Shown here one piece after another: positions 1 to 64,000 of a DNA stretch of 64,000 bases; the first letter of the stretch is position 1; every line of letters begins with the position of its first letter. Under the pieces are notes generated by a model. The model was given only the letters and a program-made list of their open reading frames with translations. It made no database searches and was not told the origin of the DNA. Made by a program: the position numbers and the translations under genes. The stretch is taken from assembly GCA_018384375.1 (NCBI GenBank), contig JAHAYJ010000042.1, positions 1-64,000 of the forward strand. Reading direction: 5' to 3'. Source of the DNA: Lachnospiraceae bacterium (GTDB lineage: Bacteria; Bacillota; Clostridia; Lachnospirales; Lachnospiraceae).

Positions 1-1
1 C

Positions 2-1762
2 TATAATGTTATCGTAAAGGAAACACGTGTTATTTCTGCTGTAGCAGTTAAGCAGGGAGATACAGTGGAAAAGGATCAGATCATTTACTATCTTGAAGAT
101 GCGGAGAGTGATGAATTGAAAAAGGCAGAAGATGAATTGGAAGAGCTGCAGCTGGCTTATATGAAGGGGCTGTTCGGCAATAATGTGTCTTCTGATGTGG
201 TCAGCAAGGTGGCAAGCGGTAATACAGACGGATTTACAGCCCTTCAAACCAAGGTGACGGATATGCAAAACAGGCTGGAGGCTGCTAAGGAGAGGGTGAA
301 GGAATGCCAGGATGCGCTTGATGCCTTAAATTTGCAAAGCAACATCAATACCAATAATGCTAGTGTCAGCACAATTCCGGATGAATTGAGAAAAGACGAG
401 GCAACAACTGAACTGACTAATGCAGAAGAGGAATTTAATAATAGAAAAGCAAAGAAAATTGCGGAAATTAAAGCAGAGATTACTGAGGTAAAGAAACAGA
501 TTGAAGATTTAGAAACACTCATTTTGAGTGGCGAGGGAAGTATAGGAGATAATACAGCTTCTGAAACTACAGCTAACCTGCAAATCGCAAAGGCTGATGC
601 ACTTACAAAATTGAATAAAAAGTTGAGTGATTTGAATAATAAATCGGGAAATAGTTTTGCATCAGCAGGAGACGCTTATGCATGGAGTAAGACGGTAGAC
701 TGGGAGACACTGGGAAATGATGTGCAGCTTTCATTACAGGATTTCTTGGCGGCATATGCAGATTACCAAAATTACAATGATTCCCTGGATGAAGTAGTCG
801 GAATAACAAATAATCAGGATAATCTGGAGATAAAGGAAAAGGAGCTTGAAAAACTTGAAGCAAAACTTGCTGAAGTTGATGCCATTACTTTATCATCAAG
901 TGAAAACGTACAGGATGCGAAGAAAAGATTGGAGGATGCTACTCGTAACATTACAGAGATAAACAGCGCTAACAAGCAGACCTCTGTAGCCTATCAGAAT
1001 CGGATTGCCAATGCGGAAGCCGCGCTGAAAACTGCCCAGGCGGTTTATGACCTTTTGAAGGAAGAACAGACGGTTATGCTTTCGGATATTAATGCGGAAC
1101 TGGATCTTGCTAAGGCAAGTAAAGATATTGCGGAAAAGGAAGAAGAGATCGCCAAACTAAAAGAAAAGTCAATGGGAGCGGCAATCAAGGCACCGGTAGC
1201 CGGAACGATAGTTTCTCTTACTTATGTTGCAGGCGAAACCACGAAGCCGGAGGAGACGGCTGCTGTTATTCAGGTAGATGGGAAGGGCTTTACCCTGACA
1301 ATATCAGTAACCAATGATCAGGCGAAGAAGGTTCAGGTCGGCGATGTGGCAGAACTACAGAATTCATGGTATTATGAAGATGCACAGGTGATCCTGTCAG
1401 CAATTAAGGCTGATCCCGATAATCCGGGACAGAAAAAACTTTTAGTGTTTAATGTAACCGGGGCAAGCATTCAAAATGGTCAGGCTCTTAGCGTGTCAGT
1501 GGGACAGCGAAGCTCGGAATATGAATTTGTAGTACCAAACAGCGCAATGAGAGAAGATAATAACGGAAAATTTATTCTGATCGTGGAATCGAAGAGCAGC
1601 CCTCTGGGCAACAGATACATTGCGACAAGAGTGGATGTTGAGGTATTGGCATCTGACGATAACAATACGGCAATTTCCGCACCGCTTTATGGATATGAGT
1701 ATGTGATTACAACCTCGACAAAGCCGGTTGAAGCCGGAAAGCAGGTCAGACTGAACGAATAG
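2..1762 (+). CDS. HlyD/MacA-type efflux adaptor subunit, 5' end outside window
   Basis: Membrane-fusion-type adaptor, probably the extracytoplasmic partner of a MacB-like ABC exporter. The frame is open to the left edge of the window, so the true start lies upstream; the GTG at 65 is internal because a lipoyl half-motif (AVKQGDTVEKDQ) reads straight through it. Seen in order: first lipoyl half (up to about residue 30 of the visible part), a very long heptad-rich Glu/Lys/Ala/Leu coiled coil of roughly 300 residues, the second lipoyl half (IKAPVAGTIVSLTYVAGE), and a C-terminal beta-barrel/membrane-proximal region. The coiled coil is long for a Gram-positive adaptor. The next gene, 26 bp downstream, is MacB-like, which supports the call. 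The substrate is unknown. Confidence 0.8.
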   Translation, partial: YNVIVKETRVISAVAVKQGDTVEKDQIIYYLEDAESDELKKAEDELEELQLAYMKGLFGNNVSSDVVSKVASGNTDGFTALQTKVTDMQNRLEAAKERVKECQDALDALNLQSNINTNNASVSTIPDELRKDEATTELTNAEEEFNNRKAKKIAEIKAEITEVKKQIEDLETLILSGEGSIGDNTASETTANLQIAKADALTKLNKKLSDLNNKSGNSFASAGDAYAWSKTVDWETLGNDVQLSLQDFLAAYADYQNYNDSLDEVVGITNNQDNLEIKEKELEKLEAKLAEVDAITLSSSENVQDAKKRLEDATRNITEINSANKQTSVAYQNRIANAEAALKTAQAVYDLLKEEQTVMLSDINAELDLAKASKDIAEKEEEIAKLKEKSMGAAIKAPVAGTIVSLTYVAGETTKPEETAAVIQVDGKGFTLTISVTNDQAKKVQVGDVAELQNSWYYEDAQVILSAIKADPDNPGQKKLLVFNVTGASIQNGQALSVSVGQRSSEYEFVVPNSAMREDNNGKFILIVESKSSPLGNRYIATRVDVEVLASDDNNTAISAPLYGYEYVITTSTKPVEAGKQVRLNE

Positions 1763-1788
1763 TAAGGAATGGAAAAAGGAGACATGAA

Positions 1789-2901
1789 GTGGATTCTGGA
1801 GTAAAGAATGTTTTTAATAGATTTTCTGTGAAGCAGATTGTTTGTTCACTCATAGCAATCCTGTCATTGCTCCTTTTTTTCATCCTGACAATCTGGTCTT
1901 CTCGGAAAGTCAAATCACTGGATTCCCAGCAGGCGGCAGCAAGATGGGATGCAGAAGGTGAAAGCGCCCAAGTTAGCTGCTTTTTCTCAGAGGAAGTAAC
2001 AGTAGACGAAATGCAGCTTACAGGCTTTCGGCTGGAATTGGAAAAATCTTTAAAAGAAGTACTTTCCGCAGAGGAGTATGCAAATGAAAATGACAGACGG
2101 CTGATCATAGATGCTTACAGTTCGATGGGGAAGATCACTCTTGTAAGCGAAAAGGGGGCACTGGAAGCAGATGCAGTTGGAATTGGCGGAGACTTTTTCT
2201 TCTTTCATCCTTTAAAATTGGTTTCCGGAGGATATTTTTCGGGGGAGGATCTGATGAAGGACTCTGTTATCATTGATGAAGAAGCAGCTTGGCAGCTATT
2301 CGGCTCCAGTGATATTGCCGGACAAAGCGTTCTGATCAACAACGTACCACATTTTGTGGAAGGGGTTATTAAGCGCGAAGATGGAAAGCTTGCAGAACGT
2401 GCGGGCCTTGATAAGACTATCGTCTATGTCTCAAATGAGACTCTGAATGAATATGGAACAGGGAGAGGCATCAGCACTTATGAGGTTGTTGCGCCCAATC
2501 CGGTAAAAGGATATGTCTACAATAAAGTAAAGGAAAAAATCGGGGTAAAGGAGGAGGATATGGTAGTAGTAGAAAACTCCTCCCGGTATTCAGTGGAAGC
2601 ATTGGTTCCTGTGATCCTGGATTTTGGCATGCGATCTATGCAGCATACAGCAGTCAGGTTTCCCTATTGGGAAAATATGGCAAGAGGCATTGAGGATATA
2701 AGCGCGCTTGTACTGCTGCTTCAGTTCATTCTTCTTTTGCTTCCCATTGTAATTGTGGTTTCTTTTCTCATCACCAAATGGAGGAAAAGGACATTTTCAT
2801 GGAGGGATGTGGAAAGAAAAGTGATAGATATCAAGAACAGAAGCATACAATACTTACAATCTATTAAGAATAAAACGAAGTCGAATGAAGGAGGGAAATA
2901 G
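1789..2901 (+). CDS. MacB-like ABC transporter permease/extracytoplasmic domain protein
   Basis: 370-residue protein with one transmembrane segment near the N terminus (about residues 15-37), a large extracytoplasmic region, a second membrane segment at about 305-328, and a basic cytoplasmic tail. The middle contains MacB periplasmic-core-like features (GIGGDFFFFHPLKLVSGGYF, then a VIIDEEAAWQLFGSSDIAGQ block typical of this domain). FtsX/MacB permeases normally have four membrane segments; only two are visible here, so it may be a half permease or an accessory subunit. The start is GTG at 1789, six bases after an AAGGAGA site; an ATG at 1784 is out of frame and stops after six codons. The stop codon abuts the next ATG, so it is operonic with the adaptor and the lipoprotein. 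Confidence 0.65.
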   Translation: MDSGVKNVFNRFSVKQIVCSLIAILSLLLFFILTIWSSRKVKSLDSQQAAARWDAEGESAQVSCFFSEEVTVDEMQLTGFRLELEKSLKEVLSAEEYANENDRRLIIDAYSSMGKITLVSEKGALEADAVGIGGDFFFFHPLKLVSGGYFSGEDLMKDSVIIDEEAAWQLFGSSDIAGQSVLINNVPHFVEGVIKREDGKLAERAGLDKTIVYVSNETLNEYGTGRGISTYEVVAPNPVKGYVYNKVKEKIGVKEEDMVVVENSSRYSVEALVPVILDFGMRSMQHTAVRFPYWENMARGIEDISALVLLLQFILLLLPIVIVVSFLITKWRKRTFSWRDVERKVIDIKNRSIQYLQSIKNKTKSNEGGK

Positions 2902-5187
2902 ATGAAGAGGGGAATGATTTCAATTGGTGTTTTCCTGATTTTATTGTTTGGTATGACCGGTTGTAAGAGCAAAGGGGAAACGGAAAATACAAAGGCAGAA
3001 CAGTCGAAGGACTATGTATATCGGATGGAAGATATTGCACTTCCAGAAAGTGGATCCATGCAGAATATCAATCAACTGCTAAGAATAGGAGATGCTATCT
3101 ACGCTTACGGTTATGACTGGTCAGGCGAAGACGTGAATTACAAAATTAATTTTTGGGAGATCAGGGAAGACGGGACGATCGGGGAGCAGCACCAGATTGA
3201 GGCAGAAGAAGATACGAGCTATAACTATTTTAAGGCAGCCGGGGATGGAAATTTATATTGTCTGAAAAATAAGTATTATTTTTCAGAGGATAGTTCAGAG
3301 GAATATATAGATGATTATTATCTTACTAAAATCACTATGGATGGGGAAGAACTTTTTTCTACAAAACTCAATGATATTCCACAGCTGCAGAAGCTATATG
3401 AGGAAAATGGATATTTCAATGTATATGATCTGATTACAGACAAGGATTCTGTTTTTGTAGCTTGTATGGGAAGATACTGCCGGTTTGATTCCAATGGAAA
3501 TTTTATTTCACTGGCAGAGGAGCAGGGGGGACAGAATACTCTTGATTTAGAAGGGGCAAACCTTCTTCCCCTCTCTGACGGAAGAGTAATTGCAATTATC
3601 TATGGGGAAACGGGCATATCACTTGCTTTACTAGACATAGAAACCTTTACCGTTAAAGAGGAGTATCAAATACCTGGCCTTAGCTATAACTATAGTTTTT
3701 ATACCGGAATCGATTATGATCTTTATCTGACGGATAGTTATGGTGTATATGGCTATAACCTTGGTGACGAAGAGATAACGAAGCTGATGAGCTTTATTGA
3801 CTCAGATTTTGGCTTTTCCTGGATTGGTAACGTACTTCCTATCAATGATAAAGAATTTTATGCAACTTATGATGATATGGAGACGGGACAGACGCTTGCT
3901 GCAAAATTTGTCAAAGTTGATCCTTCTGAGGTTAAGGAAAAGCAGATCATTACTCTGGCAATGGCATACTCTGACTGGACTGTTCGAATGCAAGTGATTG
4001 AATTCAATAAATCAAATGAAAACTATCGCATTGATCTTCAGGATTATTCTGCTCTTTATGCAACGGTAGATGACTATTCGGCAGGAATCAGCAGATTGAA
4101 TACGGATATTGCATCCGGTAAAGTGCCTGATATTATATTGCTGGATACAGGTATGCCGATAGACAGCTATATCAGTAAAGGACTGCTTGAGGATTTGAAG
4201 CCATATATCGAAAAGGACAGTGAGATTGATATGAACAATCTTATGCCAAATGTTATAGAGGCTTATTCTGTAGATGGCAAGCTATATTCGCTTGTACCCT
4301 TCTATCATATACAGACTCTTCTTGCAAAGAGTGCTGACGTGGGAACGACCCGTGGCTGGACCGTTAACCAGGCATGTGATCTTTGGGATTCCAAACCGGC
4401 TGGAACAGAATTCATTACGGGTGTAGACAGGGAAAACATGCTTCGGAATTGTATGAATATGGCTGGGAGTCAGTTTATTGACTGGGAAAACGGTAAATGT
4501 ACCTTTGATAGTGACGCGTTCATTCAGATGCTGGAATTTATTAATCGTTTCCCGGAAGAATTGGGGGATGACTATTATGACGATTCCTATTGGCTGAATT
4601 ATGATACCATGCTACGGGATGGAAAAGCGCTGGCTTCCATTCAATATCTTTCGGATATCAGAAGTTTTAATATGGCAGAAAAAGGGAACTTCGGAGAGGA
4701 TATTACCATGATCGGTTTCCCGTCCTCTGACGGAGAGGGTTCAGCAATTATGCCGGGGCTACAGCTCGCAATGTCTGCGAAATCTGCAAAGAAAGAAGGG
4801 GTATGGGAGTTCCTTAGAAGCTTTCTTACGGATGAATATCAGAAAGATATTTATGGATTCCCTCTCAGTATTAAGAGACTGGAGGAGATGAAAAAAGAGG
4901 CTACGCAGAAACCATACTATTTAGATGAAGATGGCAACAAGGTGGAATATGATGAGACCTGGTATGTGGGGGATGTAGAAATCAATATTAACCCGATGAC
5001 AGAACAGGAAGCAGAAGAATTTGTTGAGGAACTTTATACTTTTTCACAACCATACAAGACAGATGAAGCTCTTTTTGATATAATACAGGAAGAGGCTGCT
5101 GCATACTTTACAGGACAGAAAAGTGCTCAGGACGTTGCTTCCATTATTCAGAGCCGTGCGCAACTCTATGTAAATGAAAACAGATAA
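2902..5187 (+). CDS. extracellular solute-binding lipoprotein with large N-terminal domain
   Basis: 761-residue predicted lipoprotein: a signal peptide ending in the lipobox GMTGC with Cys21 as the lipidation site. From about residue 350 onward the pattern is that of an ABC family 1 substrate-binding protein (ITLAMAYSDWTVRMQVIEFN, then SGKVPDIILLDTGMPIDSY and YSVDGKLYSLVPFY). The first ~330 residues after the lipid anchor are rich in Tyr/Asp/Gly strands with repeated 'dG.i..' turns and resemble a beta-propeller-like sensing domain. ATG 2902 directly follows the preceding stop. No ABC sugar permease is adjacent; the gene sits with an HlyD/MacB set and ahead of a Cache-like diguanylate cyclase, so it may be sensory rather than transport-related. 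Ligand unknown. Confidence 0.7.
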   Translation: MKRGMISIGVFLILLFGMTGCKSKGETENTKAEQSKDYVYRMEDIALPESGSMQNINQLLRIGDAIYAYGYDWSGEDVNYKINFWEIREDGTIGEQHQIEAEEDTSYNYFKAAGDGNLYCLKNKYYFSEDSSEEYIDDYYLTKITMDGEELFSTKLNDIPQLQKLYEENGYFNVYDLITDKDSVFVACMGRYCRFDSNGNFISLAEEQGGQNTLDLEGANLLPLSDGRVIAIIYGETGISLALLDIETFTVKEEYQIPGLSYNYSFYTGIDYDLYLTDSYGVYGYNLGDEEITKLMSFIDSDFGFSWIGNVLPINDKEFYATYDDMETGQTLAAKFVKVDPSEVKEKQIITLAMAYSDWTVRMQVIEFNKSNENYRIDLQDYSALYATVDDYSAGISRLNTDIASGKVPDIILLDTGMPIDSYISKGLLEDLKPYIEKDSEIDMNNLMPNVIEAYSVDGKLYSLVPFYHIQTLLAKSADVGTTRGWTVNQACDLWDSKPAGTEFITGVDRENMLRNCMNMAGSQFIDWENGKCTFDSDAFIQMLEFINRFPEELGDDYYDDSYWLNYDTMLRDGKALASIQYLSDIRSFNMAEKGNFGEDITMIGFPSSDGEGSAIMPGLQLAMSAKSAKKEGVWEFLRSFLTDEYQKDIYGFPLSIKRLEEMKKEATQKPYYLDEDGNKVEYDETWYVGDVEININPMTEQEAEEFVEELYTFSQPYKTDEALFDIIQEEAAAYFTGQKSAQDVASIIQSRAQLYVNENR

Positions 5188-5215
5188 GAGAAAGCAGATA
5201 CAAAAGAGGTGGCGA

Positions 5216-6505
5216 ATGGAGAAAAAATTCAAGAGTAACAGTATTTTCTGGTCATTACTTAAGATGAATACTTTGCCAATAGTTATTCTGGCGCTGGTTA
5301 TTACTTCATTTAGTGCTACACGATTTGCAAATTCCATGAACCAGGAGGTAAAGAATGGGTTGGTGGACCTCTGCAATACAATAACGACTATTTATGATTC
5401 ATTTTATGAGGGAGAGTATCAGGTTGTAGAGCAGGGCGGTGCAATTTATATGCTGAAGGGGGAGCATCTGCTAAACGGTAATTTTGATATTATTGATTCC
5501 ATAAAGGAAAAAACAGATGTGGATGTGACGATTTTTTATAAGGATACCCGTGTGCTTACCACAATTTTGGATGGGAATGGAGACAGGGCAGTAGGTACAA
5601 GAGTAAGCGCAGTTGTGGTCAGAGATGTCCTGGAAGCAAAACAGGCAAAGTTTTACCCTAATGTAATGGTAGAGAATGAAAAGTACTTTGCTTATTATTC
5701 TCCGATCATTGATGCACAGGGAGAATGCATCGGCATGTTTTTTGTAGGAAAGCCTTCGGCAGAAGTGGAACAGCTTGTTTTTAAATCGGTTGGTCCGATT
5801 GTCCTGTTTGCGATGCTTACAATGCTTTTGGCAGGTTATATTACGATTCGGTTTTCTAAACAGCTTGTGAATGCAATTGGAAAGACAGAAAATTTCCTTG
5901 AGAAGGTTTCCGGTGGTAATCTTCATGCAGAGCTCGACTATTCTGTACTACACCGTAAAGACGAATTGGGAGAAATGGGAAGATACATCGTCAGAATGCA
6001 AAATGCATTACGAGAACTGATTGAGCAGGATCTTCTTACCGGTCTGAATAATAGAAGAAGCGGAGAAAAGCTGCTAAAACAGCTTCAAAATGATTGCGAA
6101 AAGGAAGGATACCCTTTCTGTATCGCTATTGGTGACATTGATCACTTTAAGCATGTGAATGACACATATGGGCATGCATGCGGAGATGCTGTCCTTTCGG
6201 AAGTATCTTCTATTATGAAAATGTATATGAAAAGGAAGGGAATTGTTGCCAGGTGGGGCGGTGAGGAATTTCTGCTTGCTTTTAAAGAGATGGAGATTGC
6301 CGATTCAGTAGAATGCCTTGAGGAATTACTGGAAGAAATCAGGGGTACAGTGATTACTTAATCAGACGAAGTCTCTGTAAGTGTAACAATGACATTTGGC
6401 ATTGTACAGGGCAACCCCGACATTAATATAGATCATATTATCAGGGAAGCAGATGATAAGCTTTATTATGGAAAAAATAATGGGCGAAATCAGATTGTAC
6501 AATAA
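5216..6505 (+). pseudogene. diguanylate cyclase (sCache-HAMP-GGDEF) with in-frame stop
   Basis: Membrane-bound sensor that would make cyclic di-GMP. Two membrane segments flank an extracytoplasmic single-Cache-like domain, followed by a HAMP-like linker and a GGDEF domain with an intact RWGGEEF active site. A TAA at 6359-6361 interrupts the frame. Reading through it, the same frame continues to a TAA at 6503-6505 and encodes the rest of the domain (FGIVQG, then READDKLYYGKNNGRNQI, the standard GGDEF C terminus). The stop removes about 47 residues including the last helix and strand, so activity is doubtful. I prefer ATG 5216, preceded by AGAGGTGG, over ATG 5174, which overlaps the upstream gene and lacks a ribosome site. 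The read-through end overlaps the serine hydrolase remnant on the other strand. Confidence 0.8.
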
Positions 6506-7019
6506 ATATGCCCATCAAATTCCTGAAACAGAGTTTCCTCCTGCTTGCGCATAAAAATTGTGAGAGAATCCTTCTGAAAACTGAGTTGAAATTTAATGCT
6601 CCCTACGCTGGAATCTATAACATGAACTTTGATATAGAGCGTGCCGTCGGCAAGCCATGCACCGCTTGCTGCACATTTAAAATCATAAATGGGCAGGATA
6701 CCTGATACAAGAAAGCCCAGTCCGAAATCTATTTGATATTTCTGATTCTCATAAGTAAAGGATAAGTGACCGACAGTATTGTTGCTGTCGGTTTTTTCTT
6801 TATCTCTATTGGAAAAAGAAATGCAGACATCCCTGTATCCGGTTTTACCGTAACAGAAAAGATAGTTCTTTCCACTAATTTGCTCCATGACCGGAGAAGA
6901 AATTTCCCCAGAAACAGGCGAGATTGCAAGCTTTGTAAGTGCATCCATATAGGAAGAAAAGGTACCTGAATGAATCGGCAGATAAGAGCTGCTGATATGG
7001 GGAAGAACTTCTTCATAGC
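6490..7019 (-). pseudogene. serine hydrolase (class C beta-lactamase family), 3' fragment only
   Basis: Only the C-terminal part of a beta-lactamase-related serine hydrolase remains, reading leftwards. The visible frame carries the accessory C-terminal domain common in gut Firmicute members (IDFGLGFLVSG, SGAWLADGTLYIKVHVIDSS, LTIFMRKQE..FQEFDG). The catalytic domain with the SxxK motif is absent: upstream the frame loses resemblance near 7015 and there the plus strand is clearly GH43 coding sequence. No plausible start codon or promoter remains ahead of the Met at 6948. The stop codon (6490-6492) lies inside the tail of the neighbouring diguanylate cyclase. It is a remnant of a deletion or of an assembly join. 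Confidence 0.7.
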
Positions 7020-7826
7020 GGGCATGGAAAACCGGTCTGTACCCAAAAGGGACAGTGGTATATGGTCTATCTGTGTGGAAGAAAACTGGAAAAAGATGGA
7101 GAAAGCTACAGTATTTTAGGAAGAGAAACTGCCCTTGATCCGATTACCTGGACAGCGGACGGATGGCCTATGGTCAATCAGCTAAAAGGACCTAGTGTCC
7201 TTCAAAAAAGACCGGATCTCAAGGAGTGGATCCCCTCCGGCAATCATTCGAAGGGAGAGTGGATGTGTCCAAGACCACCGGAATGTGGTGGCGTCAGGAT
7301 AGAGAACGGCACATTCGCAATTAAGGGAAGCAAAGCGCCCTTATCCAGTGTAAAGGCAAGAAATATATTATTGCGAAGACAGAATAGCTTTTCCTTTCGG
7401 GCAGAAGCGCTTCTCACCATGCCGGAATTAAAGGAAGGGCAGGAGGCCGGAATTACCTGTTACTATGATGAGAATACTTGGATCTGTTTTTATGTCGGGA
7501 AAAATCAGGATGGGTATTTTGTACAGGTAAAGGAACATATCGGGCATGAGGATATTTGCCATGAATGCCTTCACTTTAAGCAGGAGAACTCAGCAGGAAA
7601 TGAAATATTGCTTGAAGTAGTTACAAACAGATTTGAAAGAAGCTTTTTCTATGAACTGGAAGGGAAAAAACAGGCGGCAGGAAAGCTTGAAAATGTCTAT
7701 TATCTTTGTGATGAAGGGATTCGAATGGGGAAACGATTTACCGGAGCAATGGTTGGGATGTATGCTTATGCTGCTGACGAGGAATTGTGTGCAGTCTTTC
7801 AGAAATTTAGCTATATAGGGTTATAA
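7008..7826 (+). pseudogene. glycoside hydrolase family 43, 3' fragment only
   Basis: The C-terminal part of a GH43 beta-xylosidase/arabinosidase-type enzyme. The frame upstream of the Met at 7062 already matches the end of the catalytic propeller (SGHGKPVCTQKGQWYMVYL, then CGR and LGRETALDPITW, WTADGWPMVN), and it opens only after a TGA at 6993-6995. Downstream is the usual ~200-residue beta-sandwich accessory domain (SFSFRAEALL, AGITCYYDENTWICFYVG). Most of the five-bladed propeller and its catalytic acids are missing, along with any promoter. The Met at 7062 is internal to the original protein, so a 254-residue product from there would not be catalytic. The 5' end abuts the truncated serine hydrolase on the opposite strand. 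Confidence 0.8.
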
Positions 7827-7831
7827 GGAGC

Positions 7832-7880
7832 AAAAAAGTCCGGAACTGCATGCTTTATAGCAATGGCAGTCCGGACTTTT
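7832..7880. terminator. bidirectional intrinsic terminator
   Basis: Inverted repeat AAAAAGTCCGG.ACTGC / GCAGTCCGGACTTTT with one bulged base, with A-run and T-run on opposite sides, so it can serve both the GH43 remnant (plus) and uxaC (minus). Confidence 0.8.
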
Positions 7881-7900
7881 GATTGGGTTTCTACAAGTAA

Positions 7901-9307
7901 TTAAAGGTTAAATCCAAAATATCTGACTGCATTATAGTAGGAGATGTCTTTCACAATTTCAGATAGCGTATCCATGTCTGCTGGAAATTCTCCGTTTTCA
8001 ACCATATCACCAATCAGATCGCAGAGAATCCTGCGGAAATACTCGTGCCTTGTGTAGGACAAAAAGCTTCTGGAGTCAGTCAGCATTCCAACAAAGCCGG
8101 AAAGATTCCCCAGATTTGCCAAGGAGAGCATCTGATTTTTCATGCCGATTTTATGGTCATTGAACCACCATGCGCTTCCCTGTTGAATCTTTGCGACAGC
8201 GGTGCTGTCCTGGAAGCAGCCGAGAATAGTTCCAATTGCTTCATTGTCGTTGGGATTCAGACTATAGATGATCGTTTTCGGAAGCGTATCATTCTTGACA
8301 AGGGCATTCAGAAAATCAGCCATCTGAGCAGAGGGGGCATAGTTATTGATGCAGTCATAACCGGTATCGGGACCAAGTTTTTCAAACATCAGTGTATTAT
8401 TATCACGCTTACAGCCGTAATGTAACTGCATAACCCAGCCACGTCTGCTGTATTCACCTCCGACAAACAACATAAAAGCTGTTTTGAATTTTAATTCTTC
8501 TTCACGAGTTACAGATCTGCCGGATATACGACCTTCAAAAATATGTTCAATCTCTTCATCGGAAGCAGGGGCATACATAACATATTCCAGTGCATGATCC
8601 GATACGCTACATCCCATGGAAGCAAAAAAGTCCATACGATTCTTTAAAGCTTCCTTAAGGGCGGAAAAGCTGTTTATTTTGATACCACTGACCTTGGAAA
8701 GTGTATTCAGATAGTCGGGATAATCCGGCTTTTCAATGTTCATTGCTTTATCGGGACGCCAAGCAGGCAGAACCTGAACAGTAAAGGTATCATCTGCGGC
8801 GATAGCTGCATGCCATTCCAGTGAGTCTACAGGGTCATCTGTAGTACAGATCAAAGTGACGTTTGATTGCTTGATCAGATTTCGAACACTCATGGAAGCC
8901 TGAGATAATTTTTCATTGCAAAGATTCCAAACCTCCTCAGCCGTATTTTTATTTAAGGTTCCGTGGTAGCCGAAATATCTTTGAAGCTCCAGATGGCTCC
9001 AGTGATAGAGGGGATTGCCGATTGCTTTTCCCAGAACCTCGGCCCACTTAAAGAATTTTTCCTTATCGGATGCATTACCGGTAATAAAGTGTTCGTCCAC
9101 ACCACAGGAACGCATAAAGCGCCACTTATAGTGATCACCGCCAAGCCAGACCTGAGTAATGTTGTCAAACTTGCGATCCTGCGCAATTTCCTTTGGATTG
9201 ATATGACAATGATAATCCAGAATGGGTGTTTTTTCAGCATAATCATGAAAAAGCTTCTGAGCAGTAGGAGTGGATAAAAGGAAATTTTCATCCATAAATG
9301 GTTTCAT
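7901..9307 (-). CDS. uxaC: uronate (glucuronate/galacturonate) isomerase UxaC
   Basis: Converts D-galacturonate to D-tagaturonate (and D-glucuronate to D-fructuronate), the first cytoplasmic step of uronate catabolism. 468 residues, normal for the family. The N-terminal metal-binding motif is visible (ILDYHCHINPKEIA) and the sequence follows UxaC throughout (WLGGDHYKWRFMRSCGV, LQLHYGCKRDNN in the form MQLHYG). It lies 19 bp after the LacI-type regulator on the same strand with an AGGAGGT site before ATG, so regulator and isomerase form one transcript. The next two pathway enzymes, UxaB and UxaA, are transcribed divergently. It ends at a shared bidirectional terminator. Confidence 0.95.
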   Translation of the reverse strand: MKPFMDENFLLSTPTAQKLFHDYAEKTPILDYHCHINPKEIAQDRKFDNITQVWLGGDHYKWRFMRSCGVDEHFITGNASDKEKFFKWAEVLGKAIGNPLYHWSHLELQRYFGYHGTLNKNTAEEVWNLCNEKLSQASMSVRNLIKQSNVTLICTTDDPVDSLEWHAAIAADDTFTVQVLPAWRPDKAMNIEKPDYPDYLNTLSKVSGIKINSFSALKEALKNRMDFFASMGCSVSDHALEYVMYAPASDEEIEHIFEGRISGRSVTREEELKFKTAFMLFVGGEYSRRGWVMQLHYGCKRDNNTLMFEKLGPDTGYDCINNYAPSAQMADFLNALVKNDTLPKTIIYSLNPNDNEAIGTILGCFQDSTAVAKIQQGSAWWFNDHKIGMKNQMLSLANLGNLSGFVGMLTDSRSFLSYTRHEYFRRILCDLIGDMVENGEFPADMDTLSEIVKDISYYNAVRYFGFNL

Positions 9308-9326
9308 TGGTAGGTACCTCCTGAAA

Positions 9327-10340
9327 TTATATTAATTTTGTTGTTGCTTTGTGAACTAATTCGCCGGAAAAAATAGTTTTCTGCGGCATTTCTTCTCCGT
9401 TTAGTGTCCCGATACAGGTTTTGACAAGCTGGGAACAAAGTGTTTCCAGATGGTTGTCAATGGATGTGATCTCAGGATCACTACAGGTGGTAAGAAGGGA
9501 GTTATTGTAACCTATGACTGACAAGTCGTCCGGAATGGAGCGGTGATGAAGCTTTGCATACTTAACAGCTCCGGTTGCAAGCATATCGTCAGATGCAAGA
9601 ACCGCATGAAATTCCAACCCTTTTTTATGCAGCTCAGTAAGAAGCTTACATACACCATCAATATCCTCATGACTTCCGTTAAAATACTGCTGGAACTGCT
9701 TATTGATCGGAATATCCTTCATAAGATATGCAGATTGATATCCGGTTAATTTCTTAATACCACTATAGGAAGTAGAATTATACAGATATAGAATATCGTG
9801 AATGCCATGATCCAGCAGGGAAAGCGTAACCTCCTGTGTAGCCTTAAAATCATCACACATGGTACAGTAAACCCCCGGACAGTCTAAATCCGCATTCAGC
9901 AGCATGATAGGTACCTGGGAGGCAGCATCCCGAATGTATTCATTATCACCTGACTGTGCCTCAATAAAATTAGAACCTACCATGATAACGGCATCTACCC
10001 GTTGGTCGAGCAGCATAGCAAGAGATGCTTTTTTGTCCTCCAGCTGATAACCGGTACAGCCAAGAACTGTGTGATATCCACCGCCTCGCAGATTTTTTTC
10101 GATATAATAAACTGCTTTGGCAAGATACAGGTCGGAACAATCAGCGCATAAAATGCCGACCGTGTTCATGGAATTCAAACCAAGCCCCCGGGCAAAAGCA
10201 TTGGGAGTATAGCCACATTGCTCGATCACGTCTAGTACTTTTTTGCGTGTTTTGGGTTTTACATTAGCGCTTCCGTTTAGGACTCTGGAAACAGTAGCAA
10301 TGGAAACCCCCGCTTGTTTGGAAATATCATAGATAGTCAA
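9327..10340 (-). CDS. LacI-family transcriptional regulator of the pectin/galacturonate locus
   Basis: N-terminal LacI helix-turn-helix (TIYDISKQAGVSIATVSRVL) and hinge, then a periplasmic-binding-protein-like effector domain with the usual ILCADCSD, DAVIMVGSNF and VIGYNNS elements. The chosen start is TTG at 10340, preceded by AAGGAG, which puts the first residues at the normal position for this family. The in-frame ATG at 10385 would add 15 unrelated residues, has no ribosome site and would begin inside an operator-like palindrome only about 13 bases after the predicted transcription start. It is co-transcribed with uxaC and divergent from uxaB. Likely a repressor released by a uronate intermediate and probably autoregulated; the effector is not visible from sequence. 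Confidence 0.85.
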   Translation of the reverse strand: MTIYDISKQAGVSIATVSRVLNGSANVKPKTRKKVLDVIEQCGYTPNAFARGLGLNSMNTVGILCADCSDLYLAKAVYYIEKNLRGGGYHTVLGCTGYQLEDKKASLAMLLDQRVDAVIMVGSNFIEAQSGDNEYIRDAASQVPIMLLNADLDCPGVYCTMCDDFKATQEVTLSLLDHGIHDILYLYNSTSYSGIKKLTGYQSAYLMKDIPINKQFQQYFNGSHEDIDGVCKLLTELHKKGLEFHAVLASDDMLATGAVKYAKLHHRSIPDDLSVIGYNNSLLTTCSDPEITSIDNHLETLCSQLVKTCIGTLNGEEMPQKTIFSGELVHKATTKLI

Positions 10341-10375
10341 TGGAGTCTGCTCCTTTTCAAAATTTTGAAAAAAAT

Positions 10376-10391
10376 ATGTAACCATTTACAT
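10376..10391. promoter_or_regulatory. operator-like palindrome of the lacI-uxaC promoter
   Basis: ATGTAA-ccat-TTACAT, a perfect 6-bp inverted repeat with a 4-bp spacer. It lies about 7 to 22 bases downstream of the predicted lacI transcription start and between that start and the TTG codon. Half-sites are identical to those of the palindromes before uxaB and pta; all three share a central CA. Confidence 0.6.
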
Positions 10392-10404
10392 AAAAACCAA
10401 ATTT

Positions 10405-10433
10405 ATTATACAATATTAACCTTTTAATTACAA
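10405..10433 (-). promoter_or_regulatory. predicted sigma-A promoter of lacI-uxaC
   Basis: Minus strand: -35 TTGTAA (10428-10433), 17-bp spacer, -10 TATAAT (10405-10410); start expected near 10398, just before the palindrome at 10376-10391. Confidence 0.6.
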
Positions 10434-10486
10434 TACGATTTGTGAAAAATGTTTGAAAGAATATAGTATAATTAGTAAAAACAATA

Positions 10487-10515
10487 TTGACTTCTCTTAA
10501 TGCACGTTGTAAAAT
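10487..10515 (+). promoter_or_regulatory. predicted sigma-A promoter of uxaB operon
   Basis: -35 TTGACT (10487-10492), 17-bp spacer, -10 TAAAAT (10510-10515). The start expected near 10522 falls at the left edge of the palindrome at 10521-10536, an arrangement suited to repression. Confidence 0.65.
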
Positions 10516-10520
10516 CAAAA

Positions 10521-10536
10521 ATGTAAGCACTTACAT
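10521..10536. promoter_or_regulatory. operator-like palindrome of the uxaB promoter
   Basis: ATGTAA-gcac-TTACAT overlaps the predicted transcription start of uxaB. All 16 bases are identical to the site before pta at 19659-19674. It resembles a CcpA cre box but has CA instead of CG at the centre. Confidence 0.65.
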
Positions 10537-10591
10537 AAATACATAAAAAACCAAATTTGAATTAAATTATGAAAGAACAGGAGAAACAGCT

Positions 10592-12058
10592 ATGGAATTA
10601 TTATCAAGGAGTAAAACCGGCAAAAAGGAAAGACCGATCAAGGTCCTTCAGTTTGGAGAGGGAAATTTCCTGAGAGGATTTGTTGACTATATGATTGATA
10701 TTGCCAATGAGAAGGGAGAATTTGACGGAGACATTGTTCTGGTTAAGCCCATTGAATTTGGTACGCTTGATCGTTTCCGCGCCCAGGAATGCCAGTATAC
10801 GGTTTCCTTAAGGGGGATTGTAGATGGAAAGCCTGCTGTTCTGAACCGAATTGTTACAAGTGTCGCAGATGTTGTAGCAGCTCATGAAGAATATGAGAAA
10901 TACAGCAGCTATGCAAAGCTTGATACCTTGAGATATATTGTTTCCAACACAACAGAAGCAGGAATTGTTTACGATGAGAGTGATAAATTGGAAATGAATC
11001 CGCCCAAGAGCTTTCCGGCGAAACTGGCGAAATTCCTTTATGAAAGATATCAGTATTTTAACGGAGCAATGGACAAGGGGCTGGTAATGCTTCCTGTTGA
11101 ACTGATTGATGATAACGGCATTCACCTGAAAGAATGTGTTCTGAAACAGGCCGATAACTGGAATCTTGAGGATAGCTTTAAGAAATGGGTGAATGAAGCC
11201 TGTATATTCACATCTACCCTGGTCGACAGAATCATTACCGGTTATCCCAGAGAAGAAGATAAGAAGCTTTGGGAAGAATGGGGCTATCGGGATGAACTGA
11301 TCGTGACCGGTGAACCATTTGCACTCTGGGTAATTGAAAGCGAAAAGGACATCAGAGGAGAGTTCCCGCTTGATAAGGCAGGTCTTCCTGTTATATTTAC
11401 AGACAATCAGAAGCCTTACAAGCAAAGAAAGGTTCGTATTTTGAATGGTGCACATACATCGTTTGTGCTTGCTTCCTATCTGGCCGGAAACGATACAGTG
11501 CTGGAATCCATGAAGGATGAACTGATATACAAATTCATGCGCAGTACAATTTTTGATGAAGTAATTCCTACATTGTCATTGCCTGAAAAAGACCTGGTTG
11601 ATTTCGCAGAAGCTGTCACAACCAGATTCAACAATCCTTATGTGAAGCATGCGTTACTTTCAATTTCCCTAAATTCTGTCTCTAAATGGAGAGCAAGGTG
11701 TATGCCGAGCTTCCTCGGGTATATTGACAAGACGGGTACACTGCCGAAGCACTTAACCTTTTCTCTGGCAGCACTAATGGCATTCTATCAGGGTACAGAG
11801 ATCCGTGACAAGGCACTTATCGGACATAGAAACGGAGAAGAATATAATATTATGGATGATGATGCTGTGCTGAAATATTTTGCAGCAAACAGCACAAAGC
11901 CATCGAAAGAATTTGCACATGGTTTCCTTAGCAACACAGCTTTCTTCGGTCAGAATCTGACACAAATTGAGGGGCTTGAGGATACGGTTGCAGCATACCT
12001 GGATGAAATTGCAAATAAAGGTATGAGAAAGACCATGGAGGATAATTTTAGATCATGA
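10592..12058 (+). CDS. uxaB: tagaturonate reductase (altronate oxidoreductase) UxaB
   Basis: NADH-dependent reduction of D-tagaturonate to D-altronate, second step after UxaC. 488 residues of the long-chain mannitol dehydrogenase family. The N-terminal nucleotide-binding segment starts VLQFGEGNFLRGFVDYMID, characteristic of UxaB/UxaD-type enzymes, and the C-terminal domain contains the RKVRILNGAHT motif with conserved Lys/Asn/His of this family. First gene of the rightward operon, with its own promoter and palindrome and an AGGAGAAA site. Its TGA overlaps the uxaA start (ATGA), indicating translational coupling. Confidence 0.95.
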   Translation: MELLSRSKTGKKERPIKVLQFGEGNFLRGFVDYMIDIANEKGEFDGDIVLVKPIEFGTLDRFRAQECQYTVSLRGIVDGKPAVLNRIVTSVADVVAAHEEYEKYSSYAKLDTLRYIVSNTTEAGIVYDESDKLEMNPPKSFPAKLAKFLYERYQYFNGAMDKGLVMLPVELIDDNGIHLKECVLKQADNWNLEDSFKKWVNEACIFTSTLVDRIITGYPREEDKKLWEEWGYRDELIVTGEPFALWVIESEKDIRGEFPLDKAGLPVIFTDNQKPYKQRKVRILNGAHTSFVLASYLAGNDTVLESMKDELIYKFMRSTIFDEVIPTLSLPEKDLVDFAEAVTTRFNNPYVKHALLSISLNSVSKWRARCMPSFLGYIDKTGTLPKHLTFSLAALMAFYQGTEIRDKALIGHRNGEEYNIMDDDAVLKYFAANSTKPSKEFAHGFLSNTAFFGQNLTQIEGLEDTVAAYLDEIANKGMRKTMEDNFRS

Positions 12059-13533
12059 CAATTTTGAAAATACATGAAAATGATAACGTGGCTGTTGCAA
12101 TCGATACAATCCCGGCGGGAGAACAGGTAGAGGCTGGAGGCGAAAAGCTGACTGCACTTCAGGAGATTCCTGCAGGCCATAAGATTGCACTTTGCAACAT
12201 CGGTGAGGGAGAATCGGTCATTAAGTATGGTTGCCCGATCGGAAATGCAAAGGAAGACATTAAAAAGGGCGACTGGGTTCACACCCATAATGTAAAAACA
12301 GGACTTGGTGACCTGCTGAATTATACCTATCAGCCTGTTAATGCAAAAATGCCGACGGGAAAGGAAGTTTTTTTTCAAGGCTTTGAGCGACCAGACGGTA
12401 AAGTTGGTGTGAGAAATGAAATCTGGGTGATACCTACGGTTGGCTGTGTAAATAATGTGGCTAATGCGATTTCAAGAGCCGCAAACGCTTATGTGAAAGG
12501 AAGTGTGGAGGAAGTAATTTCCTTTCCGCATCCTTATGGCTGTTCCCAGATGGGAGATGATCAGGAGCATACAAGAATGATCCTTGCTGATTTGATCAAT
12601 CACCCCAATGCAGGAGGCGTATTGGTTCTTGGGCTTGGTTGTGAAAACAGCAATATTGATGTATTGAAGTCCTATATTGGCAGTTATGATGAAAACAGAG
12701 TGAAATTTTTGGTTTGTCAAGAATCAGAAGATGAGATTGCAGATGGCGTCGAACTAGTTAAAGAACTGATTGCGTATGCAGCACCCATGAAGAGGGTTCC
12801 CGTCAGTGCATCAAAGCTGATCATTGGCCTAAAATGTGGCGGAAGTGATGGCTTTTCAGGTATTACTGCTAATCCCCTGGTTGGTAAATTTTCAGATCTT
12901 TTAATCGGAGCTGGCGGTACTACTATTTTGACAGAAGTGCCGGAAATGTTTGGCGCAGAGACACTTTTAATGAACCGGTGCGAAAATGAAGCACTTTTTG
13001 ATAAGACAGTAACACTGATCAATGATTTCAAAAACTATTTTAAAAGTCATAATCAGACGATTTATGAAAATCCGTCTCCCGGAAACAAGAAAGGAGGAAT
13101 CTCCACACTTGAGGATAAATCACTTGGCTGTACTCAGAAATCCGGCAGTGCTCCGGTAAGAGGTGTGCTTCATTACGGAGAGAGGGTGAGCACGTCGGGA
13201 CTGAATCTTTTATGTGCACCGGGAAACGATCTTGTGGCAGCTACTGCACTGGCAGCAAGCGGTGCACATATTGTTTTGTTTACCACCGGTAGGGGAACCC
13301 CTTTTGCTTCGCCGGTACCAACTATGAAAATTTCCAGCAATTCCAAACTGGCAGATCACAAGTCTAACTGGATCGATTTTAATGCCGGAGTGTTGGTGGA
13401 AGGGAAAGCTATGGACGAGACAGCCCGGAAGCTGTTTGATTTTGTGATGGAAATTGCTTCCGGCAGAAAGGTCTGCAGTGAAGAGGCAGGCTTCCACGAC
13501 ATGGCGATTTTTAAACAGGGTGTAACCCTATAA
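12055..13533 (+). CDS. uxaA: altronate dehydratase UxaA
   Basis: Dehydrates D-altronate to 2-keto-3-deoxygluconate, third step of galacturonate catabolism, using a metal centre. 492 residues, full length: a short N-terminal SAF-like domain (VHTHNVKTGLGD near residue 80) followed by the catalytic region (FERPDGKVGVRNEIWV, PHPYGCSQMGDDQEHT, GLGCENSNID, GLKCGGSDGFSG, FTTGRGTPFASPVPTMKI). Start ATG overlaps the uxaB stop by 4 bp. The genes for the following steps, KDG kinase and KDPG aldolase, are not in the window. Confidence 0.95.
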   Translation: MTILKIHENDNVAVAIDTIPAGEQVEAGGEKLTALQEIPAGHKIALCNIGEGESVIKYGCPIGNAKEDIKKGDWVHTHNVKTGLGDLLNYTYQPVNAKMPTGKEVFFQGFERPDGKVGVRNEIWVIPTVGCVNNVANAISRAANAYVKGSVEEVISFPHPYGCSQMGDDQEHTRMILADLINHPNAGGVLVLGLGCENSNIDVLKSYIGSYDENRVKFLVCQESEDEIADGVELVKELIAYAAPMKRVPVSASKLIIGLKCGGSDGFSGITANPLVGKFSDLLIGAGGTTILTEVPEMFGAETLLMNRCENEALFDKTVTLINDFKNYFKSHNQTIYENPSPGNKKGGISTLEDKSLGCTQKSGSAPVRGVLHYGERVSTSGLNLLCAPGNDLVAATALAASGAHIVLFTTGRGTPFASPVPTMKISSNSKLADHKSNWIDFNAGVLVEGKAMDETARKLFDFVMEIASGRKVCSEEAGFHDMAIFKQGVTL

Positions 13534-13559
13534 AAACCGGAAAGGATCGATCAATACGC

Positions 13560-14663
13560 ATGAAAGTAGAAAACTATATCAGAGAATATTTGACCGGATA
13601 TCAGAATTATAAGGACTACTGGAATTACGAAGATGGTTGTGTCCTGATCGGGGCAAGGCTGCTCTATGAAGCTACCGGTGAGAAAGCTTACTTTGCGTTC
13701 ATCGATACATACCTAAAACACTTTGTCATGGATGATGGAACAATTGCGCATTATCAGACCGGTAAATTCAATATTGACAGTATCAATTCGGGCAAAATCC
13801 TCTTTTTCATGTACGAAAAAACCGGTGAGGAAAAATATCGTAAGGCAATCGAAGTCGTTATGGATCAGCTCAGGAACCAGCCAAGATGCAAATGTGGAAG
13901 CTTTTTTCATAAGCAGTTGTATCCGGATCAGATCTGGCTTGACGGCCTTTACATGGCACAACCTTTTTATATGGAATATGAAACGAAGTATGATAAAAAG
14001 AAGCAATATAACGATATTATTAAACAGTTTGAAAATGTGCAAAAATATCTGTATGATAAAGAAAAGGGACTTTGCTATCATGCTTGTGACGAGGCGAAGG
14101 TGCAGTTTTGGGCCAATAAGGAGACCGGCTGTTCTCCCAATTTCTGGTTGCGCAGCATGGGCTGGTATTTAATGGCACTCGTTGATACGATGGATGCCAT
14201 GAGCATAGAAATCTATGAACAATACAGAAAGCTTCAGGATATCTTTAAGCAGGTGTTGAAAGGAATCCTTCGTTATCAGGATGAAAAGACCGGATTGTTT
14301 TATCAGGTGATTGACAGGAATGATGTGGAAGAAAATTACCTTGAAACATCAGGCAGTGCTATGGTAGGATATGCAATTATGAAAGCCTGTCGAATGGGAA
14401 TTCTGCTGAAAGAAAAGTATGAGCCGATCGGAACAGGTATCTTTGAGAGTCTGGTAGAAAACAAGCTCCAGGAAAAAAGCGGCTCCTATCATCTGACGGA
14501 TATCTGCGAAATGGCAGGGCTTGGACCGGAAAACCGGCGGGAAAGGGACGGAAGTGTTGCTTATTATCTTTCTGAGAGAATCGTAGATGATGACCCGAAG
14601 GGTGTGGGCCCTTTTATGATGGCATATGCACAGTATTTACAGCTAAAAAAGGAAATGCGATAA
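13560..14663 (+). CDS. GH105 unsaturated rhamnogalacturonyl/galacturonyl hydrolase
   Basis: YteR/YesR-type hydrolase that removes the 4,5-unsaturated uronic acid from the non-reducing end of pectin oligosaccharides made by lyases. 367 residues forming the expected (alpha/alpha)6 barrel pattern. Visible hallmarks are WNYEDGCVLIGARLLYE near the N terminus, DQIWLDGLYMAQPF with Asp128 in the place of the family's catalytic acid, and FWLRSMGWYLMALVD. No signal peptide, so it acts in the cytoplasm on imported oligomers. 26 bp after uxaA. Whether it prefers unsaturated galacturonyl or rhamnogalacturonyl ends cannot be told here. Confidence 0.9.
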   Translation: MKVENYIREYLTGYQNYKDYWNYEDGCVLIGARLLYEATGEKAYFAFIDTYLKHFVMDDGTIAHYQTGKFNIDSINSGKILFFMYEKTGEEKYRKAIEVVMDQLRNQPRCKCGSFFHKQLYPDQIWLDGLYMAQPFYMEYETKYDKKKQYNDIIKQFENVQKYLYDKEKGLCYHACDEAKVQFWANKETGCSPNFWLRSMGWYLMALVDTMDAMSIEIYEQYRKLQDIFKQVLKGILRYQDEKTGLFYQVIDRNDVEENYLETSGSAMVGYAIMKACRMGILLKEKYEPIGTGIFESLVENKLQEKSGSYHLTDICEMAGLGPENRRERDGSVAYYLSERIVDDDPKGVGPFMMAYAQYLQLKKEMR

Positions 14664-14671
14664 AATAAGTT

Positions 14672-14698
14672 TAGAGGGTTCATGCCCTCTATACTTTT
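14672..14698 (+). terminator. hairpin between GH105 and GH28 genes
   Basis: TAGAGGG-ttcatg-CCCTCTA followed by a short T-rich stretch (TACTTTT). A weak terminator or processing hairpin inside the operon. Confidence 0.4.
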
Positions 14699-14714
14699 AT
14701 GAGAGGATAATGGT

Positions 14715-16268
14715 ATGGAACTCAAACTTGTCATGAAGTCGGCGAGAAGCGCAGTGATTGAAATTGCTGATGGAGGAATTTATTCCACAAAGGAGAAGTA
14801 TCAGATCTTTGTGAATCATGTTTTTGTGAAGGAGACGGAAACAGTCATCACTTCGCTGTATGATTTAAAGCCTGAAACTTCATATGAGGTAGTGATTAAG
14901 GGAAGTAGTGAAGAAGAAAAGCTATCCTTTACCACAGATTATGAATTTGTCACTTTAAATGTAAAGGAGTTCGGTGCAAAGGGAGACGGTATACAGGATG
15001 ATACAAAGTTTATTCAGGCTGCCATTCTTTCCTGCCCGGAAGAAAGCAGAGTGCTGATCCCGAAAGGAACCTATCTGATTACAAGTCTTTTCCTAAAAAG
15101 CAATATAAGGATTGAGATTGCAAAGGATGCGGTTCTGCTTGCAAGTACGCAGCGCCATGCCTATCCTCAATTTCCTGCTCTGATCGAAAGTTATGATGAA
15201 AAAGAGGAATATAATCTCGGAACATGGGAAGGAAATCCGCTCCCTATGTTTGCAGGAATCATAACCGGAGTTCATGTTCAAAATGTATTGATTTACGGAG
15301 AAGGGTTAATCAACGGGAATGCTTCTAAGGAAAACTGGTGGAAGGAACCTAAGGTAATGAAGGGGGCTTTCAGGCCCCGTATGTTTTTTATCAATCATTG
15401 TGAAAGGATTACACTTCAGGGAATCCGGTTTTGTAACAGTCCTTCCTGGACGCTGCACCCTTACTTCAGTAATAAACTGAAATTCTATAACCTTACCATA
15501 GAAAACCCCAGCGATTCACCAAATACGGACGGATTGGATCCGGAGTCCTGCAAAGAAGTTGAGATTGCCGGAATTCGTTTTTCCTTAGGAGATGATTGTA
15601 TCGCTGTAAAGTCAGGGAAAATTTATATGGGAAAGAAGTATAAGACACCTTCTGAGAATATTCATATCAGGCAGTGCCTGATGGAAAATGGGCATGGCGC
15701 TGTAACAATCGGAAGTGAGATGGCGGGTGGAGTTAAAAATCTTGTGGTAGAGGATTGCCTTTTCTCCCATACGGATAGAGGCCTTCGCATAAAGACTAGA
15801 AGGGGAAGAGGTGAGGATGCTGTGCTTGATCAGATCATATTCAGGAAAATCAAGATGGATCATGTGATGACTCCGTTTGTGGTCAACAGCTTTTACTTCT
15901 GCGATCCGGACGGAAAGACAGAGTATGTGCAAAGTCGTCAATGGTTGCCTGTGGATGAAAGGACACCTAATATCAAACGCCTTGCCTTTGAAGATATTGA
16001 TGCAGAAAATTGTCATGTTGCAGCCGCTTTTTTTGACGGTCTACCCGAGCAGAAAATTGAGGAAATTGTAATGCGGAATATTTCTGTTTCCTATGCTGAA
16101 AAACCAAAATGTGACGTGCCGGCAATGTCCTCCGGGGTAGAGGCATGCAGTCTGAAAGGAATTTATGCAAGTAATGTAAAACACTTAATTTTGGAAAATG
16201 TCTCTATTGTGGGTCAAAAAGGCGATGCCATAACAGTAAACGAAGTGGATGAACTGACAGAAGGATAA
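14715..16268 (+). CDS. GH28 polygalacturonase/exo-galacturonidase, cytoplasmic
   Basis: Hydrolyses alpha-1,4-linked galacturonate in pectin oligomers. 517 residues: an N-terminal ~75-residue beta-rich module, probably fibronectin-III-like (ITSLYDLKPETSYEVVI), then a right-handed beta-helix beginning NVKEFGAKGDGIQDDT. All four GH28 signatures are present: NTDG (270-273), GDDC with Asp293/Asp294, GHG with His327, and RIK (358-360). There is no signal peptide, pointing to intracellular action and to exo activity on short oligomers, though mode of attack is inference. Follows GH105 by about 50 bp with an intervening hairpin. Confidence 0.93.
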   Translation: MELKLVMKSARSAVIEIADGGIYSTKEKYQIFVNHVFVKETETVITSLYDLKPETSYEVVIKGSSEEEKLSFTTDYEFVTLNVKEFGAKGDGIQDDTKFIQAAILSCPEESRVLIPKGTYLITSLFLKSNIRIEIAKDAVLLASTQRHAYPQFPALIESYDEKEEYNLGTWEGNPLPMFAGIITGVHVQNVLIYGEGLINGNASKENWWKEPKVMKGAFRPRMFFINHCERITLQGIRFCNSPSWTLHPYFSNKLKFYNLTIENPSDSPNTDGLDPESCKEVEIAGIRFSLGDDCIAVKSGKIYMGKKYKTPSENIHIRQCLMENGHGAVTIGSEMAGGVKNLVVEDCLFSHTDRGLRIKTRRGRGEDAVLDQIIFRKIKMDHVMTPFVVNSFYFCDPDGKTEYVQSRQWLPVDERTPNIKRLAFEDIDAENCHVAAAFFDGLPEQKIEEIVMRNISVSYAEKPKCDVPAMSSGVEACSLKGIYASNVKHLILENVSIVGQKGDAITVNEVDELTEG

Positions 16269-16309
16269 CAAATCAGATTTCGTCGCGCTGCGGAAGAATA
16301 GGAGGAATT

Positions 16310-17155
16310 ATGCAGATTGGATTGCGGTTACACGATGCTGCAAAGCTGCCCATCGAAGAACGACTTCAGGAAGTAAGAAAGCAGGGGTTTACCTGTGTGC
16401 ATCTGGCACTTTCCAAGGTGATGCCGCCGGAGCTGGCAAGTGCAGAAGCATTAACGCCTGGATATGCAATGTATTTAAAAAATCTATTTGAAAAAAATGA
16501 GCTTGCGATTGCTGTGCTTGGATGCTACCTAAATCTTGCCACACCGGACGAGGGAAAGCTGCAGGAATTTGTCGAGAAATATAGAACACATATTCGCTTT
16601 GCTTCGCAGCTTGGCTGCGGTGTGGTGGGAACGGAAACAGGGGCGCCTAACACAGAGTACAAATTTGAGCCTGCCTGTCATAGTGAGGAGGCACTGGAAC
16701 TGTTTATAGAAAGACTTCGGCCTATTGTAAAATATGCGGAGAAAATGGGTGTGATTTTTGCCATAGAACCGGTATGGAAGCATATTGTATGTAATCCCAA
16801 ACGTGCAAGAATGGTATTAGATGCTATTGATTCTCCTAATCTTCAGATCATTCTGGACCCGGTAAATCTTCTTGACATTAGTAATTACGAGAATCAGATT
16901 GAAATAGTAGATGGGGCAATCGAACTTCTCGGAAAAGATGTATCGGTGGTTCATCTGAAGGATTTTGTGGTAGAGGATGGAGGGCTGAAATCGGTAGCAG
17001 CCGGAACCGGTCAGATGAATTATGAAAGCATATTAAAATTTATCAAGAAGAGAAAACCCTTTATCCACACAACATTGGAAAATACAGTGCCTGCAAATGC
17101 AGTGCAGGCAAAGAATTATATCTTGGAAAGATATCAACAGATATCTGTTTCTTAA
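16310..17155 (+). CDS. TIM-barrel sugar isomerase/epimerase (AP endonuclease family 2)
   Basis: 281-residue protein of the xylose-isomerase-like TIM-barrel fold used by sugar-phosphate isomerases/epimerases. Metal-ligand-like acidic and His residues occur at the expected strand ends (GTETGAPN, FAIEPVWKHI, LDPVNL, VVHLKDF, TLEN). A clean GGAGGAATT site precedes ATG 16310. It ends the rightward pectin operon, so it probably interconverts a sugar or uronate made by the upstream enzymes. The exact substrate cannot be assigned; no KduI or KduD is present, so it might fill such a step. Its TAA overlaps the stop codon of the convergent pectinesterase. Confidence 0.75.
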   Translation: MQIGLRLHDAAKLPIEERLQEVRKQGFTCVHLALSKVMPPELASAEALTPGYAMYLKNLFEKNELAIAVLGCYLNLATPDEGKLQEFVEKYRTHIRFASQLGCGVVGTETGAPNTEYKFEPACHSEEALELFIERLRPIVKYAEKMGVIFAIEPVWKHIVCNPKRARMVLDAIDSPNLQIILDPVNLLDISNYENQIEIVDGAIELLGKDVSVVHLKDFVVEDGGLKSVAAGTGQMNYESILKFIKKRKPFIHTTLENTVPANAVQAKNYILERYQQISVS

Positions 17156-18162
17156 GGACACCAGCCGTCAATGCCGCATAAAACCTTCTCTTTCGCATAA
17201 AAAGAGGCCTCAGTATCCGACAGCTGATGTACGAAAGGTGCACGGAAGGAAGACTCTGTTGCGTTTCCGGGTCCATAGCTTTGATATTCTGCATAGAAGC
17301 AGTTTTTGCGAGCATTTGGCTTGTTCCAGTCATGGAAACCTTCGGGTCTGATATGCGGGCCAAGATAACAGGATAAAAGCACGGTCCTAGCATAATCCCG
17401 CCATGGCCTTCCGAGATAAACACTCTTTTCAGGGACTGTGCCCGTAAAACGGCAGTTGTGAAATACGTAGCCGTATGGATATCCCTCCGGAGTGGACGCA
17501 GCTGTAGCGTAACCGTAAATTGGGGTATTCCCGTCGCTGTCCGGCGTAAGCTCTTCGGAGGCTACGGAAGCAATCTCACAGCGCTCAAAATAGGCTGTGG
17601 CACTTCCGAAAATGAAGTCAATGTCCCCACAGATATAGCAGCTTTCATAGCATTGCCGACCAACGATTCGCTCGGCAAACTCTTTGGGACCGGTAAAGCC
17701 TCCGGGAGATAAAGGAGCAGGCGGCAAGGGCCCGGTAAAAAGCGTATCCTGAAAGCTTTCAAGTCTGCAGTTTCTGACCAGGATCCTGTCACCGTCTGCA
17801 TAGAGTGCAATAGCCTGGCCTGCCTTGGAGCGGGGGAAGGAGGCATTGCGAATTGTTAGATTTTGCAGAGTAATATCATGACTGTCAAGAAACATGGTAT
17901 AGGAACGGAAAGTACCTTTCCTGGAACCGTCCGACATAAGCTGTGTGGCGCAGTCATCATAGGTGATGATTGTAGTTTCGGCATTTTCACCGATCAGTGT
18001 GATAAATGGTCTTTGAATCGTTACTTTTTCATGGTATATGCCTGCCTCCAGAAAAATTGTGACCGGTTCGCTGATATCTACAGAAATGGAAGCGATGGCT
18101 TTGGTTAATGAGTCAAAATGATCCTTACCGGTATTTGTTTTGGAAACATAGAGATTCTGCAT
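17152..18162 (-). CDS. CE8 pectinesterase (pectin methylesterase), cytoplasmic
   Basis: Removes methyl esters from homogalacturonan or its oligomers, giving methanol and free carboxylates so that GH28 can act. 336 residues, right-handed beta-helix. Family motifs are GQAIALY, ESFQDTLF with Asp139, GDIDFIFGSA with Asp182, and YLGRPWRDYAR with Arg252. There is no signal peptide, unlike secreted plant and Erwinia enzymes. It is convergent with the isomerase gene: the two stop codons overlap (TTAA at 17152-17155) and no terminator lies between them. It has its own predicted promoter overlapping the end of tmcAL. Confidence 0.92.
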   Translation of the reverse strand: MQNLYVSKTNTGKDHFDSLTKAIASISVDISEPVTIFLEAGIYHEKVTIQRPFITLIGENAETTIITYDDCATQLMSDGSRKGTFRSYTMFLDSHDITLQNLTIRNASFPRSKAGQAIALYADGDRILVRNCRLESFQDTLFTGPLPPAPLSPGGFTGPKEFAERIVGRQCYESCYICGDIDFIFGSATAYFERCEIASVASEELTPDSDGNTPIYGYATAASTPEGYPYGYVFHNCRFTGTVPEKSVYLGRPWRDYARTVLLSCYLGPHIRPEGFHDWNKPNARKNCFYAEYQSYGPGNATESSFRAPFVHQLSDTEASFYAKEKVLCGIDGWCP

Positions 18163-18196
18163 GGGATATGTGTCCTTTCCTATAATTAAGATAAAG

Positions 18197-18225
18197 ATTT
18201 TACTTGTTAATCCATGAGTCTGTAA
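18197..18225 (-). promoter_or_regulatory. predicted sigma-A promoter of the CE8 gene
   Basis: Minus strand: -35 TTACAG (18220-18225), 17-bp spacer, -10 TAAAAT (18197-18202), about 35 bp upstream of the pectinesterase ATG. No copy of the ATGTAAnCAnTTACAT palindrome is near it. Confidence 0.45.
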
Positions 18226-18228
18226 TAC

Positions 18229-19506
18229 TTACGGAATGATAATAGGGGATTGTCTGAATTCATTCAGTACGGTCCCTCTTTTTTTGGCACAGACTGCTGC
18301 TTCATAGATAGAAGAGCAGAAAATATCCTGTTGTAAAAAAGCATATCCCTCCTTTGAGAGAAGTCTTTCGGCATCTGCCAGTTTTGTAATAAGAGGAATC
18401 CGGCTGTTATGTTTCATCTTTTTGAGAAGTGCAGAAGCACTTTCACGAAAACCGAGAAGTCTTGCGTAAGGAACATAAAGTTCCCTCTGGGCAAAGGGCT
18501 TCAGGTAAGTGTCAGGTGTCTTTGTATTGAGAAGAATGTGCAGCAATACACGGCTTATGCGGGTATAGGTAACATCCTTTGATTTCAACTGTTCACAGAA
18601 ATCGGTAAATCCCTTATAAGAAGGAAGGTGGCTGCAGATCTTGTCGGAAAGATCAGGGGTACAGTCGAGATATTCAGAAAATCCGCTTTTCGCTTCTGAT
18701 AACAGTTTATAGTGAAGAGGCAGAGAAAAATCATCCTCTTTCATAGGAGAGGCAGACTGCATTTCCGCCTGAAATGCCGCAAAGCAATCAGAAGGCATGT
18801 GGCTCTTGCAGGTTTCCAGGTCGCTGTCTTTCACATCAGATTCATCTTTTGAAAGGATATCGTAAGAAGCCTTACGGATTGCGCTGGCAGAGGAAAAATG
18901 ATCTTCTCTGGCAGTGAGAGTAAAATCATGATAATCGCTTCCCTTACGCTTTACCGTATAGGGCTGTATCGGACTTTGCGCGGCAAGGAGCGCTTTACAA
19001 TATTCGATTCCAAGAATGTTATTGGGAGAAGCAAGAAGCTTGGAGTACTTTTTGTCAGAAGCAGAAAGGGCTTTTACTCTTGCTTCGGGAAAAGAAACCC
19101 CTTTTTTCAGGAAAGAGAAAAGAGCAGACTGAAAGGCGCTATCTTCGTTGAACAGGAAGGAAGCGGCTTCTGTTATCAGGGGCAGATCTCCACATTCACT
19201 TCCAAAGGATAAAAGGTCAGCAGTCTGAAGGCTGTCAATTAGGGTAACGGCACCCTGTGCAAAAAATTCCGCACTGGAAACAGCGTACAAAGAAGGAAGC
19301 TCAATAACTGCATCTGCGCCTCCCAGCAGTGCCATTTTTGTACGAACATATTTATTACAGATAGCCGGAGCGCCCCTCTGAACGAAGTCTCCACTCATTA
19401 TTACCAGAACATAATCGGCACCGGTATTTTTACGAGTCTCGGAAATTTGATAGGAATGTCCCTTGTGAAAAGGGTTATATTCAGCAATAATAGCAGCAAT
19501 TTTCAT
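18229..19506 (-). CDS. tmcAL: tRNA(Met) cytidine acetate ligase TmcAL
   Basis: Acetylates the wobble cytidine (C34) of elongator tRNA-Met using acetate and ATP; formerly the YlbM/DUF795 family. The nucleotidyltransferase-like N terminus is visible (AAIIAEYNPFHKGHSYQI, then VIMSGDFVQRGAPAI and LGGADAVIELP). The start is placed at ATG 19506, which gives the conserved MKIAAIIAEYNPFH terminus and has an AGAGGT site; an upstream in-frame ATG at 19548 would add 14 poorly conserved residues. It lies head to head with pta-ackA, and since the enzyme consumes acetate the neighbourhood makes metabolic sense. Confidence 0.93.
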   Translation of the reverse strand: MKIAAIIAEYNPFHKGHSYQISETRKNTGADYVLVIMSGDFVQRGAPAICNKYVRTKMALLGGADAVIELPSLYAVSSAEFFAQGAVTLIDSLQTADLLSFGSECGDLPLITEAASFLFNEDSAFQSALFSFLKKGVSFPEARVKALSASDKKYSKLLASPNNILGIEYCKALLAAQSPIQPYTVKRKGSDYHDFTLTAREDHFSSASAIRKASYDILSKDESDVKDSDLETCKSHMPSDCFAAFQAEMQSASPMKEDDFSLPLHYKLLSEAKSGFSEYLDCTPDLSDKICSHLPSYKGFTDFCEQLKSKDVTYTRISRVLLHILLNTKTPDTYLKPFAQRELYVPYARLLGFRESASALLKKMKHNSRIPLITKLADAERLLSKEGYAFLQQDIFCSSIYEAAVCAKKRGTVLNEFRQSPIIIP

Positions 19507-19538
19507 AAAATAATGACCTCTGAACCTTATTTTAATCA

Positions 19539-19567
19539 AATGTACCATAAAATAATCGTGGAATCAA
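19539..19567 (-). promoter_or_regulatory. predicted promoter of tmcAL
   Basis: Minus strand: -35 TTGATT (19562-19567), 17-bp spacer, -10 TACATT (19539-19544). Confidence 0.4.
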
Positions 19568-19609
19568 ATTTTTGTACTGAAAATAGCACAATTTTTTTGA
19601 ACTCGATAC

Positions 19610-19638
19610 TTGCCTGTAATAGGGGATTGAGATATAAT
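19610..19638 (+). promoter_or_regulatory. predicted sigma-A promoter of pta-ackA
   Basis: -35 TTGCCT (19610-19615), 17-bp spacer, consensus -10 TATAAT (19633-19638); start expected near 19645, upstream of the palindrome at 19659-19674. Confidence 0.6.
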
Positions 19639-19658
19639 TTTGGTAGAATTTGTATACA

Positions 19659-19674
19659 ATGTAAGCACTTACAT
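19659..19674. promoter_or_regulatory. operator-like palindrome in the pta leader
   Basis: ATGTAAGCACTTACAT, identical over 16 bases to the site at the uxaB start (10521-10536). It lies about 14 to 30 bases downstream of the predicted pta transcription start and 27 bp before the ATG, so a bound protein would block elongation. Confidence 0.65.
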
Positions 19675-19701
19675 TTATGGGGACGGAAAGGAGAAGGAAT
19701 T

Positions 19702-20703
19702 ATGTCATATATTGACGTGATTAAAGAAAAAGCAAGAATGGACAGAAAAACGATTGTTCTGCCCGAAACAACCGACAAAAGAACATTGATTGCAGCTTCC
19801 AATATCATTAAAGAGGGGATTGCAGACATCATTATGATCGGGAATGAAGAAAAAATAATGGATGGTGCTGCCTGGTTGGAGATCGAGCTTGACGGCGTAA
19901 AGATCATTAATCCGGAAACCTGTGATAAACTGGATGAGTATGTAAATTTATTATATGAAACAAGAAAAAATAAGGGAATGACCCCTGAAAAAGCAAGGGA
20001 AATTCTTTTGACAGATAATCTGACCTTCGGTGTTATCATGGTAAAGGCTAATGATGCTGATGGTATGGTTGCAGGTGCCTGCCATGCAACGGCAGATACC
20101 CTACGACCTGCACTTCAGATTTTAAAGACTGCACCTGGGGTCAAACTGGTATCAGGCTTTTTCCTAATGTGTGTGCCTGACTGTCCTTATGGAGAAAACG
20201 GAACCTTCCTGTTTGCGGATTGCGGATTGAATCAGGATCCTACGGCGGAAGAGCTTGCAGCGATTGCAGACTCCTCTGCAAAGAGCTTTAAAAGCCTTGT
20301 AGGCGCCAAACCAATTATTGCAATGCTTTCCCATTCTACTAAGGGAAGCGCAAAGCATCCGTTGGTAGATAAGGTCGTAGAGGCAACAAGAATTGCCCAT
20401 GAGCAGTATCCACATCTGACGCTTGATGGGGAACTTCAAACGGATGCAGCGCTGGTTCCTCAGGTCGCAAAATCCAAGGCACCGGGAAGTGAAGTTGCCG
20501 GGAAAGCAAATGTGTTGATCTTCCCCAATCTGGATTGCGGAAATATAGGGTACAAGCTGGTACAGAGACTTGGGAATGCTGAAGCTTACGGCCCTATGCT
20601 TCAGGGAATTGCGAAGCCGGTTAATGACTTGTCAAGAGGCTGTTCATGGGAAGACATTGTAGGCGTTGTAGCATTAACTGCTGTACAGGCACAGCTGGTT
20701 TAA
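19702..20703 (+). CDS. pta: phosphate acetyltransferase Pta
   Basis: Converts acetyl-CoA and phosphate to acetyl phosphate and CoA in acetate fermentation. 333 residues from ATG 19702 (MSYIDVIKEKARMDRKTIVL), preceded by AAAGGAGAAGG; the longer open frame upstream runs through the promoter and palindrome and is not coding. Typical Pta segments are present: LPETTDKRTLIAAS, SHSTKGSAKHPLVDKV, DGELQTDAALVP, NVLIFPNLDCGNIGYKL. Followed after about 30 bp by ackA, forming the standard acetate/ATP-producing pair. Confidence 0.96.
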   Translation: MSYIDVIKEKARMDRKTIVLPETTDKRTLIAASNIIKEGIADIIMIGNEEKIMDGAAWLEIELDGVKIINPETCDKLDEYVNLLYETRKNKGMTPEKAREILLTDNLTFGVIMVKANDADGMVAGACHATADTLRPALQILKTAPGVKLVSGFFLMCVPDCPYGENGTFLFADCGLNQDPTAEELAAIADSSAKSFKSLVGAKPIIAMLSHSTKGSAKHPLVDKVVEATRIAHEQYPHLTLDGELQTDAALVPQVAKSKAPGSEVAGKANVLIFPNLDCGNIGYKLVQRLGNAEAYGPMLQGIAKPVNDLSRGCSWEDIVGVVALTAVQAQLV

Positions 20704-20732
20704 TTAAGGAAAAGAAAGGCAGGAGAAGAAAA

Positions 20733-21929
20733 ATGAATATATTGGTAATAAACTGCGGCAGTTCCTCCTTAAAATTCCAGCTGATTGATGCGCAGTCGGA
20801 GAAGCTGATCGCCAAAGGGCTTTGTGAGAGAATCGGAATTGACGGAAGTCAGATGACCTATACACCGGATGGTGGTGAAAAATTAAAGACAGTTACTCCA
20901 ATGGCAGATCATACAGCTGCTATCAAACTTGTGCTTGATGCCCTGACTGATGAAAAGACTGGGGTGGTTAAAAGCCTTGATGAAATCGGTGCTGTAGGGC
21001 ATAGAATCGTTCACGGAGGTGAAAACTTTGCATCTTCCACCTTGATCACGGAGGAAGTGATAAGAGCAATAGAGGAGTGCAATGATCTGGCTCCCTTACA
21101 TAATCCGGCTAATCTGATTGGAATTCGTGCCTGCCAGGAGTTAATGGACGGAACACCTATGGTAGCAGTTTTTGATACGGCATTTCACCAGACAATGCCT
21201 GAGGAAGCCTATCTTTATGGAATTCCCTATCATTACTATGAGGATTACAAGGTCAGAAGATATGGTTTCCACGGAACCAGTCATTCCTATGTGTCTCATC
21301 AGGCAGCTAAAATATTGGGAAGGGCATATGAGGATCTGAAAATTATTGTATGCCATCTGGGAAACGGTGCAAGCGTTTCGGCAGTTAAAAACGGAAAATG
21401 TGTGGATACTTCCATGGGACTGACTCCCCTTGAGGGATTGATCATGGGAACCAGGTCCGGTGATCTGGATCCTGCTATCATTGAATTCCTTTGTAATAAA
21501 GAAGGAAAAGATGTACATGAAATGCTGAATATACTCAACAAAGAATCCGGTGTACTTGGCTTATCCGGAGGCTTTTCCTCCGACTTTAGGGATTTGGAGG
21601 AAGCGTTCGATGCGGGAAAAGAAAATGCGGTCAGAACCATGAAGACCTTTTCCTATCGTGTTGCAAAATACATTGGCGCCTATACGGCAGCAATGAATGG
21701 TGTTGATGCAATCTGTTTTACGGCCGGACTTGGGGAAAACAGTTCCTTTGTCAGAAATATGATCTGTTCTTATCTGAAGTATCTGGGGATCACGTTAGAT
21801 CAGGAAGCAAACAGTAAGCGCGGAGAAGATATGGTTATTTCAACAGAAGATAGCAGGACTAAAGTTTTGGTGATTCCTACCAATGAAGAACTTGCAATTG
21901 CAAGGGAAACCTATGCACTTGTTAAATAA
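20733..21929 (+). CDS. ackA: acetate kinase AckA
   Basis: Transfers phosphate from acetyl phosphate to ADP, yielding acetate and ATP; last step of the Pta-AckA pathway. 398 residues from ATG 20733, with an AGGAGAAG site, starting with the family motif NILVINCGSSSLKFQL. The second signature is also present (RYGFHGTSHSYVS), with HLGNGASVSAVKNG and the C-terminal FTAGLGENS. The in-frame ATG at 20646 lies inside pta and is not used. Acetate produced here can be the substrate of the neighbouring TmcAL. Confidence 0.97.
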   Translation: MNILVINCGSSSLKFQLIDAQSEKLIAKGLCERIGIDGSQMTYTPDGGEKLKTVTPMADHTAAIKLVLDALTDEKTGVVKSLDEIGAVGHRIVHGGENFASSTLITEEVIRAIEECNDLAPLHNPANLIGIRACQELMDGTPMVAVFDTAFHQTMPEEAYLYGIPYHYYEDYKVRRYGFHGTSHSYVSHQAAKILGRAYEDLKIIVCHLGNGASVSAVKNGKCVDTSMGLTPLEGLIMGTRSGDLDPAIIEFLCNKEGKDVHEMLNILNKESGVLGLSGGFSSDFRDLEEAFDAGKENAVRTMKTFSYRVAKYIGAYTAAMNGVDAICFTAGLGENSSFVRNMICSYLKYLGITLDQEANSKRGEDMVISTEDSRTKVLVIPTNEELAIARETYALVK

Positions 21930-21962
21930 ATGCCATTATTTCTATGAAATTTAATTCAGCTA

Positions 21963-21991
21963 TTGACAAATGAAGAAACCGCCGTTATACT
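21963..21991 (+). promoter_or_regulatory. predicted sigma-A promoter of yceD-rpmF
   Basis: Consensus -35 TTGACA (21963-21968), 17-bp spacer, -10 TATACT (21986-21991). The TTG of this -35 box could be mistaken for a start codon of the next gene. Confidence 0.7.
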
Positions 21992-22061
21992 TGTTAAAGT
22001 GTGTGGTTTAGATGATTTTATGCATTCTTTTTCCATACATAGGATTCATAGGGAGCTTGCT

Positions 22062-22580
22062 ATGTTATTAAATCTGACTGATGTATTTACATCTGAGGGG
22101 AAGGACAGAAGAGAAAGCTTAAGCTTTGAGCCGGACATGGTTTCCTACATGGGAAATTCATACAAAATCAAAGAGAAGTCTCCTATCAATGTCTTACTTA
22201 CCAATAACGGAATAGGTAAGGTGCTGGTACAGGGAGAGATGAAACTGGTTCTTTCTATTCCCTGCGACAGATGTCTTGCGGATGTAGATGTGCCGCTTTG
22301 TTTTTCCTTTGAAGAGGAAGTGTTTACACCGGAAGAACAGCCGGATGATCAGGACAGTCAAGAATTTATGCTTGGCTATGAGCTTGATATAGAAGCTCTT
22401 GTGAACAGCGAAATCTTAATCAATATGCCGGTTAAGGTGTTATGTAAGCCTGATTGTAAAGGAATCTGCAAACAGTGTGGACATAACCTGAATGAAGGGG
22501 ATTGTGGATGCGATACATTCGTTCCTGACCCAAGAATGGCGGCTATTAAAGATATCTTTAATGCAAATAAGGAGGTGTAA
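22062..22580 (+). CDS. DUF177 (YceD-family) protein, putative 23S rRNA accumulation protein
   Basis: 172 residues from ATG 22062, preceded by an AGGGAGC site; starts LLNLTDVFTSEGKD as in clostridial DUF177 proteins. The central signature (IPCDRCLADVDVPLCFSFEE) and a C-terminal cysteine cluster (CKPDCKGICKQCGHNLN) suggest metal binding. The family is almost always encoded next to rpmF and is implicated in 23S rRNA/50S assembly in bacteria and plants. A longer frame beginning TTG 21963 would start within the -35 box, so I reject it. Two bases separate its stop from the rpmF ATG. Confidence 0.88.
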   Translation: MLLNLTDVFTSEGKDRRESLSFEPDMVSYMGNSYKIKEKSPINVLLTNNGIGKVLVQGEMKLVLSIPCDRCLADVDVPLCFSFEEEVFTPEEQPDDQDSQEFMLGYELDIEALVNSEILINMPVKVLCKPDCKGICKQCGHNLNEGDCGCDTFVPDPRMAAIKDIFNANKEV

Positions 22581-22582
22581 CG

Positions 22583-22762
22583 ATGTCTATTTGTCCTAAG
22601 AATAAAACTTCAAAAGCCAGAAGAGATAAGAGAAGAGCGAACTGGAAAATGAGCGCTCCTACTTTAGTAAAATGCAGCAAATGTGGCGCACTCATGATGC
22701 CCCACAGAGTATGCAAGGCATGTGGTTCTTACAATAAGAAAGAAATCATTGCTCAGGATTAA
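22583..22762 (+). CDS. rpmF: 50S ribosomal protein L32
   Basis: 59-residue zinc-ribbon ribosomal protein. Begins MSICPKNKTSKARRDKRR and carries two CxxC pairs (CSKCG and CKACG) as the zinc ligands, so this is the zinc-binding form. An AAGGAGGTG ribosome site overlaps the end of the preceding gene. A strong intrinsic terminator follows, so plsX, which usually follows rpmF, is transcribed separately here. Confidence 0.97.
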   Translation: MSICPKNKTSKARRDKRRANWKMSAPTLVKCSKCGALMMPHRVCKACGSYNKKEIIAQD

Positions 22763-22785
22763 TTATTTGAATTCATTATGTTAAG

Positions 22786-22819
22786 ACAGCGCAGGAATCT
22801 TCATTCCTGCGCTGTTTTT
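22786..22819 (+). terminator. intrinsic terminator after rpmF
   Basis: 13-bp stem ACAGCGCAGGAAT / ATTCCTGCGCTGT, 4-base loop, followed by TTTTTG. Confidence 0.92.
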
Positions 22820-23180
22820 GTATTTTTTTCTTGTATGTGTAATTTATAGTTACAACAATATTAAAATTATTAACCATTATTTGTAAGAGAATTTCTTTTA
22901 GATCGGCAATATTAAATGCTTAAACTCGGATTCTTTGATAGTTATGGATATCTATATCATGTCAGATTTCAGTAAATAGCAAATAAATCTGGTATTACCC
23001 CATCGACAGCGTATAGCATGTTAGATGAAAGTAGGAGGGATGTTTCGATTGCCGCAATCAAAAAAATATGCCGGTTTGATATTATACTTGAAGAATTCTT
23101 TTCTATTTGCTTAATATACAGATATGATGTTATAGTAAAGCATAGTTGAGAGATACAAAAATTTCGAGGAGCATTGTATC
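22820..23180 (+). other. AT-rich intergenic stretch before the ECF sigma gene
   Basis: About 360 bp without a supported gene. It holds a possible 43-codon frame from ATG at about 23021 (starts MLDESRRDVS) that lacks a clear ribosome site and any recognisable motif, and it must also hold the promoter of the sigma-factor operon. I see no repeat, tRNA or riboswitch fold in it. Confidence 0.4.
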
Positions 23181-23684
23181 ATGAATGGATTCAATGAAAA
23201 CTACTGTGTGGAATTTGATAAGGCGATTGAAAGGTATGGTGATTTGGTCTATAGAATCTGTTTTGCCATTACAGGAAATGCTGAGGATGCAAAAGATGCT
23301 TTCCAGGAAACATTTTTAAGACTGGTGAGGCATCATAAAGAAATCACAGGAGAAGAGCATTTGAAAGCATGGCTGAGCCGTGTGGCAAGTAATTGTGCAA
23401 AAACAATGGTTACTAATCCATGGAATAAGAGAACACAGGGGTTTGCGAAGAATATTAATCAAGAGCCTGTATATCATCAAAAGGATAATTCACTGTTCCT
23501 GGAGTTAAAAGAATTACCCTATAAATATTCATTAGTATTATATTTATTTTACTATGAAGGTTATTCCGTAAAAGAAATCAGTGATATTCTTGAAAAGAAA
23601 GAAAACAGTGTTAAAACATTGCTGAACAGAGGACGTAAGCTCTTGAAAAAAAGGTTGGAAGGAGGACTGGATAATGAAAAATAA
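23181..23684 (+). CDS. ECF-type RNA polymerase sigma factor
   Basis: 167 residues with the sigma-70 region 2 core (YGDLVYRICFAITGNAEDAKDAFQETFL) and region 4 (LPYKYSLVLYLFYYEGYSVKEISDILEKKENSVKTLL), with no region 1 or 3, i.e. an extracytoplasmic-function sigma factor. ATG 23181 follows a CGAGGAG site. Its end overlaps the next gene by 11 bp, and that gene has the layout of a membrane-bound anti-sigma factor, so the two form a sigma/anti-sigma module. It may control the transglutaminase-like lipoprotein gene downstream as well as genes elsewhere. The inducing signal is unknown. Confidence 0.93.
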   Translation: MNGFNENYCVEFDKAIERYGDLVYRICFAITGNAEDAKDAFQETFLRLVRHHKEITGEEHLKAWLSRVASNCAKTMVTNPWNKRTQGFAKNINQEPVYHQKDNSLFLELKELPYKYSLVLYLFYYEGYSVKEISDILEKKENSVKTLLNRGRKLLKKRLEGGLDNEK

Positions 23685-24342
23685 GCCTGTAGAAGAACAG
23701 TTTATCAAAGAACGTGTTCAGGAGACCTTTGACCGCATTACCGCCTCCGAGGAGCTGAAGAAGGAAACGCTTGAAAGAATGAAAAAGGCGCAGGAAGAAG
23801 GAGAACAACTATCGGATGTGAAGAAGAAGAGAAAAAGCTCTTTATGGCGTTATTCTGCCTTGGCAGCTGCTTTGCTCTGCACAGTAGGTATTTGGATATG
23901 TTTTTTAAGACCTACAGGTGCTTCTTATGTGACTCCGATGGAAGAAGGAGTTTATTATGATAAGGTAGAACTCAAAAACGGAGTGATCCATTTCGTGAAC
24001 AACAAAGTGGCAATCTCCATTACACCTAATGCCGGAAAAGTGACAATAGGGCAAGATGAACAGGAAGATAAAAGTGATGAAATTCAGGCTGTTGATGTGC
24101 TCCTGCTCGACGATGGAGGTATGATCAGTTTTGATAAAATAGATCAAATTTCATTGCCGGAAATTGCAAAGGATAACTGGTCCTATATCGGAGAACAGAA
24201 GATTTATGTTACGGTGTTGAAAACGGAGAAAATGAGGTTCCAGGCGGTATATGAAAAGAATGGAATTGCTTACGAGGTGATTGGTACCGGAACAACGCAG
24301 AAGGAATTTATTGATTTTCTTTATGAAAAAGTAATGGAATAA
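23674..24342 (+). CDS. putative membrane anti-sigma factor
   Basis: 222 residues: a charged cytoplasmic N-terminal ~70 residues that would bind the sigma factor, a single membrane segment (about 72-89, LWRYSALAAALLCTVGIWI), and an extracytoplasmic C-terminal ~130 residues rich in beta strands. No zinc-binding HxxxCxxC motif of the ZAS type is visible. The identity rests on topology and on the 11-bp overlap with the ECF sigma gene; the extracytoplasmic part is not recognised. Confidence 0.7.
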   Translation: MKNKPVEEQFIKERVQETFDRITASEELKKETLERMKKAQEEGEQLSDVKKKRKSSLWRYSALAAALLCTVGIWICFLRPTGASYVTPMEEGVYYDKVELKNGVIHFVNNKVAISITPNAGKVTIGQDEQEDKSDEIQAVDVLLLDDGGMISFDKIDQISLPEIAKDNWSYIGEQKIYVTVLKTEKMRFQAVYEKNGIAYEVIGTGTTQKEFIDFLYEKVME

Positions 24343-24423
24343 TGAATATAGATGAAACCTTTTGACTGTTATCAAAGTATTTATATTATAATACATTTCG
24401 TGTAATGAGGAGGAAAGGTGGAA

Positions 24424-26865
24424 ATGAAATCAAGAAAACAGACTGCTGTAACACTTGCGATATGGCTTTTATTGTCTCTGCTTTTGGCAGCATGTGGGAA
24501 AAAGACTGATAATGAAAGCGCTGTCCTGCAGGAGGAAGTACAGGAGCAGAGTAGTGAGAATAATAAAAAACAGGAAGAAGTTTCTGATGACGGAGCAAAA
24601 GACAAACCGGAAGAGACAGGAAACAAAGATCTGGTTGATGCATTAAAAAAGAAGTATTCTGCTTCGGAGAAACAAGAATATGACGGAAATGTGATAAAGA
24701 TAGACCGAAACGAGAGTATCCAAATTGAAATCGGGTATAATCCATGGGACCGCGAGGATAAGGTCGAAGAAAACTTTGTTATTTATCAGGATGCACAATT
24801 ACAATCCCCGGTTGATGTAGGCATTTTTGACTATAATACGGATAATGGAATTCTGACTATTGAACCTCCTTTTTATGGAGTTGCGGAAATGAATGGATCG
24901 GATGATGTGGATTTAAGTCATCTAAGCGGGAACTACCTATTTGGGGATGATGAGAGAGGCTGGGGGACTTTATCACAGTATTACATGGCTACCTATGTCG
25001 ATGTGGCAACCGGAGAAAGGCTTGAAAAGCCGGTTATTACAGTGATCAAGGTAAATGCAGAGATAGCTCAGACACCACAACTCGTTTTTGACCAGACAGA
25101 AGACGGATATGCCAGATTCTCATGGCAGGAGATCCCGGGAGCGGAGGGGTATCTTCTTTTTATCATTAACAAGGATGAAAACGGCTTCTGGGACTATACA
25201 AAGGTATTTGCAGACGTTCGCGGAACAGAATGGACCAGCGAAGATGAAGATAACGAATATAGAGGTATGATCTTAAGTCTTAATGAAAGATTTGTACAAT
25301 ACTATACCTCAGATGATACACAAAGCTGGATGGAGGATACAGACAGCTTTCTGTTGGACTATCAGGTGGATGTTGCTTATGATGAGTATTACAGTGAATA
25401 TATTGGTATGATTGCCTATGGGCAGGGAGGCTGTTCGGCAATCAGTAATCTGCTTGCGGCAAAGGATCTGGCACATATGTTACCAACAGAAGAGGCTCAT
25501 TACAGTAATGATGATAGCTTTTTCGGAATTAGCGGAACGCTTGATTTGCCAGCAGTTATGTGTGTGACAATGTGTGACGGTACAACCACTCAAAGGGTTC
25601 TGGAATATGATTTTGATCATATTCAGAAATTTGAGGACAATGGTTATTTCATTATTAATGCAAAGGGCATGAAAACACCGTTTGTCCAGGAACTTCATGC
25701 TTATGAAGTGAATTGGGATACGCTTGAAACTGACCTTGCGACAATAAAAGAAAGGCAAGAAAAATTAGAGAATAAAGGTGGTAATGTAGCACCCAAGCTT
25801 TCGGTGGATGAGGAGACGAACGACCGGGAAGAAAGTACATCTGAACCCATCAAGGAAGAGGAGCATTCAGAAACTGAGAAATCCACAAATACGCCTAAAG
25901 AAATCAGAATAACAGCAAACTCTGCGTTAAGTGAGTACATAGCTCTTAATATGCTGGAAACGAAGGAGAAAATTGATCTCTCCGATTTCCCTGAAGCAGC
26001 AGATACACAGCTTGTTGTTGACTCTTTTTTTGAAGCACAATACCAGAACCCGTTGATTCTGGGTATTCAGGGGGGCAGTATTGATTCGGAGAACAGAATC
26101 CTTTATGTAGAGTATGATTTTGACAGCGAACAAACGGCAAAAAAGCAAGCAGAAATTAAAGATCGTGTAGATGAGATTACGGGACAGATTATTACCAACG
26201 ATATGACGGATCTTGAGAAGGATATGGCAATCAATACCTGGTTGTGTGAAAATGCAATATATGATAATGCAGCACTTGAAAATGCAGAAAAATATTCCTT
26301 TACCAAAGTAGATGAGAGTTTTTATGATTCCTTTACCGCTTACGGAATTCTGGTGGACGGTGTTGGTGTGTGTGCAAGCTATTCGGCGGCTTTTAAACTG
26401 CTGGCGGATTCTGCGGGACTTGAAAGTATTGTTGTCACAGGCTATCTGGATGGAAGTGTTCCGCATGCATGGAACAAAGTGAAGCTTGATGATGAGTGGT
26501 ATATTGTGGATGCAACCAACAATGATAATGAGATGATCACAAATGCATTGCTAAATCTTTCTGACTATGCTGCAGCAGGAACGCTGGTGGAAAATGAAAG
26601 CTTTGCGGAGGATTCAAGCCTTTCAAAATATGCTGCCAATCAGGATGAGATGGAATATTATCATACGGTGGAGCGTTTCTACAACAAGGATGAAATTTCC
26701 AAACAGCTGGCGCAACTGCTGATAACAGACGGACAAGCTATCCTTCGTACAAAATATGATATTAATGATGAAGAGTTTTATGCGATTGCACAGAAGGCAG
26801 CGGATGAAGCACAGAAAAACATTAACGGCTTTTATTGGATGGGTGTTATCCATCTGCAGGAGTAG
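24424..26865 (+). CDS. transglutaminase-like domain lipoprotein
   Basis: 813-residue predicted lipoprotein: signal peptide ending LLLAAC with Cys24 lipidated, then an acidic Glu/Lys/Gln linker, beta-rich repeats (one fibronectin-III-like, ARFSWQEIPGAEGYLLFI), another acidic linker around 460-490, and a C-terminal transglutaminase/CYK3-type domain. Its triad is intact: Cys650 in GVGVCASYSAAF, His681 in PHAWNKV, Asp696 in WYIVDATNND. Such domains act as cysteine proteases or cross-linkers at the cell surface. ATG 24424 is preferred over GTG 24418, both downstream of GAGGAGG. Follows the sigma/anti-sigma pair by about 80 bp and may be its target. Substrate unknown. Confidence 0.8.
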   Translation: MKSRKQTAVTLAIWLLLSLLLAACGKKTDNESAVLQEEVQEQSSENNKKQEEVSDDGAKDKPEETGNKDLVDALKKKYSASEKQEYDGNVIKIDRNESIQIEIGYNPWDREDKVEENFVIYQDAQLQSPVDVGIFDYNTDNGILTIEPPFYGVAEMNGSDDVDLSHLSGNYLFGDDERGWGTLSQYYMATYVDVATGERLEKPVITVIKVNAEIAQTPQLVFDQTEDGYARFSWQEIPGAEGYLLFIINKDENGFWDYTKVFADVRGTEWTSEDEDNEYRGMILSLNERFVQYYTSDDTQSWMEDTDSFLLDYQVDVAYDEYYSEYIGMIAYGQGGCSAISNLLAAKDLAHMLPTEEAHYSNDDSFFGISGTLDLPAVMCVTMCDGTTTQRVLEYDFDHIQKFEDNGYFIINAKGMKTPFVQELHAYEVNWDTLETDLATIKERQEKLENKGGNVAPKLSVDEETNDREESTSEPIKEEEHSETEKSTNTPKEIRITANSALSEYIALNMLETKEKIDLSDFPEAADTQLVVDSFFEAQYQNPLILGIQGGSIDSENRILYVEYDFDSEQTAKKQAEIKDRVDEITGQIITNDMTDLEKDMAINTWLCENAIYDNAALENAEKYSFTKVDESFYDSFTAYGILVDGVGVCASYSAAFKLLADSAGLESIVVTGYLDGSVPHAWNKVKLDDEWYIVDATNNDNEMITNALLNLSDYAAAGTLVENESFAEDSSLSKYAANQDEMEYYHTVERFYNKDEISKQLAQLLITDGQAILRTKYDINDEEFYAIAQKAADEAQKNINGFYWMGVIHLQE

Positions 26866-26887
26866 CCTAAATATGTGAATTAATTTG

Positions 26888-26927
26888 AAAAGACCTGTTT
26901 CGATGCGAACACCGGAATGGGTCTTTT
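26888..26927 (+). terminator. probable intrinsic terminator after the transglutaminase-like gene
   Basis: Outer stem AAAAGACC / GGTCTTTT enclosing a smaller GTTTCG/CGAAC hairpin; the U-run is part of the stem. Confidence 0.5.
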
Positions 26928-26967
26928 GATCTGTGGGAAACTTCATTTCTTAAGAATAAAATATATC

Positions 26968-26996
26968 TTGATTTTTAGAATATGGTTTAGTATAGT
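26968..26996 (+). promoter_or_regulatory. predicted sigma-A promoter of plsX
   Basis: -35 TTGATT (26968-26973), 17-bp spacer, -10 TATAGT (26991-26996), about 28 bp before the plsX ATG. Confidence 0.6.
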
Positions 26997-27024
26997 AAAG
27001 AAGTACGTAAACGGAGGTGTTTTC

Positions 27025-28038
27025 ATGAGTGATTTTGTGAATGTTGCAGTTGACGGCATGGGCGGTGATAATGCACCGTTTGAAATCGTAAAGGGAGCCG
27101 TTGAAGCTGTTAATGAAAACAGTCATGTTAAGGTTTTTTTAACAGGACAGGCGGATAAAATCGACAGCGAACTTGCAAAATATACATATAATAAAGAGCA
27201 GATCGAGGTTGTGAATGCTACCGAAATCATTGAAATGGCAGAGCCTCCGGTTATGGCGATCCGAAAAAAGAAGGATTCTTCCCTTGTGAAAGCTTTATAT
27301 CTTGTAAAAGACGGAACCTGTGACGCGTTTGTTTCCGCAGGAAGCACAGGAGCTACTCTGGTTGGAGGACAGGTGATCGTAGGTAGGATCAAGGGCGTAG
27401 AAAGACCACCTCTCGCTCCGTTGATTCCCACAGCAAATGGATGTGCACTTTTGATTGACTGTGGCGCTAATGTGGATGCAAGACCTTCCCATTTGGTACA
27501 ATTTGCCAAGATGGGATCTGTGTATATGGAAAGCGTAATGGGAGTAAAGAGCCCTAAAGTTGCAATTGTAAATATTGGTGCGGAAGAGGAGAAGGGAAAT
27601 GCACTTGTGAAAGAAACGTTTCCGCTTCTCAAGAATTGTCCGGATATTCATTTTATCGGTAGTATTGAGGCAAGAGATATACCTGCCGGGTTAGCGGACG
27701 TAGTTGTCTGTGAAGCATTTGTGGGTAATGTGATCTTAAAAATGTACGAAGGAGTTGGAGGGATTCTGATTAAGAAGGTAAAAGAGGGTATGATGACCTC
27801 TCTTCGCAGCAAGATTGGAGCTCTTCTTGTTAAGCCTGCACTGAAAAAGACATTGAAGGCATTTGATCTGGAGCAGTACGGCGGTGCTCCGTTACTTGGC
27901 CTTAACGGATTGGTCGTAAAGACGCATGGAAGCTCCAAAGCAATTGAAATTAAGAATTCTATTCTGCAGTGTATTACCTTTACAGAACAGAATATTAATC
28001 AAAAAATAAAAGAAAAAATAACAATGGAAGAAAACTAG
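27025..28038 (+). CDS. plsX: phosphate acyltransferase PlsX
   Basis: Makes acyl phosphate from acyl-ACP for phosphatidic acid synthesis; partner of PlsY encoded at 55.6 kb. 337 residues from ATG 27025 with a GGAGGTG site; starts VNVAVDGMGGDNAPFEIVKG, the PlsX signature, and contains SAGSTGATLVGG and YGGAPLLGLNG. An in-frame ATG at 26917 would add 36 residues through the terminator and promoter and is rejected. Followed after 14 bp by acpP, which carries its substrate. Confidence 0.96.
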   Translation: MSDFVNVAVDGMGGDNAPFEIVKGAVEAVNENSHVKVFLTGQADKIDSELAKYTYNKEQIEVVNATEIIEMAEPPVMAIRKKKDSSLVKALYLVKDGTCDAFVSAGSTGATLVGGQVIVGRIKGVERPPLAPLIPTANGCALLIDCGANVDARPSHLVQFAKMGSVYMESVMGVKSPKVAIVNIGAEEEKGNALVKETFPLLKNCPDIHFIGSIEARDIPAGLADVVVCEAFVGNVILKMYEGVGGILIKKVKEGMMTSLRSKIGALLVKPALKKTLKAFDLEQYGGAPLLGLNGLVVKTHGSSKAIEIKNSILQCITFTEQNINQKIKEKITMEEN

Positions 28039-28052
28039 AAAGGAAATGAGAA

Positions 28053-28283
28053 ATGGAATTTGAAAAATTAAAAAAAGTAATTGCTGACGTTTTAAACGTC
28101 GACCCTGACGAGATTACGATGGAAACTACCTTTGTAGACGATCTGGGAGCCGATTCCTTGGATGTTTTTCAGATTATTATGGGAATAGAGGAAGAATTTG
28201 ATATTGAAGTTCCGGCTGAAGATGCAGAGAAGATCACTACTGTAGAAGAAGCAGTTAAACTTATCAAAAATGCTACCAACTAA
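28053..28283 (+). CDS. acpP: acyl carrier protein
   Basis: 76-residue acidic four-helix protein; the phosphopantetheine attachment serine is Ser35 in [10 protein letters not shown]. Carries acyl chains for fatty acid and phospholipid synthesis and supplies PlsX. Its stop codon runs into a strong terminator. Confidence 0.97.
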
Positions 28284-28307
28284 AAAGCCCGTTTTCGGGC
28301 TTTTTTT
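28283..28307 (+). terminator. intrinsic terminator after acpP
   Basis: AAAAGCCCG-tttt-CGGGCTTTT followed by TTT; the left arm begins at the acpP stop codon. Confidence 0.9.
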
Positions 28308-28333
28308 CCGATAAGCATAAGACTGGGGGATTT

Positions 28334-29026
28334 ATGTACAGACAGGAAGAATTGAAGGAGCTGGAAGAAAGGATTGGTTATGTGTTTGTTCACAAGGAAT
28401 TACTATACCAGGCACTGACCCATAGTTCTTTTTCCAATGAGCAGAAAATCAATAAATATAAAAATTATGAAAGACTGGAATTCCTGGGAGATGCAGTACT
28501 CGAGCTGCTATCCAGCCGATTCTTTTATGAAACGTATCCGGAAATGTCTGAGGGACAGATGACAAGGCTGCGCTCCTCTATGGTTTGTGAACCGGCGCTT
28601 GCCTTTTGTGCCAGAGATATTTCTCTTGGAAAGTATATACTTCTCGGAAAAGGAGAAGAGGCTACCGGTGGTAGAAAGCGAGACTCTATCATTTCGGACG
28701 TTATGGAAGCACTGATCGGCGCAATCTATCTGGATGGAGGAATCAGAAAAGCAGATCGATTCGTAAAGAAATTTATTCTCTCGGATCTTGAGAATAAACA
28801 ATTATTTTATGACAGCAAGACTATTTTACAGGAAAAGGTGCAGAAAGCAGGTAAAGAGCTTACCTATGAGCTTGTTGAGGAGACCGGACCGGAACACGAT
28901 AAGATTTTTGTGGTGGAAGCAAAAATTGACGGCGCTGTTGTAGGAAGAGGTCAGGGACGTAACAAAAAGTCTGCACAACAACAGGCAGCTTATCAGGTGC
29001 TGCTTGATAAAATACTGGAAGAATAA
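28334..29026 (+). CDS. rnc: ribonuclease III
   Basis: Cleaves double-stranded RNA in rRNA and mRNA processing. 230 residues: the RNase III signature (NYERLEFLGDAVLELLSSRFF) with the catalytic Glu/Asp set including DVMEALIGAIYLDGG, then a C-terminal double-stranded RNA-binding domain ending KSAQQQAAYQVL. First gene of a tight rnc-smc-ftsY-ilvA run. Confidence 0.97.
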   Translation: MYRQEELKELEERIGYVFVHKELLYQALTHSSFSNEQKINKYKNYERLEFLGDAVLELLSSRFFYETYPEMSEGQMTRLRSSMVCEPALAFCARDISLGKYILLGKGEEATGGRKRDSIISDVMEALIGAIYLDGGIRKADRFVKKFILSDLENKQLFYDSKTILQEKVQKAGKELTYELVEETGPEHDKIFVVEAKIDGAVVGRGQGRNKKSAQQQAAYQVLLDKILEE

Positions 29027-29037
29027 GCAGGTGTTAT

Positions 29038-32000
29038 ATGTATTTAAAGAGTATTGAAATTCATGGGTTTAAATCCTTTGCCAATAAAATTGTATTTAAG
29101 TTTCATAACGGTATCACGGGAATTGTAGGACCGAATGGAAGCGGAAAAAGTAATGTTGCGGATGCAGTGCGCTGGGTGCTTGGGGAACAGCGTATTAAAC
29201 AGCTTCGTGGAGCATCCATGCAGGATGTTATTTTTTCGGGAACAGAACTTCGCAAGCCTCTTGGCTATGCATATGTGGCAATTACGCTGGATAATTCCGA
29301 CCATCAGCTTGCCATTGATTTTGATGAAGTAACTGTTGCCAGGAGAATTTATCGTTCCGGTGAGAGCGAATATCTGCTAAATGGTGCACCATGTCGTCTG
29401 AAAGATGTGAATGAGCTTTTTTATGATACCGGTATCGGTAAAGAGGGATATTCTATTATCGGGCAGGGACAGATTGACAAAATATTGAGCGGCAAGCCGG
29501 AGGAGAGACGAGAACTCTTTGACGAGGCTGCGGGAATCGTCAAGTTTAAGAAACGCAAATTCGCAGCCCAGAAAAAGCTAGAGGACGAAAAACAGAACCT
29601 TGTTCGTGTCAATGATATTCTTTCTGAACTGGAAAAGCAGATCGGACCGTTGGAAAAGCAGTCTGAGACAGCTAAGATTTATTTAAAGAAAAAGGAAGAA
29701 TTGAAAACACTGGATGTAAATATGTTTCTGCTTGAAAACAACAGATTGCAGGAGCAGCTAAAAGGAGCCCAGGAAAAGCTGGATATTGCCAGTGATGACC
29801 TGGAGCGTACAACGCAGCAATATGAAAAGATAAAAGAGGAATACGAGCAGATTCAGGGACAGATAGAAATGCTTGATGAGTCAATTGAATCCGCCAGAAC
29901 ATCCTTGACAGATACCAGTGTCCTTCGCGGTAAACTGGAGGGTGAGATTAATGTCTTAAAGGAGCAGATCAAGTCGGCCAAGAGCAATGAAGAGCACTTC
30001 CAGTTAAGAAAGACATCCGTTAAGAAAGAAATGGATGCAAAGCTTCTGGATAAGGAGAGAATCCTTGCAGATAAAAAGGTGATCGATGATCAGGTGGCTG
30101 AAATCGAGCAGGAAAGAAATGAGGCCAGGGAAAAGCTTCTTGCTGTACAGAAGAGAATTGAAGAACTGAACAATGATATTGAAGCAGGTAAGAATACGAT
30201 CATTGAAGCGTTGAATTCCAGAGCAACGATCAAGTCAAAGCTGGGGCGTTATGATACCATGACGGAGCAGATCAATATTCGGAAGGCTGAATTGACATCC
30301 CGTTTGCTCCGCATTAAATCTGACGAAGCACAACAGGAAGCTGTCATGAAAAAGCTTCAAGAGGAATTTGAAAAGATCAATGATGAGATCCGCAGCCTGA
30401 ATGAAGCACAGGAAAGCAAGGAAGAAAAACTGACCCTGTTAAGAGAAGACCTTGCAGGAAAGGATCAGAAACTGAGAGATACCCAGGTGAATTATCATCA
30501 GGAAAAATCAAAGTTGGATGCATTGACGAATCTGACAGAGCGCTATGAGGGTTACGGCGGCAGTGTAAAAAAGGTAATGGAATGTAAGGACCGTGAGAAA
30601 GGAATCATCGGGGTCGTCGCAGATATCATCAAAGTTGATAAAAAATATGAAACTGCAATTGAAACAGCACTTGGCGGGAACATCCAAAACATTGTAACTG
30701 ATGACGAGGAAACTGCCAAGAGAATGATTGCCTTTTTGAAGCAGACAAAAGCAGGCCGTGCCACATTCCTGCCGCTCACCAGTATTACGAATCCTCAGGA
30801 ATTTAAAAACCCTGATGCACTCCTTGAAAAGGGGGTGATCGGCATGGCTGATGAACTGGTGACAATTGACAAGAAATATCAAAATGTTGCCAAGGCTATG
30901 CTGGGACGTATTGTTGTTATTGACAATGTGGATAATGCCGTAAAGATCGCAAGAAAATTTGATTACGGCATCCGTATGGTAACACTGGAGGGGGAATTGC
31001 TTGTACCCGGTGGTGCAATCAGTGGTGGCGCATTCAAGAACAACAGTAATCTTTTAGGAAGAAGAAGAGAGATTGAAGAACTGGAAAACAATGTAAAAAG
31101 GTATTTGAAAGAAATTGATACTCTACTTGAGGAGATTGAAAATACAAAGAATGAGAGAAATAAGCTTCGTCTTGCTCTGGAGGAGGATAAGGCAGCTCTT
31201 CAGAAAAAATTTATTGAGCAGAATACAGCTCGGTTAAATGTAATAAAAGCACAGGAACGTCGTGATGAAGCATCCGAAGGCTCTGTTGAGCTTAAGAATG
31301 AAGAACGGGAAATTGAAAATCAGATACAGGAAATCAAGCTGAATAAACAGGAAATCCAGAAGGAATTAGAGGATTCCGAACTCTTAGAAAAGCAGGTTGA
31401 GCAACAGATCCGCAAATATCAGGCTGAACTGGAGGAAAAGAGAAGAGAAGAATCCGAGGAATCTTCCCATGTCGCCAGCTGGGATGTTGAAGTAGAGAAA
31501 ATGCTTCAGCAACAGGATTTCCATCAGCAGAATGTTAACCGGATCGATGGTGAAATCACACGTTACTCTGATGAACTTAAGGAAATTGAAGAAGGTATTT
31601 TAAAGAGTAACGAGGATAGTCAAAACAAGAAGGATAGCATTGAGCAAATTGAAAAGACGATTGCGGCATCTCATACAACACAGGGAGATACAGAGAAAAA
31701 ATTAAAGGAAGATATTGAGAAGAAGGAAGAACTTTCAGGGAAGCAGAAGAATTTCTTCGCGGACAGAGAGTCTCTTGCAGAAAAGATGACAGGTCTTGAT
31801 AAGGAAGTGTACCGTCTGAATTCTCAAAGAGAAAAATTCCAGGAAGCACTGGAAAATCAGATTAATTACATGTGGGACGAATATGAGATCACCCTGTCTG
31901 ATGCAGCAGCTTTACGAGATGAGGCGATGACGGATCTTTCTGCCATGAAGAAGGAAATTGCTTCTTTAAAGGATCAGATCAAGAAGCTGGGGGATGTAAA

Positions 32001-32598
32001 CGTTAATGCCATTGAGGATTACAAAAATCTGATGGAACGTTACAATTTCCTAAAAACACAACATGATGATCTGGTTGAAGCTGAAAAGACTTTGGAAGGA
32101 ATTATAGTTGAATTGGATACTGCAATGCGGAAACAATTTAACGAGAAATTTGCTGAGATCGGCAGAGAGTTTGACAAGGTGTTTAAGGAGCTGTTTGGCG
32201 GTGGGAAAGGTACGCTGGAATTGATGGAGGATGAGGATATTCTGGAGGCAGGAATTCGCATTATCGCACAGCCGCCCGGAAAGAAACTGCAGAATATGAT
32301 GCAGCTGTCTGGTGGAGAAAAGGCGCTTACAGCCATTGCACTTTTGTTTGCAATACAGAATCTTAAGCCGTCACCATTCTGTCTGCTTGATGAGATCGAA
32401 GCGGCTCTTGATGAGAATAATGTTACCCGTTTTGCCAAATACTTACATAAGCTCACCAAGAATACACAGTTTATTGTTATAACTCACAGGCGTGGTACGA
32501 TGGAAAAGGCAGATCGTCTCTACGGTATCACCATGCAGGAAAAGGGTGTTTCCACATTGGTGAGTGTAAATCTGATCGATAAGGAGTTGGAGGATTAA
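29038..32598 (+). CDS. smc: chromosome segregation ATPase SMC
   Basis: Condensin core. 1186 residues, full length: N-terminal Walker A ([20 protein letters not shown]), two long coiled-coil arms, a central hinge around residues 510-670 ([13 protein letters not shown] to [17 protein letters not shown]), then the ABC signature ([17 protein letters not shown]) and Walker B ([14 protein letters not shown]). A TTATATG start 11 bp after rnc; its stop TAA shares a base with the ftsY ATG. Confidence 0.98.
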
Positions 32599-33533
32599 TG
32601 GCCGGTTTTTTCAGCAGATTAAAGGAAGGATTAACCAAGACACGTGATAATATTGTAAATGGCATTGATTCTGTTTTTAGTGGTTTTTCTTCCATTGATG
32701 ATGAATTTTATGAGGAACTTGAGGAAATTCTGATTATGGGGGATATCGGCGTACATGCGACAACCCAGATCCTTGACAGATTAAAGAAGCAGGTGAAGGA
32801 AAATCATATAAAGGAGCCTGCGGCATGTAAGGATTTCCTGATCGAGAGCATCAAAGCGCAGATGAAGGTAGAAGAAACTGCCTATGATTTTGAACATGAA
32901 AAATCCATCATCCTGATAATCGGCGTAAATGGAGTGGGAAAAACAACTACTGTCGGAAAACTTGCGGGCTTGTTGAAGGAGCAGGGAAGAAAGGTTCTGA
33001 TTGCTGCTGCTGATACCTATAGGGCAGCTGCATGCGAGCAACTTACCCTGTGGGCAAACCGTGCCGGAGTAGATATTATCACCGGAACACAGGGCGCAGA
33101 TCCATCCAGCGTCATTTATGATGCAGTCAGTGCCGCAAAAGCCAGAAATACAGATGTGTTGATCTGTGATACAGCCGGAAGACTGCACAACAAAAAGAAC
33201 CTGATGGAAGAACTGAAAAAGATGAATCGGATAATCGACAGGGAATTTCCGGATGCCCATAGAGAGAATTTGATCGTACTTGATGGGACTACCGGGCAAA
33301 ATGCCTTAAACCAGGCAAGAGAGTTCACAGAAGCCGCACAGCTTACCGGAATCGTTCTTACGAAGATGGACGGAACATCCAAAGGGGGCATTGCTGTGGC
33401 AATCCAGTCCGAACTGAGTATTCCCGTCAAATATATCGGTGTGGGAGAAAAGCTTGAGGATCTGCAGAAATTCGATTCTGAACAGTTCGTGAATGCATTG
33501 TTTGATTTGGCGGAGCAGGAAGAGGAAGGTTAA
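32598..33533 (+). CDS. ftsY: signal recognition particle receptor FtsY
   Basis: Membrane-targeting GTPase that receives the SRP-ribosome complex. 311 residues: short N domain without a long acidic A domain, then the G domain (GVNGVGKTTTVGKLAG, DTYRAAACEQL, DTAGRLHNKKNL, TKMDGTSKGG). Overlaps both neighbours through TAATG junctions. Its partner Ffh is encoded at 38.3 kb. Confidence 0.97.
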   Translation: MAGFFSRLKEGLTKTRDNIVNGIDSVFSGFSSIDDEFYEELEEILIMGDIGVHATTQILDRLKKQVKENHIKEPAACKDFLIESIKAQMKVEETAYDFEHEKSIILIIGVNGVGKTTTVGKLAGLLKEQGRKVLIAAADTYRAAACEQLTLWANRAGVDIITGTQGADPSSVIYDAVSAAKARNTDVLICDTAGRLHNKKNLMEELKKMNRIIDREFPDAHRENLIVLDGTTGQNALNQAREFTEAAQLTGIVLTKMDGTSKGGIAVAIQSELSIPVKYIGVGEKLEDLQKFDSEQFVNALFDLAEQEEEG

Positions 33534-34762
33534 TGACAATGGAAGAAAAAATGTTAACACTGGAAAAATTTGAGGAAGCCTCAGAAATCGTAAAAAAGGT
33601 GACGCAGGAAACAAAACTTGTATATAGTGACTTTTATAGTGCCCAAACAGATAATAAAGTTTATTTGAAGCCAGAAAATATGCAGTTTACGGGTGCATAT
33701 AAGCTTCGAGGCGCTTATTATAAGCTGAGTACACTCTCTGATGAGGAACGTACAAAGGGGCTGATTACCGCCTCAGCAGGAAATCATGCGCAGGGAGTTG
33801 CCTATGCGGCAAAATGCTATGGAGTAAAGGCCGTTATTGTTATGCCGACGACAACACCGCTCATCAAAGTAAATCGTACCAAGGGGTATGGAGCTGAGGT
33901 CGTTCTTTATGGGGATGTCTATGACGAGGCTTGCGAGCATGCCTATGAGCTTGCAAAGGAACAGGGCTATACCTTTATTCACCCGTTCGATGATCCTGCG
34001 GTAGCAACCGGACAGGGAACCATTGCCATGGAAATTTTTAAGGAACTTCCGCTTGTTGATTACATATTGGTTCCGGTAGGCGGCGGTGGTCTGGCAACCG
34101 GAGTATCCACACTTGCCAAGCTTTTGAATCCCAAGATCAAGGTGATCGGTGTAGAGCCTGAAGGAGCCAGTTGTCTGAAAGCATCCATGAAAGCGGGGAA
34201 GGTCGTCACTCTGGATCATGTAAGTACCATAGCGGACGGCACAGCGGTCAAGACACCGGGAAGCAAGATATTTCCTTATCTTGTAAAAAATCTGGATGAC
34301 ATTATTACGGTACAGGATGAAGAACTTGTGGTCGCTTTTCTTGATATGGTTGAAAATCATAAAATGGTTGTGGAGAATTCTGGTCTTCTTACCGTGGCAG
34401 CATTAAAGCATTTGAAGATAAAGAACAAAAAGGTGGTTTCCATTTTGAGCGGCGGAAATATGGATGTGATTACCATGTCGTCAGTAGTCCAGCAGGGGCT
34501 CATTATGAGGGATCGTATTTTTACCGTTTCTGTTTTACTGCCTGATAAGCCGGGAGAGCTTAGCCATGTGGCAGATGTTATTGCAAAACAAAATGGAAAT
34601 GTTATCAAGCTGGAACATAATCAGTTTGTATCGATAAACCGAAGTGCAGCAGTGGAACTTCGGATTACACTGGAAGCATTCGGCACGGAGCACAAGCACC
34701 AGATTATTGAAGCGCTTGAGAAAAACAATTACAAGCCGAAACTGGTAAGGACCAATATTTAA
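33533..34762 (+). CDS. ilvA: threonine ammonia-lyase with ACT domain
   Basis: PLP enzyme deaminating threonine to 2-oxobutyrate, for isoleucine synthesis or threonine catabolism. 409 residues: the PLP lysine motif FTGAYKLRGAYYKL, SAGNHAQGVAYAA, the phosphate-binding glycine loop VPVGGGGLATG, and a C-terminal ACT domain from about residue 325 (FTVSVLLPDKPGELSHVADV). One ACT domain of the short type is closer to the TdcB-like/clostridial group than to the two-domain E. coli IlvA. ATG 33533 overlaps the ftsY stop; ATG 33539 is an alternative start. Placement in the ftsY transcript is probably only chance of gene order. Confidence 0.92.
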   Translation: MTMEEKMLTLEKFEEASEIVKKVTQETKLVYSDFYSAQTDNKVYLKPENMQFTGAYKLRGAYYKLSTLSDEERTKGLITASAGNHAQGVAYAAKCYGVKAVIVMPTTTPLIKVNRTKGYGAEVVLYGDVYDEACEHAYELAKEQGYTFIHPFDDPAVATGQGTIAMEIFKELPLVDYILVPVGGGGLATGVSTLAKLLNPKIKVIGVEPEGASCLKASMKAGKVVTLDHVSTIADGTAVKTPGSKIFPYLVKNLDDIITVQDEELVVAFLDMVENHKMVVENSGLLTVAALKHLKIKNKKVVSILSGGNMDVITMSSVVQQGLIMRDRIFTVSVLLPDKPGELSHVADVIAKQNGNVIKLEHNQFVSINRSAAVELRITLEAFGTEHKHQIIEALEKNNYKPKLVRTNI

Positions 34763-34784
34763 AGAAATTGATGAGAATAAAATA

Positions 34785-34828
34785 AGAGTAAAGAACCGCA
34801 TACTATAATGGATGCGGTTCTTTTGCTC
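34785..34828 (+). terminator. intrinsic terminator after ilvA
   Basis: Stem AAGAACCGCAT / ATGCGGTTCTT (34791-34801 with 34812-34822), extended by AGAG/CTCT, then TTTT. Confidence 0.85.
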
Positions 34829-34884
34829 TTGTTGAAAGAAAGGCTTCCTTAGAGCAAAAGTAATCCGTATGGATTGGAGGCAAA

Positions 34885-35742
34885 ATGAGAACAGTAAACA
34901 GGATAAAAAAGATACTGTTTATTATGATTGGTGCAGCCTTTTACGGAGCAGGAATCAGTCTTTTTATTGATCCGAATGATTTCGCACCGGGAGGAATATC
35001 AGGGCTGTCTATCATTTTAAACAGAGTAATTCCGCTGGATACAGGAACACTGTTTCTACTCATCAATATACCGATTATGATCTTTGGCGCATGGAAATTT
35101 GGTAAAAGATTTATTTTGCGTACACTTTTTGCAATTGTTCTGGTATCTTTTTTTACCAATCTTTTTATTCGGTTTAAACCGCTTACCACAGATCCCATGC
35201 TTGCAGCTGTATTTGGTGGAGGTGTCGTTGCAATCGGTATCGGAATGGTTCTGCGAAGCGGAGCAACGACCGGTGGTACGGATGTGATAATCAAGTATTT
35301 GAGAATAAAAAAGCCATATCTGAGGACAGGAACACTCTTCCTGATCTTTGATGCAGTCATCATCGGAACAGGTTGGCTGGTATTTCAAAATCTCGATGTG
35401 ATTCTTTACAGTGCGGTATCTGCTATGGTGACTTCACAGGTGTTAGATCTGGTTTTGTACGGAAAGGATGAGGCAAATTTGATTTATATCATCAGTGACG
35501 TATCTGAGAAGATTACAAATCGAATTCTGGAAGAAATGCAGATCGGTGTTACCCACTTACAAGGGAGCGGAGGCTACCGGAGAAAGGATAAACAAATCAT
35601 TTTATGTGTTGTAAAGAAGCAAAGTGCTTATCGGATTGAGGAAATTGTTAAGCAGGAGGACGAAAAGGCGTTTATGATCGTGACCAGTGCCTCTGAAATC
35701 TATGGGGAAGGGTACAAAAGTTATTTTGGAGAGAAACTGTAG
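34885..35742 (+). CDS. YitT-family membrane protein (DUF161/DUF2179)
   Basis: 285 residues: five to six membrane segments in the first ~190 residues with the family's GAAFYGAGISLFIDPNDFAPGG and RSGATTGGTDVI motifs, followed by a soluble DUF2179 domain (ITNRILEEMQIGVTHLQGSGGY). Members are common in Firmicutes; transport function is suspected but the substrate is unknown. GGAGG precedes ATG 34885, directly after a small AATCC/GGATT hairpin. Between two terminator/promoter regions, so probably monocistronic. Confidence 0.88.
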   Translation: MRTVNRIKKILFIMIGAAFYGAGISLFIDPNDFAPGGISGLSIILNRVIPLDTGTLFLLINIPIMIFGAWKFGKRFILRTLFAIVLVSFFTNLFIRFKPLTTDPMLAAVFGGGVVAIGIGMVLRSGATTGGTDVIIKYLRIKKPYLRTGTLFLIFDAVIIGTGWLVFQNLDVILYSAVSAMVTSQVLDLVLYGKDEANLIYIISDVSEKITNRILEEMQIGVTHLQGSGGYRRKDKQIILCVVKKQSAYRIEEIVKQEDEKAFMIVTSASEIYGEGYKSYFGEKL

Positions 35743-35758
35743 CATGCGGGAGCATAAA

Positions 35759-35788
35759 TTGAAGGAATTCCCAGTCAAAAGCTATAGA
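35759..35788 (+). promoter_or_regulatory. possible promoter of the GH25 gene
   Basis: -35 TTGAAG (35759-35764), 18-bp spacer, -10 TATAGA (35783-35788). Confidence 0.35.
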
Positions 35789-35851
35789 CGGCAAAAGAAA
35801 AAGATAATATACTTATTCTGTATCAAAAGTTTAACAAGGAAGGTACAGAGA

Positions 35852-36946
35852 ATGGCAAACAAAGTAAGAAGAAACCGAAGAAGACAACAGGTGAACCTGG
35901 TTACCAATATAATTTTCTGTCTCATCACCCTTGCGGCGCTCACAGGCTGTATCATACTCTTATTACAGAATTACGGACTAAGAAATAAAAGCCAGGAGGC
36001 AATGGCACGCCTTAAGGAATTTGAAGATAAGGAAGAAGAGTATATCTATACACAGGCAGATATGGAAGCCTATTCAAAGGAAATTGCACTTAAGGAAGGA
36101 GAGTTGCAGAAGGCAGCTCTTTTAGATGATCTGAAGCTCAAGATGAGTAGTGGTGAAAGTACTTCTGAAATGCTGCGTGATTTCTTCCCGGAGGATGTGG
36201 TTGTTTATTCGGACGGTAAATACAATTTCTTTCCGATTTCGGACAAGCTAAAAAAACACAATTATGTTTATGATAATTTTGTCGTTCAGGAAAATAATGA
36301 AGTCGTTTATATGGATGATACACAGGAGATCAAATCTCTTAAGGGTATTGATGTATCTAAGTATCAAGGAGAAATTGACTGGGCGAAAACTGCGTCTGAT
36401 GGCGTATCCTATGCATTTATTCGAGCAGGTTATCGTGGAAGTTCGGAAGGGAAGTTGGTTGAGGATGAACAGTTTCAGGACAACATCGAGGGTGCCTTAG
36501 ACAACGGTATCGATGTCGGAATTTACTTTTACACGCAGGCGGTAACAGAGGAAGAAGCCATTGAAGAAGCAGAATTTGTTCTTGATCTGATTCAGGATTA
36601 TGATGTGACTTACCCAATTGTATTTGACATAGAAGAGTCCGAGAATGAAAAGGCACGGACTGCAGAAATGACTAAGGAGGAAAATACAAAGGCAACGATT
36701 GCTTTTTTGGAAACCATCAGGAAGGCTGGATACACGCCTATGATTTATGGCAATTTGAAAACCTTTATGATTATGCTGGATATGGAACAGCTTGAGGATT
36801 ATGATAAATGGTTTGCCTATTACAATACGCCGGTCTATTTCCCGTATGAATTCAGTATCTGGCAGTATACGTCCGAGGGTAATGTGAATGGGATTAAGGG
36901 AGATGTGGATATGAATGTCTGTATGAAGAAATATGTGCAGGAGTAG
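35852..36946 (+). CDS. membrane-anchored GH25 lysozyme (muramidase)
   Basis: Peptidoglycan hydrolase at the outer face of the membrane. 364 residues from ATG 35852 (MANKVRRNRRRQQ), preceded by AAGGAAGG: a basic cytoplasmic start, a membrane anchor (about 16-40), a coiled-coil stalk of ~60 residues, then the GH25 domain (KGIDVSKYQGEIDWAKTA, SYAFIRAGYRG, YPIVFDIEESE, SIWQYTSEG, GDVDMNVCM). The DID/E acidic residues of the GH25 site are present. An in-frame ATG at 35687 lies inside yitT and is rejected. Probably functions in wall remodelling; no phage genes nearby. Confidence 0.9.
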   Translation: MANKVRRNRRRQQVNLVTNIIFCLITLAALTGCIILLLQNYGLRNKSQEAMARLKEFEDKEEEYIYTQADMEAYSKEIALKEGELQKAALLDDLKLKMSSGESTSEMLRDFFPEDVVVYSDGKYNFFPISDKLKKHNYVYDNFVVQENNEVVYMDDTQEIKSLKGIDVSKYQGEIDWAKTASDGVSYAFIRAGYRGSSEGKLVEDEQFQDNIEGALDNGIDVGIYFYTQAVTEEEAIEEAEFVLDLIQDYDVTYPIVFDIEESENEKARTAEMTKEENTKATIAFLETIRKAGYTPMIYGNLKTFMIMLDMEQLEDYDKWFAYYNTPVYFPYEFSIWQYTSEGNVNGIKGDVDMNVCMKKYVQE

Positions 36947-36958
36947 TATGGCAGTGAT

Positions 36959-37834
36959 ATGAGGGGAAAAATGCAGGATATAGATACCGAAGAAACAGTA
37001 CCTGAAAATTTTGTGAAAAGTGGATATCTCAAGGAAAAATTCAGACTGTTTCACTTAAAAGATAAGGAACCAAAAAAATACAGCTATCATTATCATGATT
37101 TTCACAAATTGATCTGGTTTATCTCCGGAAATGTCGAGTATCACATAGAAGGAAAGACTTATAAGCTGGAGCCTCATGATATTTTGCTTGTGAACAAAGG
37201 CGAAATTCATAAGCCCGCTGTCGGGGAAGACGCTGTTTATGAGAGATATGTATTTTATATTTCAACAGATTTTCTGGATGAGCATTCGGAGGAGGGAAGT
37301 AATCTAAATCAATGCTTTCAAATGGCATTAAAGGAGCAGGGAAATATCATTCGGCTGAATCCTGCTCAGAGCAGAATGTTGTTTGAAACAGTACGGCTAC
37401 TCGAGAAGGCAGAAGGTGAAGATATTTATGCAAAGGAAATGTATTGCAGAATTTTATTTTTAAAGCTGTTAATTGAATTGAACCGATGCTGTATTGAAAA
37501 TCCCGAAGTATTTCACAAAACAGCCAGATATGATAAAAAAGTTGTGGAAATGATTCATTATATCAATGAAAATTTATCGCAGGACTTGACAATAGAAGCA
37601 TTATCATCACGATTTTATCTGAGCAAATACCATATGATGCGCAAGTTTAAAGAAGAGACCGGATATTCCATGCATCAATATGTTTTGGAAAAGAGAATTC
37701 TTGCAGCAAGGAACTTGATCCTATCAGGTATGCCGGCAACAACAGCAAGTACTGAGTGTGGCTTTAAGGATTACTCAACCTTCAGCAGAGCCTATAAAAA
37801 GCTTCTGGGACAGCTTCCGTCAGAAGCTTATTAA
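36959..37834 (+). CDS. AraC-family transcriptional regulator with cupin sensor
   Basis: 291 residues: an N-terminal cupin-type ligand domain (YSYHYHDFHKLIWFISGNVE, HDILLVNKGEIHKP) and a C-terminal double helix-turn-helix (IEALSSRFYLSKYHMMRKFKE, then ASTECGFKDYSTFSRAYKKL). ATG 36971, with GAGGGG close upstream, is an alternative start. It follows the GH25 gene by 12 bp and ends at a strong terminator. Regulators of this type often sense sugars; no target operon is next to it, so what it controls is unknown. Confidence 0.9.
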   Translation: MRGKMQDIDTEETVPENFVKSGYLKEKFRLFHLKDKEPKKYSYHYHDFHKLIWFISGNVEYHIEGKTYKLEPHDILLVNKGEIHKPAVGEDAVYERYVFYISTDFLDEHSEEGSNLNQCFQMALKEQGNIIRLNPAQSRMLFETVRLLEKAEGEDIYAKEMYCRILFLKLLIELNRCCIENPEVFHKTARYDKKVVEMIHYINENLSQDLTIEALSSRFYLSKYHMMRKFKEETGYSMHQYVLEKRILAARNLILSGMPATTASTECGFKDYSTFSRAYKKLLGQLPSEAY

Positions 37835-37852
37835 AAGATTTTTTAGATTTTT

Positions 37853-37892
37853 ATACCTGTCAAGCAAAAATACTTGACAGGTATGCTTTTTT
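37853..37892 (+). terminator. intrinsic terminator after the AraC gene
   Basis: Perfect 12-bp stem ATACCTGTCAAG / CTTGACAGGTAT with an 8-base loop, then GCTTTTTTA. The right arm contains a TTGACA box used by the next promoter prediction. Confidence 0.88.
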
Positions 37893-37902
37893 ATTGTATT
37901 CT
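37874..37902 (+). promoter_or_regulatory. predicted promoter of ylxM-ffh, embedded in the terminator
   Basis: -35 TTGACA (37874-37879) inside the right arm of the terminator stem, 17-bp spacer, -10 TATTCT (37897-37902). A start near 37909 would leave about 10 bases of leader before the ylxM ATG. Confidence 0.45.
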
Positions 37903-37918
37903 ACCTAAGGTGATTGCA

Positions 37919-38260
37919 ATGGAGAGAATTGTTGAGCAGGGTCTTCTTTATGATTTTTACGGAGAATTGCTGACAGAGCATCAAAGGAAAATATATGAGG
38001 ATGTGGTCTACAATGACCTTTCCTTGACAGAGATTGCACAGGAAAATGGAATATCCAGGCAAGGTGTGCATGATCTTGTGAGAAGGTGTAATCATCTTTT
38101 ACAGGAATATGAGGATAAACTGCATCTGGTAGAGCGTTTTATGAGGATCAGAAGCAGAGTGGAACAGCTGAAGCAGCTGACAAATGATTCAGAGATGAAC
38201 AAAGATAAGCTGATAGAGGAAATTGAAAGCCTGTCTTCAAAGATATTAGAGGAGCTTTAA
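37919..38260 (+). CDS. ylxM: YlxM-family helix-turn-helix protein of the SRP operon
   Basis: 113 residues from ATG 37919 (AAGGTGATTGCA upstream). HTH of the sigma-70 region 4 type ([20 protein letters not shown]) and a C-terminal coiled coil. Members sit immediately ahead of ffh and are thought to modulate SRP components. An in-frame ATG at 37874 would start inside the terminator arm and is rejected. Four bases separate it from ffh. Confidence 0.9.
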
Positions 38261-38264
38261 ATCC

Positions 38265-39623
38265 ATGGCATTTGAGAGCTTGACGGATAAACTTCAAAAT
38301 GTGTTTAAAAATCTGCGCAGCAAGGGAAGGCTTACCGAGGAGGATGTTAAAGCAGCTCTGAAGGAGGTTAAGCTTGCACTCCTTGAAGCAGATGTTAATT
38401 TTAAAGTCGTAAAACAGTTTGTTAAGTCTGTGGAAGAACGTGCCATAGGTTCTGATGTTATGAACGGTCTGAATCCCGGACAGATGGTTATTAAGATCGT
38501 AAACGAAGAAATGATTGCCCTAATGGGGTCTGAAACAACAGAAATTCAGATGCAGCCCGGAAAGGCAATAACCACTATCATGATGTGTGGTCTTCAGGGT
38601 GCCGGTAAAACGACTACCACAGCAAAGATTGCGGGAAAGCTGAAACTGAAGGGGAAAAAGCCCCTGTTGGTAGCTTGTGATGTATATAGACCTGCAGCGA
38701 TAAAGCAGCTGCAGATCAATGGTGAGAAGCAACAGGTTGATGTTTTTTCCATGGGGGATAATCAGAGTCCTGTTGATATTGCAAAGGCGGCTGTTGAACA
38801 TGCCAAGAAAAACGGTCACAATGTAGTGATCCTGGATACCGCAGGACGTCTTCATATAGATGAAGATATGATGGCGGAGCTTCAAAGCATCAAAAAGCAG
38901 ATAGAAGTGCATCAGAGCCTTTTGGTGGTAGATGCAATGACCGGACAGGATGCTGTTACGGTTGCTAAAGAATTCGATGAGAAGATTGGTATAGATGGTG
39001 TTATTCTGTCTAAAATGGACGGCGATACCAGAGGTGGTGCCGCATTGTCTGTGAAAGCAGTTACGGGAAAGCCGATCCTCTATGTAGGTATGGGGGAAAA
39101 GCTTTCTGATTTGGAGCAGTTTTATCCCGAAAGAATGGCAAGCCGTATTCTTGGAATGGGAGATGTGCTTTCTTTGATTGAAAAAGCACAGGAAAACATT
39201 TCTATTGACGAAGCCAAAGAAAAAGAAATGGCTGCCCGGATGAAAAAGGGTAAGTTTGATTTTGAAGATTATTTAGAGAGCATGAAACAGATGCGTAATA
39301 TGGGTGGACTTACCAGTATTCTTGGTATGCTTCCGGGAATGGGCAAGCAGATGGGCGATTTGGAATCCATGATAGATGATAAGCAACTGGCAAGAACGGA
39401 AGCAATCGTACTCAGTATGACCCCTGAAGAGAGGAAAAATCCCAAGCTCCTTAACCTGAGCAGAAAGGGAAGAATTGCCAAAGGGGCGGGAGTTGATATT
39501 GCAGTTGTGAACCGTTTTGTAAAACAGTTTGAACAGTCCCAGAAGATGATGAAGCAGATGCCCGGTCTGATGGGCGGCAAACGAGGCAGAGGCAGTTTTG
39601 GCGGAATGAGATTCCCGTTTTAA
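38265..39623 (+). CDS. ffh: signal recognition particle protein Ffh
   Basis: SRP54 GTPase that binds signal sequences on the ribosome. 452 residues: NG domain (GLQGAGKTTTTAKIAGKL, DTAGRLHIDEDMM, SKMDGDTRGGAALS) and a methionine-rich M domain at the C terminus (MKQMRNMGGLTSILGMLPGM, then MMKQMPGLMGG). Receptor FtsY is at 32.6 kb. I did not find the SRP RNA in the window. Confidence 0.98.
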   Translation: MAFESLTDKLQNVFKNLRSKGRLTEEDVKAALKEVKLALLEADVNFKVVKQFVKSVEERAIGSDVMNGLNPGQMVIKIVNEEMIALMGSETTEIQMQPGKAITTIMMCGLQGAGKTTTTAKIAGKLKLKGKKPLLVACDVYRPAAIKQLQINGEKQQVDVFSMGDNQSPVDIAKAAVEHAKKNGHNVVILDTAGRLHIDEDMMAELQSIKKQIEVHQSLLVVDAMTGQDAVTVAKEFDEKIGIDGVILSKMDGDTRGGAALSVKAVTGKPILYVGMGEKLSDLEQFYPERMASRILGMGDVLSLIEKAQENISIDEAKEKEMAARMKKGKFDFEDYLESMKQMRNMGGLTSILGMLPGMGKQMGDLESMIDDKQLARTEAIVLSMTPEERKNPKLLNLSRKGRIAKGAGVDIAVVNRFVKQFEQSQKMMKQMPGLMGGKRGRGSFGGMRFPF

Positions 39624-39703
39624 ATGTTGAAGTTAGAAACCGTTTTTTTAATGTGTTTCTATTCAAAATATAAAATAACAGAATTAATACGGAGGTGAAA
39701 AAC

Positions 39704-39949
39704 ATGGCAGTAAAAATCAGATTAAGAAGAATGGGACAGAAGAAGGCTCCTTTCTATAGAATCGTTGTTGCAGATTCCAGATCTCCCAGAGATGGAAGAT
39801 GTATCGAGGAAATCGGAACCTACGATCCCAACACAGCCCCCAGTACCTTCAAGGTAAATGAAGAACTGGCTAAGAAGTGGCTTGCAAACGGCGCACAGCC
39901 TACAGAAGTTGTCAGCAAGATTTTCAAGCAGGCAGGCATTGAAAAGTAG
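39704..39949 (+). CDS. rpsP: 30S ribosomal protein S16
   Basis: 81 residues from ATG 39704 ([20 protein letters not shown]), GGAGGTGAAAAAC upstream; the GTG at 39695 is part of the ribosome site. Followed by khpA, as in most Firmicutes. Confidence 0.97.
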
Positions 39950-39981
39950 ACGCATGTTGACAGACCTTTTGGAGGTGGACT

Positions 39982-40209
39982 ATGAAGGAATTGGTTGAAG
40001 TAATTGCAAAAGCACTTGTAGAGCATCCGGATGAAGTTGTTGTTACCCAGAAGGAAGATGGCAAGCATATTACCATTGAGCTTCATGTTGCTGCGTCCGA
40101 TATGGGCAAGGTGATCGGAAAACAGGGAAGAATTGCAAAAGCAATCCGCTCTGTTGTAAAGGCTGCATCATCCAAGGAAAATCAGAAAGTAGATGTGGAA
40201 ATCGTCTAA
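39982..40209 (+). CDS. khpA: KH-domain RNA-binding protein KhpA (YlqC)
   Basis: 75-residue single KH domain with the RNA-binding loop [13 protein letters not shown]. Works with KhpB/Jag in small-RNA binding and cell elongation control in Gram-positive bacteria. 32 bp after rpsP with GGAGGTG; ends at a terminator. Confidence 0.95.
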
Positions 40210-40213
40210 GACT

Positions 40214-40247
40214 AAGGATGTTCCTTTCTTATGGGAACATCCTTTTT
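40214..40247 (+). terminator. intrinsic terminator between khpA and rimM
   Basis: 11-bp stem AAGGATGTTCC / GGAACATCCTT, 9-base loop, TTTTT. It would uncouple or attenuate rimM-trmD-rplS relative to rpsP-khpA. Confidence 0.85.
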
Positions 40248-40294
40248 CATATCATTGGAATGACCTTTGCTATGAAAAAGTTATGAGGAAGAAT

Positions 40295-40804
40295 ATGGAA
40301 CAGGTATTTCAGGTTGGTATTATATCATCCACACACGGTGTAAGAGGAGAAGTAAAGGTATTTCCGACAACGGATGATATGAAACGTTTTAATAAATTAA
40401 AGGAAATTTTATTAGACACCGGCAAGGAGTATATGACTCTTCAAATTGAAGGAGTCAAATTCTTTAAACAGTTTGTGATTTTGAAATTCAAAGGGTATGA
40501 CAATATAGATGATATCGTAAAATACAAAGGGAATGGTCTTTTTGTCACCAGGGAAAATGCTGTGAAGCTTCAAAAAGACGAATATTTTATAGCAGATCTG
40601 ATCGGTCTTAACGTGGTAAATGAGGATGAGAGCTTTACCGGCGTTCTTAAGGATGTCATGGAGACCGGGGCAAATGATGTTTACGTTGTGGAAAGCGCTG
40701 ACGGAAAAGAAGTATTGATTCCGGCGATCAAGGATTGTATTTTAAAGGTGGATTTTGAAAAAGAACAGATATTGGTTCATCTTTTAGATGGACTTTTGGA
40801 TTAA
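40295..40804 (+). CDS. rimM: ribosome maturation factor RimM
   Basis: Assists 30S assembly and binds S19. 169 residues from ATG 40295 (GAGGAAGA upstream): N-terminal barrel starting [20 protein letters not shown], then a PRC-barrel C domain ([29 protein letters not shown]). Earlier in-frame starts at 40193 and 40283 either run through the terminator or lack a site. Confidence 0.95.
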
Positions 40805-40817
40805 GAGGTGCAATGAG

Positions 40818-41615
40818 TTGAACTTTCATGTGTTGACATTGTTTCCGGAAATGATTGAGCAGGGACTTCACACCAGTATTACTGGACGTTCCCTTGAAAA
40901 GGGAACGATCACATTACATACAGTGAACATCCGGAACTATACTGTAAACAAGCATAAGAAGGTGGATGATTATCCTTACGGAGGCGGTGCAGGTATGCTG
41001 ATGCAGGCACAGCCGGTTTATGATGCTTACAGGGCTGTTGTGGAGAAAATTTCGGAGCGAAAAGGAGAAAACAGCAAAGTTCCGCGTGTTATTTATCTGA
41101 CTCCCCAGGGACGCGTGTTCAATCAGTCCATGGCCAGGGAACTCGCAGGGGAAGAAGATCTGATCTTTCTGTGCGGTCATTATGAAGGAATCGATGAACG
41201 AGTGCTCGAGGAAATTGTCACAGACAATATTTCTATCGGTGACTATGTGCTCACCGGCGGAGAGCTCCCCGCACTTGTGCTGATGGATGCCATTTCCCGT
41301 ATGGTTCCCGGTGTGCTGGGCAATCAGGAATCCGGCGATACAGAAAGCCACAGCAATTATCTGCTGGAATATCCTCAGTATTCCAGACCGGAAATCTGGC
41401 ATGATAAGAAAGTGCCCGAAATTCTTCTTTCAGGCGATCACGCCAAGGTGGAAGAATGGAGACTGGAACGGTCTCTTGAGAAGACACAAAAACTGCGGCC
41501 TGATCTTTATCAAAAATGGGTGTCCGAAAATGAAGAGTATTTTATCCGTAAGAAAAATCGGGAAGAGCGAAAGAAAAGAAATGAGAGGAAAAAGGAAAAA
41601 AAACTTGTATTTTAG
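40818..41615 (+). CDS. trmD: tRNA (guanine37-N1)-methyltransferase TrmD
   Basis: SAM-dependent methylation of G37 in tRNA, preventing frameshifting. 265 residues; SPOUT knot residues visible (LCGHYEGIDERVLEE, ISIGDYVLTGGELPALVL, DAISRMVPGVLGNQES). The start is TTG 40818 after AAGAGGTG with 7-base spacing, giving the conserved LNFHVLTLFPEM terminus; the nearer ATG at 40813 is out of frame and stops after two codons. The C terminus carries an extra Lys/Arg/Glu-rich tail of about 25 residues. Confidence 0.95.
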   Translation: MNFHVLTLFPEMIEQGLHTSITGRSLEKGTITLHTVNIRNYTVNKHKKVDDYPYGGGAGMLMQAQPVYDAYRAVVEKISERKGENSKVPRVIYLTPQGRVFNQSMARELAGEEDLIFLCGHYEGIDERVLEEIVTDNISIGDYVLTGGELPALVLMDAISRMVPGVLGNQESGDTESHSNYLLEYPQYSRPEIWHDKKVPEILLSGDHAKVEEWRLERSLEKTQKLRPDLYQKWVSENEEYFIRKKNREERKKRNERKKEKKLVF

Positions 41616-41710
41616 TATCAGCTGTGATAAAGTATTAGCGTTGCGAAATTATGGTGGTCCTCTGTTACAAGTGTATTAAGAACACCTGATGAATCAAATG
41701 GAGGTTAAAA

Positions 41711-42055
41711 ATGAGCGAAATTATTAAAAGCATTGAAGCTGAACAGCTGAAAGAAGTTGCAGAGTTTAACGTAGGTGATACCATTAAGGTATACGGCAAG
41801 ATCAAAGAAGGAAACCGTGAAAGAATTCAGGTTTTTGAAGGTGTGGTTCTGAAGAGACAGGGAACCGGTGCCAGAGAAACCTTTACCGTAAGAAAATCTT
41901 CCAACGGCGTAGGCGTAGAGAAGACCTGGCCTGTATATTCACCCAATGTAGAAAAGATTGAAGTGGTTCGTAAAGGTAAAGTAAGAAGAGCAAAATTGAA
42001 TTACTTAAGAGACCGTATCGGTAAGAAGGCAAAGGTAAAAGAAATTGTAAGATAA
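41711..42055 (+). CDS. rplS: 50S ribosomal protein L19
   Basis: 114 residues; [23 protein letters not shown] and the C-terminal [13 protein letters not shown] are typical. Preceded by about 95 bp after trmD with a GGAGG site; a leader regulatory structure could lie there but I cannot assign one. Confidence 0.97.
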
Positions 42056-42066
42056 TCAGGAAAGAG

Positions 42067-42097
42067 AAAGGGTCCTAAAGCGGACTCTTTTTTTTTG
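42067..42097 (+). terminator. intrinsic terminator after rplS
   Basis: AAAGGGTCC / GGACTCTTT (one G-T pair), 6-base loop, then eight or more T. Confidence 0.88.
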
Positions 42098-42143
42098 CTA
42101 TGAAGTATGATAAAATAGACAGGAATGTGAAGAGGAATGGTTT

Positions 42144-42728
42144 ATGGCAAGGCATAAGGGCTTAACTTTTTATGAAAAAAAGAAGAGGATAAGCAAGGAA
42201 ATGATACGGGAAATTTTTGCCCTTCTGTTTTATTGCTTTGCAGCAATTCTTCTCGCATTTGTGATTGTCTTTCTTGTTGGGATGAAAGTCAGTGTGATTG
42301 GTGTATCCATGGAGCCTGCTCTTCATAATGGGCAGGAAGTTTTGGTGAATCGGTTCCTGTACAAATTGTTCTCGCCGGAAAGAGGTGATATTGTAGTTTT
42401 TTTGCCAAACGGAAATAAAAATTCCCATTATTATCTTAAGCGCGTGATTGGTCTGCCTGGAGAAACGGTTCAGATTATTGGCGGCTACGTTTATATTAAT
42501 GGTGAACTCCTTGAAGAGGATGAGTCCTATGATAAGATAGCAGATCCGGGAATTGCAGAAAATGAGATTATACTTGGAATAGATGAGTACTTTGTTCTTG
42601 GAGATAACAGAAATAACAGTGAAGACAGCAGATCAGGTAATATTGGAATAGTGGATAAAGACAATATTACCGGAAAAGCATGGTTTCATTTAGGATGTGA
42701 AGAAGAGAACATGGGTTTTATTAAATAG
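42144..42728 (+). CDS. lepB: signal peptidase I (first copy)
   Basis: Membrane serine protease that removes signal peptides. 194 residues with one N-terminal membrane segment (about 22-48), catalytic Ser in GVSMEPALHNGQE, catalytic Lys in YLKRVIGLPGE, and the GDNRNNSEDSR box. Second copy lies 0.9 kb downstream, with rbgA between them. The two proteins differ clearly in sequence, so this is an old duplication. Confidence 0.95.
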   Translation: MARHKGLTFYEKKKRISKEMIREIFALLFYCFAAILLAFVIVFLVGMKVSVIGVSMEPALHNGQEVLVNRFLYKLFSPERGDIVVFLPNGNKNSHYYLKRVIGLPGETVQIIGGYVYINGELLEEDESYDKIADPGIAENEIILGIDEYFVLGDNRNNSEDSRSGNIGIVDKDNITGKAWFHLGCEEENMGFIK

Positions 42729-42743
42729 ATATAGGAGAGAGTT

Positions 42744-43595
42744 ATGAATTATCAGTGGTATCCGGGACATATGACAAAGGCAAAACGGATGATGCAGGAG
42801 AATATCAAATTGATTGACCTTGTCATTGAACTCGTTGATGCAAGAGCTCCAATGAGCAGCCGAAATCCGGATATTGATGAACTTGGGAAGAATAAATCAA
42901 GAATCATTCTTTTGAATAAAGCAGACTTGGCCGATGCCTGCCAAAACCAGAAGTGGACTGACTATTTTCAGAAAAGAGGCCTGCATGTTCAGGAAATGAA
43001 TTCAAAAACCGGCATGGGAATAAAAAGCATAGAGGCACTTGTGCAGGAAGCCTGCAGAGAGAAAATAGAACGTGATCGGAAAAGAGGAATCATCAATCGT
43101 CCGGTCCGGGCTATGGTCACAGGGATTCCCAATGTGGGTAAGTCAACCTTTATTAATGCTTTAGCAGGAAAAGCATGTGCAAAAACGGGAAATAAACCGG
43201 GTGTTACCAAGGGAAAGCAATGGATCCGGTTGAATAAGAATCTGGAGCTTCTGGATACTCCCGGAATTCTCTGGCCGAGATTTGAAAATCAGGTTGTTGG
43301 GGAAAGATTGGCAATGATCGGTTCAATCAATGATGAAATTTTACATGCAGATGAACTTGCTGTAGCTATTCTTTCTTTTTTGCAACGAGAATATCCCGGT
43401 TCATTAGAAGATCGATATGGTGTTCATGAGGATGAAGATAGTTATAAAACCCTAGAAGAAATCTGCATAAAGAGACAGTGCTTCCAAAAGGGGCAGCAAC
43501 CGGATCTTTTACGGGCATCCGGCATGATTATTGAGGAATTCAGAAGCGGTAAAATAGGAAGGATTACATTAGAATATCCGGAGGAGTGGCAGTGA
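42744..43595 (+). CDS. rbgA: ribosome biogenesis GTPase RbgA (YlqF)
   Basis: Circularly permuted GTPase for late 50S assembly. 283 residues; starts NYQWYPGHMTKAKRMM with the catalytic-type His, G4 motif LLNKADLAD before G1 GIPNVGKSTFINALAG and G3 DTPGILWPRFE. GGAGAG site; ends in a 4-bp overlap with the second signal peptidase. Confidence 0.97.
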   Translation: MNYQWYPGHMTKAKRMMQENIKLIDLVIELVDARAPMSSRNPDIDELGKNKSRIILLNKADLADACQNQKWTDYFQKRGLHVQEMNSKTGMGIKSIEALVQEACREKIERDRKRGIINRPVRAMVTGIPNVGKSTFINALAGKACAKTGNKPGVTKGKQWIRLNKNLELLDTPGILWPRFENQVVGERLAMIGSINDEILHADELAVAILSFLQREYPGSLEDRYGVHEDEDSYKTLEEICIKRQCFQKGQQPDLLRASGMIIEEFRSGKIGRITLEYPEEWQ

Positions 43596-44131
43596 ATAAG
43601 AGATTAAAGGACATTTTAAGCACAAGTATTTATTTTTTGATAGTATTGATTTTGACATTTCTGGTAGTAACCTATGTGGGTCAGAGAACCATGGTGATAG
43701 GAAGCTCGATGGAACCGATGCTCAGCGATGGAGATAATCTGATTGTCGACAAGCTTTCCTATCGATTTAATGAACCTCAGCGGTTTGACATCATTGTATT
43801 TCCCTTTCGCTATGCTGAAAAAACTTACTATATAAAGAGAATTATCGGGCTGCCGGGGGAAACAGTGTTTATTGATGAGAATGGAACGATTTTTATTAAC
43901 GGCGAGGAATTGCAGGAATCTTATGGCAAGGAGATCATAAAGGATCCGGGAAGAGCCTATGAACCGATCACTCTTGGTGAGGATGAATACTTTGTTTTAG
44001 GAGATAATCGGAATAACAGTTCAGATAGCCGAGATCCTGTTGTGGGAAATATTCACAGGGATGAATTTATTGGTAAAGCATGGATGAGAATCTGGCCATT
44101 CAGCAAAATGGGGATGATCAAACATCAGTAA
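43592..44131 (+). CDS. lepB: signal peptidase I (second copy)
   Basis: 179 residues with one N-terminal membrane segment, Ser in IGSSMEPMLSDGDN, Lys in YYIKRIIGLPGE and box GDNRNNSSDSRDPVVG. The start is GTG 43592 (GGAGG seven bases upstream), overlapping the rbgA stop as GTGA; the GTG at 43586 falls in the ribosome site. Confidence 0.95.
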   Translation: MNKRLKDILSTSIYFLIVLILTFLVVTYVGQRTMVIGSSMEPMLSDGDNLIVDKLSYRFNEPQRFDIIVFPFRYAEKTYYIKRIIGLPGETVFIDENGTIFINGEELQESYGKEIIKDPGRAYEPITLGEDEYFVLGDNRNNSSDSRDPVVGNIHRDEFIGKAWMRIWPFSKMGMIKHQ

Positions 44132-44148
44132 CTGGAAGGAAAACGATT

Positions 44149-44931
44149 ATGGAACAGAAGATAAGTGAAATAAAAAATATATTTCAGGCAGCTGATTTTA
44201 AGGAGCTGCCTGCTTTTATTAACAGGTATGAAAAGGATGAGCGTTCCGGCGTTGCTGCACTTGTTAAAAAGGCACATAAACAGCTGAAGGATTACGAGAA
44301 GGAATGTATCCGTACCGAAAAAATGAAGGAATATGAAAAAAAGTATGCAGAGTACTCCTTTATCTGCGGAATTGATGAGGTGGGAAGAGGCCCTCTGGCA
44401 GGTCCTGTCGTTGCGGGAGCAGTCATTCTCCCGAAGAATTGTGATATTCTGTATCTAAATGATTCCAAGCAATTATCCGAAAAAAAGAGAGAAGAGCTTT
44501 ATGATGTAATTATGGAAAAAGCTGTCAGTACAGGGCTCGGATTTGTCTCACCGGAAAGAATTGATGAAATAAATATTTTACAGGCAACCTATGAAGCAAT
44601 GAGAGAGGCGATCGGGAAGCTTACACCTGAACCGGATCTTCTTTTAAACGATGCTGTCACAATACCGGGGGTTAAGATTAGGCAGATTCCAATTATTAAG
44701 GGAGATACGAAAAGTATATCTATTGCTGCAGCCAGCATTATTGCAAAGGTGACCAGAGACAGGTTAATGGTTAAATATGATGAAATCTATCCGGAATATG
44801 GCTTTGTCTCTAATAAAGGATACGGCGCGCAGGCTCATATTGAAGCGCTAAAAAAATATGGCCCCACACCGATACACAGAAAGAGCTTTATTAAGAATCT
44901 GATATATTGTAGTAGGAAGGAGTGTCAATGA
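44149..44931 (+). CDS. rnhB: ribonuclease HII
   Basis: Removes ribonucleotides from DNA and RNA primers. 260 residues from ATG 44149 (GGAAGGAAAAC upstream): an N-terminal ~70-residue helical extension typical of Firmicute RnhB, then the catalytic domain (ICGIDEVGRGPLAGPVVAGAV, LNDSKQLSEKKRE, ASIIAKVTRDRLM). Ends in an ATGA overlap with the next gene. Confidence 0.96.
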   Translation: MEQKISEIKNIFQAADFKELPAFINRYEKDERSGVAALVKKAHKQLKDYEKECIRTEKMKEYEKKYAEYSFICGIDEVGRGPLAGPVVAGAVILPKNCDILYLNDSKQLSEKKREELYDVIMEKAVSTGLGFVSPERIDEINILQATYEAMREAIGKLTPEPDLLLNDAVTIPGVKIRQIPIIKGDTKSISIAAASIIAKVTRDRLMVKYDEIYPEYGFVSNKGYGAQAHIEALKKYGPTPIHRKSFIKNLIYCSRKECQ

Positions 44932-46538
44932 AGCTGTCATCCTATATCAATCAAATCAATCAGAGCACAATAGAGATGCCAGGAAATGAAGGAACTTCTT
45001 CTTTAGAGCAATATTTGAGAAATGGCATGGATTCGATTCTCGGTAAGCAGTCCGGACAGTCTGTTGCCGGTGAAGTCATTCAGATCAGCGGAAATGAAAT
45101 CCTGCTGTCTCTTGGGAAAAACCAGCTTTTACAGGCGAAGCTTGAAGGTAATATGTCTGTTCAGCAGGGGCAGATGTTAACCTTTCAGATCAGAAATAAT
45201 GCAGGAAGCAAGGTAGTTCTTAGTCCATTGTTCGAGAACATCGGACAGGATCCCAATGTTTCCAGGGCACTTCAACAGGCAGGAATGCCCGAAAACAGTA
45301 TAACAGTTGCAATGGTTAAAGCAATGATGAGTGAAGGACTTCCAATTGACAGGCAGTCCTTATTTCAGATGAATCGTTTGATCAATACAAATCCACAAGT
45401 GGATATTCAGACGCTTGTTCAAATGCAGCGCCTGTCATTACCGATCACTCCGGAAAATATTACACAATTTGAGGCATATAAAAATTATCAGCATCAGCTT
45501 GGGGAAGGCTTATGTGATATTGCGGATGCCTTTACCCAGACATTTCAGGAAATCACCGGAAATCAAAGTATGCAGGAAGGATTACAATTCTATCAGGAGG
45601 TCCTCAATATTCTGACAGAGAAAGCGGAGCAGCCTGTTGTGGATGGCTATCAGGAGCAAGTAGAAAAAAATGTAACCCTGAAAGAAAGCAGGGGAATGCC
45701 TCGGGATGGAATGATATCCCAGCCTGTGACAGAATTACTCTCCAGGGAAGATATTACAGAACTCACCAATGCATTAAAGCAGTCAGGGGCACCGGAATCA
45801 TTAGTAAAGTCCATGCTTTTGGGAAAGCTCAGCGGAAACGAACTACTCGCAGAGGTGGGCAGGCTGCTTTCTGAAGACGAAGCAGTTGACAAAGAAGCAC
45901 TGTTTAAGCTTCTTGACGGAAAAGAGTTTAAACAGGTCTTAAAAAATGAAATGAACAGGCAATGGCTCCTTATGCCGGAAGAGGTGGCAGAAGAAAACAG
46001 TGTTGATAAACTGTACGAACGGCTAAACAATCAGATAAAACAATTACAACAGGCTTTATCGCAGACAGTGAAGTCAGACACACCGCTAGCCAAGACGGTT
46101 GCAAATGTAAGTGGAAATATTGAATTTATGAATCAGTTGAATCAGATGTTCACTTATGTACAGCTTCCTTTGAAAATGCAAAATCAGTCAGCAAACGGAG
46201 AGTTATTTGTCTATACAAACAAAAAGAGTCTTGCAAAAAAGGATGGTACCGTAAGCGCGCTCCTGCATTTGGATATGGAGCATTTAGGCAGTATTGATGT
46301 GCATATATCTCTGACTGAGCAGAAAGTTGCTACCAAATTTTACCTGAAGGATGACAGTGCTCTTGACCTGATTGAGGCGAACATTGATCTTTTAAATAAC
46401 AGACTTAATCAAAGAGGCTATTCTGTGAGTGCACAGTTTCTCAAGCAGGAGGAAGATGGCTCTGTTATGGATGAAATTTTGAAACAAAATAAGAATGTAT
46501 CTATTCTTGCTGGGTATTCCTTCGATGCAAGAGCTTAA
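44928..46538 (+). CDS. YlqG-like protein with FliK-type C-terminal domain
   Basis: 536 residues from ATG 44928 (AGGAAGGA upstream), overlapping the rnhB stop. Gln- and Met-rich, mostly helical middle; no signal or membrane segment. The C-terminal ~110 residues (FTYVQLPLKMQNQSANGELFV read in parts, then LLHLDMEHLGSIDVHISLTE) resemble the hook-length-control FliK C domain. The position after rnhB and before an FlhB-C-like gene matches the B. subtilis ylqG-ylqH pair. No other flagellar gene is nearby. Function unknown; a role in regulating a type III export gate is possible by homology only. Confidence 0.65.
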   Translation: MKLSSYINQINQSTIEMPGNEGTSSLEQYLRNGMDSILGKQSGQSVAGEVIQISGNEILLSLGKNQLLQAKLEGNMSVQQGQMLTFQIRNNAGSKVVLSPLFENIGQDPNVSRALQQAGMPENSITVAMVKAMMSEGLPIDRQSLFQMNRLINTNPQVDIQTLVQMQRLSLPITPENITQFEAYKNYQHQLGEGLCDIADAFTQTFQEITGNQSMQEGLQFYQEVLNILTEKAEQPVVDGYQEQVEKNVTLKESRGMPRDGMISQPVTELLSREDITELTNALKQSGAPESLVKSMLLGKLSGNELLAEVGRLLSEDEAVDKEALFKLLDGKEFKQVLKNEMNRQWLLMPEEVAEENSVDKLYERLNNQIKQLQQALSQTVKSDTPLAKTVANVSGNIEFMNQLNQMFTYVQLPLKMQNQSANGELFVYTNKKSLAKKDGTVSALLHLDMEHLGSIDVHISLTEQKVATKFYLKDDSALDLIEANIDLLNNRLNQRGYSVSAQFLKQEEDGSVMDEILKQNKNVSILAGYSFDARA

Positions 46539-46556
46539 CAATAAGAGGCTATTAAT

Positions 46557-46847
46557 ATGAACAAGGAAGAAAAGAAGGTAAAACAGGCAATTGCTCTTGC
46601 CTATGATCCCAATGATGAAGCACCTACTGTCATTGCCAGCGGAAAAGGTGCCTTGGCGGAGAGAATCATTGAAAAGGCGCAGGAGGCAGATGTGCCTGTA
46701 CACAGAGATGATAAACTGGCGGACACCTTATCGAGACTGGAGATCGGAGACATGATTCCGCCTGAACTTTATGAGGTAGTTGCTGAAATCCTTGTCTTTG
46801 TGGATGCTATGGATAAAATTAAGGCAAAAATGGATGGAATAAAATAG
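46557..46847 (+). CDS. FlhB/EscU C-terminal-domain-like protein (YlqH)
   Basis: 96 residues equal to the cytoplasmic C-terminal domain of FlhB (KQAIALAYDPNDEAPTVIAS, then KGALAERIIEKAQEADVPV, LEIGDMIPPELYEVVAEIL) without the membrane domain. The self-cleavage motif NPTH is not present: the protein begins just after where it would be. Paired with the FliK-like gene upstream, i.e. the two partners that interact in flagellar substrate switching. Role outside the flagellum unknown. Confidence 0.85.
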   Translation: MNKEEKKVKQAIALAYDPNDEAPTVIASGKGALAERIIEKAQEADVPVHRDDKLADTLSRLEIGDMIPPELYEVVAEILVFVDAMDKIKAKMDGIK

Positions 46848-46856
46848 GAGGGCATC

Positions 46857-47243
46857 TTGAATAAAAGAGCGGTTGGAGCAGAATATGAGGCTGTTGCTGC
46901 TTCTTATCTTATGAAGCAGGGTATGGTTTTGATTTATAAGAATTTCAAATGCAGGCAGGGTGAGGTGGATCTGATCGGATTACACCAAAACTGTCTGGTA
47001 TTTATAGAAGTAAAGTATCGAAAAAATGATACCTCTGGTATGCCTGAAGAAGCAGTTGGACTAAGGAAACAGGCAAAAATCTGTCGTACCTCTGACTATT
47101 TCAGAATTAGATATCCCAAATACAGCCAGATGCAGGTGAGATATGATGTCGTAGCATTATGCAACGAAAATATAAGATGGTATCAAAATGCATTTCCTTA
47201 TCTGAAAGGAAATGCTGAAAAAGATTTTAGAGTCGGCTTCTAA
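46857..47243 (+). CDS. yraN: YraN family (UPF0102) endonuclease-like protein
   Basis: 128 residues with the PD-(D/E)xK-like core: GAEYEAVAASYLMKQG, then FKCRQGEVDLIGLHQNCLVFIEVKYR with the D and ExK residues. TTG start at 46857 after AGGAGGG. The family is widespread, often next to rnhB; function is not established. Confidence 0.92.
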   Translation: MNKRAVGAEYEAVAASYLMKQGMVLIYKNFKCRQGEVDLIGLHQNCLVFIEVKYRKNDTSGMPEEAVGLRKQAKICRTSDYFRIRYPKYSQMQVRYDVVALCNENIRWYQNAFPYLKGNAEKDFRVGF

Positions 47244-47262
47244 AGAAAGAAGGACATGATAT

Positions 47263-48114
47263 ATGGAATTTATTCGAAAAAAATATGGCGAGACAATGCA
47301 GGTTAACCAACATAAAGAAGTTATTTATCTGACCTTTCCGCTTCTGGAAAAAACCGGGATGGTCAGACATTTATTTTCTACAAGAATAGGCGGAGTCAGT
47401 GAAGGAATCTATTCATCCATGAACTTGAGTTATGCAAGAGGAGACAGAAAGGAAGCGGTTGATGAAAACTTCAGCAGAATTGCCGATGTTTTTCAATCAG
47501 TCCCTGATAAGATTGTCTGCTCCAGGCAGACGCATACTACCAATGTCCGAAGAGTTACAAAGAAAGATCTAGGTAAGGGTGTGGTGAGACCTCTTGACTA
47601 TGAGGATGTAGATGGTCTGATCACTGATATACCGGGAATCATACTTGCTACTTTTTATGCGGATTGTGTTCCCCTTTACTTTGTGGATGTAAAAAACAGA
47701 GCAATCGGGCTTTCTCATTCCGGATGGAGAGGTACGGTAAACCGCATGGGAGATGCAACCCTGCAAGCAATGAAAGATGCATTCGGAACAAGCCCCGAAG
47801 ATGTCATAACGGCAATCGGTCCATCGATCTGTCAGGATTGCTATGAGGTGGGTGAAGAGGTTGCAGCTTCCTTTAGGGAAAGCTTTCCGGAAGAATGGGA
47901 GTATTTCCTGAAGGTGGGAAGGGAAAATGGAAAATATCAACTGGATCTACAGGAGGCAAACAGAAGGATACTGATAAATGCCGGTGTCCTTCAACAGAAT
48001 ATTGCAGTGACGGACATTTGTACCTGCTGTAACAAGGAGTTACTGTTTTCGCATCGGGGAAGTGATGGAAAGCGGGGAAATCTGGGCGCATTTCTGGAAT
48101 TAAGAAAGTCTTAA
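47263..48114 (+). CDS. pgeF: purine nucleoside phosphorylase/peptidoglycan editing factor PgeF (YlmD)
   Basis: Multicopper-oxidase-fold (DUF152/laccase-domain) protein; members have purine nucleoside hydrolase/phosphorylase activity or limit non-canonical peptidoglycan. 283 residues with the metal/active residues: FYADCVPLYFVD, LSHSGWRGTVNRMG, CTCCNKELLFSHRG. An ATG at 47256 is out of frame. Confidence 0.92.
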   Translation: MEFIRKKYGETMQVNQHKEVIYLTFPLLEKTGMVRHLFSTRIGGVSEGIYSSMNLSYARGDRKEAVDENFSRIADVFQSVPDKIVCSRQTHTTNVRRVTKKDLGKGVVRPLDYEDVDGLITDIPGIILATFYADCVPLYFVDVKNRAIGLSHSGWRGTVNRMGDATLQAMKDAFGTSPEDVITAIGPSICQDCYEVGEEVAASFRESFPEEWEYFLKVGRENGKYQLDLQEANRRILINAGVLQQNIAVTDICTCCNKELLFSHRGSDGKRGNLGAFLELRKS

Positions 48115-48195
48115 TTTTTTTCCTACAGAACCCTTAAAAAATATATGTTTTACTTATTATAGCCAAACAAAAGAAGATGTGACAGGAGTTTGACC

Positions 48196-48888
48196 ATGAC
48201 AAATATTTTAGTATGTGATGATGACAAGGAAATTGTAGATGCCATTGAAATCTATCTGAATCAGGAGGGATATCAGGTTTTTAAGGCATATGACGGAGAG
48301 CAGGCAATCAGGGTATTGGGAGAGCAAAACATTCATCTTCTGATCATTGATATCATGATGCCGAAGCTTGACGGAATTCATGCCACATTGAAGATCAGGG
48401 AATATAGCAGTATCCCGATCATATTTCTCTCTGCAAAGTCGGAGGATACAGATAAGATCCTGGGACTGAATATTGGTGCAGATGATTATGTGACTAAACC
48501 GTTTAATCCACTGGAACTGGTTGCAAGAGTGAAGTCCAATTTGCGACGCTATACACAGCTCGGCAACTTAAATGTGGAGAATAATGCACTGTTTAGCGCC
48601 GGTGGACTCTGTATCAATGATGAGACTAAGGAAGTGACTGTGGATGGTGAAAGCGTCAAACTGACACCTATCGAGTATAATATCCTTCTTCTTCTGGTGA
48701 AAAATCAGGGCAAGGTGTTTTCTATCGATCAGATCTATGAAAATATTTGGAATGAGGAAGCAATTGGCGCAGACAATACGGTAGCTGTTCACATCAGACA
48801 TATCAGGGAAAAAATCGAGATCAATCCCAAAGAGCCCAGATATCTTAAGGTAGTATGGGGTGTAGGCTACAAAATTGAAAAGCAATAG
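48196..48888 (+). CDS. OmpR/VanR-type response regulator
   Basis: 230 residues from ATG 48196 (CAGGAG upstream): receiver domain with acidic pocket VCDDDKE, phospho-acceptor Asp52 in LLIIDIMMPKLDG and Lys in YVTKPFNPLE, then a winged-helix output domain (LTPIEYNILLLLVKNQGKVFS, VHIRHIREKIE). Cognate kinase follows after 11 bp. Targets unknown; the neighbourhood gives no hint. Confidence 0.95.
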   Translation: MTNILVCDDDKEIVDAIEIYLNQEGYQVFKAYDGEQAIRVLGEQNIHLLIIDIMMPKLDGIHATLKIREYSSIPIIFLSAKSEDTDKILGLNIGADDYVTKPFNPLELVARVKSNLRRYTQLGNLNVENNALFSAGGLCINDETKEVTVDGESVKLTPIEYNILLLLVKNQGKVFSIDQIYENIWNEEAIGADNTVAVHIRHIREKIEINPKEPRYLKVVWGVGYKIEKQ

Positions 48889-48899
48889 GAGAGCTGGCT

Positions 48900-51500
48900 A
48901 TGGAAAATCAGGATAATATGGAAAAAAAGGAGCCTGGGGAGAAGAAGCAAAATAAAGCAGCCGGTAAGAAAAGGCGCAAGGGGAGTGGAAATCTTTTCCT
49001 GCATGTTGCCCAGCATACGGCAATTGTGGTGGCTGCTATATTAATCACAAGCGTATTTCTTGGGTCCTATGTCATGATTGAGACTAAAAAGGGGACTCAG
49101 CTTTATCAATTAAACGAAGAAGAGAAGGGAGTAACTTTTGAAGGGTCTAAGCTGTTTTCCAAGCTGCTTGGCAATAATGCCTACGATATCATAGGCTATG
49201 GAGCTATCAGGAGTCAGCTTGAAACGGATGGTAGATATGATGCAGGAAAGCGCATTGATGTTACTGCATATGCAAACCGTTACAACAATATGGAATCAGA
49301 ATATATAACAGCTGATTATTATCTGGAAGATCTGATCAAATGGTCCAGAAGCGGATTTGAATATGAGGATGTCTATATGACCGGTGAGGATGCTGACAGA
49401 TTTTTGAGCAGATTTAATACAATAACCAAAGTAAATCTGAATTCTTCATCCTATGATGGAGGGACGGTAACCTACTTGAATTCGGATCTATCCAGCATGA
49501 AGCAGACTCAGGATGTTTCTGCGAATGAATTTCAAACAGGAGAATATGTTCGTGAAGATACTAACGCTACTGTTTTGCGTAACCGATACCACTCTGCAGA
49601 TGGGAAGAACATTGAAAAATATGTAGCTACATGGGATGACTATTATACTTTATGTGAAAATCTAAAGAAGGCTGCAGATGATCTGGCTACTGTATATGAA
49701 GAATATTTAAATTATGAAGAAATATATAAAAATGAAAATTCCAATGTGATTTATTTTATTCGAAAAACAGTAGGTGACGATGTACAGGTATTTACCAATA
49801 TGGAGCTAAAGGGAAACGGCAATGAGCTTGAGACGTTAAAGGAGGAGCTTCTTTTAAAATGCGGTGGTTACTTTTACTATGACCCTTCAAATATGGTATA
49901 TGAGACAAACACATTGATTGAGGAGTCTACCCTGCGCTATATCCTGAATGGCTATGAATATGCTTATCCGGAAAACACACAGGTGATGATCGGAGTAGAC
50001 AAAAGCTATGCTGCTTTGGATAGTTTTCAACAGGCAAAAAATGAATTTGGAAAATTTGTACCATATTATTGGCAATATATTGCTGGGGCAATTTCCTGTA
50101 TCGCCTTGTATTTGTTTCTTCTGATTCTCTTAACCATGCGCGAGGGAAATGCTGGGAAAAAGGAGACCGGTGAGATTATCTTCCGGCTAAAGAAAGAAGA
50201 CAGGATATATACAGAAGTAATGCTCTTATTCGCTGCGTTGACCTGTTTTGGATTCTGGAACATGATCGCATGGTTTGTTAATCACTTCCGTACAAATACA
50301 GACAGCGTGAGCCTGACTGTATTTGCCGGAACCATAGTTCTTGCGGGAAGTCTCTTATTTTCGTTCTTTTATTATAGCTTTGTGAGAAGAGTAAAGGCCA
50401 GGACTCTCTATCACGATTCTCTTGTAAGACGTGTGGGTCTATTTCTGATAAAATGGGGAAAATTTGTTTATCAGCATTCAGATATTGTATTGAGGGTATG
50501 GGTACCTTTTGGCGTGTTTGTGATAGCAAGCTTTGTTCTTACTTATGCAGCACTGCTTAACTGGAAACTTCAGATTGCAGCTATTTGTGCATTAATCTTT
50601 CTGTGGGCTACCGTCGGTATTCTTTTATTCCGTTCCGCGAAGGCTAGACAATTGATCCTTCAGGGGATCCGTAAGATTAGTGAGGGAGATCTATCTCATA
50701 AAGTGAATGAAAAGGGAATGTACGGTGATGATCTGGTAATGGCAAGGGCCGTAAACAGTATTGGCGACAGTGTTCGAACAGCAGTGGAAACCAGTATGAA
50801 GGATGAACGCCTGAAGGCGGATCTGATTACGAATGTGTCACATGACATTAAGACACCGTTAACTTCTATTATTAACTATATTGATCTCATCAAGCGAGAG
50901 AATGTACAGGATCAGAAAATTCAGGAATATATTGCAGTGTTAGATGCTAAATCACAACGACTGAAGCAGCTTACTGATGATCTGGTGGAGGCTTCAAAAA
51001 TTTCCTCCGGCAACATTGTACTTCAATGGGAGAGAATCAATCTTGTGGAATTGCTTAATCAGACGATTGGTGAATTTTCTGAAAAGTTCGAAGAAAAGTC
51101 CTTGCATCCGGTTATGCGTGCACCGAAAAGCAGTGTCTATATCAATGCTGACAGCAGAAGAATCTGGAGAGTGATAGAGAATCTTTTCAACAATATCTTT
51201 AAATATGCGTTGCCCGGAACCAGAGTCTACATTGACATGGAGCTTGTAGAAAATCCGGATAATCAGGAAAAATGGGTTATTCTTTCTCTGAAAAATATTT
51301 CAGCGAATCCGCTTAAGGTAAATCCTGATGAACTGACAGAACGGTTTATCCGCGGGGATGAATCAAGAACGACCGAAGGAAGCGGTCTGGGATTATCGAT
51401 TGCTAAGAATCTGACAGAACTTCAAAATGGTTATTTTGAAATTGTGATGGATGGAGATCTGTTTAAGGTGAATCTGTCTTTCCCGTTACTAAAAGAATAA
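48900..51500 (+). CDS. membrane sensor histidine kinase
   Basis: 866 residues. Basic cytoplasmic start, first membrane segment about 42-62, an extracytoplasmic domain of ~320 residues rich in Tyr/Asn/Asp, then five membrane segments between about 395 and 585, a HAMP-like linker, the phosphorylation motif NVSHDIKTPLTS with His648, and an HATPase domain (NLFNNIFKYALPGTRV, GSGLGLSIAKNL). The large sensor plus multi-pass core is common in Lachnospiraceae orphan systems with a VanR-like partner. The signal is unknown. Confidence 0.93.
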   Translation: MENQDNMEKKEPGEKKQNKAAGKKRRKGSGNLFLHVAQHTAIVVAAILITSVFLGSYVMIETKKGTQLYQLNEEEKGVTFEGSKLFSKLLGNNAYDIIGYGAIRSQLETDGRYDAGKRIDVTAYANRYNNMESEYITADYYLEDLIKWSRSGFEYEDVYMTGEDADRFLSRFNTITKVNLNSSSYDGGTVTYLNSDLSSMKQTQDVSANEFQTGEYVREDTNATVLRNRYHSADGKNIEKYVATWDDYYTLCENLKKAADDLATVYEEYLNYEEIYKNENSNVIYFIRKTVGDDVQVFTNMELKGNGNELETLKEELLLKCGGYFYYDPSNMVYETNTLIEESTLRYILNGYEYAYPENTQVMIGVDKSYAALDSFQQAKNEFGKFVPYYWQYIAGAISCIALYLFLLILLTMREGNAGKKETGEIIFRLKKEDRIYTEVMLLFAALTCFGFWNMIAWFVNHFRTNTDSVSLTVFAGTIVLAGSLLFSFFYYSFVRRVKARTLYHDSLVRRVGLFLIKWGKFVYQHSDIVLRVWVPFGVFVIASFVLTYAALLNWKLQIAAICALIFLWATVGILLFRSAKARQLILQGIRKISEGDLSHKVNEKGMYGDDLVMARAVNSIGDSVRTAVETSMKDERLKADLITNVSHDIKTPLTSIINYIDLIKRENVQDQKIQEYIAVLDAKSQRLKQLTDDLVEASKISSGNIVLQWERINLVELLNQTIGEFSEKFEEKSLHPVMRAPKSSVYINADSRRIWRVIENLFNNIFKYALPGTRVYIDMELVENPDNQEKWVILSLKNISANPLKVNPDELTERFIRGDESRTTEGSGLGLSIAKNLTELQNGYFEIVMDGDLFKVNLSFPLLKE

Positions 51501-51510
51501 TTATGAAAGA

Positions 51511-51534
51511 AAGAGTCGCCATACGGCGACTCTT
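51511..51534. terminator. bidirectional intrinsic terminator
   Basis: AAGAGTCGCC-atac-GGCGACTCTT between convergent histidine kinase and prs genes; the prs stop lies 3 bp to its right. Confidence 0.85.
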
Positions 51535-51536
51535 AT

Positions 51537-52733
51537 TTATTCACTGTAAGGGAAATCACTTTCCCGGTTATTATACTTGGCTAGAATTTCATGAATTTTG
51601 TCAGTTGGAGTATAAACATTTGACATGGAAGAGTCATGATTCATAAAGTCAATAATGGATGCAAGAAATTTACTCATATCAGCTTCCACATAATAAGGGC
51701 GTGAGGTTAATTCCGGAATCTGATAAGTCAGGTTGGTTGTAACCACCTTATCAAAATAGCATTTCTCATAAGCCTCATCAAAGCGCTCAAGGCCATCTGT
51801 AAAAAGACCGAATGTGCAACAGATATAGACCCGTTTAGCATTCATTGCCTTCAGCTGCTTTGCAGTGTCAATCATACTTCCGCCGGAGGATATCATATCA
51901 TCAATAATAATGACATCCTTTCCGTCGATATTATCACCCAGAAATTCATGAGCAACAATAGGATTTTTCCCGTTCACAATAGTAGAATAGTCACGACGCT
52001 TATAAAACATACCGGTATCAACGCCAAGAACATTTGCAAAATATACGGCTCGATCCAAGGCCCCCTCATCCGGGCTGATAACAATCAGATGCTCCTTATC
52101 GATCAATAGGCTGTCCTCTGTACGCAGAAGTGCACGGATAAACTGATAGGGAGGAGTAAAATTGTCAAATCCACATAAAGGTTCTGCATTCTGAACCCTG
52201 GGATCATGTGCATCAAAGGTAATAAAATTACTAACCCCCATGTTGCTCAGTTCTTCAATGGCATAAGCACAGTCAAGAGATTCCCTGCCATTTCTTTTAT
52301 GCTGCCTGCCTTCATATAAAAAGGGCATGATAACATTGATACGATGTGCCTTCCCATTTACGGCAGATATGATGCGCTTCAGATCCTGATAGTGGTCATC
52401 CGGTGATTTATAGTTGGTATACCCGTTCATGGTATAAGAGATACTATGATTGCATACATCAACCAGAATAAAGAGATCCTTGCCACGGACGGATTCGGAA
52501 ATCATGGCTTTCCCTTCTCCGGTACCAAAACGATAGCAGGTACTGTCGAGAACATAATTATCAGAAACATATCCCTCAAAGGCTGGATCATTTTTGGCAA
52601 TATTTTTTACATCTCTTCTGAAATTTACAAGATGGCTGTTGACACTGTTACCAAGCTTGCTGGCAGAATCAAGTACCACAAGCTTAAGTGGAGCAACCGG
52701 AATGGCTGCTTCCAGTTCGGATAAGTTTGGCAT
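51537..52733 (-). CDS. prs: ribose-phosphate pyrophosphokinase, long clostridial form
   Basis: Makes PRPP from ribose 5-phosphate and ATP for nucleotide, His and Trp synthesis. 398 residues, about 80 more than the usual 310-320. The PRPP loop is intact (VIIIDDMISSGGSMIDTA), as is ISPDEGALDRA; the flexible loop equivalent is MPFLYEGRQHKRNGRESLD. Extra length is at the N terminus (about 45 residues) and in insertions. GGAGGTTTGTC precedes ATG. Divergent from the radical-SAM gene. Confidence 0.88.
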   Translation of the reverse strand: MPNLSELEAAIPVAPLKLVVLDSASKLGNSVNSHLVNFRRDVKNIAKNDPAFEGYVSDNYVLDSTCYRFGTGEGKAMISESVRGKDLFILVDVCNHSISYTMNGYTNYKSPDDHYQDLKRIISAVNGKAHRINVIMPFLYEGRQHKRNGRESLDCAYAIEELSNMGVSNFITFDAHDPRVQNAEPLCGFDNFTPPYQFIRALLRTEDSLLIDKEHLIVISPDEGALDRAVYFANVLGVDTGMFYKRRDYSTIVNGKNPIVAHEFLGDNIDGKDVIIIDDMISSGGSMIDTAKQLKAMNAKRVYICCTFGLFTDGLERFDEAYEKCYFDKVVTTNLTYQIPELTSRPYYVEADMSKFLASIIDFMNHDSSMSNVYTPTDKIHEILAKYNNRESDFPYSE

Positions 52734-52772
52734 GACAAACCTCCAGAATTTTTATAGTAAACATCAATTTAT

Positions 52773-52801
52773 TTTATATCATTATGCTAGTGACACGTCA
52801 A
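52773..52801 (-). promoter_or_regulatory. predicted sigma-A promoter of prs
   Basis: Minus strand: -35 TTGACG (52796-52801), 17-bp spacer, -10 TATAAA (52773-52778). Its -35 box abuts that of the divergent promoter. Confidence 0.6.
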
Positions 52802-52818
52802 GAAATTTCTTGTAAAAT
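52790..52818 (+). promoter_or_regulatory. predicted promoter of the DUF512-der-plsY-gpsA run
   Basis: -35 GTGACA (52790-52795), 17-bp spacer, -10 TAAAAT (52813-52818). Confidence 0.5.
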
Positions 52819-52864
52819 AAAGGATAAGTAATTTTAGAAAAAATACGGGTGCAAAAGGAGCATT

Positions 52865-54229
52865 ATGAAGAATAAAAAGCAGAAGGGGCATGTCATTAAG
52901 GAAGTTCGGGAAGGCAGTATTGCAAAGGAACTTGAAATAGCTCCCGGAGACAGACTGCTTGCTATAAATGATCAGGAAATTGAAGATGTTTTTGATTATC
53001 AGTATTATGTGGAAGACGAATATATTGAAATCCTGATTGAAAAACCGGATGGAGAACAGTGGCTTTTAGAGGTTGACAAGGATGAGGATGAAGATCTTGG
53101 AATCGTCTTTGAAAACGGTTTGATGGATGATTATCGTTCCTGCCATAATAAATGTATTTTTTGCTTTATTGATCAGATGCCGAAGGGCATGCGAGAAACA
53201 CTTTATTTTAAGGATGATGATTCAAGATTGTCTTTTCTGCAGGGAAATTATGTGACTCTCACAAACATGTCAGATCATGATGTGGATAAAATTATTAAAT
53301 ATCATCTATCCCCTATCAATATTTCTTTTCAGACCATGAATCCGTCTCTCCGCTGTATGATGCTCAACAATCGATTTGCGGGGGAAGCTCTTGCAAAGGT
53401 GGACAGGCTGTATCAGGCAGGGATTACCATGAATGGACAGATTGTATTATGCAAGGGGATCAATGACGGAAAAGAGCTGGAATACAGTATCAGCAGACTG
53501 ATGGAATATCTTCCCGTACTCGAAAGTGTATCGGTGGTTCCTGTTGGATTGTCAAAATACCGGGAGGGGCTTTATCCGCTTCAGCCATTTACTTCTGATG
53601 ACGCGTCAGAGGTTTTAACGTTGATTCATGGATTTCAGAAGGAATGCATGAAAAAATTTGGCACTCACTTTATTCATGCCAGTGATGAATGGTATGTTCT
53701 TGCCGGGCAGGAACTACCTTCGGAAGAAAACTATGACGGCTATCTGCAGCTTGAAAACGGTGTGGGTATGCTGCGGCTTCTCATAAATGAATTTGAGGAT
53801 GCAATTATGCAGCTTCAGCAAAAAATAGAACAAAACCCGGATCCCTTTATAAAGGTAACCGGAGAAATTTCCATGGTTACGGGCAGGCTTGCTTATCCAT
53901 ATATCAATCAAATGGCAGAGAGGCTGATGAAAATAGTGGAAGGAATCCGGATACATGTATATGAGATCAAAAATGAATTTTTCGGAGAAATGATTACCGT
54001 ATCCGGGTTACTTACAGGTCAGGATATTATCAGGCAGCTGAGGGGAAAACCACTTGGTAAACGCTTACTGCTACCGGGCAATCTGCTTAGAAGCGGTGAA
54101 GAAGTGCTGCTGGATGATGTGACAGTTTCAGATTTGGAAAAGGCTTTACAAGTAAAAATAGATATTGTAAAATCAAGCGGATATGATTTTGTGGAAACGG
54201 TATTGAAAGGATGGGGAAACAATGAGTAA
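52865..54229 (+). CDS. PDZ/radical-SAM DUF512 protein
   Basis: 454 residues: N-terminal PDZ-like domain (IKEVREGSIAKELEIAPGDRL read in parts), then a radical-SAM-like core with Cys93, Cys97, Cys100 in CHNKCIFC as an Fe-S site, and a C-terminal DUF512 region. Widespread in Clostridia directly ahead of der. The catalysed reaction is unknown. GGAGCATT precedes ATG; its end overlaps der by 8 bp. Confidence 0.88.
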   Translation: MKNKKQKGHVIKEVREGSIAKELEIAPGDRLLAINDQEIEDVFDYQYYVEDEYIEILIEKPDGEQWLLEVDKDEDEDLGIVFENGLMDDYRSCHNKCIFCFIDQMPKGMRETLYFKDDDSRLSFLQGNYVTLTNMSDHDVDKIIKYHLSPINISFQTMNPSLRCMMLNNRFAGEALAKVDRLYQAGITMNGQIVLCKGINDGKELEYSISRLMEYLPVLESVSVVPVGLSKYREGLYPLQPFTSDDASEVLTLIHGFQKECMKKFGTHFIHASDEWYVLAGQELPSEENYDGYLQLENGVGMLRLLINEFEDAIMQLQQKIEQNPDPFIKVTGEISMVTGRLAYPYINQMAERLMKIVEGIRIHVYEIKNEFFGEMITVSGLLTGQDIIRQLRGKPLGKRLLLPGNLLRSGEEVLLDDVTVSDLEKALQVKIDIVKSSGYDFVETVLKGWGNNE

Positions 54230-55556
54230 GAAAAGGAAGCCGATCGTTGCAGTTGTAGGAAGGCCTAATGTAGGAAAGTCTACTCTTTTTAACGCATTGG
54301 CGGGACAAAGAATCTCCATTGTAAAGGATACGCCGGGAATTACAAGGGACAGAATCTATGCCGATGTAACCTGGCTTGACAAGCAGTTTACCATGATCGA
54401 TACCGGAGGTATCGAGCCGGACAGCAGAGATGTCATTTTATCGCAGATGCGTGAGCAGGCACAGATTGCAATTGATACGGCAGATGTGATTCTGTTTATG
54501 GTGGATGTAAAGCAGGGGCTTGTGGATGCGGATTCCAAGGTGGCAGATATGCTTCGTCGTTCTCAAAAGCCGGTCGTGCTTGTTGTAAATAAAGTAGATA
54601 ACTTTGAAAAATATATGGCAGATACCTATGAGTTTTATAATCTGGGAATCGGAGAGCCTCACCCCATTTCAGCTGCGAATCAGCTTGGAATCGGAGATAT
54701 GCTGGATGAAGTAATACAGTATTTTGGAGAAAGTGGTGACATCGAGGAAGAGGATGACAGAATCAGGGTTGCAATTGTAGGAAAGCCTAATGTAGGAAAA
54801 TCATCCCTGATCAATAAACTGATCGGAGAAAACAGACTGATCGTCTCCGATATTGCCGGAACAACAAGAGATGCTGTTGACACACCGGTTCGTCATAACG
54901 GAAAAGAGTATGTTTTTATTGACACGGCAGGTTTAAGACGTAAAAATAAGATCAAAGAGGAACTGGAACGTTTCATGATCGTGCGAACTGTCAGTGCTGT
55001 GGAACGGGCTGATATCGTGATTCTTCTGATCGATGCGGTTGAGGGTGTAACAGAACAGGACGCAAAGATTGCAGGAATCGCGCATGATCGCGGAAAGGCA
55101 GTCATTATTGCTGTCAATAAATGGGATGCCATTGAAAAAAACAATAAAACGGTTAATGAGTATACCAATAAGATCAGAAATGTTTTGTCCTATATGCCCT
55201 ATGCAGAAATCATCTTTATTTCAGCTCAGACAGGACAGCGTCTGCCAAAGCTTTATGATCTGATTGATATGGTCAGCGAAAATCATTCATTAAGAATTGC
55301 CACAGGAGTGTTGAATGAAATCATGAGTGAAGCAGTTGCGCTGCAACAGCCGCCTTCCGATAAAGGAAAACGTCTGCGTCTTTATTATATTACGCAGGTC
55401 GGGGTGAAACCGCCAACCTTTGTGATCTTTGTAAATGATAAAGAATTAATGCATTTTTCCTATACCAGATATATAGAAAATAAAATCAGAGAGGCATTCG
55501 GATTTAAAGGGACGCCGCTCAAGTTTATCATAAGAGAAAGAAATGAGGATAAGTAA
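54222..55556 (+). CDS. der: ribosome biogenesis GTPase Der (EngA)
   Basis: Two tandem GTPase domains and a KH-like C domain, acting in 50S assembly. 444 residues; G1 motifs GRPNVGKSTLFNALAG and GKPNVGKSSLINKLIG, G3 DTGGIEP and DTAGLRRK, G4 VNKVDNFE and VNKWDAIEK. Confidence 0.98.
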   Translation: MSKKRKPIVAVVGRPNVGKSTLFNALAGQRISIVKDTPGITRDRIYADVTWLDKQFTMIDTGGIEPDSRDVILSQMREQAQIAIDTADVILFMVDVKQGLVDADSKVADMLRRSQKPVVLVVNKVDNFEKYMADTYEFYNLGIGEPHPISAANQLGIGDMLDEVIQYFGESGDIEEEDDRIRVAIVGKPNVGKSSLINKLIGENRLIVSDIAGTTRDAVDTPVRHNGKEYVFIDTAGLRRKNKIKEELERFMIVRTVSAVERADIVILLIDAVEGVTEQDAKIAGIAHDRGKAVIIAVNKWDAIEKNNKTVNEYTNKIRNVLSYMPYAEIIFISAQTGQRLPKLYDLIDMVSENHSLRIATGVLNEIMSEAVALQQPPSDKGKRLRLYYITQVGVKPPTFVIFVNDKELMHFSYTRYIENKIREAFGFKGTPLKFIIRERNEDK

Positions 55557-55557
55557 A

Positions 55558-56205
55558 GTGGAACGAATAGCTTGTTTAGTCATCGGTTATGTGTTTGGAC
55601 TGTTCCAGACAGCATTTATTTACGGTAAGCTTCATGGAATCGATATCAGGGAGTATGGTAGCGGAAACGCAGGTACTACCAATACCCTTAGAGTTCTCGG
55701 TACTAAAGCCGGTCTCATTGTTCTTGCCGGAGATATCCTTAAATGTATACTTGCGGTTATTCTTTGCGGGGCACTATTTGGAAAAGCACATCCGGACGAA
55801 ATTTACTTGTTAAAGCTTTATGCTGCCGCCGGGGCAATTCTGGGTCACAATTTTCCCTTTTATCTTAATTTTAAAGGAGGTAAGGGAATTGCAGCAACCG
55901 CAGGGCTGATTCTTTCCTTTCATCCTTATTTTATTGTGGTCGGCGTGATTCTCTTTTTTGGAGCGTTTCTTATTACTCATTATGTATCATTGGGTTCGCT
56001 TCTTGTTTATGCTGGTCTGATGATTCAAATGGTCGTATGCGGGCAAATGGGACTTTTTCATACAACGCAGGCAATACTGAATGAAATGTATGTCATTACA
56101 GCACTACTTACCATCCTTGCTTATTATAAGCATCGTGAGAATATTGTAAGACTGATTAAGGGAGAAGAAAGAAAGACGTATCTCACCAAGAAAAATAAAC
56201 AGTAG
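55558..56205 (+). CDS. plsY: glycerol-3-phosphate acyltransferase PlsY
   Basis: Transfers the acyl group from acyl phosphate (made by PlsX) to glycerol 3-phosphate. 215 residues with five membrane segments and the motifs YGSGNAGTTNTLRVLG and NFKGGKGIAATAG. The start GTG 55558 with TGAGGA eight bases upstream gives the usual VERIACLVIGYVFG terminus; ATG 55543 would overlap der and lacks a good site. Adjacent gpsA supplies glycerol 3-phosphate. Confidence 0.94.
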   Translation: MERIACLVIGYVFGLFQTAFIYGKLHGIDIREYGSGNAGTTNTLRVLGTKAGLIVLAGDILKCILAVILCGALFGKAHPDEIYLLKLYAAAGAILGHNFPFYLNFKGGKGIAATAGLILSFHPYFIVVGVILFFGAFLITHYVSLGSLLVYAGLMIQMVVCGQMGLFHTTQAILNEMYVITALLTILAYYKHRENIVRLIKGEERKTYLTKKNKQ

Positions 56206-56218
56206 AAAGGTTGCAAAA

Positions 56219-57256
56219 ATGGCTAATATAGGAATTATCGGAGCCGGAAGCTGGGGGACAGCGCTGGCATTATTGCTTTACAACAATGGGAATCGGGTAA
56301 CTGTCTGGTCCATTATGCCAGAAGAAATCAAGATGTTAAAAGAGTTTCACGAACAGAAGGATAAGCTTCCGGGTGTAATACTTCCGGATGATATGGAATT
56401 TACCACCGACCTTGAAGCTTCTATCGTAGGAAAGGATGTACTGGTGCTTGCGGTACCTTCTCCGTATACCAGAAGCACTTCGGCAAAAATGGCGGAATTC
56501 ATAAAGGAAGGACAGAAGATCGTTAATGTTGCCAAGGGAATTGAAGAAAACTCTCTGATGACACTTTCTGAAATCATTGAACAGGAGATCCCGCGGGCAG
56601 ATGTTTCGGTTCTTTCCGGTCCTTCCCATGCAGAAGAGGTTGGACGGGGACTTCCCACGACTATTGTAGTTGGCTCCAAAAAGCAGGACACTGCAGAATA
56701 TCTGCAGAATCTATTTATGAGTCCTGTTTTCCGTGTATATACCAGTTCTGATGTGCTGGGAATCGAACTGGGAGCAGCTTTGAAAAATGTTGTTGCACTT
56801 GCCGCAGGTATTGCAGACGGGCTGGGCTACGGAGATAACACAAAGGCTGCCTTGATTACCAGAGGGATTGCAGAAATTGCAAGATTAGGCATCAGCATGG
56901 GTGGAAGAATTGAAACCTTTTATGGTCTGACAGGAATCGGAGATCTGATCGTCACCTGTGCATCCATGCATTCCAGAAACCGTAGAGCTGGAATCCTGAT
57001 CGGTAAAGGCGCTACGATGGAAGAGGCTATGAAGGAAGTAAAAATGGTAGTGGAGGGGGTATATTCTGCAAAAGCAGGATATGCACTTTCCCAGAAGTAT
57101 CACGTGAGTATGCCAATCATTGAACAGGTAAATAAGGTACTTTTTGAAGGGAAATCTGCATCGGAAGCAGTAGGTGAATTGATGCTACGCGATAAAAAAG
57201 TAGAAAATATTGATTTAAGACAGCTTTATCAGAATGATGTAAAGGTGCCCTGGTAG
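56219..57256 (+). CDS. gpsA: glycerol-3-phosphate dehydrogenase GpsA
   Basis: NAD(P)H-dependent reduction of DHAP to sn-glycerol 3-phosphate. 345 residues; Rossmann motif IGIIGAGSWGTALALLL, catalytic Lys in ELGAALKNVVALAAGI, and SGPSHAEEVGRGLPT. GAAAGGTTGCAAA before ATG. With plsY it forms the start of phospholipid synthesis. Confidence 0.97.
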   Translation: MANIGIIGAGSWGTALALLLYNNGNRVTVWSIMPEEIKMLKEFHEQKDKLPGVILPDDMEFTTDLEASIVGKDVLVLAVPSPYTRSTSAKMAEFIKEGQKIVNVAKGIEENSLMTLSEIIEQEIPRADVSVLSGPSHAEEVGRGLPTTIVVGSKKQDTAEYLQNLFMSPVFRVYTSSDVLGIELGAALKNVVALAAGIADGLGYGDNTKAALITRGIAEIARLGISMGGRIETFYGLTGIGDLIVTCASMHSRNRRAGILIGKGATMEEAMKEVKMVVEGVYSAKAGYALSQKYHVSMPIIEQVNKVLFEGKSASEAVGELMLRDKKVENIDLRQLYQNDVKVPW

Positions 57257-57309
57257 AAAAATATTTTGGTAAAATCTTAAGCACGGGAAGGTGCGGAAAT
57301 GAGGTATTT

Positions 57310-58125
57310 ATGAGTAACCAACAATTTACAAGTACGCAGGAATATGTGGCATCCGAGCAGCTGATGGCAAGTGTGAATGTTGCCATTGCTCTTCAGAAAC
57401 CGCTCCTCATCAAGGGAGAGCCGGGAACCGGAAAGACGATGCTGGCGGAAGCTGTTGCAAAATCTCTTGGTAAAAAACTGATCATCTGGAATATTAAATC
57501 TACAACCAAAGCGCAGGATGGACTTTATATGTACGATACCATTCAGCGTCTTTATGACGGACAGTTTGGGGAAGAAGGCGTAGATGATATTGCACACTAT
57601 ATTAAGCTTGGAAAGCTGGGCGAAGCATTTGACAGCGAGGAGCAGGTGATCCTTCTGATTGATGAAATTGATAAGGCAGATCTGGAATTCCCCAATGACC
57701 TACTATGGGAGCTTGATCAGATGGAGTTTTATATTCATGAAACCAAGCGGACGGTAAAGGCAAAGCAGCGTCCCATCGTAATCATCACCTCCAATGCGGA
57801 AAAAGAGCTTCCGGATGCATTCCTCAGAAGATGTATTTTTCATTATATTGATTTCCCGGATGAAGCGCTGATGGAGGAAATTGTGAAAACCCATTACCCG
57901 GATGTGGAGGAAAACCTTCTGAAAAATGCCATGGAGGTATTTTATCAGATCCGCAGCCTTCGCGATATCCGAAAAAAGCCCAGTACTTCAGAACTGATCG
58001 ACTGGATCAATGCCCTGCAGATCGGCGGAATCAGTGCGGACAGGATCAAGGCTGAGCTTCCTTTTGTGGGAGTGATCGTGAAAAAGGATGAGGATCTTGA
58101 AATAGTAAGACAGAAACTGGATTAA
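57310..58125 (+). CDS. MoxR-type AAA+ ATPase
   Basis: 271 residues with Walker A GEPGTGKTMLAEAVA, Walker B VILLIDEIDKAD, sensor IVIITSNAEKELPDAFLRRC. MoxR-like ATPases act as chaperones with VWA-domain partners; the next gene, 29 bp on, encodes one. Substrate complex unknown. Confidence 0.92.
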   Translation: MSNQQFTSTQEYVASEQLMASVNVAIALQKPLLIKGEPGTGKTMLAEAVAKSLGKKLIIWNIKSTTKAQDGLYMYDTIQRLYDGQFGEEGVDDIAHYIKLGKLGEAFDSEEQVILLIDEIDKADLEFPNDLLWELDQMEFYIHETKRTVKAKQRPIVIITSNAEKELPDAFLRRCIFHYIDFPDEALMEEIVKTHYPDVEENLLKNAMEVFYQIRSLRDIRKKPSTSELIDWINALQIGGISADRIKAELPFVGVIVKKDEDLEIVRQKLD

Positions 58126-58154
58126 ATAAGACCGTAGCTACTAAGAGGTGTGAT

Positions 58155-59363
58155 ATGTTTACAAACTTCTTTTATACCTGCAAGGCAAAGGGATTGAATA
58201 TTACCTTGAGTGAATGGCTGACTCTGCAGCAGGCACTTGATCAGGGGCTTGCCGGGAGCAGTCTGACGCAGTTTTATTATCTGGCAAGAATGATCCTGGT
58301 AAAAAGTGAAACGGACTTTGATAAGTTTGATATGGCATTTGAGGAAACCTTTAAAGGTATCCAGTCTGAAAATGAGATATCCAAAAACATGATGCGGTGG
58401 CTTGATAAGTCAGAGCTTATTGATATGGTGGATGAAGAAGACCGATTCCGGATGAACGAACAGGACGGATTGTTCCATGATCTTGATAAGGATGAGGTGG
58501 AAGCAAAATTTAAAGAGAGACTGAGAGATCAGGACAGCGAACACAATGGAGGAAGCTTTTGGATCGGTTCCATGGGAAAGACTTCCTTTGGTAATGCAGG
58601 TGGAAATATGGGCGGTATCCGGGTTGGAGGACAGACAGGCTATCAAAGTGCTTTTCAGGTAATCGGGGCCCGTAAATACAAAGACTTCCGTGATGACAGA
58701 ATGCTGGATAACAGGCAGTTTCAGCTTGCATTCCGGAAGCTTCGTCAATTTTCCACAAAGCTTGATATTCCCAAAACAGAGCTTGATATTGATGGTACGA
58801 TTGATAAAACCTGCAACAATGGCGGCTGCCTTCAGATCGTTATGGATAAACCCAGAAAAAACGCAGTCAAGCTGTTGCTCCTGATGGACTCAGGCGGAAC
58901 CATGATTCCCTTTAGCAGCCTTCTCAATGAGCTTTTTCAGGCTGTTCATAAATCCAATCATTATAAGGATGTTAAGACCTATTATTTTCATAATTGTATC
59001 TATTCGAAGCTGTATAAGACGCCGGAATGTGAAAACGGAGAGTGGATCGATACGGAGTGGATGTTCCGTAATCTTGACAGCGATTATAAGGTTATTATTG
59101 TGGGAGATGCAGCTATGGCACCGGAGGAGCTTTACTCTACAACCGGCAATTACAGAGGACCCAATGGCGGACTGTCCGGCTGGGACTGGCTGCTTTTGAT
59201 GAAACGCCACTATAAAAAGATCGTATGGCTGAATCCGAAGATGGCGCCTGGAAATGCGCCCTGGCGTGAAGCGGAAACTGCGATTAAAGGACTCTTTCCT
59301 ATGTACAAACTGACAGTAGATGGCCTTAATCAGGCTATGATCAAATTGATGCTAAATAAATAG
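58155..59363 (+). CDS. CoxE-like VWA-domain protein
   Basis: 402 residues; helical N-terminal part, a Gly-rich stretch around 135-165 (GGSFWIGSMGKTSFGNAGG), and a C-terminal von Willebrand A fold. The metal site reads LLLMDSGGTM, in which the two serines of the canonical DxSxS are Gly and Thr, so metal binding may be altered. Paired with the MoxR ATPase; no oxidoreductase gene of the CoxL type is near. Confidence 0.85.
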   Translation: MFTNFFYTCKAKGLNITLSEWLTLQQALDQGLAGSSLTQFYYLARMILVKSETDFDKFDMAFEETFKGIQSENEISKNMMRWLDKSELIDMVDEEDRFRMNEQDGLFHDLDKDEVEAKFKERLRDQDSEHNGGSFWIGSMGKTSFGNAGGNMGGIRVGGQTGYQSAFQVIGARKYKDFRDDRMLDNRQFQLAFRKLRQFSTKLDIPKTELDIDGTIDKTCNNGGCLQIVMDKPRKNAVKLLLLMDSGGTMIPFSSLLNELFQAVHKSNHYKDVKTYYFHNCIYSKLYKTPECENGEWIDTEWMFRNLDSDYKVIIVGDAAMAPEELYSTTGNYRGPNGGLSGWDWLLLMKRHYKKIVWLNPKMAPGNAPWREAETAIKGLFPMYKLTVDGLNQAMIKLMLNK

Positions 59364-59383
59364 TGAAGAAATAAAAATAAATG

Positions 59384-59412
59384 TTGAACTTTAAGGGAAA
59401 TTGTTATAAAGT
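59384..59412 (+). promoter_or_regulatory. possible promoter of the BMP transporter operon
   Basis: -35 TTGAAC (59384-59389) with TAAAGT (59407-59412, spacing 17) or TATAAA (59405-59410, spacing 15). Weak. Confidence 0.35.
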
Positions 59413-59443
59413 AAAAAGGTCAATTGATTTTTAACTGGCAAAG

Positions 59444-59472
59444 AGGCAAAATCATAAGTGTTTTGCCTTTTT
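59444..59472 (+). terminator. intrinsic terminator-like hairpin ahead of the BMP lipoprotein gene
   Basis: AGGCAAAA-9 bases-TTTTGCCT with TTTTT. It either ends the MoxR-VWA transcript or attenuates the transporter leader. Confidence 0.7.
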
Positions 59473-59496
59473 GTTTGAAAAACAAGGAGGAGAAAA

Positions 59497-60708
59497 ATGA
59501 AAAAGTTAGTAAGCCTTTTGACAGTATCTGCCATGGTTATTTCCCTGTGCGCATGCGGCGGCACAAAGACTGAGGAACCGGCAGAAACTACCGAAACAGC
59601 TGTGGAAGAAACAGCACAGGAAGCAGATGCTTCTACAGAAGCTACCGAAGAAACAGGAGCTGCTGCAGGCGTAATGCCCGCAATTGCAAAGGAAGACATT
59701 AAGGTTGGAGTTATTCATATCACAGACCCTGCAGAGGGAAGCGGATACACCTATACACATGATCTTGGTATTCAAGGCATGCAGAAGAACCTTGGCCTTA
59801 ATGATTCTCAGATCGTTCGTAAAAACAATGTAAGTGATTCTGATGCAACAGCAATTGAAAATGCAATGCGTGAATGTGTGGAAGAGGGTTGCAACATTAT
59901 CTTTGCAACAAGCTGGGGATTTATGGATACCTGCGAAGCACTTGCAGAAGAATTCCCTGATGTAATCTTTTCTCACGGAACCGGATATAAATCTAATGGT
60001 ACAAACTTTAATAACTATTTCGGAAGAATCTATCAGGCAAGATACCTTGCCGGTATTGCTGCAGGACTTAAGACCGAGAGCAACAAGCTTGGTTATGTAG
60101 CAGCTATGGGTCAGGAAAATTCTGAAGTAACGGGCGGTATTAACGCATTTGCAATGGGTGCTTACTCCGTTAATCCGGATTGTGAAGTTTATGTAAAGGT
60201 TACAAACAGCTGGTTCGATCCCGAAGGTGAGACACAGGCTGCCCAGGCACTTGTAGATCTTGGCTGTGACGTGATCGCACAGCATTGTGATACCCCCAAT
60301 CCTCAGACAGTAGCTGAGCAGAATGGTGTGTGGGGTGTAGGATACAACTCTGATATGTCCAAGGATGCTCCCGGCGCAGTTCTTACCTCCGTTATGTGGG
60401 ATTGGTCTGTATATTATACACAGGCTGTACAGTCAGTAATTGATGGTTCCTGGACCGGAGAGAACTACTTTGGTGGAATGGCAGACGGCCTTGTTGATAT
60501 TGCACCTCTTTCAGATCTTTGTGCAGAGGGAACACAGGAAGCTGTAGACGCTGCAAGAAAGCAGATCACAGAGGAAGGCTTCAATGTGTTTGATGGTGTG
60601 ATTGAAACAAATGACGGAAGCACAGTCGGAGCAGAAGGTTCTACCTTAAGTGATGCTGATATTACAGGCAGCATGAACTGGTATTTTAAGAACGTAGTAG
60701 TTAAATAA
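59497..60708 (+). CDS. BMP/PnrA-family nucleoside-binding lipoprotein
   Basis: 403 residues: signal peptide with lipobox LCAC and Cys20, an acidic Thr/Glu/Ala-rich linker of ~40 residues, then a Med/BMP-type purine-nucleoside-binding domain (VGVIHITDPAEGSGYTYTHD, FATSWGFMDTCEALAEEFP, YFGRIYQARYLAGIAAGL). First gene of an ABC importer: ATPase and two permeases follow, as in the B. subtilis guanosine importer NupNOPQ. Ligand purine versus pyrimidine not decidable here. GGAGGAG before ATG. Confidence 0.93.
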   Translation: MKKLVSLLTVSAMVISLCACGGTKTEEPAETTETAVEETAQEADASTEATEETGAAAGVMPAIAKEDIKVGVIHITDPAEGSGYTYTHDLGIQGMQKNLGLNDSQIVRKNNVSDSDATAIENAMRECVEEGCNIIFATSWGFMDTCEALAEEFPDVIFSHGTGYKSNGTNFNNYFGRIYQARYLAGIAAGLKTESNKLGYVAAMGQENSEVTGGINAFAMGAYSVNPDCEVYVKVTNSWFDPEGETQAAQALVDLGCDVIAQHCDTPNPQTVAEQNGVWGVGYNSDMSKDAPGAVLTSVMWDWSVYYTQAVQSVIDGSWTGENYFGGMADGLVDIAPLSDLCAEGTQEAVDAARKQITEEGFNVFDGVIETNDGSTVGAEGSTLSDADITGSMNWYFKNVVVK

Positions 60709-60727
60709 TTGATGTAAAGCTTCATAC

Positions 60728-60756
60728 CGGGCGGCCATTTTATGACCGCCCGTTTT
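60728..60756 (+). terminator. GC-rich hairpin between binding protein and ATPase genes
   Basis: CGGGCGG / CCGCCCG with an 11-base loop and TTTT; probably lowers ATPase and permease expression relative to the binding protein. Confidence 0.7.
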
Positions 60757-60791
60757 GCTCTTTGTAAAAAGGATACCCTCGGAGGTTAACT

Positions 60792-62333
60792 ATGGCGCAA
60801 CAGCAAAAAACACAATATGCAATTGAATGCAGAAAAATCACCAAGATGTTTGGTCAGGTAATCGCTAATGATGAAATTGATCTAAATGTAAAATATGGTG
60901 AAATTCTTGCATTATTGGGAGAAAACGGTTCAGGCAAGACAACGCTTATGAATATGCTGTCAGGAATTTATCATCCTGATAGTGGTCAGATATTTATCGG
61001 TGGAAGAGAAGTGAAAATTAATTCTCCGGTAGATGCCATGAATCTGGGAATCGGAATGATCCATCAGCATTTTAAACTGGTAGAAGCTTTCCGCGCAATG
61101 GATAATATTGTTCTCGGAACAAAAGGGAAAAAAGAAAAAAGTAAAACGACAAGTGAAAAGATCAAACAGATCAGTGAAACCTATGGACTTGAAATTGAAC
61201 CTGAAAAATATGTTTCTGATATGAGTGTATCAGAAAAGCAGACTGTAGAGATTTTGAAGGTATTATATAAAGGTGCTGAAATACTGATCCTGGATGAGCC
61301 TACAGCAGTTCTGACGCCCCAGGAAACAGAAAAGCTTTTTGCAATCCTGCGAAAAATGAGAGAAAAAGGATGTGCAATCATTATCATTACTCATAAGCTT
61401 CAGGAAGTGCTTGCAATCAGTGATCGTGTCACCATCCTGAGAAAGGGAAAAAGTATTGAGACGGTAAACACGGCAGATTGTGATGCCCGCAAATTGACGG
61501 AGCTTATGGTTGGAAGACCTGTCAGCCTTGAAATTGAACGACCACAGATGCCGGAAACAGAGACAATTTTGAAGATTGTGGACCTTTCTGTGAATAAGCC
61601 TGATGGGAGTAAGGCAATTGACGATATTTCCTTTGAGATTAAAAGAGGAGAGATCCTTGGTGTTGCCGGAGTTGCCGGCAGTGGTCAGAAAGAACTTTGT
61701 GAAGCAATAGCCGGACTTTTGCCGTCACAAAAGGGTGCTATTCTTTTTCAGAAAGAAAATCTGCTTGGGAAAACACCATCGGAAATCATTGAAAAAGGTG
61801 TCAGTATGAGTTTTGTCCCGGAGGATCGTCTGGGGATGGGACTGGTAGCTTCTATGGGAATGACTGATAATATGCTCCTTAAGAGCTATCAGAAGGGAAA
61901 AGGCCCATTTGTGAACAGAAAACCGGCGAAAGATTTAGCGGAGAAGTTGATCGGGAAGCTTGGAATTGTCACACCGGGGACCGAGACGCCTGTCCGACTC
62001 TTGAGCGGCGGTAATGTCCAGAAGGTGCTTCTCGGAAGAGAAATTGAAGCTTCACCAACTGTATTAATAACAGCTTATCCGGTAAGAGGACTTGACATTA
62101 ATTCTTCCTATACTGTATACGATCTTTTGAATGAGCAAAAGAAAAAGAATGTAGCAGTAATGTATATTGGAGAGGATCTTGATGTACTTTTGGAGCTATC
62201 TGATCGAATCATGGTACTTTGTCACGGCAGGATAACCGGTATTGTTGATGCCAGAAGTACCACAAAAGAAGAGATCGGTATGATGATGACAGGTGAGAAT
62301 AATATGATTGATACCGGAAAGGAGGCACTGTGA
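60792..62333 (+). CDS. nucleoside ABC transporter ATPase (tandem NBDs)
   Basis: 513 residues, two nucleotide-binding domains. First: Walker A GENGSGKTTLMNM, Q-loop MIHQHFKLV, signature MSVSEKQTVEIL, Walker B ILILDEPTAVLTPQE. Second: GVAGSGQKELCEAIAGLL, signature LLSGGNVQKVLLGREI, and a degenerate Walker B VLITAYPVRGLD, as usual in this family. GGAGG precedes ATG; stop overlaps the next start (TGATG). Confidence 0.95.
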   Translation: MAQQQKTQYAIECRKITKMFGQVIANDEIDLNVKYGEILALLGENGSGKTTLMNMLSGIYHPDSGQIFIGGREVKINSPVDAMNLGIGMIHQHFKLVEAFRAMDNIVLGTKGKKEKSKTTSEKIKQISETYGLEIEPEKYVSDMSVSEKQTVEILKVLYKGAEILILDEPTAVLTPQETEKLFAILRKMREKGCAIIIITHKLQEVLAISDRVTILRKGKSIETVNTADCDARKLTELMVGRPVSLEIERPQMPETETILKIVDLSVNKPDGSKAIDDISFEIKRGEILGVAGVAGSGQKELCEAIAGLLPSQKGAILFQKENLLGKTPSEIIEKGVSMSFVPEDRLGMGLVASMGMTDNMLLKSYQKGKGPFVNRKPAKDLAEKLIGKLGIVTPGTETPVRLLSGGNVQKVLLGREIEASPTVLITAYPVRGLDINSSYTVYDLLNEQKKKNVAVMYIGEDLDVLLELSDRIMVLCHGRITGIVDARSTTKEEIGMMMTGENNMIDTGKEAL

Positions 62334-63451
62334 TGAGCAATTCTACAGAAAATGTACAGAATGAACCCTTCGCAAGAGTAATTAAACGTGCCGAGCTTTC
62401 CGCCGGGAAAACAACTCTGCTCCGGTTATCGGCAGTTCTCCTTTCTTTGATTGCCGGTGGTGTATTTATCGCCTGTGTAGGGCAGAATCCTTTTGTTATT
62501 TACGGAACAATTTTGTCAGGAGCTTTTCGAAGCATGATGGCATTTCAGGGAACGATCAAACTTATGATCCCGTTGCTGATCAGTTCCCTCGGTGTTACCC
62601 TGGCATTTAAAATGAAATTCTGGAACATCGGAGCAGAAGGACAGATTATTTTTGGTGCAACGTGCGCCACCTTTTTTGCATTGTTCTGTTCGGGAATGAA
62701 TCATGTACTTTTGATCATTGTTATGTTTCTTGCCGGGTTTATCGGCGGTGGTTTGTGGGGGCTGATTCCGGCAATCTTCAAAGTAAAATATGGTACGAAT
62801 GAAACCTTATTCACCCTGATGCTGAACTACATTGCACTTCATATTGTATCCTATTTACGAGACGGTCCGTGGATGGATCCGGAATCCCAGGGATTTCCTA
62901 AGATTGCCAGATTTGACAAGAATGCGTCCTTAGACAAGCTTTGCGGAATACAATTTGGTTGGCTGATTGCACTGATCCTGGTTATTTTTGTGTTTGTTTA
63001 TTTAAAGTTCTGTAAACAGGGCTATGAGATCAGCGTAGTCGGGGAAAGTCAGGATACTGCAAGGTATGCAGGAATGAATGTGAAAAAAATAGTACTTCGT
63101 ACCATGTTTTTAAGTGGTGGTATCTGTGGAATGGCAGGTATGATACAGGCAACCGGTTCCGATATCACACTGACCACATCCGTAGCCGGAGGCGTTGGAT
63201 TTACGGCAATTATCGTGGCATGGCTTGCACAACTGAATCCTTTTTCCATTCTGATTGTTTCCTTTCTTTTCAGCGTATTGGAAAAGGGAAGCAGCGTGGT
63301 ACAGTCTAATTTCGGACTTTCTACAGACTGCGCAGATGTATTGCAGGGAATCATTTTGTTTTTTATTTTAGGATGTGAATTCTTTGTAAGATATCGTTTC
63401 GTTTTTCGAAATAAAGTGCCAAAATTCAATAAGAAGGAAATGGAGGGCTAA
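62333..63451 (+). CDS. nucleoside ABC transporter permease, first subunit
   Basis: 372 residues, eight to ten membrane segments, branched-chain/ribose-type permease (BPD_transp_2): GAFRSMMAFQGTIKLMIPLL, KMKFWNIGAEGQIIFGA, YGTNETLFTLMLNYIAL. ATG 62333 with GGAGG eight bases upstream; GTG 62330 is an unlikely alternative. YufP/NupP-like by position. Confidence 0.92.
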   Translation: MSNSTENVQNEPFARVIKRAELSAGKTTLLRLSAVLLSLIAGGVFIACVGQNPFVIYGTILSGAFRSMMAFQGTIKLMIPLLISSLGVTLAFKMKFWNIGAEGQIIFGATCATFFALFCSGMNHVLLIIVMFLAGFIGGGLWGLIPAIFKVKYGTNETLFTLMLNYIALHIVSYLRDGPWMDPESQGFPKIARFDKNASLDKLCGIQFGWLIALILVIFVFVYLKFCKQGYEISVVGESQDTARYAGMNVKKIVLRTMFLSGGICGMAGMIQATGSDITLTTSVAGGVGFTAIIVAWLAQLNPFSILIVSFLFSVLEKGSSVVQSNFGLSTDCADVLQGIILFFILGCEFFVRYRFVFRNKVPKFNKKEMEG

Positions 63452-63454
63452 GAA

Positions 63455-64000
63455 ATGGATATCATAATCAAGTTTCTCGTTGCGGCGGTGGGCGCCGGAA
63501 CGCCTCTGTTGTTTGGAACGGTTGGAGAAATCCTTACCGAAAAGACAGGCCATTTGAATCTTGGTGTGGAAGGAATGATGTCGATCGGTGCATGTATTGG
63601 GTTTATGGTAGGGTACTATACGGATAATTTCTTTCTGGCTTTATTATTTGCGGCGATAGCGGGTGCATGCAGCGCATTGATTTATGCGGTACTTACGGTC
63701 ACTTTTATGGCAAACCAGAATGTAACAGGGCTGACACTTACCATTTTCGGAATCGGTTTTGCGAATTTTATCGGAATTTTTGTCTTAAATAAAAGCCCGG
63801 AAGGTACCCTGAAGCTTCCGGAACGGATTACGGCAGCAATGAGGGGGATCCATATACCTGGGCTGAGTGATATACCTGTTATTGGAGAATTGCTGTTTTC
63901 ATACAGCCCGTTTGTCTATATCGGTATCATTATTGCAGTGATCTGTGCTTATTATCTAAACCGGACGAAAGAAGGGCTGAATCTGAAAGCAATCGGAGAG
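63455..64000 (+). CDS. nucleoside ABC transporter permease, second subunit, cut by window end
   Basis: Starts ATG 63455, three bases after the previous stop, and runs in frame to the right edge (182 codons visible). The motifs TPLLFGTVGEILTEKTGHLN and LGVEGMMSIGA, plus NQNVTGLTLTIFGIGFANFI, are those of the second permease of BMP-type importers (YufQ/NupQ-like). The C-terminal part is outside the window. Confidence 0.92.
   Translation, partial: MDIIIKFLVAAVGAGTPLLFGTVGEILTEKTGHLNLGVEGMMSIGACIGFMVGYYTDNFFLALLFAAIAGACSALIYAVLTVTFMANQNVTGLTLTIFGIGFANFIGIFVLNKSPEGTLKLPERITAAMRGIHIPGLSDIPVIGELLFSYSPFVYIGIIIAVICAYYLNRTKEGLNLKAIGE

Follow-up and report, generated by a model that had tools for sequence, protein, structure and literature searches.

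The closest described counterpart of the locus considered here is found in Clostridium phytofermentans, where a LacI protein was earlier proposed to link galacturonate genes with pta-ackA, and where growth on galacturonic acid is accompanied by more pta-ackA expression and more acetate (PMC5171806). The sites of this regulator, Cphy2742, are reported to lie at 22 genes; as the one at pta precedes the start site, the authors' suggestion for it is activation (PMC5171806). For cre, the paper quotes TGAAAGCGCTTTCA, and it states that pta and ackA are activated by CcpA in B. subtilis (PMC5171806). Other LacI-family regulators of glucuronate and galacturonate catabolism, comparable to the present one by description, are ExuR, KdgR, UxaR, and UxuR (PMC4052901); the words pta and ackA are absent from the main text of that paper. 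A literature search on pta-ackA together with LacI and galacturonic acid yielded PMC5171806 alone.

In the window, i.e., the whole 64-kb stretch of Lachnospiraceae DNA that was analysed, a lacI gene flanked by galacturonate genes lies upstream of a set of pectin genes and of pta-ackA, and three operator-like palindromes are found in this region. Our main reading, to which we give a probability of about 0.78, is that these palindromes are operators of the LacI protein encoded at 9327-10340, which would bind them to repress lacI-uxaC, uxaB-uxaA with the pectin genes, and pta-ackA, and would be released by a galacturonate-derived molecule. The features of the locus are as follows.

7901..9307, minus strand: uxaC, uronate isomerase (PF02614), downstream of lacI on the same strand
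9327..10340, minus strand: LacI-family regulator with a CcpA-like DNA-binding domain (PF00356), between uxaC and uxaB
10376..10391, minus strand: related palindrome in the lacI leader (ATGTAAATGGTTACAT on the lacI strand), 13 bases 3' of the predicted -10 box
Just before the preceding site: predicted lacI promoter, TTGTAA-17-TATAAT (consensus match only)
Just before the following site: predicted uxaB promoter, TTGACT-17-TAAAAT (consensus match only)
10521..10536, plus strand: palindrome in the uxaB-uxaA leader, identical to that of pta, starting 5 bases 3' of the predicted -10 box
10592..12058, plus strand: uxaB, tagaturonate reductase (PF01232/PF08125; NF002969 over cut-off)
12055..13533, plus strand: uxaA, altronate dehydratase type, galactarate/altronate dehydratase family (PF20629/PF04295/PF08666; cut-off of the galactarate dehydratase model TIGR03248 not reached)
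13560..14663, plus strand: GH88/GH105-type unsaturated glucuronyl hydrolase (PF07470)
14715..16268, plus strand: GH28 polygalacturonase type (PF00295)
16310..17155, plus strand: xylose-isomerase-like TIM barrel protein (PF01261)
17152..18162, minus strand: pectinesterase (PF01095)
18229..19548, minus strand: YlbM-like HIGH nucleotidyltransferase (PF05636), divergent from pta
19610..19638, plus strand: predicted pta promoter, TTGCCT-17-TATAAT (consensus match only)
19659..19674, plus strand: palindrome ATGTAAGCACTTACAT of the pta-ackA leader, operator-like; it begins 20 bases 3' of the predicted -10 box
19702..20703, plus strand: pta, phosphate acetyltransferase (PF01515; TIGR00651 over cut-off)
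20733..21929, plus strand: ackA, acetate kinase (PF00871; TIGR00016 over cut-off), start taken at MNILVINCGSSS

An open frame at 7062-7826, beside the pectin cluster, matches PF17851 only, the concanavalin-like C-terminal domain of GH43 proteins, and no match to a GH43 catalytic domain was found within it.

The features shared with the Cphy2742 regulon are a LacI/GalR protein for the galacturonate genes (here encoded beside them), a cre-like palindrome that is also present in the leader of the regulator gene, sites located at the start sites of galacturonate genes or 3' of them (predicted ones in the present case), and a site at pta-ackA (PMC5171806). Two differences stand out: the 22 genes with sites contrast with three sites within one 9-kb stretch here, and at pta the local site is located downstream of the predicted promoter, 20 bases 3' of its -10 box, in a repressor geometry, rather than upstream of the start site (PMC5171806). 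Judged from its sequence, the local circuit is a further case of the C. phytofermentans type that has fewer sites and, at pta, a site downstream of the promoter; its novelty is limited because the idea is known from that related bacterium.

The 16-base palindrome ATGTAAGCACTTACAT is present exactly at 10521-10536, 55 bases 5' of uxaB, and again at 19659-19674, 27 bases 5' of the pta start codon at 19702, which bears out the recurrence 9 kb apart (9.1 kb by our count) from which the sequence-only reading started. A third site with both arms intact, ATGTAACCATTTACAT, lies at 10376-10391 in the lacI leader and differs from the 16-mer by two mismatches, and a fourth distinct site, with three mismatches, is found at 6933-6948. 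The window scan totals six matches, each perfect palindrome being counted on both strands, as compared with a mean of 0.56 and a maximum of 4 in shuffled sequence. The listed lacI frame starts at an ATG inside the 10376-10391 site; however, the start codon is probably the TTG at 10340, which follows an AAGGAG ribosome site, and this places the site in the leader, outside the coding region, where it is a probable autoregulatory operator of lacI.

The same promoter position, which the sequence-only reading had assumed for uxaB and pta, is only roughly borne out: all three sites begin 5-20 bases 3' of a -10 box, but the exact spacing differs, being 5 bases at uxaB, 13 at lacI, and 20 at pta. At uxaB and pta, the spacing is largely kept among relatives. 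It equals 5 bases in all six uxaB leaders examined, and in seven pta leaders it amounts to 19-20 bases in five genomes (the genome of the window, G025, G007, G017, and G026) and to 9-10 bases in two (G016 and G031), two values that differ by one helical turn. In the same comparison, between 41 and 144 bases separate the site from the start codon; it is thus the promoter, rather than the gene, that sets the place of the site, as expected of an operator. The two central bases are CA, TG, or CG at the lacI, uxaB, and pta sites of the compared genomes, with the exception of CT at pta of G026. Of note, a short palindrome, TGTATACA, abuts the pta operator at 19651-19658 and is likewise found in G025, G007, G017, and G026, which share the 19-20-base spacing; these five genomes are spread over different parts of the pta tree.

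A LacI-type dimer bound just 3' of a -10 box is expected to repress, which is why the three sites are read as one circuit. When inducer is lacking, LacI dimers would sit just 3' of the -10 boxes of lacI-uxaC, of uxaB-uxaA with the following pectin genes, and of pta-ackA, and would hinder transcription from these positions. Degradation of pectin would then supply a galacturonate-derived ligand taking LacI off all three sites, and galacturonate catabolism and the acetate branch would rise together. Galacturonate breakdown spends NADH at UxaB and provides little net reducing power. On this chemistry, acetate would be a natural end product, a physiological purpose that fits the circuit. Repression of pta-ackA may be partial, because strong repression in the absence of pectin would be costly to a fermenter.

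The search was extended to the whole genome of origin (3,111,859 bases in 125 contigs, 96.12% complete), as the sequence-only reading had advised. ATGTAANCANTTACAT has just three occurrences there, one in each of the lacI, uxaB, and pta leaders, and the same pattern read backwards has none. A scan with ATGTAANNNNTTACAT returned the same three perfect sites plus 11 with one arm mismatch, as against 10 such sites for its backward control, and the imperfect sites are therefore regarded as background. Allowing up to three mismatches to the 16-mer gave 18 forward and 14 reverse rows (7 and 12 for the backward control), corresponding to 24 places besides the three leaders; 22 of the 23 for which a locus was obtained coincide with open frames of 100 aa or more, the sole exception being L005, in a test that is crude, since the pta site itself (L003) overlaps such frames, one extending pta upstream and the other antisense. 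Similarly, 8 of the 11 one-arm-mismatch sites overlap a long frame, and of the three that do not (L263, L264, and L267), two share one sequence at two contig ends and the remaining one lies 26 bases before a gene. The two alike, L263 and L267, have the same sequence around AGGTAACTTATTACAT at the ends of contigs C12 and C123, where a repeat probably interrupted the assembly. A wider regulon in this genome was rejected: intact arms are confined to three leaders, and imperfect sites stay at control level (11 versus 10).

Distribution of the palindrome was then compared with that of the regulator in 37 genomes of the genus, including the genome of the window. At a threshold of E 1e-60, LacI matches of at least 64% identity are found in nine of them (the genome of the window included) and more distant ones (42-46%) in five, the other 23 having none. 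The pta gene was found in 34 (missing in G009, G035, and G024), and leaders of 330 bases were scored for each. Ten of the 34 hold at least 11 of the 12 arm bases and six hold a perfect site, in comparison with 25 and 1, respectively, of 6800 shuffled leaders, in agreement with the earlier view that a chance match is unlikely. The palindrome recurs at lacI, uxaB, and pta of related species carrying the LacI orthologue, and at pta the counts are 7 of 9 where the LacI is close (at least 64%), 2 of 4 where it is distant (44-46%), and 1 of 21 where no match exists. Fisher tests that disregard kinship among the genomes give p = 1.2e-4 for any LacI versus none and p = 6.5e-4 for a close LacI versus the rest; as related genomes are not independent, these values need correction for kinship. 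Pairing on the pta tree provides three well-supported independent contrasts. Over 200 pairings, with close LacI as the trait, contrasts agree wherever they differ (median p 0.25); when any LacI is counted, one contrary pair turns up in a few of the pairings (median p 0.5). The association between LacI and the pta site is consistent, yet it is not significant after kinship correction.

The well-supported clade of the window's own species (G000, G025, G015, G028, G032, and G033) illustrates this pattern, with the site in both LacI-bearing genomes and absent from the four without LacI, although the completeness of G032 and G033 is only 78% and 89%. Exceptions occur in both directions. No pta site is present in G005 and G027, whose LacI proteins are 68% and 64% identical, or in G030 and G029 (44% and 46%), and G012, in which LacI has no match, shows 11 of 12 arm bases at pta. 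The distant LacI loci of G030, G022, G024, and G060 carry the same palindrome before uxaA, and in G029 a copy with 11 of 12 arm bases separates uxaA from lacI. Finally, in G003 (L145) and G023 (L144), which have no LacI match, inspection by eye finds a half-intact GTGTAAGCGTTGAT where G016 has the perfect ATGTAAGCGTTTACAT; this looks like a decayed operator or an unfinished gain. An earlier set of pta leaders, overlapping the genus set and limited to the best 80 of 565 loci, contained six with at least 11 of 12 arm bases, three of them perfect.

Beyond the genus, 58 genomes of the family were searched for pta; LacI has a match at E 1e-75 in 38 of them and none in the other 20 (316 further genomes without a match were left out), and pta was obtained in 27. 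At least 11 of 12 arm bases are found at pta in 4 of 16 genomes with a LacI match and in 0 of 11 without. Of these four, the match of G364 was discounted for lying inside ylbM. In G250, another of the four, which belongs to another genus, the 11 of 12 site is located 203 bases before pta and upstream of the promoter, and since the sites of the present genus are downstream, both layouts exist. Among the best 29 of 55 LacI-bearing genomes, the genome of the window not being counted, lacI leaders reach 11 of 12 arm bases in eight cases, 10 in eight, and 9 in one. In the other twelve, all of genus g26 (L208-L219), whose LacI is 63-67% identical, no such palindrome was found in the 330 bases before lacI, with at most 8 of 12 arm bases.

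A candidate besides the local LacI is a CcpA-like global regulator, for which the pta site would be a cre box, with the uxaB site under the same catabolite control. The site has a cre-like look, with half-sites similar to those of B. subtilis cre boxes: TGTAAGCACTTACA is a single base away from a cre-type palindrome of the generic consensus. The sequence-only reading had placed one mismatch at the central CG, and the letters agree, the centre being CA at both identical sites. A CG centre does occur at pta of G016, G022, and G060; centres CA, TG, and CG are, however, interchangeable at corresponding sites. Resemblance to cre is also accounted for by the local LacI itself, whose DNA-binding domain gives a close alignment to CcpA proteins with known structures. 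The targets coincide too, since pta and ackA are stated to be activated by CcpA in B. subtilis (PMC5171806). Against this, none of the 37 genus genomes exceeds the curated TIGR01481 (CcpA) cut-off, as compared with 2 of 14 control genomes, a result that covers CcpA within the reach of the model, and the ten LacI-family proteins of the genome of the window score at most 195.6 of the 442.35 bits required. A global regulator should moreover have many sites, whereas a scan of this particular motif, as distinct from cre in general, finds three; the pta site also occurs in just one of 21 genus members without a match to the local LacI and lies 3' of the promoter, unlike the B. subtilis arrangement. 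CcpA as the regulator is thus not supported, and we consider this explanation very unlikely. Of the two shared regulators put forward from the sequence, it is the local LacI that the comparison favours, through the operator copy in its own leader, the recurrence with its orthologue, and the near absence of the site where LacI lacks a match.

The pta operator could also be real and act otherwise than by a simple block, with LacI activating pta-ackA or looping with the uxaB or lacI sites. Activation has the precedent suggested for C. phytofermentans, with a pta site upstream of the start site (PMC5171806), and the layout of G250, with the promoter downstream of the site, is of the same kind; the seven pta sites of the present genus begin 9-20 bases 3' of the -10 box, however, a position from which a LacI dimer should obstruct polymerase, and a loop spanning 9 kb is unlikely, making the proposal as a whole improbable in our estimation. 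A decidedly improbable variant is that another LacI-family paralogue of similar specificity uses the pta site, alone or with the local LacI. The genome of the window does hold 10 LacI-family genes, and the near match of G012 stands without a LacI match, but the nine others have no site with one arm mismatch or fewer within 1 kb upstream of any of them, and their recognition helices differ in sequence from that of the local LacI. As for a chance match or a repeated element devoid of regulatory meaning, two-copy short repeats are often due to chance and the leaders are A+T-rich; the perfect sites, found in 6 of 34 real leaders but in 1 of 6800 after shuffling, the lack of any resemblance by eye between the flanks of the two identical sites, and the constant spacing from the -10 box with which the site recurs in several species leave this account with next to no probability.

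If repression of all three transcription units by the local LacI is true, pectin-eating Lachnospiraceae would switch on acetate formation directly by the degraded sugar through one local repressor, plant fibre would be tied to a short-chain fatty acid by a defined and testable three-site circuit, and the C. phytofermentans proposal would extend to another genus with a different promoter layout. A broader and rather doubtful possibility is that a substrate-specific repressor gates the main end-product pathway in this genus: the galacturonate LacI would have taken over pta-ackA via a site 3' of the promoter, with an effect opposite in sign to that of B. subtilis CcpA, and the site would repeatedly have come or gone together with the regulator and would have shifted by one helical turn.

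The gene neighbourhood itself is shared by relatives. The lacI-uxaC pair adjoins ylbM-pta in G031, G005, and G027, and uxaC lies beside ylbM-pta-ackA at L077, L081, L086, L129, L144, L145, L076, and L115, several of these stretches being without uxaB, uxaA, or lacI. No lacI remnant was detected by tblastn, at E up to 1, in L077, L081, L086, L129, L144, or L145, where uxaC is beside ylbM-pta and lacI is not; the genome of L086 (G022) carries its distant LacI elsewhere on the contig. The association of galacturonate and acetate genes in one neighbourhood may be old in the genus.
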